Shown piece after piece: positions 1-31,278 of a DNA stretch of 31,278 nucleotides (positions within the stretch are counted from its first letter, which is position 1; each line of letters starts with the position of its first letter). A model generated the notes under the pieces. It was not told the origin of the DNA and did not search any database. It saw only the letters and a program-made list of their open reading frames with translations. Made by a program: the position numbers and the translations under genes. Source of the stretch: a virus; the IMG/VR virus record IMGVR_UViG_3300020731_000057, positions 1 through 31,278 of that record. One strand, given 5' to 3'.

Positions 1-24
1 TTCCCCTTTGAGGTTTTTCTCAGA

Positions 25-396
25 TTACCATGCAGCGCATGCGCCGTTTTGGTCAGGTGTAGGCAGTCCATGCTGAATCTTGAGAGCGATGGCGACCTGC
101 TGTTCAGGTGTGGCCAGCCAAGCGTGAGGCGCGTAGGCGAGTCCTCCAAAGTGCTTCCAGTTCCAGGCAAGGATGCCTAGTCCTCCCTCGTAAATCGCGC
201 CTTCGTCCTTCCAGTTGCCGTCAGTCTCACAGTGAGCCACCCGACTCCACTCGACCATTTTGGAGGCTGGAACGAGCGTTGTGGTTGTTGTGGTGACGAT
301 TGTGGTTGTCGGCTGGGTTGGAATAGTGGCCGGTGCGGAGTGTCCGGTCACGAGCATTGCAGCAGTCAATACGAGGGAGGCTAGGGCTTTAGGCAT
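25..396 (-). CDS. Secreted Rpf-like transglycosylase (resuscitation-promoting-factor domain)
   Basis: A 123-aa protein. Residues 1-23 are a signal peptide (basic PK, a hydrophobic run, then a small-residue SAPA end). A Thr-rich linker follows to about residue 45, then a single Rpf-type domain. Visible family marks are HCETDGNW with the likely catalytic Glu57, GGLGILAWNWKHFGG, and a YAPHAWLATPEQQVAIA segment matching the Rpf pattern. Rpf domains cleave peptidoglycan glycan strands outside the cell, so this may aid entry, lysis or host resuscitation. I chose the ATG at 396 over the TTG at 405 because it gives a normal signal peptide; it overlaps the end of the upstream HTH gene by 8 bases. It lies far from the main lysis genes, at the end of the early operon. 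Confidence 0.85.
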   Translation of the reverse strand: MPKALASLVLTAAMLVTGHSAPATIPTQPTTTIVTTTTTTLVPASKMVEWSRVAHCETDGNWKDEGAIYEGGLGILAWNWKHFGGLAYAPHAWLATPEQQVAIALKIQHGLPTPDQNGACAAW

Positions 397-703
397 TTGA
401 TCCAATGTTTGTGGGTTTCACAGTCCAAACGGCGGCAGAGCGGCCGGAGGCTGTCTTACGAGTGCCGACCTGAACGACGAGTCCGGATGCCACGAGCTCA
501 ATGCGACGTGGTCGGGCCGTGTTGCCGGCAAGGTTGAGGCGGATGGCAATTTCCTCGTCCGTCAGTTCCTCGGTCTTGAGGAGTGCAAAGACTTGAGCCC
601 GGAGCGAACTGGTCTTGCCAGCGATGCTCTTGGCTGCTTCTCTGCTTGTGGCGCTGTGCGCTTGGAATGGCGGTGGCGCATCCCAAAGTGTCGGTGCTTC
701 CAT
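389..703 (-). CDS. Winged-helix DNA-binding protein
   Basis: A 104-aa protein. The centre (about residues 25-75) reads as a winged helix: a helix with TSSLRAQVFALLK, then ELTDEEIAIRLNLAGNTARPRRIELVASGLV as turn and recognition helices, then a basic wing with GTRKTASGRSAAVW. This type is common in phages as small DNA-binding regulators that act on mixed or terminal-type sites; the target is unknown. The start at 703 is fixed by a strong AGGAGG seven bases upstream, in a context (GACTTTAGGAGGTC) almost identical to that before the first genes of three other operons. It overlaps the Rpf-like gene downstream. Confidence 0.6.
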   Translation of the reverse strand: MEAPTLWDAPPPFQAHSATSREAAKSIAGKTSSLRAQVFALLKTEELTDEEIAIRLNLAGNTARPRRIELVASGLVVQVGTRKTASGRSAAVWTVKPTNIGSNA

Positions 704-737
704 GTTCTGACCTCCTAAAGTCATTACTCAAGTTTAG

Positions 738-756
738 CGGTAGGGCTGTCCTACCG
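738..756 (-). other. Hairpin at an operon gene junction
   Basis: A perfect 7-bp inverted repeat, CGGTAGG and CCTACCG with a 5-base loop, covers the stop codon of the 67-aa gene and lies about 35 bases before the next start codon. No T-run follows on the minus strand, so it is not a standard intrinsic terminator. It may be a weak pause or RNA-stability hairpin. Confidence 0.45.
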
Positions 757-954
757 TTGGTTATCCTCGTAATACATAACAATCCGAGAGAATTTAGCCT
801 CTGCCAATTCCTTCTTATTGTAGATGCCCTCGATCGTGGGCCCATCCCTCTTGCTGTCGCGCTGAACGTAATACCAGTTGTTCAGGCTCAGGCTCAGGCT
901 GAATGAGACTATGTCGCCGTCTTTGGCGTAGTCGCGTCGGGTAATTAGCATCAT
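751..954 (-). CDS. Small hypothetical protein, 67 aa
   Basis: Not recognised. A 67-aa protein with a short beta-rich start (DGDIVSFSLSLSLNNWYYVQ), then a charged helical stretch (NKKELAEAKFSRIVMYYED). There is no transmembrane segment and no cysteine motif. Its ATG overlaps the stop of the upstream 54-aa zinc protein (ATGA junction at 951-954), so the two are probably translationally coupled in the operon that starts near 1600. Confidence 0.55.
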   Translation of the reverse strand: MMLITRRDYAKDGDIVSFSLSLSLNNWYYVQRDSKRDGPTIEGIYNKKELAEAKFSRIVMYYEDNQR

Positions 955-1115
955 TTGATGTCTCCTTGACAGAAGGCACAGGTGAGGACATCACCGTTGC
1001 CGTCGATTAGGTCGGCCTCGAATTCCTTGTCCGGGAACAGGTTGGTCTTGCAGGTAGGGCAAACGTAAACCCAATTGCCGTTGCTCAGAACTTCAGCGTG
1101 TCCGATGAATGTCAT
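951..1115 (-). CDS. Small zinc-ribbon protein, 54 aa
   Basis: Read by translating this stretch directly. A 54-aa protein with two CxxC pairs, CPTC (residues 19-22) and CAFC (46-49), about 24 residues apart, as in a compact zinc ribbon. Both ends are joined to neighbours by 4-base ATGA overlaps (start with the membrane protein upstream, stop with the 67-aa gene downstream), which supports a real coupled gene. Function unknown; such ribbons bind zinc and often serve in protein or nucleic-acid contacts. Confidence 0.65.
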   Translation of the reverse strand: MTFIGHAEVLSNGNWVYVCPTCKTNLFPDKEFEADLIDGNGDVLTCAFCQGDIK

Positions 1116-1336
1116 AGTTTCACACTAGCCAATTTTGATCCGACCACAATGAAAAGAGCTGTGGCGATTGAGCCGGATGCTGCGATCAGCAGGAATACGT
1201 TTCCTGAAACCTCAGCCTGAACGACTCCCTTGTTTGGGTAAAGAAACAGGACTCGGTAGAAGTCTGTTGCCATTGCAGCCATCAGGCCGGTCATGGCGCA
1301 CAGGTAGAGTGCGCGTTTGCGGTTGAGGCGCTCCAT
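1112..1336 (-). CDS. Small membrane protein with two transmembrane segments
   Basis: A 74-aa protein. After a basic start (MERLNRKR) there are two hydrophobic stretches, about residues 9-30 (ALYLCAMTGLMAAMATDF) and 44-68 (VFLLIAASGSIATALFIVVG), with a short loop between. The ATG at 1336 is chosen because it forms a TAATG junction with the upstream gene; a longer reading would overlap that gene in full. Function unknown. It could be an accessory holin-like or superinfection-exclusion protein, but nothing specific shows this. Confidence 0.6.
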   Translation of the reverse strand: MERLNRKRALYLCAMTGLMAAMATDFYRVLFLYPNKGVVQAEVSGNVFLLIAASGSIATALFIVVGSKLASVKL

Positions 1337-1566
1337 TAGAGAACCACCTCCGTCCAGCGAGCATCGAACATCTGTTGAGCAAGGTGGTCGAGCAATTCGA
1401 GAGCGTTGTCCTTGCGGAAAACGATTCTGTCCTTGAGCAGGATTCCCTTTTCGTTGGTGACTCGGATGATGTAGCCCTTGTTGCACTCAATCACTCCGAT
1501 GGCGCGGACGCTGTCATCACGGACAAAGTCGCGAACCTTGATTATTTCCTTTTCAATTACTGCCAT
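1336..1566 (-). CDS. Hypothetical protein, first gene of an operator-controlled operon
   Basis: A 76-aa protein, not recognised, with a beta-rich middle (AIGVIECNKGYIIRVTNEKGILLKDRIVF) and a helical C-terminus (ALELLDHLAQQM). It has a strong AGGAGG five to eleven bases before the ATG, in the context GACTTAGGAGGTCAAA. It is the first gene after a promoter whose spacer holds a TGTCC-N7-GGACA palindrome. It therefore probably opens the operon 1566-25 and is expressed early under repressor control. Homology is not evident with the first genes of the two other operons that carry the same control cassette. Confidence 0.7.
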   Translation of the reverse strand: MAVIEKEIIKVRDFVRDDSVRAIGVIECNKGYIIRVTNEKGILLKDRIVFRKDNALELLDHLAQQMFDARWTEVVL

Positions 1567-1606
1567 TTTGACCTCCTAAGTCACACGGGCTTTTCCCGAT
1601 AACAAA

Positions 1607-1636
1607 ACACTACTGTCCAAAGTTAGGACAATGCAA
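1607..1636 (-). promoter_or_regulatory. Promoter with palindromic operator (copy 1)
   Basis: On the minus strand TTGCAT (1636-1631) is a plausible -35. It is followed at once by the palindrome TGTCCTAACTTTGGACA (1630-1614), then a -10 candidate GTAGTG (17-base spacing) or TAGTGT (18-base spacing). The palindrome fills the promoter spacer, where a bound repressor would block RNA polymerase. The same palindrome pattern recurs at 6499-6515, 6534-6550 and 30794-30810. Confidence 0.7.
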
Positions 1637-1658
1637 CATTTAGAGGAAATTTTTTTCT

Positions 1659-1670
1659 TTGAAATTTCAA
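1659..1670. repeat. Perfect 12-bp palindrome
   Basis: TTGAAATTTCAA lies just upstream of the copy-1 promoter and includes the stop of the next gene. A related run, CCTTGAAATTGCAAGG at about 30848-30863, sits in a comparable place upstream of the copy-3 promoter. It may be an AT-rich upstream promoter element or a protein site. Confidence 0.4.
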
Positions 1671-2182
1671 GGATTTTGAGACTTGTCTTGAAGTTTTTGT
1701 CTCATGGCGACCTCAAAAGCCATCCGATACGTCCGTCCGGTGCGAGTCCAGGCTGCGTAGCAACTTTGGCAATAGCCGGAGCGGATGCGGTCTTTGACGG
1801 TTCCAGCCACTTCGCGACCACAGGCTTGGCAGTGGACGATGGTCGATTCCTTGACGCGCTCCTCGGTCTCGGTGATGAAGCGCACACGATTGTCAATTGA
1901 CTGACAGAGTAAAGCAACGTCGTTCAGCATGATTGCTATGTCTCGAACTGAGTCCCAAACTGGATCACTGATTTCCTTGCCACTCATCTTGCGGATGACC
2001 GAGTTCATTGTCGGGTCGGAGTGAGTTCCCTTGCCTCGTGACACGATTGTGTCTTTTGGCTCGGAGGTCGCTCTAGTTCCAGCTCGACGGACAAGGTCAA
2101 CCAGCAGAGCGTCGCTCAACTTGGCCAGCGCCTTGCGAGCGGTCTCGGCGTCGCGGATTAGTTTCTCAGATGTCCGACTCAT
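1667..2182 (-). CDS. Zinc-finger protein, 171 aa, unknown function
   Basis: The N-terminal two thirds are helical and charged, including EKLIRDAETARKALAKLSDA and a long helix around DSVRDIAIMLNDVALLCQSIDN. The C-terminal third has a treble-clef-like motif, CQAC near residue 118 and CQSC near residue 138, with a basic tail ending in QKLQDKSQNP. The start is fixed by AGGAGGAAC directly before the ATG. It ends just before the promoter at 1600, closing the gene string that runs leftward from whiB. A nucleic-acid-binding role is plausible but unproven. Confidence 0.65.
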   Translation of the reverse strand: MSRTSEKLIRDAETARKALAKLSDALLVDLVRRAGTRATSEPKDTIVSRGKGTHSDPTMNSVIRKMSGKEISDPVWDSVRDIAIMLNDVALLCQSIDNRVRFITETEERVKESTIVHCQACGREVAGTVKDRIRSGYCQSCYAAWTRTGRTYRMAFEVAMRQKLQDKSQNP

Positions 2183-2189
2183 GTTCCTC

Positions 2190-2510
2190 CTACTTTAGTG
2201 CAAGCACAATGTCATCCCAATTGCTTGGTCGCCACAAATACACTTTGGCGCATGGGATAAGAGCCAACTCAGCCATGATGATTTTCTGGGCTTGGCTCAC
2301 TCGACCTTTTTCTCGTTTGAGTTCGGCAAAGATAAGTTGGCCATTGCGGAACATCGTCAGGTCAGGCCACCCGGCAAGAGTCACTCGACGAGAGTCCGGC
2401 ACTGAATAGATTTTCCAGCCTTTGAGTTTTGCGTGGGTGGTGACTCGTTCTTGGAAGTCGGCTTCGAGCTCCAAGTCTCGGTTCACGTCCTTGCCAAATA
2501 AGTTTTCCAC
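2190..2510 (-). CDS. VRR-NUC domain nuclease
   Basis: A 106-aa single-domain protein of the VRR-NUC family (PD-(D/E)XK nuclease superfamily). Visible marks are an N-terminal helix with E..F...V, then GWKIYSVPDSRRVTLAGWPDLTMFR, carrying the GxPDL core, then the catalytic strand LIFAELKREKGR with its ExK, then S..Q. Such stand-alone phage enzymes act on branched or flapped DNA in replication and recombination. I chose the GTG at 2510: it forms a TAGTG junction with the upstream HNH gene and has GGAG eight bases before it. The longer ATG reading from 2576 would lie inside the HNH gene. Confidence 0.85.
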   Translation of the reverse strand: MENLFGKDVNRDLELEADFQERVTTHAKLKGWKIYSVPDSRRVTLAGWPDLTMFRNGQLIFAELKREKGRVSQAQKIIMAELALIPCAKVYLWRPSNWDDIVLALK

Positions 2511-2854
2511 TAGCGGTTCTCCGCAAGATAGGCACGAGCACGAGCGGCAGCCTTGATGTCGGCTTCGGTCGCCCAAGCATGAACTGTAAAGCCATTGGCC
2601 TCAGACCAAGCCGGCTCGACGGTGATAAAAGCGTGGCAGTTTCGGCATAGGCACAAAATGTTGTTCTCGTCCGTTATCGAGCCACCACGCGCTCTAGTCA
2701 TGATCTCGTGAAGGTCGGTGGCCACTCTGGTGCAGCCTTTGATTCGAGCCTCACACCAGGGTCGTTCCTCCAGCAGCCGGTTGCGGAGTCGTTTGCGGAT
2801 GACGTTCTCGGCTTGGCGTTTCTTGCTGACAGGGTTGATGCGTGAGCGTTTCAT
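2510..2854 (-). CDS. HNH endonuclease
   Basis: A 114-aa protein with a compact HNH domain: CEARIKGC, then LHEIMTRARGG with the first His, then ITDENNILCLCRNCHAFI with the Asn and final His, and a CxxC pair that holds zinc. The N-terminus is strongly basic (KRSRINPVSKKRQAENVIRK). Small HNH proteins in phages can assist terminase cutting, act as homing enzymes or process DNA. This one is far from the terminase and next to the VRR-NUC gene. The ATG at 2854 is chosen because it makes an ATGA overlap with the upstream gene. Confidence 0.85.
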   Translation of the reverse strand: MKRSRINPVSKKRQAENVIRKRLRNRLLEERPWCEARIKGCTRVATDLHEIMTRARGGSITDENNILCLCRNCHAFITVEPAWSEANGFTVHAWATEADIKAAARARAYLAENR

Positions 2855-3201
2855 GCTTTTTCGTGCCTGTACCAAAGAGGGCTCGGCCAGCCGTGTTTCT
2901 CAAAAACCTCAATGGCCTTGTCTCGGCACTTGAAACAGAGATGGGCCGAGGCTCCAAAGGGCAAAGCTGAGCGTTGGAGCGACCAGAGGGAACAGGCGTC
3001 ACAGACTCCCGGCAACCAGTGAGCAAGTTGCTCCCAATGAGTCATGATGTCGCCACTGAGGAATTCGTCAGGCTGGGGATGGATGAACAGGCTGTCGGTC
3101 TCGACTTTGATGTTCACAGATAGGTCGTCAGTCCAGAGGGTCACGAGCAGAGCAAGGAATGGATCAACGTCCTCTTGGTAGTCCTCGGTCTCAGGTTTCA
3201 T
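2851..3201 (-). CDS. Small zinc-motif hypothetical protein, 116 aa
   Basis: Acidic N-terminal half (PETEDYQEDVDPF) and a C-terminal half with CDAC near residue 67 and CFKC near residue 89, so a likely zinc-binding knuckle. Not recognised. There is no Shine-Dalgarno sequence before the ATG. A TAATCT element ends six bases upstream of it, so a leaderless transcript starting at the ATG is possible, as is common in actinobacteria. The stop overlaps the HNH start by ATGA. Confidence 0.6.
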   Translation of the reverse strand: MKPETEDYQEDVDPFLALLVTLWTDDLSVNIKVETDSLFIHPQPDEFLSGDIMTHWEQLAHWLPGVCDACSLWSLQRSALPFGASAHLCFKCRDKAIEVFEKHGWPSPLWYRHEKA

Positions 3202-3481
3202 GTTTCTAGATTACAAGAGATTCGGACTTGAGTTTTTCTGCTGTTGTAAGCAACCACCAATGAACCGCCTGCGACTTCTGAAACGTCTCTTTGCGCTGCC
3301 TTGTTAGTCGCTGGTGGAACGAGAAACACTGAGAAGTGTCGTGCGCTTTTTGGGCGTAGTTCTAGCACAGATTTGTGATGTCGTGCAGAGGCAGTTTTTT
3401 TTGCTAGAAAATGCAACGGATTTTGGCTCTTGACAAGAATGGCTTTTTGTGCCGGTTTGGCGAGTTATTTAGTTAGCCTAA
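3202..3481. other. Gene-poor stretch between whiB and the next small-gene operon
   Basis: 280 bases with no convincing gene. An open frame on the minus strand (3198-3416) would begin with TTG and has no ribosome-binding site, although its stop overlaps the next start by ATGA. The stretch holds an A-run on the minus strand at about 3393-3400, TTGCAT at 3415-3410 and TTGTCA near 3435-3430 as possible -35 elements without clear -10 partners, and the TAATCT near 3213-3208. It probably carries the promoter of the 3201-1667 genes. Confidence 0.4.
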
Positions 3482-3485
3482 CTAA
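3469..3485 (-). repeat. AT-rich inverted repeat over the whiB stop codon
   Basis: TTAGTTA-GCC-TAACTAA is a perfect 7-bp inverted repeat that includes the whiB stop codon. On RNA it would form an AU-rich hairpin with a 3-base loop and no clear U-run. It could be a weak terminator or a protein-binding site. Confidence 0.4.
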
Positions 3486-3901
3486 CTATTTGCTTTTCGC
3501 CAGTTCTTTTCGCGGTTGTAAAGCGTGTGCGCTTGGATGCAGGTGTAGCAACGTCGAGGGGTCAATTCGGGATGAGTTTTCCAGTAACGGATGAGGCTCA
3601 TGTAGCCAGCGTTAGTGCCACATTCCCCATGATCCGGGAGCAAGGTTCCTCCTCGGTACTCGGTGACACGGATTTTCCTTTTGCGCCGGACTGAGCGCCT
3701 CTCAGCCTCGCTGAGCCCTCCCCAGAATCCTTCGCGCTCGTGGAGCAGTGCGTACTCTCGGCAGTCCTTGATGACCGGGCAACGTCGGCAGATGGCCCTA
3801 GCTTTGTCGTCGGGCTCATCGTCCTCAAGATAGAAAATCTCAGTTGGCATGCCTTTGCATTCGGCAGCCTTCATCCAGTCAAATTGGTTTGCTTTACTCA
3901 C
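3482..3901 (-). CDS. whiB: WhiB-family iron-sulfur transcription regulator
   Basis: A 139-aa WhiB-like protein. The four cluster cysteines are Cys15, Cys38, Cys41 and Cys47 (the C-Xn-C-X2-C-X5-C pattern), and the signature FWGGLSEAERR follows at 59-69, then a basic segment RRKRKIR. WhiB proteins bind a 4Fe-4S cluster and the host principal sigma factor to alter promoter choice. A C-terminal extension (about 90-139) has CGTNAGY, then RRCYTCIQAH and a basic helix, a second small Cys-bearing module seen in some actinophage proteins. The start is a GTG without a strong Shine-Dalgarno sequence, set in an unusual RNA-hairpin leader (3908-3968). Confidence 0.93.
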   Translation of the reverse strand: MSKANQFDWMKAAECKGMPTEIFYLEDDEPDDKARAICRRCPVIKDCREYALLHEREGFWGGLSEAERRSVRRKRKIRVTEYRGGTLLPDHGECGTNAGYMSLIRYWKTHPELTPRRCYTCIQAHTLYNREKNWRKANS

Positions 3902-3907
3902 TTGCCA

Positions 3908-3968
3908 ATTCTTGCAGTTTTTGCCTATAAATGCAAGAATCCCACCACCCGAAGGCAGTGGGATTCTT
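3908..3968 (-). promoter_or_regulatory. Leader with two mutually exclusive RNA hairpins before whiB
   Basis: On the minus strand, 3968-3935 forms a 15-bp hairpin capped by a TTCG tetraloop. Two of its pairs are G-U in this strand but C-A mismatches in the other, so the minus-strand RNA is the functional one. Its 3' arm (ending TTCTTGCA) is also exactly complementary to the segment TGCAAGAAT at 3916-3908, a 9-bp repeat with a 15-base loop that sits just before the whiB GTG. The two pairings share AAGAAT-type bases and cannot coexist. There is no U-run after the strong hairpin. It may separate the upstream operon from whiB and control access to the whiB start. Confidence 0.6.
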
Positions 3969-3981
3969 GACTTGCGTTGAT

Positions 3982-4269
3982 CTATGGAAGGACTAGTTTG
4001 CCCTTTGCTAGGTCACGACGCGCAGCTCGATTTGGCTTGACCGCGACCTCGTTGACGAGTTTCAACAGTTCGGCCATTCGAGCCTGCTCCTGAGCCAAAC
4101 TGACCAGAGCGTATTGCAGGAGTTGCATCTGAGTCAGGTCTTTGACCTTGCTGGCCTCAGTCCCTCCCCAAATCAGTTCGGCGTCGCTGGCCTCAAACTC
4201 CAACTCGCCTTGTGACTCTTTGATGTAGTCGAGAATCTCCTTGACTCCCTTACTTAGTTTTGTTGCCAC
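3982..4269 (-). CDS. Hypothetical helical protein, 95 aa
   Basis: Not recognised. It begins VATKLSKGVKEILDYIKESQGELEFEA and has a long helical C-terminal half (LLQYALVSLAQEQARMAELLKLVNEVAVK) that could form a coiled coil, ending in a basic NRAARRDLAKGK. I chose the GTG at 4269, preceded by GGAG four bases away. The longer reading to 4371 would overlap the upstream gene by over 100 bases, while this start overlaps by 20. It is the last gene of the replication-type operon before the whiB leader hairpin. Confidence 0.55.
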   Translation of the reverse strand: MATKLSKGVKEILDYIKESQGELEFEASDAELIWGGTEASKVKDLTQMQLLQYALVSLAQEQARMAELLKLVNEVAVKPNRAARRDLAKGKLVLP

Positions 4270-4513
4270 GCCACTCCAATCTGAACATTGTGGGGAACGC
4301 TTCCTCAAGTGCTTTGACTTGACCAATGAGCTCCTGCAGTTTCTCAACTTCTCCACCGAGCATGACGCCAATGGCGTGTTCCTTAGTTAGTGAAGGGTGT
4401 AGGGAAACGATGTAGTTCGCACCCTTCTCGACCGCGTTGGCGTAGATGTCGGACAAGGAGCAGACGGTTTCAAGCGCCTGCTCCAAGCCGATGCGCTCGG
4501 CATTGTCCAACAT
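4250..4513 (-). CDS. Hypothetical helical protein, 87 aa
   Basis: Not recognised. Mainly helical (RIGLEQALETVCSLSDIYANAV, then GGEVEKLQELIGQVKALEEAF), with no membrane segment or metal motif. The ATG at 4513 forms a TAATG junction with the SSB stop, so it is translated with SSB. Its place directly after SSB suggests a replication or recombination accessory role by neighbourhood only. Confidence 0.6.
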   Translation of the reverse strand: MLDNAERIGLEQALETVCSLSDIYANAVEKGANYIVSLHPSLTKEHAIGVMLGGEVEKLQELIGQVKALEEAFPTMFRLEWRGNKTK

Positions 4514-4908
4514 TAGAAGGCTTCCTCGTCATTCGCGCGGAATGGGGTTCCAGCCGTTTTGGCAGCGCCGGATGAGCCCTCCTTGATGTCCACCTTGTGC
4601 CAGCGCAGTTCTGCACCAACGGCCTGAGCGGTCAACTCAAACAACGACTTCTTTTCGCCGGACTCAGTTGTCCAGGAACGCTGGTCGAGGCGTCCGATTG
4701 CGATCGCGCGGTTGCCCTTGTGGAGCGAGTCGTGCAGGTTCTCACCGAGCGAGCCGAAGGCGACGACGTTGATGAACGACACCTCCTCTTGACCGCTCTG
4801 CAGTTTCCGGCTGACGGCCAGCGTGAACTTGGCGACGGACGAGCCGTTGTCCAAGAACTTGAGCTCAGGGTCGCGAGTCAGGTTTCCGACGATGGTGATG
4901 TTATTCAT
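4513..4908 (-). CDS. ssb: Single-stranded DNA-binding protein
   Basis: A 131-aa SSB. The OB-fold starts in the standard way (MNNITIVGNLTRDPELKFLDNGSS is split over about 1-24), followed by VAKFTLAVSRK, INVVAFGSLGENL, KGNRAIAIGRLDQRSW and the last strands through TAQAVGAELRWH. A short Gly/Ala linker leads to an acidic tip NDEEAF, the partner-binding tail of bacterial SSBs. It binds ssDNA in phage replication and recombination. It overlaps the upstream Erf-like gene by ATGA. The start has a Shine-Dalgarno AAAGGGAG. Confidence 0.96.
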   Translation of the reverse strand: MNNITIVGNLTRDPELKFLDNGSSVAKFTLAVSRKLQSGQEEVSFINVVAFGSLGENLHDSLHKGNRAIAIGRLDQRSWTTESGEKKSLFELTAQAVGAELRWHKVDIKEGSSGAAKTAGTPFRANDEEAF

Positions 4909-5438
4909 TTGGTTTCTCCCTTTAGTAGGTTGATGATTTTTGTTTGCTCGTCGCTAGTAAGGTCAGCGACACCCTTCACCTCTCGGCCCAACTGAGCCTC
5001 CAAGTAAAACTTGCGGTCTGCAGCGTTGTCAAACTTGACGCCGAGCAGAGCCTTGATTTCGGTAACTGGCGATGCTTGGACTTCTCCGCGCATGACCTTT
5101 TCCATTTCCTCACGGGTGGCCCGTTGACGAGCGCCGGTCTTGGTGGTGGCAAAATTGAGGTTCGAGGTAGCGCGACCGACGGCCGAACTCTCTGCATTCT
5201 CAAGCGCGCTGGTCAGGTTTGCACCTGATCCACCAAGCGACTCCTCTGCCAAGCCGGTAGCCAGCAAGGTGTTGTTGTCGTCGTACAGGTAAGCCTTCAC
5301 GATGAACTGTGTCTGCTTGCCGTTCCAGCCGGCAACGTTCAGCAACTCAGTGATGATTTTGCCGTTTGGGAACTTCGCGTAGAACTGCTCAATGCGTTCT
5401 GCAACGGTTATGTAATCGTCCAGGTTGAAACGTGCCAT
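4905..5438 (-). CDS. Erf/Rad52-like recombination protein (putative ssDNA-annealing)
   Basis: A 177-aa protein. Residues 1-110 show a pattern common in actinophage recombination proteins: FNLDDYITVAERIEQFYAKF, a beta-sheet part with FIVKAYLYDDNNTLLATGLAEES, then a Gly-rich turn and the helix TSALENAESSAVGRATSNL, which resembles the ETSAxGRALA helix of Erf-like annealing proteins. The C-terminal 50 residues (VTEIKALLG to KIINLLKG) form a small helical module with GREVKGVADLTSDEQ, also seen as a tail on phage recombinases. It sits directly before SSB, with overlapping stop and start, which fits a recombination pair. Family assignment is by pattern only. Confidence 0.65.
   Translation of the reverse strand: MARFNLDDYITVAERIEQFYAKFPNGKIITELLNVAGWNGKQTQFIVKAYLYDDNNTLLATGLAEESLGGSGANLTSALENAESSAVGRATSNLNFATTKTGARQRATREEMEKVMRGEVQASPVTEIKALLGVKFDNAADRKFYLEAQLGREVKGVADLTSDEQTKIINLLKGETK
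4906..4957 (-). repeat. Translation-start segment, copy A
   Basis: This segment covers the last codons of the Erf-like gene and the Shine-Dalgarno and ATG of ssb. It is similar over its full length (about 51-52 bases) to 5582-5632, with a 14-base exact core (taggttgatgattt on the plus strand). Confidence 0.6.
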
Positions 5439-5584
5439 TAGTTTGCCTCCCCGATGAACTCGTAGCCGTCAGTGGTTCGGGATAGAGCCTCAGCGAGTGC
5501 TGGCTTGATTACGTCCTCCAACTCCTCGTCAGTTCCCCACCATTGCACTTCAAGCACAAGGACTGCCAATTTCTTTTCTGCCAT
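5438..5584 (-). CDS. Small hypothetical protein, 48 aa
   Basis: Not recognised. A 48-aa protein: a hydrophobic strand (KKLAVLVLEVQWW), an acidic helix (TDEELEDVIKPALAEALSR), and the end DGYEFIGEAN. I chose the ATG at 5584 because AAAAGGGGA stands five bases before it. A longer reading from 5638 has no ribosome-binding site, and its extra 18 residues are encoded by the duplicated segment described at 5582-5632. The stop codon adjoins the start of the Erf-like gene (TAATG at 5438). Confidence 0.6.
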   Translation of the reverse strand: MAEKKLAVLVLEVQWWGTDEELEDVIKPALAEALSRTTDGYEFIGEAN

Positions 5585-5632
5585 TTGATTCCCCTTTTCT
5601 AGGTTGATGATTTGTATTTTGCTTGTTGCTTG
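5582..5632 (-). repeat. Translation-start segment, copy B (duplicated gene end)
   Basis: Copy of 4906-4957. In this copy the reading frame (codons SKIQIINLEKGN) matches the end of the Erf-like protein (TKIINLLKGE), although no gene body precedes it. It supplies the Shine-Dalgarno and start region of the 48-aa gene. It looks like a remnant of a tandem duplication or gene loss. Confidence 0.55.
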
Positions 5633-5642
5633 TGACATCAGG

Positions 5643-5813
5643 TTACTTCGTTGCCCATAAGTGCAGCGACGACTTTGAAACCTCGATGCCGGTTTCCTCA
5701 AGGATTTTTTCGGCCATTGCCCGGTACGATGCACCTTGCTTCTGCTGAGCGAGAATCCATTTGTTGAGATTTTGCCCTAGTCTTTCCTCGACTAGCTGCT
5801 TCAATGCGCTCAC
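5643..5813 (-). CDS. Small helix-turn-helix protein, 56 aa
   Basis: A short protein of a type common in actinophages: RLGQNLNKWILAQQKQGASYRAMAEKI, then LEETGIEVSKSSLHLW, a helix-turn-helix with the recognition helix at about 43-53 (VSKSSLHLW). It may be a small regulator. I chose the GTG at 5813, which makes a GTGA overlap with the upstream stop and has GGGA six bases before it. The ATG at 5825 has no such site. The target is unknown. Confidence 0.6.
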   Translation of the reverse strand: MSALKQLVEERLGQNLNKWILAQQKQGASYRAMAEKILEETGIEVSKSSLHLWATK

Positions 5814-6052
5814 TTGGTTTCCCATTTCTTGACGATGAACTCAATCATTTCGTCAGTCTCCTTGAACTTCATAATGGTTGCTGGAACATCCTCAGCCAGT
5901 GACTCCTTGACTACCTCGAACCCACCCTCGACGAGCGCCGTGACGTAGATCGTGCAGTTGAAATACCGGACTTGGTATGTCGAGCCTACTTCAGTAGAGT
6001 CAATAAACTCGAAGCCGCGTTCGGTCAGAACCTCGTCTATTGACTTGCTCAT
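5810..6052 (-). CDS. Hypothetical protein, 80 aa
   Basis: Not recognised. An acidic alpha/beta protein (DEVLTERGFEFIDSTEVG, YQVRYFNCTIYVTALVEGGFEVV, then a C-terminal helix DEMIEFIVKKW). It starts directly after the upstream stop with the site GGAGGAAACTAA before the ATG, so it has its own strong initiation. Confidence 0.6.
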   Translation of the reverse strand: MSKSIDEVLTERGFEFIDSTEVGSTYQVRYFNCTIYVTALVEGGFEVVKESLAEDVPATIMKFKETDEMIEFIVKKWETK

Positions 6053-6247
6053 TTAGTTTCCTCCCTCCTTTGTCTGAGTCGAGTGATAGTCCTCCGGGAG
6101 CGGACGAAAATCCTCGTCGTTCTCGGACACGATTGACTCGTACATCTCCTGCGTTGCACAGTCGATGCAGATGAAGTTGACAACGTCGAGACGGAATCCA
6201 TCGCTGAACTCGTCGCACTTGTAGCACCAGCCGCGAACCTCGTTCAT
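6053..6247 (-). CDS. Small zinc-ribbon protein, 64 aa
   Basis: A 64-aa protein with CYKC (residues 8-11) and CIDC (27-30) in a compact ribbon, then an acidic tail (SIVSENDEDFRPLPEDYH). The ATG at 6247 makes a TAATG junction with the upstream gene, and the longer reading is rejected because it overlaps that gene. Function unknown; second member of the operon under the double operator at 6499-6550. Confidence 0.65.
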   Translation of the reverse strand: MNEVRGWCYKCDEFSDGFRLDVVNFICIDCATQEMYESIVSENDEDFRPLPEDYHSTQTKEGGN

Positions 6248-6480
6248 TAGTTCGCCGCCTTTTCTACGAGAGTCCAACCGGCCTGCTTCTCCAAGCCGAT
6301 GAGGTAAGTGATTGCGTTGTAGGCGACTGGCATAGATGCGGTTCCCCAAACGCGGACATGGCCTCGGCTTACAGTCTCGTAGGCAAAGTTGTCCTCATCC
6401 ACTTTGCGGATTTGGAACGTCATCTCGACACCAGGCTTGCACATGGTTTCCGAGAAAACGATTTCGTTCACTGCTGACAT
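6247..6480 (-). CDS. Hypothetical protein, first gene of an operator-controlled operon
   Basis: A 77-aa protein, not recognised. Beta-rich (EMTFQIRKVDEDNFAYETVSRGHVRVWG), with a C-terminal helix (AYNAITYLIGLEKQAGWTLVEK). It has the same start context as two other operon-leading genes: GACTTAGGAGGTCGAAATG. It leads the leftward operon 6480-3982 containing HTH, recombination and ssb genes. Confidence 0.7.
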   Translation of the reverse strand: MSAVNEIVFSETMCKPGVEMTFQIRKVDEDNFAYETVSRGHVRVWGTASMPVAYNAITYLIGLEKQAGWTLVEKAAN

Positions 6481-6498
6481 TTCGACCTCCTAAGTCGT

Positions 6499-6550
6499 TG
6501 TCCGATTTTCGGACACTATCTACTGTAGCAGGTTGTCCGAGATTAGGACA
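6499..6550 (-). promoter_or_regulatory. Control region with two palindromic operators (copies 2a and 2b)
   Basis: Two 17-bp palindromes of the form TGTCC-N7-GGACA lie 35 bp apart: TGTCCTAATCTCGGACA (6550-6534) and TGTCCGAAAATCGGACA (6515-6499) on the minus strand. The second is symmetrical over seven bases per arm. Possible -10 hexamers between them are TACAGT (6527-6522) and TAGTGT (6518-6513), but the -35 is not clear. The promoter precedes the operon beginning at 6480. The spacing would place both dimers on almost the same face of the helix (about 3.3 turns). Confidence 0.7.
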
Positions 6551-6621
6551 CACATTCTGCAAGTTTTTCTGAGAATTTTCTGAGGTGGGATTTTGTTTGA
6601 ATTTAGGGGAAAATGAGAAAA
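6551..6621. other. AT-rich gap between two transcription units
   Basis: No gene seen. It holds the T-rich tail of the lysis-region terminator at its right end and, toward 6551, a TTGCAG that could be part of the operon promoter. Runs such as AAGTTTTTCTGAGAATTTTC resemble sequence upstream of the two other operator promoters. Confidence 0.4.
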
Positions 6622-6662
6622 CTCCCGGCCAACTCGAAAAAGGCTAACGAGTTGACCGGGAG
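6622..6662 (-). terminator. Intrinsic terminator after the lysis-region genes
   Basis: On the minus strand there is a 15-bp hairpin: CTCCCGG, a G-U pair, CAACTCG, an 11-base loop, and the matching arm. It is followed directly by TTTTCTCATTTTC. The single imperfect pair is a wobble only on this strand. It stands 40 bases after the stop of the papain-like gene and ends late transcription before the early operon. Confidence 0.85.
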
Positions 6663-6701
6663 GACTTAGGAGTGTCTCCTGTGCATGGAATCACAGTGTT
6701 T

Positions 6702-7226
6702 TTAGTGTATCAGAGTTGACCAGAGTTGAGCCGGGGTCACGGTGTAGATGTCGCCGTAGTTGGACTCTGGGATGAACCAGCCTCCAGCTCGAAGCGACTC
6801 AGCCACCAAAGCCGAGCAAATCCAAGTGCCTCGACGCCGGAGCGACGGAGCAGCATTCCAAGTGATCAAGTCAAGTGCAATGCACAGAATCGACAGGATG
6901 CCGTAGGACGAGCCGACCTGAGCCTTGAGGAAGGTCATCATCTCATCGACGTTGACTCCCTCTGGTGGAGCGACTAGGACGTACTCGCCGGTGCTCGATA
7001 GAGGAACCTCGTTGACTCCCTTGAGGTCGGCCTGAATGACGTAAGGGATACCCTTAGAGACTCGGCTGACGATGCAAGCGTGGTTCCAATAGGAGGCGTG
7101 TTCTCCCCAGCGTAGGCGTTCACCGATTCTGATGAGCCGGCCCATAGCGCCGTTGCTGTGGCAAAAGACTATGTCGCCAACTCGTGGCTTGCGCTTGAGG
7201 GGTTTAGTTGGTAGCGGTTGGAGCAT
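6702..7226 (-). CDS. Permuted papain-fold protein (NlpC/P60, YiiX-like)
   Basis: A 174-aa protein. GDIVFCHSNG at 17-26 is the opening strand, WNHACIV has the candidate catalytic His49, and WICSALVAESL has the candidate nucleophile Cys137. His before Cys is the circularly permuted order of the YiiX/NlpC-P60 group, unlike the endolysin at 9679-10539. These enzymes cleave peptide or amide bonds, often in cell walls or on lipids. A hydrophobic stretch (GILSILCIALDLITW) lies just before the Cys. I chose the ATG at 7226, which overlaps the holin-like gene by 23 bases; its ribosome-binding site is weak. The substrate is unknown. Confidence 0.7.
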   Translation of the reverse strand: MLQPLPTKPLKRKPRVGDIVFCHSNGAMGRLIRIGERLRWGEHASYWNHACIVSRVSKGIPYVIQADLKGVNEVPLSSTGEYVLVAPPEGVNVDEMMTFLKAQVGSSYGILSILCIALDLITWNAAPSLRRRGTWICSALVAESLRAGGWFIPESNYGDIYTVTPAQLWSTLIH

Positions 7227-7503
7227 CAGTCGCAGGTGTCGCTGGGGTGGCAGGTGCAGCAGGAGCCACTGAAGCAACAGGTGCAGCAGCCTTTACAGGC
7301 AAGCAACCCAACAGCCAAGACAACTTAGGGAACTTGACTTCGAGGGTTCGTACGATGGCGTAGTAAGCGGTGGTCGCGACAGGAAACAGAACTGCGGTTT
7401 CGGCTGGCGTGAGGTGCGCGCTCAACTTGCTGATGTACGACACAACAGCGCCGATTACGGCTGGGGCTGCGGTGCGGATGATGTTTCGGGTTGTGTTGTT
7501 CAT
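7204..7503 (-). CDS. Holin-like small membrane protein
   Basis: A 99-aa protein. Residues 10-30 (AAPAVIGAVVSYISKL) and 37-55 (TAVLFPVATTAYYAIVRTL) are hydrophobic and could both span the membrane. The C-terminal 35 residues are an Ala/Pro/Thr-rich tail (APVASVAPAAPATPATPAT). It has AGGAAAAACC before the ATG. This architecture is common in actinophage lysis regions. Holin activity is inferred from size and neighbours only. Confidence 0.6.
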   Translation of the reverse strand: MNNTTRNIIRTAAPAVIGAVVSYISKLSAHLTPAETAVLFPVATTAYYAIVRTLEVKFPKLSWLLGCLPVKAAAPVASVAPAAPATPATPATDAPTATN

Positions 7504-7536
7504 GGTTTTTCCTTTGTTAGGTAATGCACTTCAATC

Positions 7537-8712
7537 TTACAGAATGGCTAAATCACTCCAGCCTCGTTGATCGTGCTGACCGGCGAGGAAGGTGAGACAC
7601 CCTGGAGTTGACCATTTGCCGGTCGAGTCGGAGTACCACTTAGAGCCTCCGTCTTGGCTCGGACATTGGAGTCGCCAGAATGGGCCGAAGTCCTCAACGC
7701 TCACATGGTGGCGATGAGCTGTAACCCAGAGTCCCGGCATGACGCCGGTCTCGTATTGGTGACGCTGTGCTTGACCGCGAAGCCACTCGAACTCTTTGCC
7801 ACTGATTTTGTGGCCGTGAGTGATGGCAACGTCGACGCCTGACAGGTTGAGCACTTGCACGAACTCGTCGTGGGAAATGTGCCATTCCTTCGGGCCGTCT
7901 GGTCGTCCTTCGTAAATCCTTTTGAGCGTGTCGCCGAGGTAGCCACCGACGTTGTCGGAGTCAGTCGTGACGGACTTGCTCCCACCGTTGCGTTTCCATT
8001 CGCCGTGATTGCAGAGCACTGAGGCAAACACATCAGGCTGGAGTGCAGCGACACCTTGAGTCCATAGATCGAGGACAAGGTTCAACTGCTTGCGCTGGGT
8101 CAACTGAACGCTAAATAACTGGGAAGCGTAGTTGCCGTCGCAGCCCTCGGTAGGGTCGCCCATGTTCAGCACAGCGATGCGCTCAATGTTCCGGCCGGCT
8201 TTTCTGAGCTCCTTGATTCGAGCCAGGCTGTCGATGAACGACTGCTGAATTCGCTCAACGGTCGCTTCGACTCCGCCGTTCTCCGACTTGCCAATTTGCC
8301 AGTCGGCCCAGCAGATGACAAAGGTGCTTGGTGCAGCATCAGTCTTTGGAACCGACGTTGCCTTTGGTCGCCAATTGTCTATCTTGGCTCGGAGTGCTTC
8401 AATGTCTGCTTCGGTTGCTTCAGGTGCGCGCTTGGCAAATCGGGCTTTGTATGAGTAAAGCCAGATGATGTCACGATCACCATTTTCGAGACGCTTGGAA
8501 CTTTGCCATTTGGACATTCGTACCGTGTCATCGACAACAAAAAAGACGGCTGGGTCTAGGCCAAATCCGAGTAGGATTTCATCCCAATCAGATGCCAATT
8601 CAATTGGTCTAGTTAGTTCGCCAGTCTCAAACTCGCCACCGTCAGAAGTAATTTCAATACTGCTCTTGATGGTGTGTTCTGGTTTGCGAGGAAACTCGCT
8701 CAAATCAGGCAT
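7537..8712 (-). CDS. Calcineurin-like metallophosphoesterase
   Basis: A 391-aa protein. Metal-ligand motifs appear in family order: WADWQIG (Asp137), NMGDPTEGC (Gly185-Asp186), CNHGEW (Asn235-His236), THGHK (His299, His301) and TAHRHH (His333-His336). The N-terminal ~130 residues are a separate region. These enzymes hydrolyse phosphodiester or phosphomonoester bonds; the DNA-repair type is possible, but the substrate is not evident. It lies among lysis genes, as seen in other actinophages. It overlaps the upstream HTH gene by 8 bases and lacks a ribosome-binding site, so it is probably coupled. Confidence 0.85.
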   Translation of the reverse strand: MPDLSEFPRKPEHTIKSSIEITSDGGEFETGELTRPIELASDWDEILLGFGLDPAVFFVVDDTVRMSKWQSSKRLENGDRDIIWLYSYKARFAKRAPEATEADIEALRAKIDNWRPKATSVPKTDAAPSTFVICWADWQIGKSENGGVEATVERIQQSFIDSLARIKELRKAGRNIERIAVLNMGDPTEGCDGNYASQLFSVQLTQRKQLNLVLDLWTQGVAALQPDVFASVLCNHGEWKRNGGSKSVTTDSDNVGGYLGDTLKRIYEGRPDGPKEWHISHDEFVQVLNLSGVDVAITHGHKISGKEFEWLRGQAQRHQYETGVMPGLWVTAHRHHVSVEDFGPFWRLQCPSQDGGSKWYSDSTGKWSTPGCLTFLAGQHDQRGWSDLAIL

Positions 8713-8935
8713 TGCAATTGCATGACTTGACGCGGTGATGCCTCACCGTTGCTTCGGACACTGAACTTTTGGTCTTTGCTCGAAGCCACTCTGTAATTGC
8801 GCGAGTCGAAATTGACTTCTCCTCAAGTGCTGCCTCAAACTTTGCCCGGTCATCTGGGCTCAGTTTTTCGGCCAGCGAATTAGGCAGGCAGTTTCGTTTA
8901 CGCTCGGTTCTAAATTCTGATAGGTCAATTTCCAT
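8705..8935 (-). CDS. Small helix-turn-helix protein, 76 aa
   Basis: A 76-aa protein with a helical N-terminus (LAEKLSPDDRAKFEAALEEKSISTRAITEWLRAKTK, seen in parts) and a likely recognition helix SEATVRHHRV. It ends KSCNCNA. The plan resembles small HTH proteins that precede the metallophosphoesterase in actinophages. The start has AAGGAGAAATAGC before the ATG. Regulatory target unknown. Confidence 0.6.
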   Translation of the reverse strand: MEIDLSEFRTERKRNCLPNSLAEKLSPDDRAKFEAALEEKSISTRAITEWLRAKTKSSVSEATVRHHRVKSCNCNA

Positions 8936-8976
8936 GCTATTTCTCCTTAGTCGGTTTTTCTCCGCTAATCAGGAGT

Positions 8977-9447
8977 TTAGCCCAGGTTATCCTCAGATGA
9001 AAGGATTTCCTGTGGGTCGTCCTGCACAGGTTCGAGGTCTTTGATGCGAGCAAGAATTTCCTCGACCAATGCCATCGTGCGCTCGTCGAGCTGGATTTCC
9101 TGACGGTGAACTTGATAGTCCTTTTCTGAGAACTTGGCAATTTCGCGGAGGATTGCAGCGTCGGCTTTTGTCTGGCCGAACATCGCTCGACCGACAATGG
9201 ACTCAATAAAGATGGCGAGGTAGGAAGCAGCCATGTTCCACCACAGAATGATTGTGGGGTTTCGGGTGCTCCACGCCCAGCCGGTCGCTGTCGTGAACAG
9301 CATCAGGAACCACCAACGTCGAATAACTGACTGCAATTTCCACGCGATGAAGTCGCTGAAGGAAATGGCTTCGCCGGTGATGGGGTTGGTGTATTTACTC
9401 TCTGGCTTCGATGCCTTCGTGGTATCCGAGGTGTCGGATGATGTCAT
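8977..9447 (-). CDS. Membrane protein with two transmembrane segments
   Basis: A 156-aa protein. Polar N-terminus (TSSDTSDTTKASKPESKY), two hydrophobic segments at about 44-60 (WWFLMLFTTATGWAWS) and 66-86 (IILWWNMAASYLAIFIESIVG), then a long helical acidic tail (LREIAKFSEKDYQVHRQEIQLDERTMALVEEIL). The pattern resembles DUF1003-like membrane proteins. It overlaps the end of the next small membrane gene upstream by 53 bases. A lysis accessory role is possible by location. Confidence 0.6.
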   Translation of the reverse strand: MTSSDTSDTTKASKPESKYTNPITGEAISFSDFIAWKLQSVIRRWWFLMLFTTATGWAWSTRNPTIILWWNMAASYLAIFIESIVGRAMFGQTKADAAILREIAKFSEKDYQVHRQEIQLDERTMALVEEILARIKDLEPVQDDPQEILSSEDNLG

Positions 9448-9679
9448 TTTCTAGAGCGTCCAGTTTCTTTTCGATGCGTTGAATGGCCTCGCGTAGGGAG
9501 TTGTCCCCAGCGCCTTCAGCCTTGATTTCGTTGATCCGCGTGACTAGTCGTTCCTCGACCGCGCGCGTCTGTAGGTTGTGAATCCATTTGACAATTGCCC
9601 ATGCTCCACCAGAGACCATTGCCACTCCGGCGAGCCATTGAACGAGGAAGTTGGATGACGACAGGAATGAAGCCAGCAT
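9395..9679 (-). CDS. Holin-like protein with one transmembrane segment and coiled coil
   Basis: A 94-aa protein. One membrane segment at about 11-32 (FLVQWLAGVAMVSGGAWAIVKW), then a predicted coiled coil (AVEERLVTRINEIKAEG, then LREAIQRIEKKLDALENDIIRHLG). This is a frequent design for phage holins and spanin-like partners. I chose the ATG at 9679, which makes a TAATG junction with the endolysin stop and has GGGA upstream. Its place directly after the endolysin supports a lysis role. Confidence 0.6.
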   Translation of the reverse strand: MLASFLSSSNFLVQWLAGVAMVSGGAWAIVKWIHNLQTRAVEERLVTRINEIKAEGAGDNSLREAIQRIEKKLDALENDIIRHLGYHEGIEARE

Positions 9680-10539
9680 TAGATTCCCAATGCCGTCCAA
9701 GTCTGAGGGCCGACGATTCCGTCAACTGGGAGACGGTGCTTTGCTTGGAAGTCCTTGACAGCCTGCTCGGTGGTCGGGCCAAAAATGCCGTCGTCCTTGA
9801 TGTGCAGGTGCTGTTGAATCTCTTTGACAATTTGACCTGATGCGCCGAGCTTGACGGTTGGCAGGCCAATCTTATTCATCGAGGAGGTTGCAGCCGTTAC
9901 CTGAGCCGTGTGGGTTGTGGTGTCTGTTTGTACCTGAACGTGAACTGGAGGCGTCACAGGGGCTTGTGGGGCCGTCTGAGAGGCTTCTGGAGTCGTGCCG
10001 GGAATGGGCTTGGGAGCCATTACCTGCGTGTAGTTCGGACGGAGGAAGGTCTGAGGCTGGCGTCCGTCGGTAGCGTGACCTCGGTCTGGGCCGGTCGGGT
10101 GGTTTACCCAAACGTAGGAGGGGTCGCCCTCTTGGCCGTGTGAGATCGTGAGGATGTCGCCACCAGTGACCTCGATGATTAGCGCCACATGGTCGCCAGT
10201 TCCGGCTCCGTAAATTACGAGGTCGCCAGGACAAACGTTTGCCACCTCAACACCTTGAGCATTGTGAACCCACTGTGAGACGTGCGCGTCGTGTGAGAGC
10301 AAAGTTCCGGTGTAGCCCTCGTGGTCGTAGTGCTGGTCGTTCGGGTCAGCCACGCCAGCGAGCCAGCAGTAGAGCGTGACCGAGCCGGAGCAGTCGGTCG
10401 TGATTGGGAATTGGATAGGCCATTGACCGATGTTGTGCATCCGGTTCGAGCCCTCGCTGTAGTGCACGTGTCCGGGCTGTGACTTGTTCAGTTCGAGCAG
10501 GTACTTGGCCCAGCCGATTACGAGGTTGGTGTTGTCCAT
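9679..10539 (-). CDS. Endolysin: NlpC/P60-type peptidase with peptidoglycan-binding domain
   Basis: A 286-aa modular protein. Residues 1-170 are a papain-fold amidase/peptidase (NlpC/P60 or CHAP type) with TDCSGSVTLYCW (Cys50), GDLVIYGAGTGDHVALII (His117) and a third His in ISHG (134). A Pro/Thr-rich linker spans 176-218. The C-terminus (about 226-286) is a peptidoglycan-binding domain of type 1 with KLGASGQIVKEIQ, DGIFGPTTEQAVKDFQ and VDGIVGPQTW. It cuts peptide links in the host wall at lysis. I chose the ATG at 10539, which forms a TAATG junction with the 33-aa gene. The longer reading upstream is not supported. Confidence 0.9.
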   Translation of the reverse strand: MDNTNLVIGWAKYLLELNKSQPGHVHYSEGSNRMHNIGQWPIQFPITTDCSGSVTLYCWLAGVADPNDQHYDHEGYTGTLLSHDAHVSQWVHNAQGVEVANVCPGDLVIYGAGTGDHVALIIEVTGGDILTISHGQEGDPSYVWVNHPTGPDRGHATDGRQPQTFLRPNYTQVMAPKPIPGTTPEASQTAPQAPVTPPVHVQVQTDTTTHTAQVTAATSSMNKIGLPTVKLGASGQIVKEIQQHLHIKDDGIFGPTTEQAVKDFQAKHRLPVDGIVGPQTWTALGI

Positions 10540-10640
10540 TACTTCACCGCTTGCAAGATGAGCAGAACTGCAGTCACAATGACTGGAATTCCGATAATGA
10601 AGGCAATGCCTAGTGCGATGTTCTTGTCTGTTTCGTTCAT
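10539..10640 (-). CDS. 33-aa single-pass membrane protein
   Basis: A short gene found by direct translation. It encodes a polar start (NETDKN), then one hydrophobic helix (IALGIAFIIGIPVIVTAVLL), ending QAVK. A perfect AGGAGGAACC precedes the ATG, and the stop overlaps the endolysin start as TAATG, which strongly supports expression. It could be a minimal holin or antiholin by position; that is inference. Confidence 0.75.
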   Translation of the reverse strand: MNETDKNIALGIAFIIGIPVIVTAVLLILQAVK

Positions 10641-10648
10641 GGTTCCTC

Positions 10649-11263
10649 CTAAAGGGTTCCGTTTGATGTGCCGAGGTATTCGATTTGAACGTATGTGCCA
10701 CCACTAAAGTTAGGCGTTGTCGAGCCGTTTAGCGTGGTGATGGTTGCGGTTGATACGGTGGTAAAGGTCATTGAGGTTGGGTACGCGCCGGTCGTTCCGC
10801 TCTTGGAAAATGTCCAAATAAATGAGGCGAAGGTTCCAATCTGACTTGTTGCGCTTGCGGTGTTTCTTGGAGTGGCGAAGGTCGCGTTGTTGGCGGTCAG
10901 TCCACCCGAAGTCGTGCAAGTCATTGCAAAGGCTGGTGGCGAGGACTGCGCTGCCATGTTCATCTGCATCGTCACTCGATAGACGCCGTCAAGGGGAACG
11001 GTAAAGGTTCCTGAACTCAAGGTGATTACACCGGCTAGTGAGGCTGGGCTGTTTGAAATGGTGGTGGTCGAGGCGTTGAAAAGGGTCGCGCCGGTGGCCA
11101 CCGATGAGAGGTTGGCGTTGAGGTAGGCCATCATCCAGGGCTTTGCGTACAAAAGGCCAACGTCATTGACGAGGTTGTTGTAGGCCGTCGACGTTGCGAC
11201 TTCACCTGAGTTGAACTGCTGTGGCGTTACCCATGCTGTGAGGCTGGTAGGAGTGTGTGGCAT
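10649..11263 (-). CDS. Tail-associated protein with C1q-like beta domain
   Basis: A 204-aa protein. A short N-terminal region (TAWVTPQQFNSGEVATSTAYNNLVNDV), like the starts of phage tail or receptor proteins, is followed by a beta-sandwich part: TLFNASTTTISNSPASL, then VITLSSGTFTVPLDGVYRVTMQMN, which fits the C1q/TNF-like jelly-roll pattern of phage adhesins. The rest is Thr/Ser/Gly rich. As the last structural gene before lysis, it probably sits at the tail tip and touches the host. AAGGGA precedes the ATG. Confidence 0.65.
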   Translation of the reverse strand: MPHTPTSLTAWVTPQQFNSGEVATSTAYNNLVNDVGLLYAKPWMMAYLNANLSSVATGATLFNASTTTISNSPASLAGVITLSSGTFTVPLDGVYRVTMQMNMAAQSSPPAFAMTCTTSGGLTANNATFATPRNTASATSQIGTFASFIWTFSKSGTTGAYPTSMTFTTVSTATITTLNGSTTPNFSGGTYVQIEYLGTSNGTL

Positions 11264-11275
11264 TGGTTATCCCTT

Positions 11276-14200
11276 CTAGAGAAAAGCGTTGTTGTTTCCT
11301 GAACCGGCTGCAGGGTCAAATTGGCCGTAGGTCGGGTCGTCGAATACTAAGAAATAATACCCTGACTGTGCAAAGCGTTGAGGGTAAGGGTCGAGTGTGT
11401 AGGAGGTGTGCCATTGACCAGGGTCGGCTTTGAAGTCGTGCGAGACTTGCTCGATGACCATTCGCTGGTTGATGGCTCCGTCCATTGGCAGTCCGGGAGC
11501 GTACACAGCAAAAGCCAAGCCAGTCTGACCGGACGCCGTCGATGCGCTCGATGCTCGATAGACCACTGAGCCGACAGTCACATAGATCGCGATGCCGGTT
11601 GCGCCTGAAGGAACTGAGCCGGTGTAGGAAACCTTGACACCTTGATTGGTCGTGGTGTTGGTCAGGTAGCCGGCTGCAATAGGAGCGGTTTCGCCGGTTG
11701 GCGCGGTGAAGGTCAGATAGACCGGCGAGATGTTCGTCACAGGTAGGCCGGTTCCGGTCGTGTCGATAGCGTTGGTGGCTGTGACTCCGGTGACGGTTGA
11801 ACCCCACGCTCCAGGCTGATTGCGGACAAACTGAACCGTGTCGTTGAGGTAGGTCGTGGTCAGTCCAACTGAGCCGTTGAGCATCATTGGCAACTGAGCG
11901 CCTTGATTGGTCTCGGCCATGAGCTCGACGTTTTGCACACGAGGGATTGGCGAGCCGTAGAGGTTGCCGAGGAAAACGGCAGTCTGATAGGCAGCATCGT
12001 TGGTGGCGTGAATCGTTCCGCTCTTGGTCAGCGATGAGTAGCCGTAGATGACTTGGTTGGCGTTGTTCTCGTACACCTGCTGAACTCCGTTTTGGGGAGT
12101 GATTTGAACGGTTGTCCAAAGGTCGGCGTCGTCACGAGCAATCGACAGCGAGGATGGGTTGTAGTAGGAAGCGCCGGCTGTGACTTGGTCAGTCCAGACG
12201 TAGTATCCGGTGGGAGCGTTGATTCGCTGAGTGTTGTAGATGTCGGCCTGAGAGTCGAATTCAAAAATTCCGTCTGGGCCCTGAAAAAAGGCTCCGAGGT
12301 CGGTGTCGGTGACTTGCTGAATCAGATCAAGTGCCGTCGAGCTTGTTGCAGTGGACTGCAATCCTTGAACAAAGAATGCGCCGTTGGTGATGTTGCCGAG
12401 AGTTCCACCAGTAACGGTGACAGCTCCGGTCGAGGCAAAGGTCAGCGTGGTTGCGCTGGGGATAGAAGCAATGGTCAGGAATCCGTTGTAGTACGAAGCG
12501 CCTGTGGTGTTGCCTGCTCCGGTGACTGCTCCAGGGTTCGAAGTGTAGGAGGAGATGAATGTCCACTTGGTCGACGTGACCGATTGCACTACCCACGTTC
12601 CGTTGTAGGCGGCAACAGTTGAGCCTGTAATTGTGACCGGCGTTCCGACCGAGTAGGCATGAGGTGCGGTCATGGTAACTGTGGCTGTGCCGAAAAGCGG
12701 TTGAGCCGTTCCTCCGGTTCCGGTTCCAGACGAAGCACCAGTGACAACAAACTGCGTTGAACTTGCCGAATAGACGGTGAATGTTCCGTTGAAAAAACTT
12801 TGAGAGTTTCCGGTGACAGTTACCTGCTGACCTGCTTGCAAATAACTCGAAGCGTTGGGAGCGGTGTAGGTGTAGTAGCCACCACCACCGAATGCGGACG
12901 TAATCGAGAACGATGGGCCTGCGGCAGCAACAGCCCAGGCAATCGAGGCAATGCTTCCCGAATAGGTCTGACCAGAGATAAGGACTCGCTGACCGGCTGA
13001 CCACGCCGACGTTGATCCAACGGTGGCTGTTGCGGTCGTGCCGGTTCCAGAGATGCTGGTGATGGCAGTTGAGGCGCTGTAGGCGTTGTCGTTGACCTCA
13101 TAGAGCGACGTTGGAACTAGAGCTCCGTTGGTGATTGTGCCGTAGCCTGCCAAAATAAGAACTTCGGCGATGCGGTCTCCCGAGAGCGCGGTTTTCGCCA
13201 GCATTTTTCCTGCGGTCCAACGGTTCAGAATGTTTGGGTTGTTTGCCGTTTGCGTTGGGTTGCCAATGACGACGTGGTTGATGTATGCCGAGAGTGGGCT
13301 TGCTCCAAAGTTGTTGCCGATGACGCCGATGCTAAGTGGAAGAGTGCCGGCTGCCGAGCCAATGGAGGTGTATGCGCCGTCGCAATAAAGCGAGAAGTAA
13401 CTTGTTCCTCCGCTGGTGTAAACCGAGAGCCCGATGTGATGCCATGCGCCGTCGGCGATGTAAATCCCCGAGCGGTAAATGAACGCGTTGGCCACGGCTG
13501 CTTGCACGACAAGTTCGCCGCTTGTTGCGATTGACATGTACCACGTCTGCGTGTTCCAAGTGGCCGAGAGGATGGTCTGTCCCTGCGCCTGCTGGCCGAT
13601 AAACCAGAAGTCAATTGAGTTGCCTGCCGCCGCTGTTTGTGTGTTTCCGTATGGCTGAAAAGACGCGATGTTGCTACCGTTCCCACCATTGGTCAGGTCG
13701 AGGCAAGTATCGTTTGAGTAGAGTAATACGCCGGGCTGGGTGTTGGTGGTCAAGCCGACAATCGAGCCGGTGTTGCCTGAGAGAAGGTCAGTAGCGCCTG
13801 ACTGGCCGAGCGTGTAGTAGTTCTGGTCGTAGGTGTTGGCGACGAACTGCTTGTAGAAGTTCGGACGGCTCATGTATTGCAAGGACAAGAACTGCGTGTA
13901 GTCCGAGGCCGTGATGATCATGTCTTGGTTCAAGGCGTCCATGACGCGCTCGTCGGCAGACTGAATGGCCCCGGTGAAAATGGGATAGGCAGCAGCAGCC
14001 GTTGCAGTTGAGGATGAGCCGGTGGCAGTTGAGGCGACGGTGAATTGGGTGGAAGTGGCGCTCGCTACGGTAAAGACACCGTTGAATGCTGCGGTGGTTG
14101 CACCCTGGACAATGACCTGCTGGCCAGCCGAGTAGGTGTTGGCACAGGTGTAGGTGACGACAGTTCCAGAGCCTGAGATAGCGGTCACGTTGAGCTGAGG

Positions 14201-14470
14201 CCAGCCAGCGAGGACTCGGATTGGACAGCGCGTCTGAAGGGTCGCTCCGGTTCCGTTAGTCGTACCGTTGATAAAGAACCCGGTGCGGTTGTCCAGAGTC
14301 ATGTTCAGTGTCGACGCCTCGATGCGGTCGAGGTAGTGCTGACGGCCAGCAGTGGTCGTGAAGTCAATGACGTAAGGGCTAATGTCAGTCCACGTCTGAT
14401 TCTGAGCGTAGAGGTTGGTGGATGTAAAGGCTACTTGGACAGCCAAAACAGGAAGGTTCGAGAGCGTCAT
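11276..14470 (-). CDS. Large minor tail protein (baseplate hub with LamG-like and repeated beta domains)
   Basis: A 1064-aa protein. The N-terminus (QVAFTSTNLYAQNQTWTDIS, RIEASTLNMTLDNRTGFF) matches actinophage minor tail proteins of hub or distal-tail type. Next come beta repeats with GQQVIVQG and FNGVFTVASATSTQFTV, a LamG-like domain at about 280-420 (SIDFWFIGQQAQG, DGAWHHIGLSVY), and three or more further G-x-V-T-G / NGTF-V / ST-F modules (about 470-670). After a conserved tail-protein part, residues 893-995 are an accessory domain nearly the same as one in the capsid protein. The end (VIEQVSHDF, QWHTSYTLDPYP) closes the hub fold. It probably carries receptor or glycan contacts. Confidence 0.85.
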   Translation of the reverse strand: MTLSNLPVLAVQVAFTSTNLYAQNQTWTDISPYVIDFTTTAGRQHYLDRIEASTLNMTLDNRTGFFINGTTNGTGATLQTRCPIRVLAGWPQLNVTAISGSGTVVTYTCANTYSAGQQVIVQGATTAAFNGVFTVASATSTQFTVASTATGSSSTATAAAAYPIFTGAIQSADERVMDALNQDMIITASDYTQFLSLQYMSRPNFYKQFVANTYDQNYYTLGQSGATDLLSGNTGSIVGLTTNTQPGVLLYSNDTCLDLTNGGNGSNIASFQPYGNTQTAAAGNSIDFWFIGQQAQGQTILSATWNTQTWYMSIATSGELVVQAAVANAFIYRSGIYIADGAWHHIGLSVYTSGGTSYFSLYCDGAYTSIGSAAGTLPLSIGVIGNNFGASPLSAYINHVVIGNPTQTANNPNILNRWTAGKMLAKTALSGDRIAEVLILAGYGTITNGALVPTSLYEVNDNAYSASTAITSISGTGTTATATVGSTSAWSAGQRVLISGQTYSGSIASIAWAVAAAGPSFSITSAFGGGGYYTYTAPNASSYLQAGQQVTVTGNSQSFFNGTFTVYSASSTQFVVTGASSGTGTGGTAQPLFGTATVTMTAPHAYSVGTPVTITGSTVAAYNGTWVVQSVTSTKWTFISSYTSNPGAVTGAGNTTGASYYNGFLTIASIPSATTLTFASTGAVTVTGGTLGNITNGAFFVQGLQSTATSSTALDLIQQVTDTDLGAFFQGPDGIFEFDSQADIYNTQRINAPTGYYVWTDQVTAGASYYNPSSLSIARDDADLWTTVQITPQNGVQQVYENNANQVIYGYSSLTKSGTIHATNDAAYQTAVFLGNLYGSPIPRVQNVELMAETNQGAQLPMMLNGSVGLTTTYLNDTVQFVRNQPGAWGSTVTGVTATNAIDTTGTGLPVTNISPVYLTFTAPTGETAPIAAGYLTNTTTNQGVKVSYTGSVPSGATGIAIYVTVGSVVYRASSASTASGQTGLAFAVYAPGLPMDGAINQRMVIEQVSHDFKADPGQWHTSYTLDPYPQRFAQSGYYFLVFDDPTYGQFDPAAGSGNNNAFL
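11486..11794 (-). repeat. Accessory beta domain, tail copy
   Basis: This codes residues 893-995 of the large minor tail protein. It aligns without gaps over 103 residues to residues 251-353 of the major capsid protein (21298-21606), with about 64% identity by hand count. Shared runs include DTTGTGLP, GETAPI, YRASS and STASGQT. The fold is probably fibronectin- or Ig-like, judged by pattern. Confidence 0.8.
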
Positions 14471-14664
14471 TTAGTCGTTCCTCCCCACTTACCAAACAGC
14501 GTTTTCTTGTTTCGAACGTCCTTGAGCATTTGATCTCGGACGGCTTTAGAGACAAGCGCAATGAATTGTGGGTCTTTGGCAAGGCGTGAGGAAAGGACGG
14601 TAAGGTCAATCTCAATGTCGATGTCACTTACCGGCTGACCGTCCCAGACTCCCTGGCCGTCCAT
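14467..14664 (-). CDS. Small tail-region protein, 65 aa
   Basis: A 65-aa protein between the tape measure and large minor tail genes. It has the pattern DIDIEIDLTVLSSRLAKDPQ, then FIALVSKAVRDQMLKDVRN, a strand then two helices, with a basic end (KKTLFGKWGGTTK). Not recognised. Its start makes TAATG with the tape measure stop and its stop makes ATGA with the next start, so the three genes are coupled. Probably a small tail assembly or tip protein by position. Confidence 0.6.
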   Translation of the reverse strand: MDGQGVWDGQPVSDIDIEIDLTVLSSRLAKDPQFIALVSKAVRDQMLKDVRNKKTLFGKWGGTTK

Positions 14665-16376
14665 TACTTCACCGAAACCTTGACTGAGTTGCGTTGGTTG
14701 GCGAGACGTGCAGCGTTGGCAAAGTCTGAGCCAAGCGTTTCTACCTTGCCGGTCTTGGTATTGCGTATGCCATGAGTTCCGACCGGAACCACCTTGCTGT
14801 CGATTTTAGAAAGTCCAAACCAAGTGGCGGCAACGATTGCAAGGGCTCCGGCAGCAATAGCCACGCCAGCAACGGTGATGCCACCAGCAACAGCCTCGGC
14901 TCCGGTTGCAAGTCCACCAGCCTCTGTGAGTCCACCAAGTGCAGAGCCACCTGCCATCTTGGCTGTGTTGATGTCAATGTTTCCCAAAAGGTCAATCATG
15001 GTGACACCTTGCGTTGAGGTGACTGGACCTGTCAGAGGATTGCCTCCACCCTTGCCGGTCATTTTTCCCCAAACAGACTTGAGACCGTTCCAGATTTCTG
15101 AACTAGCGTCAAACACCTTTTTCATGGCGTTCTTGACTTTGAGTGCCAGAGCAGCAGCGAATACGCCAGCGCCAGCAAGTCCGAGGATGTCGCCAGCAAG
15201 TGGGTGCTGCTTGAAATAGTTGATGACCGACGTTGCAAACTTGGCGATGTCCGTCAACTTAGGCAACAAGAAACTGCCAAGTCCAATAAGCATGGACTGA
15301 CCAGAGCCATTGAGCTCTTTGAGTTGCTGGCTGAGGTCTTTTTGAACTTTGGCCCAACCTTGAACAGCCGGTGCATTGCTCTTGAGTCGTGAGCCAATGT
15401 TGTCAACGTTGTCGGCAAATTGCTTGGCGTGTGAGCCACCGAGCATGAGTGCGGTCGAGTAGGCAACGGTGCTTCCGTAGATCCCCTTCATGGCTTCGAC
15501 GTAGGCAACTGAGCCGGCTGGGAAGCGTCGAGCAACAGCCTCTTGGATGACGGACAAGGCCGTGCCGAGACCTTCCTTCGGGTTCGACATGATGTTCTTG
15601 AGTTGCTGAGCGGACAGGCCGACGGCGTCAAGAGCCTTTTGTGAAGCCTTAGTGGGTGCGGAGAGGGAGAGGAGGGTTGTCTGCAAGTGCTGTGCAGCAA
15701 AGCGAGCCGAGAGACCGGCGTTCGTCATAGTGGCCATTGCGCCGGTGACGGTCTGGAAGTTGATTCCAAGAGCCGAAGCAACAGGCATCACTTTACCAAT
15801 TGAACTTGCCAAGTCCTCCAGGTGAGTCTTACCTGAGGCGACGGTTTCGATAAGGGCAGAGGTGACGGCGTTAGCGCGTGAGGCTGGGATGTTGTAGTCC
15901 GTCATGGCCGTTGTGACAGCGTTGGCCACAGTTGCCATTTGAGCGTTACCGACTGCAGCACCTTCGGCTGAAGCCTTCAAGATTTCGAGACCACGAGCGC
16001 CGTGATACCCGGCCGATTCGATGAGGTACATCCCCTCAGCCAATTGCTTTGGGGTTTGTCCGACGACGCCAGCCATGCTCAAGATGCCGTTTTTGACCAT
16101 CTCGATGTTCTTTTCAGATTCGCCAGCGCCGGTCACGAGAGTGGTCATAGCCGATTGGAAGTCGGCAGCCATCTTTACAGAGGCAACTCCAACTACTAGG
16201 CCAGCGCCGACAATTGCGGTGGATGCCTTGTTGGCGAATGAGGAGAACTTGGTTCCGGCAGCATCTGTTGATGCAGCAAATCCCTTGACCTTTTTCTCAG
16301 CGCCGTCAATCTTGGCGTTGAATTCTTTGGTGTCCGCGATCAGCGTGGCAATGATTGGGGGCAGGGTTCCGGCCAT
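14664..16376 (-). CDS. Tail tape measure protein
   Basis: A 570-aa protein with the typical pattern: N-terminal DTKEFNAKIDGAEKKVKGF, then ASTAIVGAGLVVGVASVKMAADFQSAMTTL split over 50-80, a TP901-type core with GQTPKQLAEGMYLIESAGYHG and helical Ala/Gly-rich segments, and hydrophobic stretches at about 385-420 and 490-520. It sets tail length and spans the tail lumen. At roughly 1.5 angstrom per residue, 570 residues suggest a tail near 85 nm, a short siphovirus tail. It has AGGAGACATC before the ATG. It follows the chaperone genes, as usual, with one gp10-like gene between. Confidence 0.93.
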   Translation of the reverse strand: MAGTLPPIIATLIADTKEFNAKIDGAEKKVKGFAASTDAAGTKFSSFANKASTAIVGAGLVVGVASVKMAADFQSAMTTLVTGAGESEKNIEMVKNGILSMAGVVGQTPKQLAEGMYLIESAGYHGARGLEILKASAEGAAVGNAQMATVANAVTTAMTDYNIPASRANAVTSALIETVASGKTHLEDLASSIGKVMPVASALGINFQTVTGAMATMTNAGLSARFAAQHLQTTLLSLSAPTKASQKALDAVGLSAQQLKNIMSNPKEGLGTALSVIQEAVARRFPAGSVAYVEAMKGIYGSTVAYSTALMLGGSHAKQFADNVDNIGSRLKSNAPAVQGWAKVQKDLSQQLKELNGSGQSMLIGLGSFLLPKLTDIAKFATSVINYFKQHPLAGDILGLAGAGVFAAALALKVKNAMKKVFDASSEIWNGLKSVWGKMTGKGGGNPLTGPVTSTQGVTMIDLLGNIDINTAKMAGGSALGGLTEAGGLATGAEAVAGGITVAGVAIAAGALAIVAATWFGLSKIDSKVVPVGTHGIRNTKTGKVETLGSDFANAARLANQRNSVKVSVK

Positions 16377-16384
16377 GATGTCTC

Positions 16385-16837
16385 CTAGAGTTTCTGTGCT
16401 TCTGCGTACGTCTCAAGGCCAAGCAACGTGATTGCTGGGATGACCTTGTCAACTGCTGGTTGCAGGTATGGGAATGGTTGCATCTTGGACGTGCCGTATT
16501 CGACGTATCCAGAGTAATAGAGGCCGGTTCCGGTCTTTGATTCCCAGCGACCTTTGCCGAGCGAGCGAACACTGCGAAGCCTGATGCTGTTCGACAGGTT
16601 GTGAGTGCGGTTGGTTGGACGCGGTGGATTGGCTGGGCCCACATAGTATCGACGGCCGGTAATGGCTGATGTTTTCATGTCGCCTAAAGGACGAGCTTGA
16701 AACTCTTTTTTGGCTGCGGACGAGATGAGTTTTCCACCTGCGGTGACGATGTATTCAGAAGCCTTGTCCATCCGCTTCTCAAGTTCAGTTATCCCGGCAA
16801 AGAACTCACCAGCGTTGACGTGAAAACTATTGGCCAT
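16385..16837 (-). CDS. HK97 gp10-like head-tail/tail component
   Basis: A 150-aa protein. GITELEKRMDKASEYIVTAGG begins the fold, and the C-terminal half has YSGYVEYGTSKMQPFPYLQPAVDK, the YxxYVE.GTxxMxxxPFLxPA signature of HK97 gp10-like proteins. These help complete the tail or head-tail joint. Its position, between the tail assembly chaperones and the tape measure, is unusual; it normally precedes the major tail gene. The start ATG lies inside the end of the frameshift product (which stops at 16827). Confidence 0.8.
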   Translation of the reverse strand: MANSFHVNAGEFFAGITELEKRMDKASEYIVTAGGKLISSAAKKEFQARPLGDMKTSAITGRRYYVGPANPPRPTNRTHNLSNSIRLRSVRSLGKGRWESKTGTGLYYSGYVEYGTSKMQPFPYLQPAVDKVIPAITLLGLETYAEAQKL

Positions 16838-17416
16838 TCTGAACCTCTTTGATTACGGTGTCGATTTGAAGCATCCATTCGGTCACGTCGATTGGCTGGT
16901 TGAGGAAGTCCTCGTGTGAGCCGCCGAACGCTTTGCGGAATCTGACCTCTCGGAAATACTCAGCGACCTCGGCGTCAACGTCTGTGTCTTTGCCTCTTAG
17001 CGCCTCGACCAGACGGTTCAGTCGGCGGTAGGGGCTTTTGGGTCGGTGTGTGGGGAAAAGTCAGGGGTTTGGTTGAACGCTTCAGAGCAGGCTGCAGCAA
17101 GGGCCTCGAAAGTGGGCTTTGGCAGGTCGAGCGTTGTCTCAAGCGTTGGAAGGTCGCCGAGTGACCATGAACTAACCATGCCGACAATGAGGGCTGCTTG
17201 GTAGCCGTCGAGGTTGTCTTGATCCTCCTCGGTCAGGTCAGCGAAGCGAGTCCAGGTGGTTGGGTCGTTTTCGTCAAATCCTGAGCTGGCGAGTTTTGCA
17301 GCAGTTCCGGCAGCCTTGATGTAGGCACGAGAAATCTGACGCGAGACGCGCTCGGTGATTTCGTCACGAGTCTTGATGATGGCTGATGCGCCGTTAGGCA
17401 GTTCAATTGCAGGCAT
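16827..17416 (-). CDS. Tail assembly chaperone gpG-T, -1 frameshift product
   Basis: Read through the slippery site CCCAAAA (17042-17036) by slipping one base back. The first 127 residues are shared with the short chaperone; the extension of 69 residues (from SPYRRLNRLVEALRGK to IKEVQNGQ) is read in the -1 frame and ends at TAG 16827. The extension has the gpT-like pattern EYFREVRFRKAFGG, then a helix ending EWMLQID. The new frame begins 18 bases before the zero-frame stop at 17018. Such pairs fold the tape measure during tail assembly. The site, frame direction and gene order all match the family. Confidence 0.85.
17018..17416 (-). CDS. Tail assembly chaperone gpG (zero-frame product)
   Basis: A 132-aa protein, mainly helical and acidic (DEITERVSRQISRAYIKAA, DLTEEDQDNLDGYQAAL, LPKPTFEALAAACSEAF), with a Pro/Thr-rich end. 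It lies between the major tail protein and the tape measure, the normal place of the short chaperone. The start at 17416 has AAAGGGAAACA before it. A longer reading to 17479 has no site and runs into the terminator hairpin. It is made in excess over the frameshift form. Confidence 0.85.
   Translation of the reverse strand: MPAIELPNGASAIIKTRDEITERVSRQISRAYIKAAGTAAKLASSGFDENDPTTWTRFADLTEEDQDNLDGYQAALIVGMVSSWSLGDLPTLETTLDLPKPTFEALAAACSEAFNQTPDFSPHTDPKAPTAD
17036..17042 (-). promoter_or_regulatory. Programmed -1 frameshift site (CCCAAAA)
   Basis: Minus-strand heptamer C-CCA-AAA in zero frame (GAC CCA AAA GCC). It fits X-XXY-YYZ with X=C and Y=A. A -1 slip opens the 69-residue gpT-like extension. 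I see no clear strong stem-loop just after it, so efficiency cannot be judged. Confidence 0.8.
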
Positions 17417-17466
17417 TGTTTCCCTTTGATAGAGTTGGACTAAGCAGCACGGTGTTGCGAGCAAAG

Positions 17467-17498
17467 AGCCCTGAGTCATCCCCCTTTGACTCAGGGCT
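17467..17498 (-). terminator. Terminator after the major tail gene
   Basis: A 12-bp perfect stem, AGCCCTGAGTCA and its complement, with an 8-base loop. On the minus strand it is preceded by AAAA and followed by CTTTGCTC. It stands just past the major tail gene stop (17512) and before the chaperone, the usual place for a partial terminator that keeps major tail protein levels high. Confidence 0.75.
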
Positions 17499-17511
17499 TT
17501 TCGCTACTTAC

Positions 17512-18534
17512 TTAGTAACCAGTCTGGTAAGCAGTCGACGTGCCGTTGATGGTCGTCGTCTTGATTGGTGCGTAACCAGAGATGGCGTCAGTCGAGTTGG
17601 CGTTGGCCGTGAATGAAACCTCGACCTCAGTGAACTCTTTTCCGCGAACGCGGCGTACGTCTTGGTACTGAACGCTGGTCATCTGGAATGCAATCGAGTG
17701 CTGAGTCGATGACGTGGCGTCGTTGGGGTCGGTGAAGGTGATGACCGTTGCCTGTGGCGAGCGAGTCAAAGCCGTTGCACCAGAACCAGTCGACCAAGTG
17801 TCTGACGTGCTGTCAACCAATGCGGTGAACTTACCAGTGACCTCAACAGGGCCAGCAAAGTTCAAGTGAGGAGCCTGAGTTCCAAGTGTGAAAATTGACT
17901 GAGTCTTGCGAGCAACTGTTAGTTCGCCAGATGAGATGTAGGTAAAGGTGGTTCCACCAACGGTGATGGCCGTGTCCCATGCAGGGATCATGTGCTCGGC
18001 TGAGAGGCTCAAGGTCTGGAAGGGCCCAGAAGCAGGAGCAGTTGCCGATGAGGTGTAGGGGTTGGCCAGGAACTTGACGGTGGCCTCGGCTGCAACATCT
18101 GCACCGAAGGTCAAAGCAATCTCGTCAGCCTGAGCTCCGGTCAAGGTGAACCAGTTAGCACCGTCGAAGTCGATGATCGAGTAGGACTTAGGTTGTGAAC
18201 CGTTAGCTGCATTGTTGTAGACGCCGATGACGTGCGTGTAAGGGCCTGAGCCGGTGACAGCGTCGTTTCCACCTAGAACCGAAGTCAGCAGAAGTGGGAA
18301 GGTGTCTGCGTATAGAAATGACTTGAATTCAACGGCATCCGAGCGTACTCCTTGAATTTGGTCATAGACCATAACAGGAGAGCCTCGGAGGGCTTCGTCA
18401 CGAAGGAACTTTTGTCCCGGTGTGATTTGTGGCGCTGCCACTGGAATCCACGTTGCAGTTCCGCTCGATGGGGTCGTGCCTCTGGTGCTCTCTGCAATGA
18501 GTCCGAGGTAACTATTTGCTACTAAGTAGGCCAC
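17512..18534 (-). CDS. Major tail (tube) protein
   Basis: A 340-aa protein. It starts VANSYLGLIAESTRGTTPSSG, with a beta-rich core including QGVRSDAVEFKSFLYADTF and a second beta half (VGGTTFTYISSGELTVARK, then RVRGKEFTEVEVSFTANAN). The pattern matches siphovirus tail tube proteins of actinophages. It forms the tail tube and is highly expressed; the terminator at 17467-17498 follows. The start is a GTG with AGGAG nine bases upstream. Length is normal for the family. Confidence 0.85.
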   Translation of the reverse strand: MAYLVANSYLGLIAESTRGTTPSSGTATWIPVAAPQITPGQKFLRDEALRGSPVMVYDQIQGVRSDAVEFKSFLYADTFPLLLTSVLGGNDAVTGSGPYTHVIGVYNNAANGSQPKSYSIIDFDGANWFTLTGAQADEIALTFGADVAAEATVKFLANPYTSSATAPASGPFQTLSLSAEHMIPAWDTAITVGGTTFTYISSGELTVARKTQSIFTLGTQAPHLNFAGPVEVTGKFTALVDSTSDTWSTGSGATALTRSPQATVITFTDPNDATSSTQHSIAFQMTSVQYQDVRRVRGKEFTEVEVSFTANANSTDAISGYAPIKTTTINGTSTAYQTGY

Positions 18535-18564
18535 TAGTGGCTCCTATTCTTGTTTGTTGGGTGG

Positions 18565-18810
18565 TTAGTTTGAGGCTGGGGTTTCGTCGGTTGATGGTGC
18601 TGAATCTGCTGGCGTGGCCTCAGGAGCCGAAGCAGGTGCGCTTGGTGCTGATGCCGGTGCACTTGGAGCTGAAGCGGTGGCCGAAGTCCAACGGTCGTCC
18701 GGTGCAGAGTCGAGGTCGTATGACTTGCCGGGCTCAGCCACGAGGACTGCGCCGTCGACAATGATGTTTGGGTAAACGAGGGTTTCGTCACCGTTGAATG
18801 TGAATGCCAT
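18565..18810 (-). CDS. Small protein with Ala/Ser/Pro repeat tail, 81 aa
   Basis: An 81-aa protein. Residues 1-42 are a beta domain (FTFNGDETLVYPNIIVDGAVLVAEPGKSYDL, split), and the rest is a low-complexity tail of SAP/APEA repeats encoded by a 21-bp tandem repeat. It precedes the major tail protein and has AGGAGCCAATC before the ATG. The N-terminal part resembles small head-tail proteins such as neck or tail-tube accessory proteins in actinophages. Function unknown. Confidence 0.6.
   Translation of the reverse strand: MAFTFNGDETLVYPNIIVDGAVLVAEPGKSYDLDSAPDDRWTSATASAPSAPASAPSAPASAPEATPADSAPSTDETPASN
18623..18675. repeat. 21-bp tandem repeat
   Basis: Two and a half copies of a 21-bp unit (GGAGCCGAAGCAGGTGCGCTT and GGTGCTGATGCCGGTGCACTT, then a partial unit) within the 81-aa gene. 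It codes the seven-residue repeat SAPASAP. Such repeats can change length by slippage. Confidence 0.7.
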
Positions 18811-18824
18811 GATTGGCTCCTTTG

Positions 18825-19337
18825 CTATGCGTCGATTTCCTCAAGAACTTGGATGCGGACTTCACTGTAGATTTGACTTACAGAGCCGGCTGCACCGAGC
18901 ATCTTGGGATAGTAGGAAACGGCTTCAATGTCGTTTCCACCATTGTGTCCACCTTCTCCCCATTGGAACACTGTTCCAGGAGCGTTGGCGATTCTGTTGG
19001 CTCGAACTTCGCTGATGAGCGAGTCGATAAAGGCGTCGTTTTCTGCCATTGCATCCTCAGACTTAGGGGTCGTGGAGCGGAAGTAGCAGTCAAGGACGAA
19101 CTCGTAAGAGACCATCTTGCGACCGTTGGTGAATCCACCTAGAGCGATGCGTTGCTCGCGCTGAGCGTTGATCCAAATGTAGACAACGGTTCCGCTCTTG
19201 TGGTCGGGAGCCGTGCCTTGATAGAAGTCGCCTTCTGGGGTCAACTTCGGTGGGTAGGCAAAGACCTTTGTCAGGCCAGTTATGCCAGCGCCTGAGAGGT
19301 AGTTTGCCACAGCGTTGCGAACTGTGGTGCGAGACAT
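18825..19337 (-). CDS. Tail terminator / neck-type connector protein
   Basis: A 170-aa protein. N-terminal MSRTTVRNAVANYLSGAGITGL, a beta part with SGTVVYIWINAQREQRIALGG, YEFVLDCYFRSTTPKSEDAMAENDAFIDSL in the middle, and a final strand with SEVRIQVLEEIDA. This alpha-beta plan is that of the tail terminator or head-closure family. I chose ATG 19337, which makes TAATG with the upstream stop. Its place between the connector and the major tail fits. Confidence 0.65.
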   Translation of the reverse strand: MSRTTVRNAVANYLSGAGITGLTKVFAYPPKLTPEGDFYQGTAPDHKSGTVVYIWINAQREQRIALGGFTNGRKMVSYEFVLDCYFRSTTPKSEDAMAENDAFIDSLISEVRANRIANAPGTVFQWGEGGHNGGNDIEAVSYYPKMLGAAGSVSQIYSEVRIQVLEEIDA

Positions 19338-20254
19338 TACGAGCGACCCCAAATCTGCTTGAAGTCATCTAGCAGGTCGTATCCAGAGGATTCGTGCCAC
19401 TCGGCGTTGAGGGTCTTGTTTGAGACTCCAACGGACTCGCCGACTTCGCTCAGGACTAGACCACCAGCTCCACGCTCTGTGACCATTGCACAGACGAAGT
19501 GGATGACAGCCTGCTTGACGGTGGCCGGCAGGGCTGAGACATTGACGCCAGTCGAGTGAGCGTATTTGAGGGCAGACTTCGTAGTGATGAAGTTAGTTGC
19601 TGCGCTCTCGACCACAATCTGTTCGGTGTATTGTCCATCCCAAATTGTGAGAGTCATGCCCGGATAAATCCCGGTGAGGTTATCTACCTCTACTCCACCG
19701 TCTCCGGCCTCAGCGCCTGATGTGACGAAGGTGTTGGCAAAGCCGTTGACGTAAGTCCACTGACAGAACTGCTCGTAGTCTCCGGGGAAACCTCCAGCGA
19801 CGAGGTTTAGGCTGCCGAACTGGACAACCGTCGAGATGCCGAAGTCCGAGGTGATGATGAACTGGTGACGCTCAATCGAGGTGTTGGTGTCGGTCAAGGT
19901 GATGGCCTGCATTCCGCTTCCGGGAGTTGTTCCGTAGGCGAATGAGTCCACTTCGAGGATTGGCCAGTATTGAGGATGGATGACGAACTGACCGAGTCGG
20001 TTGGGCCGGTAGCGTCCGTTTTCGACGTTGCTTGTGGCACAGAGGGTTCCCATTGCGCCGAGGCAGTAGTTGTCAGCCTTTGCTGACGCGCGGTAAATCA
20101 TGTCTTGCAAAGCAGCCGTCTGCTGAGCGTTGGTTCCACCCGGAATGAGGCTGGTGAAGTCGAGGCTGGCTGCGGTTGGCGAGTTCAGGACTTCGGTGAT
20201 GGTGACGTACGGTGCGCTGTTGTTCTCGCTCGTTACGAAGGAGGCTATTGGCAT
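19337..20254 (-). CDS. Head-tail connector (adaptor) protein
   Basis: A 305-aa protein. It begins MPIASFVTSENN, then a helical part with QQTAALQDMIYRASAKADNYC, as in adaptor proteins, then a beta insert (RHQFIITSDFGISTVVQFGSL) and a C-terminal helical part with VKQAVIHFVCAMVTERGAG and SGYDLLDDFKQIWG. It probably docks on the portal. Longer than common gp15/gp6 adaptors owing to the insert. GGAGG lies before the ATG inside the end of the upstream gene. Confidence 0.7.
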   Translation of the reverse strand: MPIASFVTSENNSAPYVTITEVLNSPTAASLDFTSLIPGGTNAQQTAALQDMIYRASAKADNYCLGAMGTLCATSNVENGRYRPNRLGQFVIHPQYWPILEVDSFAYGTTPGSGMQAITLTDTNTSIERHQFIITSDFGISTVVQFGSLNLVAGGFPGDYEQFCQWTYVNGFANTFVTSGAEAGDGGVEVDNLTGIYPGMTLTIWDGQYTEQIVVESAATNFITTKSALKYAHSTGVNVSALPATVKQAVIHFVCAMVTERGAGGLVLSEVGESVGVSNKTLNAEWHESSGYDLLDDFKQIWGRS

Positions 20255-20257
20255 TTG

Positions 20258-20545
20258 TTATTCCTCCTCTGGAACTAGATCAGTTGAACCACACTTACCG
20301 CATCTGTCGCGGAATACGCTCACAAAACCACATTGGCAACGGTAGCCTTGAGCACTGCGGAAGGTCGTGCCGGCCACAGCGAAGTCACCAGACTTGACGA
20401 GCTCTTTTGCTGTCGTCTGGTCGACGTGAAATGTACCGTCCTTAGCGCGGTTGACAATCTTGCCACCATCGCCGAGTTCAATCTGCGTTAGTTTGCGGTC
20501 TGAACCTACGAGTCGCACGATACCTTCCAATAAAGTTCTGGCCAT
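20258..20545 (-). CDS. Small zinc-ribbon protein between capsid and connector
   Basis: A 95-aa protein. N-terminal helix ARTLLEGIVRLVGSDRKL, then a strand part (FHVDQTTAKELVKSGDFAV), and a zinc ribbon YRCQCG with DRCGKCGSTDL and an acidic end (PEEE). The ATG at 20545 lacks a ribosome-binding site. A strong site (AAGGGAG, 20587-20581) instead precedes a different ATG at 20571, which opens a 21-residue frame that overlaps the start of this gene. It may be coupled through that short reading. Function unknown. Confidence 0.6.
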   Translation of the reverse strand: MARTLLEGIVRLVGSDRKLTQIELGDGGKIVNRAKDGTFHVDQTTAKELVKSGDFAVAGTTFRSAQGYRCQCGFVSVFRDRCGKCGSTDLVPEEE

Positions 20546-20571
20546 GTCCAAAGGACGTTGACGGTTTCCAT
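20506..20571 (-). CDS. Possible 21-residue leader peptide
   Basis: Small open frame with AAGGGAG nine bases before the ATG, coding METVNVLWTWPELYWKVSCD (plus S). It ends within the zinc-ribbon gene, covering that gene's start codon in another frame. It could be a coupling leader or a chance frame; the strong site and the Trp-rich content are of note. Confidence 0.35.
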   Translation of the reverse strand: METVNVLWTWPELYWKVSCDS

Positions 20572-20620
20572 TTTGTTTTTCTCCCTTAGCGAACTTCCCC
20601 TTTGGGTAATGCAACCTAAG

Positions 20621-20671
20621 AGCAGGGAGCCAGTCGGACGAAGGGGACACATCCGACCGGCTCAACCTGCT
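20621..20671 (-). terminator. Long hairpin after the major capsid gene
   Basis: On the minus strand an inner 12-bp stem (one G-U wobble that is a mismatch on the other strand) with a 13-base loop is continued, past a two-base bulge, by an outer 6-bp stem AGCAGG/CCTGCT. It lies 36 bases past the capsid stop. No T-run follows. It probably reduces downstream transcription or protects the capsid mRNA 3' end. Confidence 0.55.
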
Positions 20672-20706
20672 AGGTGCTGACGATAAGTCGCCAGCGATTG
20701 GTTTGA

Positions 20707-22356
20707 CTAAGCAGTCAGACCTGTGATGACACCGCTCCAAGCAGGAGCCCTACCGGCCAAAGTGTTCAGCGAGTAGGTGCTTGAATCGTAGGTGAGTCCG
20801 ATCTGGGGCCAGTCGATGACCAAACTGTCGACGACCGAGTGCATTTCCCAACAAGTGGAAACGCCGGAGTCTGGGAATGGCAACTGCTTCTGCAGAACAA
20901 CTGCAACGCCAGCAGGCATGAAACGGTGGGTGACGAGGTCAACCATCGATCCAGTTGCTTCGTTCTGGATACCAGAAACGAGCGAGCCCAAGCGTACGCC
21001 GTCACTGCCGGTCTCGTAGGTGAGACGGTAGTTAGCGACCTGGCTTGAGGTTGAGGTCTGGATGGACTTCGCAATTGCGCGACGGATTGCAGCAGTGGTG
21101 ACGATTGCTTCTGGGTCGGCCATTACAGAGTTGTAAAGGCTGATGAAGGCGTCCTGTGCGAATGCACCTGGCTCAGCAACTGCGGAGATTGAACCGTAGT
21201 TGTTGGCAACGTAGCCACCATTGTTGGCAATCGTGTTGATGATTCCGTCGTAACCAAGAGCGGTTCCTGAGGTGTTGGGGAACGAGTTGTCGCCCGAAGG
21301 TACACCAGCAGCGTAAACAGAGAACGCCAAAGCGGTCTGACCTGAAGCCGTCGAAACGCTTGAAGCGCGGTAAACGGTCGAGGAGACGGTGACGTAAACG
21401 TTCATTGCAACTGCTGAAACAGGAACAGTTCCGGTGTAGGTGATCTTGACACCCTGACCTGAGGTCGCGTTGGTAACAGTACCGGCGCTGATTGGAGCAG
21501 TCTCGCCGTATGCGGACGAGAAGGTCACAACAACAGCAGACGACGAGGTAGCAGGCAAGCCAGTACCAGTGGTGTCGTTAGCAGCAGTTGGAGTTACACC
21601 TGCAACGTTCAGAGCTGAAGCGGTAGAGTTCAACATTGCGCGCTCCTCACCCAAGAAGTGGGCCCAGATGAGTGCGGTGTGTGACAGTTGACGCAGGTCG
21701 GTGTATCCCTGACCAGCGAACTCGGCCTGAAGTGAAACGCTGTCCGAGAAACCGAACTCCTTGAATGGGAGAACGAACTTGTCGGCTGCGTAAGAAATCT
21801 TGCCAGGACGGTTGAGTGAAACTCCACCGAATGCGGTTGATGCGCTCGATGACTGGAAGAAACCAGTTGCGTTAGCGACTCCACCAACACCAGCGTTTGT
21901 TACACCAGTGATGCGACGGAATTCGAGCGCCTGACCGATTGCCTTTACGCGTGAGGTGTTGTTACGGAAGTAGAGTTCCTTAGGAACGAGGAGCGACAGA
22001 ACTGGGTCGAGGTTGTAGGGAACAAGACCAGTTACACCTGAGGTTGAGTTGTTCAACGGTGAGGTGAGGGTCAAGTCCTTTTCGATGTTCTGCAGAGCAG
22101 ACTCAACGGCAGCCAATTGGTCGCCTGAGACAGCCTTGCTGATCTCGCCACGAAGCGAAGCGATGGTGTCGCTAGCGTTAGGTGCAATGACAGCACCCTT
22201 CTGTGGGTCGAATGCGATTTCACCACGACGTGCAGCCGTGATGGACTTCTGGTGGATGGCAGACATTCCAGCTTTGAACGCTTCAAAGCGTTCTACTTGC
22301 TCGGCCTTTGACAGGCCATGAAACATCTCATCCAGGGTGGGGGCAGCGTATGCCAT
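20707..22356 (-). CDS. Major capsid protein, HK97 fold, with accessory domain
   Basis: A 549-aa protein. Residues 1-105 are a helical, charged N-terminal delta-type region (KAEQVERFEAFKAG, GDQLAAVESALQNIEKDL) likely removed by the protease. The HK97 fold then runs from PYNLDPVLSLLVPKELYFRNNTS through LEFRRIT and FVLPFKEFGFSDSV to GYDGIINTIANNGG and the C-terminus. Residues 251-353 are an inserted beta domain shared with the large minor tail protein; without it the protein would have a usual length of about 446. Such insertions usually stand on the capsid surface. The start has AAAGGATAAAA upstream. Confidence 0.92.
   Translation of the reverse strand: MAYAAPTLDEMFHGLSKAEQVERFEAFKAGMSAIHQKSITAARRGEIAFDPQKGAVIAPNASDTIASLRGEISKAVSGDQLAAVESALQNIEKDLTLTSPLNNSTSGVTGLVPYNLDPVLSLLVPKELYFRNNTSRVKAIGQALEFRRITGVTNAGVGGVANATGFFQSSSASTAFGGVSLNRPGKISYAADKFVLPFKEFGFSDSVSLQAEFAGQGYTDLRQLSHTALIWAHFLGEERAMLNSTASALNVAGVTPTAANDTTGTGLPATSSSAVVVTFSSAYGETAPISAGTVTNATSGQGVKITYTGTVPVSAVAMNVYVTVSSTVYRASSVSTASGQTALAFSVYAAGVPSGDNSFPNTSGTALGYDGIINTIANNGGYVANNYGSISAVAEPGAFAQDAFISLYNSVMADPEAIVTTAAIRRAIAKSIQTSTSSQVANYRLTYETGSDGVRLGSLVSGIQNEATGSMVDLVTHRFMPAGVAVVLQKQLPFPDSGVSTCWEMHSVVDSLVIDWPQIGLTYDSSTYSLNTLAGRAPAWSGVITGLTA
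21298..21606 (-). repeat. Accessory beta domain, capsid copy
   Basis: This codes residues 251-353 of the major capsid protein, with the same pattern as residues 893-995 of the minor tail protein (11486-11794). About 66 of 103 positions are identical in an ungapped hand alignment. Confidence 0.8.
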
Positions 22357-22382
22357 TTTTATCCTTTAGAGGTTGTAGGGAA

Positions 22383-24059
22383 TTAGAACTGCTCTAGTCG
22401 TGCTTCGATAGCGCGCGCGGCATCGAGGTACGAGTTGCGAAGTTCTGGGCTTGTGATTTGTGCAGCCTTCAGACGGTAGCCTTCGGCTTCGATCTTGAGG
22501 GCTTCAACTTGTGCAGACTTTTGGGTCTGAACGTGGTTGGCTCGGATTGCCGGGCCTCCCGGTGCTGCCATTTCGCGTACTTCGTCGAGAGCACTTTTGA
22601 GCGTTTCGATGCGCTCCTCTTGCTCTGCCAAAGCCGCCTTGTAGGTGGCAATTACTTCATCCACGCCGAGAGACTTGCGAATCTCGTCACGGAGTGAGTT
22701 CTTTGTTTCGTCAGTAGCGTCTGGTGCGCTTGCTGACTTGATCAGGTCGGCTGAAACGCCGAGACCAATGTAGGCCATTGTGTCATCATCCTTGTTCTCG
22801 TCCCATCCGGTGAAGGGAGCGTCGGTTTCGTTTTCGCTGGCTTCTGAAGTCCACCAGTCGAGGAAAATCTTTAGTGAGCAGAGTAACTCAGTTACGTCAC
22901 AAATCTCGTTCTCGTCTCCGGCGAGCATCTCGTCGAGCTCAGCCTTGATGAGAGCAATCAGACCAGCGCGGACTGCAGCGAGGTCGGCTGGGTCGTGCAT
23001 CATGTCGTCAGCCTTTGCAACGTCGGCGTCAACCGACTTCCAGTTCTCTGGAACCAAGTCCTCACGGCCAAGTGCAGCAGCACGAGCCTTGATGTGAGCC
23101 TTGACCTTTGGCTTGTCCGAAGCTCGTCCAAATGACTGGATAGCGTTCTTGAGGTCTTTGACGGTCTTGATTGGGTACGAGCCGTCTGGGAGTGCCTGAC
23201 CGGCCTCTGCAGCGTCTGCGCGCTCGGCGTCGGTGAACTCACGCTTCTCGACCTCAGGCTCAGCCTCGGCGGTTGCGTCGGGGTCAGATGCCTTGATCTC
23301 GTGGTTTACGTCGTTCTCTTTGTCGGTCGATGGGCTGGCCTGTTGGATGTTCTCGTGGATTCCCTCAGGAGCACGGCCAGAGCCGTCGCATTCCTCACAG
23401 CGAATCTGAGTCAATGCTTCAGCGTCGACGTTGGACTTGTGTCCAGAACCACCACAGGCAGGGCAGGGCTGGAAGGCGTCTGCACGAGGCTCGTTGATTT
23501 CTGGGTTTACTGGTACTTCACTGGCGAGAGCGTCGGCATTCATTTCCGGGCTGTCGGCCATCTTTTCGGTGTCGGCCATTGCCGCTCCCTTCACTAGTTC
23601 GCCGTCGATTGACTTTGCGATTTCAATTACTGCGCTCGGATTGGCCGGTCTATCGACTAAAGAAATTTCCACTACGGAACCCTGAATGATTCGTCCTCCC
23701 GGAGCTGCAGCATCTTTGACCACGCGAGCGTTTTTGATGCCGATGGAGAAACCTGTGTAGATTCCCTCCTCGACCATCTTGGCGGCAACTGGATCAACAA
23801 TCTTGGCTTCGACAACAAAGCCGTTTCCAACTTGTTCCATCTCCATTGCCTTGCCAACTGCCTTGCTCTGGTGCATCTCTCGGATGTTTCCGATTTCCAT
23901 CCACTTAGGCATTTCGCTCTTGAGCCAGTCTGGGTCACAGATTTGCTGGTCGAGGTCGAGGGTATCGTCAGTTGCGATTCCCTTCACTCGAAGGTATCCA
24001 TCGTCGCCACGCTTGGCGGTGAGGTTTCCCATGTAGGCGTACTTGATGTCTTGGGCCAT
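22383..24059 (-). CDS. Capsid maturation protease with scaffold-like C-terminus
   Basis: A 558-aa protein. Residues 1-150 are a prohead protease of the HK97/S78-like group with His63 (REMH), Ser105 (GFSIG) and the EISLVDRPANP motif at 131-141. Then come a linker, a DnaJ-like zinc module (CPACGGSG 199-206 and CEECDGSG 221-228), a helical domain with ALPDGSYPIKTVKDLKNAI (289-340), an acidic region, and a coiled coil (471-498, ATYKAALAEQEERIETLKSA). No separate scaffold gene is seen between portal and capsid, so this C-terminal part likely serves as scaffold. GGAGAAC precedes the ATG. Confidence 0.88.
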   Translation of the reverse strand: MAQDIKYAYMGNLTAKRGDDGYLRVKGIATDDTLDLDQQICDPDWLKSEMPKWMEIGNIREMHQSKAVGKAMEMEQVGNGFVVEAKIVDPVAAKMVEEGIYTGFSIGIKNARVVKDAAAPGGRIIQGSVVEISLVDRPANPSAVIEIAKSIDGELVKGAAMADTEKMADSPEMNADALASEVPVNPEINEPRADAFQPCPACGGSGHKSNVDAEALTQIRCEECDGSGRAPEGIHENIQQASPSTDKENDVNHEIKASDPDATAEAEPEVEKREFTDAERADAAEAGQALPDGSYPIKTVKDLKNAIQSFGRASDKPKVKAHIKARAAALGREDLVPENWKSVDADVAKADDMMHDPADLAAVRAGLIALIKAELDEMLAGDENEICDVTELLCSLKIFLDWWTSEASENETDAPFTGWDENKDDDTMAYIGLGVSADLIKSASAPDATDETKNSLRDEIRKSLGVDEVIATYKAALAEQEERIETLKSALDEVREMAAPGGPAIRANHVQTQKSAQVEALKIEAEGYRLKAAQITSPELRNSYLDAARAIEARLEQF

Positions 24060-24074
24060 TGTTATGTTCTCCGT

Positions 24075-26678
24075 TTACGGTTCTTGGTCTAATACGGTGC
24101 AACGACAGTTCGGGTGTGAGCCGTCGTCCGGGTGTGGGTCTCCTAGATCGTGCCAGCCAACTTGCGAGAGGCAAATTTCACAGGCTCCGATGTAGGCTTC
24201 CCACCACCACTGAATTTGACCTGAGGCTTCGAGGCTGTCGATGAAGGCTGCGTTGTAAGACGAGTTTGTCTCGGTCACAGCAATCAAGTCGGCTCGTGCC
24301 GGGTCGTTGATAAGCAGGTTGATTTGGTCGGCGATTTGCTTGGACGACTGTCCTTGCTCGATGCCGGTCACGATTGCTCCCCGAATGCGACTCAAGGTTG
24401 TTCCCTGAATTGCTTTGGCGGTCTGGTCGGCTTGGCGGAGCATCTCTTGGAGACGTGCGCCTTGCTTGACTAGTGGAACTCGAAGGTGGTCTGCAGTCGC
24501 TTGTGCTGCATCCTGAGTCAGGGTCGTCAGCGTCTCGCCTAACTTGACGGACTGGCCACTGACATTGTGCTGAATCGACTGCTCAACAATTGCCTTGAGA
24601 GCGGAAGTGTCAACGGACTGTTTCGGAGCTGAGGCTACTGCCTGCTCAACTGCCTTCTCCCAGCCTTGAACCGAGAGCGCGATTCCGGCTGTGATGGCTG
24701 CGCGGTGCTTGTCGACTACCGATTGACGATCGTCGTGTCCGGGCAACTCGTGGAGTTTCTTGCGAGCCTTAGTAACCTGTTGACCTTTTGGGGTATCAGT
24801 TATCTGCGCCTTCAGTAACTCGACTTCCTCCGGCGTGTGGTGCTCAAAGATGAACTCACGGCTCCGAGGCTTTGAGGCGAACTTGCGGAAGGCTTTTGCC
24901 TCGTCGGCCTTTAGACCAACTTCCGTCTCTTTGCCTTCACCGTCACTCGGTTCTTGTGCAGCTTGTGGCTCTTTGTCGCCTTCTTGGCTTTGTGCGATTT
25001 GTGGGCTTTGTGGGCTCTCGCCATCGTTTGCTCCTACCTGTGCAGTCGTGTTTCCAGTTGCATCTGTGTCGAGTGTGCCTCGGAAGTAAATAGGGCCCTG
25101 AGGGGTTGCGAGGAATGGCTCGTCTGCTGCAGGGTCGTCAAACAGTGGCATTCCCAATTCGCCACGAACGTCGTTCAAGGTCATCTGGCCTGATGACAAA
25201 GCGACCTGATACGCCTTCGTCTTTTCGACTTGGTTCTCGGCGTTGTCTTGGTTGTCCAGGACGAAGGTGATGTTTTTGTCGGCTCCGAGGAATCGACGGC
25301 TCAAAGCGTTGATGAACTCGACAACGTAGTTCTCCATTGGCTTGGCTGAGATAGCGTCAACTGACTGCTGTTCTCCCTTGTGCTCGCCAGCACCACCGAG
25401 GCCAGAACGTGGAACCACGCCGAGGGCTGATGGGGCAACACCAAAGATTGAGGCGATGCGCTTGATGATGAACTCATCGTATTCGCTCTTGTATTTCTCG
25501 TCCTCGGAGGCCATCTGGACTGGGTCGAAGCCGTCTGGCAATACCTTGACTCGGTTGCGCTCAGCCGTTGATCCAGCGAGACGGTCGTTGAGGACTCGCT
25601 CGTAAGCAGCCAGCTTCAGTGGGTCGAGCAGTACGTCCTTTGACGAGGTTTTCATCCACGTCTTAGGGCTTGAGCCTTCGGTGTATTCGGCGCGCATCCA
25701 ACGCTGACGCTCTAGGTAAAGAGTCGCTGCAGGAATCGCCATCTCGACGGCCGAGTAGCCATAGGGACTCCAGGTGCGACGGTTCTTGACCGATACAAAC
25801 ATCTGGTCGGTGAGGAATTGTCCAGCTCGACCTACGCCGTTGTAGTACGAACCTTCAGCATCGGTGTCAGGTGAAGCAGTGAACTCCCCTCTAGGGAAGC
25901 CGAAAAGTATTTGCTGGAACGCTGGCACTGGGGGGTGGGGAATGTCTCCTCGGTTGTCCAGGAGCAACTTGATTGTTGGAGCGTCGATAACGTCAAAGCC
26001 AATCAGTTTCTTGCCAAGCGAGTAGCGAGGGTAAATGCAAAGTTGGTCGTAGACGAATGACTGCCACAGTGCTTCGGTGAGCCACTCCTTGAATGAGCGG
26101 TCAGTAGCGACGTAGGGGTTTTCCCAGAACTCGGTCAGACGAACAATCTCGGCTCCGTAACGATCGCGACCAATCTTGGCAGCCTTAGCGTGGGAGACGT
26201 TCTCCTCCTCCATGATCTGCTGAATGGCCTTTGAATCGAGCGAGAATGACCAGTCCATCTTTGTCAACTCTGAGACACGAATCTCGATGCAACGGTGGAT
26301 GATGTCGCACTGCTCAGACAAGGCCTTCAGAATCGCATAGGGAACGGCCGTCTGCGTGATGTTGAGGTTCGAGGCAACTGGCGCTTCGTACTTACGAGGC
26401 ATCGCACGACCGGAGTCGTCGAGCACTTCGTCAAGTGGCGCTGGGAGCATTGGAGCTGCAGGGCCGAGAATTGCGCCGAAGGCTCCTGCTGGACGTGGCA
26501 TTGGAACAGCCTCACCAGCAATCTGAATCTGGCCGTCCATGTTCGAGTTGGTGTAGGGAGCGGCTGCCGTCGCTTGGCTGTAAGTGCCGGCTGAGTATGG
26601 GCCAACATTCTTGACCATCTCTGCAGCAATCGCCTTTGCGAGTTCCTCTGTTTTGTTCTTGCGTGAGAATAACGGCAA
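24075..26678 (-). CDS. Portal protein fused to MuF-like minor head domain
   Basis: An 867-aa protein. The N-terminal two thirds carry the portal: HRCIEIRVSELTKMDWSFSL, FWENPYVATDRSFKEWLTEAL, NRRTWSPYGYSAVEMAIPAA, and IASIFGVAPSALGVVPRSG. An acidic Gln-rich linker follows, then a helical part and the MuF domain (about 762-867): RADLIAVTETNSSYNAAF, CEIC (833-836), and DGSHPNCRC with Cys858 and Cys860, which suggest a zinc site. Fusion places the MuF-type domain on the portal ring. The start is TTG at 26678, with AGGAG seven bases upstream, 10 bases past the terminase stop. Confidence 0.92.
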   Translation of the reverse strand: MPLFSRKNKTEELAKAIAAEMVKNVGPYSAGTYSQATAAAPYTNSNMDGQIQIAGEAVPMPRPAGAFGAILGPAAPMLPAPLDEVLDDSGRAMPRKYEAPVASNLNITQTAVPYAILKALSEQCDIIHRCIEIRVSELTKMDWSFSLDSKAIQQIMEEENVSHAKAAKIGRDRYGAEIVRLTEFWENPYVATDRSFKEWLTEALWQSFVYDQLCIYPRYSLGKKLIGFDVIDAPTIKLLLDNRGDIPHPPVPAFQQILFGFPRGEFTASPDTDAEGSYYNGVGRAGQFLTDQMFVSVKNRRTWSPYGYSAVEMAIPAATLYLERQRWMRAEYTEGSSPKTWMKTSSKDVLLDPLKLAAYERVLNDRLAGSTAERNRVKVLPDGFDPVQMASEDEKYKSEYDEFIIKRIASIFGVAPSALGVVPRSGLGGAGEHKGEQQSVDAISAKPMENYVVEFINALSRRFLGADKNITFVLDNQDNAENQVEKTKAYQVALSSGQMTLNDVRGELGMPLFDDPAADEPFLATPQGPIYFRGTLDTDATGNTTAQVGANDGESPQSPQIAQSQEGDKEPQAAQEPSDGEGKETEVGLKADEAKAFRKFASKPRSREFIFEHHTPEEVELLKAQITDTPKGQQVTKARKKLHELPGHDDRQSVVDKHRAAITAGIALSVQGWEKAVEQAVASAPKQSVDTSALKAIVEQSIQHNVSGQSVKLGETLTTLTQDAAQATADHLRVPLVKQGARLQEMLRQADQTAKAIQGTTLSRIRGAIVTGIEQGQSSKQIADQINLLINDPARADLIAVTETNSSYNAAFIDSLEASGQIQWWWEAYIGACEICLSQVGWHDLGDPHPDDGSHPNCRCTVLDQEP

Positions 26679-26688
26679 GGGTTCGCTC

Positions 26689-28110
26689 CTAGTTGGGGTA
26701 AGGGAACGGCGAGAATGTGCCGTCAGTTCTGATTAGTTCTTTGGCGCATGAGGCGCAGGATTGAGCTCCGACCGAGTTAGGCATTCCGCAGTTCGGACAC
26801 TCCGGGGCAATGGTCGCTAGGTAGATGTCGGCAGTGCCGGTCAGGCCAAAGCCGAGTTCTGTGATTCCATGCACTAAAGCATCGAGACGGTCTGGTGACT
26901 TGCCGGAGTCTGGGAGCCACTCGCACATCTGGGATTCCAAGATGTCGAAGTAGCCAACGTGACTCACTCGGCCTTGCTCATAAAGAGACGCGACGGGCTC
27001 AGCGCGGAGCCTTTTTCCGACACGCGCGGTGATGCCTTTGAAGGGTAGTCCCGGCATGACTTGCTGGAGCGTCTGTTGGATGAAATCGCCACCCTGGTTC
27101 TTTTCCGCGACGACCTTATCGGCCTTGAATTCCTCGTAGGTAGCAACGACTCGCTGGGCCCAGCCGTAGGGAGTGTCTTTGCACGATCTATCTGCCAGCA
27201 CATAACAGCGTCCGTCGACGCCACGACCAACGACCGCTATTCCGGTCTCGTCGCTGTGCTCGCCAGAGGTGACTGCTGGGTCAACTGCGACCACCACGCG
27301 CGCCATTTCGGGCATCTCTTTGACTCGGTGCTCGTCAATCATTGTGGCAGTCCATAGAGCGCCTTCAACGTCGTCGACGATTTCGCCGTATAGTTCTTGC
27401 CGACCGATGCGAGTTCCCTCATAACGAGAGCGCAGTTCGGCGAGAGCCGCTTCCGATAGGTTGGCGGCGTTGTCAAACGTCGAGCCTCTTGTGACCACTA
27501 CGGAACCGTCTTTGCGGTTGAAAAACTCTTTGATGAGTTTGGTCGGACGAGGCGTCGTTGTTATGACGACTTGTGGTGAGCCAATGCGTAGAGCCGGTGC
27601 TAGACCTTCTGTCCACGTCTGCTCGTATTTCCAAGATGAGAGCTCGTCCATCCAGCAGAAACTGAGGTTCAATCCTCTGGCCCGGTCGGGCTCCTCTGCG
27701 GAGATCATGTGAAGTTTGCTGCCGTTGGTCAAAGTGATTTGACCGTTGGAGCGGTTGTAGAACTTGAGTTGTCCGGGCATCAAAGCCTTGAGGACGCCAC
27801 TAGGGCCCTCGACACAGGTTCGCCGAACGTCGGTAAATGTTGGAGCAACGATGGCGCATTCAATGCCAGGGTTCTGTAGAGCCTTCTCAACAATCCAAGA
27901 TGAGCCAACGAAGGTTTTTCCCCAGCCACGTCCACTAAGGATGAGCCAGATGAACCAGTTGCCTTCTGGAGGTAATTGCTGCGGTCGGGCATTCTGCCGA
28001 TAACGAGAGAACGCGAGTCTGGCTTTTGCCTCCTCAGCCTTCTTTTCCTCGTCAGCCTTTAGGAGTGCCTCAAGCCTCTTGAGGTTCGCTAGTTTCTGTT
28101 CGGCCAGCAT
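26689..28110 (-). CDS. terL: Terminase large subunit with C-terminal zinc ribbon
   Basis: A 473-aa protein. ATPase marks: SGRGWGKT (Walker A, 59-66), SFCWMDEL (Walker B, Asp155-Glu156), and the coupling TTTPRP near 184. Nuclease marks: VAVDPA (Asp277), VVAEKNQGG (Glu336) and DSGKSPDRLDALVHGITEL (Asp401, Asp407, Asp410). It powers DNA packaging and cuts the concatemer. Residues 438-455 add a zinc ribbon (CPNCGMPN, CASC), uncommon on large terminases. It overlaps the small terminase by 41 bases, with GGAG before the ATG. Confidence 0.95.
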   Translation of the reverse strand: MLAEQKLANLKRLEALLKADEEKKAEEAKARLAFSRYRQNARPQQLPPEGNWFIWLILSGRGWGKTFVGSSWIVEKALQNPGIECAIVAPTFTDVRRTCVEGPSGVLKALMPGQLKFYNRSNGQITLTNGSKLHMISAEEPDRARGLNLSFCWMDELSSWKYEQTWTEGLAPALRIGSPQVVITTTPRPTKLIKEFFNRKDGSVVVTRGSTFDNAANLSEAALAELRSRYEGTRIGRQELYGEIVDDVEGALWTATMIDEHRVKEMPEMARVVVAVDPAVTSGEHSDETGIAVVGRGVDGRCYVLADRSCKDTPYGWAQRVVATYEEFKADKVVAEKNQGGDFIQQTLQQVMPGLPFKGITARVGKRLRAEPVASLYEQGRVSHVGYFDILESQMCEWLPDSGKSPDRLDALVHGITELGFGLTGTADIYLATIAPECPNCGMPNSVGAQSCASCAKELIRTDGTFSPFPYPN

Positions 28111-28528
28111 CGCTCTCCCCTAACTGTTGCTCTAGGCGCTGAATCTCTGCGGAGACTGCGTCGAGCGTGAGAACTTCGTGTTTGGTCGGTGCATCCAAGC
28201 CCATCAGTTTGGCTCGTCTGTCCATGATGGAGATGACCCGGTCAACTGCAAACAGTGCGCCTTTGTCGCCACTCATGGCTTTGTCCATTGCGACATTGAG
28301 CACTAGATCAAGACGTTCCATCTCAAGCCGGCGAAACTCATCGACGGCCTCGGCTGGGATTGCAGCGAGGGCTCTTTGGACACGGTTGTAGGCGGTGGCC
28401 TTAGTCGTTCCAATCGCGTCTGCGACCTTCTGATAAGACCAACCGAGTGAACGGAGCTTGAGCGCCTCGGTGTCGAGTAACGCTTGCTCCTCTGTGCGGA
28501 TGTAGCCGCCGGGTGAGTTTTGGGTCAT
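28070..28528 (-). CDS. terS: Terminase small subunit
   Basis: A 152-aa protein. An N-terminal HTH (EALKLRSLGWSYQKVADAIG, TTKATAYNRVQRALAAI) is followed by long helices (VDEFRRLEMERLDLVLNVAMDKA, LFAVDRVISIMDRRAKLMGL) and a charged end, in line with small terminases that bind the packaging site as a ring. It precedes the large subunit. There is no Shine-Dalgarno before the ATG at 28528. A TACTAT -10 (28577-28572) lies about 45 bases upstream. The DNA repeats at 28590-28717 are candidates for its binding site. Confidence 0.82.
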   Translation of the reverse strand: MTQNSPGGYIRTEEQALLDTEALKLRSLGWSYQKVADAIGTTKATAYNRVQRALAAIPAEAVDEFRRLEMERLDLVLNVAMDKAMSGDKGALFAVDRVISIMDRRAKLMGLDAPTKHEVLTLDAVSAEIQRLEQQLGESDAGRTETSEPQEA

Positions 28529-28851
28529 CGTTTAGGTGTCTAAGCGTCTATTGAATGGACACTAAATGCCTATAGTAATACTTCTACGATACCACAGGTT
28601 ACACCGTTGTAATTACACGAATGTGATGTGGTAACAAATTCCGAGGTCGCACGTTCGGTCACGTTTGGTCTGCACTTTTGGACTACACATTGGGGAGTTT
28701 TTAGACTACACATTGGGAACGTTTTGCTAACAGGTTTGGTTATCTGTATGCGGTTGCGCCGTAATGCAAGGTAAATGGCTTTTTCCTGCTATGAGATACC
28801 AGAGCAAAATCTAAAGGACGAAACACGACAAATGACCACTAGCCTGTTGAG
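28529..28851. other. Divergent intergenic region between terminase and plus-strand nuclease
   Basis: 323 bases without a gene. Leftward: -10 TACTAT at 28577-28572, identical to the hexamer at the copy-3 operator promoter, without a clear -35. Symmetry: TACCACA (28590-28596) and TGTGGTA (28627-28633) flank the 10-bp palindrome TGTAATTACA (28608-28617). Repeats: two tandem ACGTTYGGTC (28651-28670) and two GACTACACATTGGG (28681, 28704). Rightward: AAAGGA (28813-28818) before a seven-codon frame MTTSLLR (28832-28855) whose stop overlaps the nuclease start. It is a candidate packaging site (cos or pac) and control region. Confidence 0.6.
28651..28717. repeat. Direct repeats near the terminase gene
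   Basis: ACGTTCGGTC and ACGTTTGGTC are in tandem (28651-28670). GACTACACATTGGG occurs at 28681-28694 and at 28704-28717, 23 bp apart (about two helical turns). Such iteration next to a small terminase gene suggests its binding site or an operator. Confidence 0.65.
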
Positions 28852-29394
28852 ATGAAAATCATCCAACTATCCTCAGATCAAGTCAATCGAGCAACGAGGC
28901 TGGCTGAGGAAACGTTGGCTCTTTTTGCCGAAAAGCAAGGTCACTACACCAACGACCTCAACTCCCACCTGCGAGGCAAACTAGGTGAGATAGCCGCCTC
29001 CCAAGTGCTCCAGGAGCAAGGCTACGAGGTCAAAGACCTATGGGCTGATGTCAAAGCTCTTAGTCAGGCAGACATTGTTTCTCGCGCTTTCAAGGCAGAT
29101 GTCAAGACTTGGAACCGTAGGTTTTGGCCGGAGTTTGGTCGGTGCGTGGCTGTCGGTCAGTTGCCTCTACTAGCCAAGAAGGCTGATTTAGTCATCTGGT
29201 GTTATTGCGCCGAGGTTGTGGAGCCCAGCATGAAGGTCAAGGTTGTGGGGTGGAACTCCATCGAGGACATCGAGAACGCTCCTAAGAGGCTCACAGGGCC
29301 CACAGGAGGGCGTCTAGTGCAGAACTTCCAGCTCGACGATGAGTCGATTCGGAGTCTGGACTCTTTACCGCGATCTACAGGCCAACTATTCTGA
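28852..29394 (+). CDS. PD-(D/E)XK-like nuclease, only plus-strand gene
   Basis: A 180-aa protein with a restriction-endonuclease-like pattern: helix RGKLGEIAASQVL (Glu46), then Asp74 in QADIV, then strand FKADVKTW with the D-x-K of Asp83 and Lys85, and later strands KADLVIWCYCAEV and KVKVVGW. The order E, D, D-x-K is that of the superfamily. The target is unknown; it may assist packaging cuts, attack host DNA or process recombination intermediates. It has no Shine-Dalgarno at its ATG; a seven-codon frame upstream ends in an ATGA overlap. Its 3' end overlaps the convergent Ntn hydrolase gene by 20 bases. Confidence 0.7.
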   Translation: MKIIQLSSDQVNRATRLAEETLALFAEKQGHYTNDLNSHLRGKLGEIAASQVLQEQGYEVKDLWADVKALSQADIVSRAFKADVKTWNRRFWPEFGRCVAVGQLPLLAKKADLVIWCYCAEVVEPSMKVKVVGWNSIEDIENAPKRLTGPTGGRLVQNFQLDDESIRSLDSLPRSTGQLF

Positions 29395-29851
29395 ACGGCC
29401 CACGAACGGTTGCACTGAACTCAGCACTAGCCTCTAGGGCTCGCATGAGGCTTCCCTCGTCCTCGTGGCTGACGTAGAGCGCGCCTAAGGCTGGCTGAGC
29501 ACCTGAGCCAATAGCGCCAAACGAAATTCCTTTTTCGCTCGGCATTTCTAGGATTGCCAAATCCTCGTCTACCTCGTAGATTTTGCCGGCCTCAACAAAC
29601 AAGAAGTTCCACTCTTTGACATCGGTCTGGAAGTTGTCCAGGAGCTGCTTCATGGTTGGCAGGTGGGCTTTGCTGGCCATGTCGAACATGGTCTGTCCGG
29701 CCTTCCAGTTGCCTGAGAAGCCAATCAAAAGGTTGCCAAACTTGCCTACTTTTGGCGAAGCCGTAATTGCTCCAATGTCGGCATCAGCAGCCAATGAGTC
29801 TGCTCCCATCCAAGAGCCGTCGCGAGTCACGATTGCAGCGACAACGGTCAT
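29375..29851 (-). CDS. Proteasome-beta/HslV-like Ntn hydrolase
   Basis: A 158-aa protein. After Met removal the first residue is Thr, and the family catalytic residues fall at the exact expected places: Thr1, Asp17 (GADS) and Lys33 (SPKVGK). Other family marks are LLIGFSGN in place of the GFAG turn, GKIYEV, and FGAIGSGAQPALGAL for the GSG-helix motif, then ALEASAEFSATVRGPFRIV for the C-terminal part. Length is near HslV (about 175). It should be a threonine peptidase or amidase that forms rings. Its partner unfoldase is unknown. It follows GroES and a small zinc protein in one operon (ATGA overlap at 29848-29851). Confidence 0.8.
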   Translation of the reverse strand: MTVVAAIVTRDGSWMGADSLAADADIGAITASPKVGKFGNLLIGFSGNWKAGQTMFDMASKAHLPTMKQLLDNFQTDVKEWNFLFVEAGKIYEVDEDLAILEMPSEKGISFGAIGSGAQPALGALYVSHEDEGSLMRALEASAEFSATVRGPFRIVGL

Positions 29852-30021
29852 GGCTCAGCTCTCAATTCGGAGCCGTAGTCAATGGGGTCACAGAAGCGCG
29901 AGTTGTTGCTCTTGTGGCTCCAGTGGACTGTGCTTGGCGTGGGCTTGCCGTTGCGGACGTAGATCGTGCGCTCAATGACTTGCTTGCAATGCCTACACTT
30001 CGAGGATTGCGAGGATGCCAT
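29848..30021 (-). CDS. Small zinc-finger protein, 57 aa
   Basis: Found by direct translation. A 57-aa protein with CRHC (residues 9-12), then VHWSHKSNNSRFC with His and Cys44, so a likely CCHC or CCHH zinc site. Basic N-terminal half. Start overlaps the end of GroES by 29 bases and the stop overlaps the Ntn-hydrolase start (ATGA), so it is coupled to both. Function unknown. Confidence 0.65.
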   Translation of the reverse strand: MASSQSSKCRHCKQVIERTIYVRNGKPTPSTVHWSHKSNNSRFCDPIDYGSELRAEP

Positions 30022-30286
30022 AGGAACTAATCAACTTGAAGTCGTCGCCAGCCAAAGGGAATGACATGGCTTGGCGTGGGTCAAAAATGACTCGTTGTCC
30101 TGGCTCAACCTCAATGGGGATGAGTGTGCCGTCGAAGGTGTGACGACCTTCCCCGACTGAGACCACAGTGGCCTCTTGGTCGTTCTCGTTGGTCAGGTTC
30201 AAGATGAGACCGGACTCAGTAGTTTCCTTTGGTGGGTCTAGTTGCAGAATCACCTTGTCGCCGAATGCCTGTAGTTTCATGGTCAC
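29993..30286 (-). CDS. groES: GroES-like co-chaperonin
   Basis: A 97-aa Cpn10. The opening MKLQAFGDKVILQLDPPKETTESGLIL (split) gives the first strand and a mobile loop at about 18-33 with the hydrophobic SGLIL tip, then ATVVSVGEGR, GTLIPIEVEPGQRVIFDP and FKLISSYGILAILEV, all in family order. It caps the host GroEL, probably to fit phage proteins such as the large capsid subunit, as gp31 does in T4. The first codon is GTG (30286) with AGAGGA seven bases upstream; the ATG at 30280 is too far from that site. The gene belongs to the operon under the copy-3 operator. Confidence 0.93.
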   Translation of the reverse strand: MTMKLQAFGDKVILQLDPPKETTESGLILNLTNENDQEATVVSVGEGRHTFDGTLIPIEVEPGQRVIFDPRQAMSFPLAGDDFKLISSYGILAILEV

Positions 30287-30289
30287 AGT

Positions 30290-30424
30290 CTAGTCCTCTC
30301 GTGCGCGGAGGATTTCCTCCCAGCGAATGGCGTCCAATTTGGCTCGCGTCTGAAGTCGGCGTCGGGTGCGCTTGACGATTTTGCGCCGGATGCGACGAGC
30401 TCGACGTTCGCTAGTCCACTTCAT
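30290..30424 (-). CDS. Small Arg-rich protein, 44 aa
   Basis: Found by direct translation. A highly basic helix (RRARRIRRKIVKRTRRRLQTR), followed by an acidic end (WEEILRARED). TAATG junction with the upstream gene. GGGAG is near the start. It may bind nucleic acid by charge, or fold on a partner; unknown. Confidence 0.55.
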   Translation of the reverse strand: MKWTSERRARRIRRKIVKRTRRRLQTRAKLDAIRWEEILRARED

Positions 30425-30753
30425 TAGTTCTCCCATCCAAAGCAACGTGCGTAGTAGGCGCACTCTTCATTGTCCATCATGCCTTTGCCACGAACTTCGC
30501 CACGAATGACTGAGACGTTTTTCCAAGCAACAATTTGGGTGTCGAACTGGGTTGAGATTCGAGCCTCACCGACAAGAACATCTCCAACGTGCAAATCGAG
30601 CAACGCCAACTTCTTTGACATCTTTACGTCAAATCGTTTGCCGTCAATGTGAACCTGGGCGCATGGAGTCCATCCCCAGCCACCGTCAAGGGTAACATCC
30701 CAACCGTGAATTTCTAGTTCAAACTTTTCCAAAACGAGTGATGCACTTTTCAT
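30424..30753 (-). CDS. Hypothetical protein, first gene of the chaperonin operon
   Basis: A 109-aa protein, not recognised. Beta-rich (LEIHGWDVTLDGGWGW, CAQVHIDGKRFDVKM, ARISTQFDTQIVAWKNVSVI), with a short Cys-bearing end (NEECAYYARCFGWEN). OB-fold-like alternation is possible. Its start is GACTTAGGAGGTCGAAATG, the same as in two other operator-controlled operons. It is translated before the small basic gene and GroES. Confidence 0.65.
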   Translation of the reverse strand: MKSASLVLEKFELEIHGWDVTLDGGWGWTPCAQVHIDGKRFDVKMSKKLALLDLHVGDVLVGEARISTQFDTQIVAWKNVSVIRGEVRGKGMMDNEECAYYARCFGWEN

Positions 30754-30787
30754 TTCGACCTCCTAAGTCGTACTGCTTGATGTATCT

Positions 30788-30816
30788 ATAGTATGTCCAA
30801 ACATTGGACAATGCAA
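30788..30816 (-). promoter_or_regulatory. Promoter with palindromic operator (copy 3)
   Basis: On the minus strand: -35 TTGCAT (30816-30811), then the palindrome TGTCCAATGTTTGGACA (30810-30794), then -10 TACTAT (30793-30788). Spacing is 17 bases, exactly the palindrome. This is the clearest of the three control regions. It drives the operon 30753-29375. Confidence 0.8.
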
Positions 30817-30895
30817 GCATCTATGAGCATTTGCGCGGTTGATTTTCCTTGAAATTGCAAGGGTTTCAAAAGTTTCTCAAAAAAACTTCCGAAAA

Positions 30896-31018
30896 TTACT
30901 GACAAGCCTCGCAGTATTCGGGGTTCTCAAGGGAGCAGGCCAGCGCCTCCTCCGGGGTGAACTCTTTGGTGACGGCCACAGCGCCGTTGGTGAAGTCGAT
31001 GTTGGAGAAATTTGTCAT
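30896..31018 (-). CDS. Small acidic protein, 40 aa
   Basis: Found by direct translation. It begins MTNFSNIDFTNGAVAVTKEF, then TPEEALACSLENPEYCEACQ, with three Cys near the end. Not recognised. There is no strong ribosome-binding site at the ATG. Codon composition fits neighbours. It lies in a stretch where no other frame is convincing. Confidence 0.45.
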   Translation of the reverse strand: MTNFSNIDFTNGAVAVTKEFTPEEALACSLENPEYCEACQ

Positions 31019-31056
31019 AGGGTTGACAATTTTACCACAGGCTATTTGCCACCAGC

Positions 31057-31278
31057 CTAGTTGATCTCATTTACTGGATTCCCTGCTGACTCCGGTGGAA
31101 CATCAAGAGAGTATAGGGTCGGAAATACGCTAAGCATTGGATCTACAACGTCGAGGTAGTCCAGTACCTTGATTACGTCGCAGGGGTAAGACGCTGGGTA
31201 GCCGTCCTCATGCTTGCATGCGATACAAAACATTCCGCTTGACGTGGCTCGGTGCTTCTCTCGTAGTGCTTTGCGCTC
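31057..31278 (-). CDS. Zinc-motif protein, 5' end outside the window
   Basis: Partial: 73 residues are visible and the start lies beyond the right end. It has the pattern CIACKHEDGYPASYPCDV, a common actinophage zinc motif (CxxC with a later YPC), then a helix (IKVLDYLDVVDPML) and an acidic tail. The stop at 31057 fixes the end. Function unknown. Confidence 0.6.
   Translation of the reverse strand, partial: ERKALREKHRATSSGMFCIACKHEDGYPASYPCDVIKVLDYLDVVDPMLSVFPTLYSLDVPPESAGNPVNEIN

Follow-up and report, generated by a model that had tools for sequence, protein, structure and literature searches.

A Proteasome-like Threonine Peptidase Adjacent to the Terminase Genes in a Clade of Freshwater Actinophages, with GroES as a Lineage-Specific Neighbor

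Introduction

Proteasome-like peptidases and co-chaperonins are both already known from phages. In their survey of proteasome homologs, Fuchs, Alva and Lupas (2021; PMC8665760) reported the AAH family and, from phages, the PPH family, whose members have about 140 amino acids and no H2; they found neither genomic contexts that would suggest a function for the proteasome homologs nor co-occurring AAA+ partners, and no actinobacteria-specific phages that encode AAH. Their discussion assigns PPH to proteobacteria and their table also marks actinobacterial sequences; actinobacteria are not marked as carriers of HslV in Table 1 of the same work. Within this superfamily, BPH is thought to work without an unfoldase, and connectase provides a precedent for a nonproteolytic enzyme (PMC8665760). 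GroES is common in phages and is, for example, a core gene in the HTVC023P-type pelagiphages (PMC9599517). Here, we describe a stable genomic context and a clade of actinophages for a family that had been reported without informative context.

The starting point is a virus record of 31,278 bases with a GC content of 54%, which we call the window. Like PPH, its peptidase is phage-encoded, belongs to the compact group I without S12/H5, has no propeptide and carries Thr1/Asp17/Lys33. Unlike PPH, it has 158 residues and a short H2 (residues 67–73) is predicted, so that we place it near PPH and claim no strict membership; it may belong to PPH or form a group I subfamily of its own. It also departs from PPH as published in its actinophage hosts and its fixed position next to the terminase. 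The best structural match is the BPH of Thiobacillus and Cupriavidus (5ovs/5ovu), another group I protein, with a TM score of 0.77 on the query; however, identity to it is only about 19%, and BPH is a bacterial protein of about 185 amino acids whose pore loop is long, whereas the window peptidase has a short one. With HslV (ClpQ) it shares the fold (1m4y, E = 4e-9) and the spacing of Thr1/Asp17/Lys33, but no HslU is co-encoded, the H1/H2 region is shorter and the structural alignment gives 17–19% identity. The GroES of the window resembles T4 gp31 and other phage GroES proteins in being a phage-encoded co-chaperonin that is expected to cap the host GroEL. In contrast to the divergent gp31, it belongs to the canonical Cpn10 sequence family and has a lineage-specific place inside the peptidase operon.

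Results

Organization of the Locus

Five head-to-tail open reading frames on the minus strand, between 30753 and 29375, encode proteins of 109, 44, 95, 57, and 158 amino acids. These and the neighboring features are as follows:

30788–30816, minus strand: promoter with putative operator (TTGCAT, TGTCCAATGTTTGGACA, TACTAT)
30424–30753, minus strand: 109-aa protein, first gene of the operon; open reading frame with an AGGAGG ribosome-binding site
30290–30424, minus strand: 44-aa basic protein; kept in the related loci L006 and L002, dN/dS 0.13
29993–30280, minus strand: GroES (Cpn10), 95 aa; PF00166, E = 9.1e-17; PHROG GroES, 8e-14
29848–30021, minus strand: 57-aa protein with CxxC...HxxH...C, zinc type by inspection; kept in L006 and L002
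29375–29851, minus strand: 158-aa group I proteasome-like (PPH/HslV-type) threonine peptidase, predicted from PHROG HslV, AF2 and Foldseek
28852–29394, plus strand: 180-aa open reading frame, cargo between peptidase and TerS; PHROG_16175 (labeled as of unknown function), 3e-12
28070–28528, minus strand: TerS-like gene, named from its position and conservation between peptidase and TerL; no family match
26689–28110, minus strand: terminase large subunit (TerL); NCBIfam terminase models, best 4e-7; tblastn matches annotated terminase

A preliminary description, made from the letters of the window, had claimed that a co-chaperonin and an HslV/proteasome-beta-like Ntn hydrolase lie in one coupled operon with a basic 44-residue protein and a small zinc protein. 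This arrangement was borne out: both small proteins are present, and the five genes form a translationally coupled operon in which the stop and start codons of the 109-aa and 44-aa genes overlap in TAATG, the 3′ end of the GroES gene and the zinc-type frame overlap by 29 nt, and the junction between that frame and the hydrolase is a shared ATGA. The 57-aa protein has no significant family match in Pfam or PHROG, and the 109-aa protein, which is kept in L006 and as a fragment in L008, has no confident match in Pfam, PHROG or NCBIfam; a hit of the latter to “Proteasomal ATPase OB” reached only E = 0.12 and was taken as chance. A PADLOC scan of four proteins gave no defense family. The genes at the left end of the window (25–724, minus strand) are similar to ones situated upstream of the peptidase in L022 and other relatives, which suggests a nearly complete record of a circularly permuted genome that is somewhat larger than 32 kb.

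The Peptidase

Among the PHROG families, the hydrolase hits the “peptidase HslV family” (PHROG_1040) with E = 4e-14, and in tblastn searches against named phages it is 22–30% identical to sequences in ten phage records. A Pfam search with the window protein itself returned no match; two of its relatives match PF00227 Proteasome, the better with 3.4e-5. Since the PDB sequence searches gave chance matches only (single protein) or weak proteasome matches only (profile of 11 sequences), a comparison of folds was needed. An initial AF2 model based on 11 close sequences was of middling quality, with a pLDDT of 76; with distant relatives added to give 27 sequences, the monomer model rose to a pLDDT of 94.3 and a pTM of 0.89. 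Foldseek placed BPH (5ovs, E = 5e-10) and then HslV (1m4y) at the head of 1129 PDB matches at E ≤ 0.001, proteasome beta subunits being among them; structure prediction, which the preliminary description had named as a check, thus returned the proteasome/HslV fold. In the model, a helix (132–145) is followed by a final strand (154–157), so that the C-terminal S12/H5 are absent, and the H2 of seven residues is short rather than absent.

Counted from the Thr after Met1, the residues Thr1/Asp17/Lys33 have the HslV/proteasome spacing. Numbered with Met1, T2, D18, K34, and G47, the last at the position of the oxyanion glycine, are invariant in the 27 sequences, down to 29% identity; no more than 11 positions are invariant in this alignment, the three catalytic ones included. 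Members with a complete start begin with [M/V]-T, so that a propeptide is absent. The dN/dS values of the hydrolase (0.05 between the window and L002, 0.08 between the window and L007) and of GroES (0.06 against L002) reveal purifying selection, which indicates that both are working genes. Judged from sequence and predicted structure, the hydrolase is a phage-encoded group I proteasome-like threonine peptidase, closest in kind to PPH.

A Conserved Palindrome in Promoter Spacers

Upstream of the gene for the 109-aa protein, at 30794–30810, lies the perfect (7 + 3 + 7) palindrome TGTCCAA-N3-TTGGACA, and TGTCCAATGTTTGGACA occupies exactly the 17-bp spacer from TTGCAT to TACTAT. The single operator that the preliminary description had postulated is in keeping with this, since the palindrome recurs in promoter spacers of the clade. 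Its core, TGTCC-N7-GGACA, is present 25 times in 1.38 Mb of clade loci against 1.3 expected under uniform composition; some of these loci overlap, and the 19 distinct sites are therefore the safer count. A promoter spacer, defined by TTG 5–8 nt upstream and TANNNT 0–3 nt downstream of the palindrome, encloses 16 of the 19, as compared with 0.36% of random positions. In relatives, small genes and a gene for a YqaJ-type exonuclease (identified by eye) follow the site in a co-directional operon whose last gene is the hydrolase. This clade-wide 17-bp palindrome is probably an operator for a phage (or host) repressor, which would bind between the −35 and −10 boxes; the promoter of the operon is sigma70-like, and expression is therefore probably early or middle. 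Within the window the palindrome is found at 1614–1630, 6499–6515, 6534–6550, and 30794–30810, and it also occurs in L006, L016, L018, L021, L022, L024, L040, L043, L046, L053, L072, L123, and L126.

Linkage of the Peptidase to the Terminase Genes

Profile scans of IMG/VR yielded 80 loci encoding the hydrolase, which is 26–100% identical in them to that of the window. In 65 of these loci the hydrolase gene is followed on the same strand by TerL, although many of the loci are closely related to each other and the counts overstate their independence. The exceptions are mostly contig ends (L026, L031, L063, L074, L077) or members of a distant group with 26–32% identity; L079 (42%) is a true exception to the linkage. 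In a reverse test that set out from TerL, the hydrolase was found in 27 of the 30 loci with a TerL at least 60% identical and at least 3 kb of upstream sequence, and in no locus with a TerL identity of 53% or below. This test is not fully independent of the former, because its seeds were hydrolase-bearing and several contigs were common to both sets; 11 newly reached contigs carried the hydrolase. In two exceptional loci (L123, L154) what appears by eye to be a DNA methylase takes the hydrolase's place. The conserved unit is thus peptidase–TerS–TerL, and the peptidase is a near-core gene in this clade of freshwater actinophages. In named phages with an HslV-family gene, the peptidase sits among genes of nucleotide metabolism and other nonstructural genes and, in the stretches read, not near the terminase.

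GroES in the Clade

The co-chaperonin claimed in the preliminary description is confirmed: GroES scores 61.3 bits against the Pfam Cpn10 cut-off of 21.1, and by its sequence it is beyond doubt a genuine Cpn10. Its residues G24-L25-I26-L27 contain the hydrophobic mobile-loop tripeptide L-I-L, aligned with GIVL and GLII of other phage Cpn10 proteins. This mobile-loop tripeptide is known as the one that binds GroEL, and a link to the host GroEL is reasonable.

The same description had gone on to propose that GroES and the peptidase form a dedicated fold-or-degrade pair, and this part of it is not supported. We searched for Cpn10 in 87 hydrolase-bearing IMG/VR records (28 + 49 + 10, three partial ones being left out) and found it in 6, although these records are mostly fragments and a GroES gene could be situated beyond the ends of many; none of the five hydrolase records of at least 30 kb has it. 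The two genes share an operon only in the near relatives L006/G001 (99.4% identical DNA) and L002/G002 (about 90–94%). GroES is about 3 kb from the peptidase on the opposite strand in L009 and L011, and about 10–12 kb upstream of it in G015 and G019. The survey of gene order in relatives, on whose outcome the description had itself let the proposal depend, hence found neither co-occurrence nor adjacency to be conserved. Among six named phages with an HslV-family gene, Cpn10 was present in one, the Psychrobacter phage D'Alembert, at a distance of about 5 kb from the peptidase and on the other strand. GroES is accordingly a lineage-specific neighbor of the peptidase and not a conserved partner, and their specific pairing is probably incidental. 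A literature search found no report of a GroES/HslV pair in an actinophage.

The other GroES genes of the clade are 24–29% identical to that of the window, and there are three unrelated lineages at different positions within this one phage clade (L009/L011, L090/L091, and window 29993–30280). It thus seems that GroES entered the clade on at least three occasions and in different places, the operon pairing being one such event, which suggests repeated selection for a phage co-chaperonin.

Hosts, Unfoldases, and Other Proteases

Of 31 clade records, 21 carry WhiB genes, the window among them (WhiB-like regulator at 3482–3901, minus strand), and many relatives have from one to three of these genes. 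WhiB has been used as an actinophage marker (PMC6802176), and on this basis we place the clade in the actinobacteria. Among named phages, the TerL matches are mostly to phages of Gordonia, Microbacterium and Arthrobacter; the top match, however, belongs to a phage of Microcystis. Genome scans gave no bacterial relatives for the peptidase alignment and, for TerL, nothing beyond Sphingomonas, Brevundimonas and similar genomes (32–49%), and so did not single out a host genus.

AAA_2 (PF07724, the ClpX/HslU type) is absent from the window and 17 related records, and within these 18 a classical AAA was found only in a distant record of 76 kb. The window has a separate head maturation protease at 22383–24059 (PHROG_80, 2e-16); the peptidase is therefore not needed for head maturation, and the idea that it is itself the maturation protease was rejected.

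Discussion

The best explanation for this locus, to which we assign a probability of about 0.6, is that the peptidase is a BPH-like ring enzyme that has no dedicated unfoldase or is opportunistically fed by a host ATPase, and that GroES is a separate matter. As regards ring assembly, peptidase activity, substrates and timing, we infer the following. The peptidase, the last gene of an operator-controlled, sigma70-like operon directly ahead of TerS–TerL, would be produced prior to the transition to packaging or at about that time. Host methionine aminopeptidase would cut off Met1 and so expose the Thr1 nucleophile, with Lys33 and Asp17 at its side. The protein most likely forms a small self-compartmentalizing ring, which would degrade unfolded or small proteins of the host or the phage and need no dedicated unfoldase for this, as is assumed for BPH; alternatively, a host ATPase may feed the ring opportunistically. 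GroES would be a separate lineage-specific acquisition that acts with the host GroEL on phage proteins in the manner of T4 gp31, and its shared transcription with the peptidase would mean a shared timing and not a joint machine.

The opposite view, that GroES and the peptidase form a dedicated module which folds or degrades proteins together with the host GroEL and a host AAA unfoldase, could invoke the cotranscription and translational coupling of the two genes in the virus of the window and those closest to it, the purifying selection on both, and their joint presence in D'Alembert, there some 5 kb apart on opposite strands. However, the scarcity of Cpn10 in the peptidase records (6/87, and 0/5 of those of at least 30 kb), the three unrelated GroES lineages at different positions, and the lack of an encoded unfoldase in the clade make such a module improbable. 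The terminase linkage could instead point to a role in packaging or in the head, where the peptidase might trim or clear a head, portal, scaffold or terminase protein; such an accessory would explain its near-invariant place ahead of the terminase genes. Yet a dedicated head maturation protease is present, other phages with HslV-family genes keep them away from the terminase in the stretches read, and the promoter is operator-controlled and, in relatives, shared with genes of the YqaJ-exonuclease type, so that we regard this role as rather unlikely.

Two further readings concern what the enzyme might do to, or with, the host. Its rings could dock to the host Mpa/ARC, ClpX or ClpC and redirect degradation toward host or defense proteins early in infection. 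The clade encodes no unfoldase, the promoter is of an early type, and the hosts belong to a phylum that is not marked for HslV in Table 1 of PMC8665760, all of which would suit such a hijack; but the docking surfaces of HslV and the proteasome differ, and no AAA+ partner was found to co-occur in that survey, and we consider the proposal possible though doubtful. The protein could also be an enzyme of the Ntn type that is not proteolytic and instead, in the manner of connectase, serves for instance as a specific protein ligase or a processing enzyme. Small size and the connectase precedent (PMC8665760) speak for this, but the compact window protein leaves no room for the two-helix connectase insertion and in its fold comes closest to two ring proteases, BPH and HslV, which makes the idea very improbable.

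For the family to which it is related, a group I homolog that is near-core in an actinophage clade, almost always adjacent to the terminase and under a definable operator-promoter offers a tractable setting for questions about the timing of its expression, any dependence on a host ATPase, and the substrates that it cuts. Many actinobacteria possess true 20S proteasomes, and competition with, or use of, the host's proteasomal ATPases thereby becomes testable. A more ambitious version, which we put forward only tentatively and consider unlikely, is that this near-core, operator-controlled and self-compartmentalizing threonine peptidase remodels the actinobacterial host proteome early in infection, either with a host unfoldase (Mpa, ClpX or ClpC) or alone; if true, it would be a proteasome core of viral origin that occupies a definite position in the program of the phage.

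The interval between peptidase and TerS (28531–29375 in the window) is a cargo hot spot, as is the same interval in L002, L007, L022, L123, and L154. Its variants include the 180-aa opposite-strand frame of the window, which is absent from L002, an unrelated 195-aa frame in L002 and DNA methylases elsewhere, in phages that are otherwise alike. Finally, BFVD holds two uncharacterized proteins from Gordonia phages that match the proteasome fold, strongly in phage Daredevil (A0A345MIR8) and weakly in phage Nymphadora (A0A142KAQ6), from which it follows that actinophage homologs sit unannotated in the databases.
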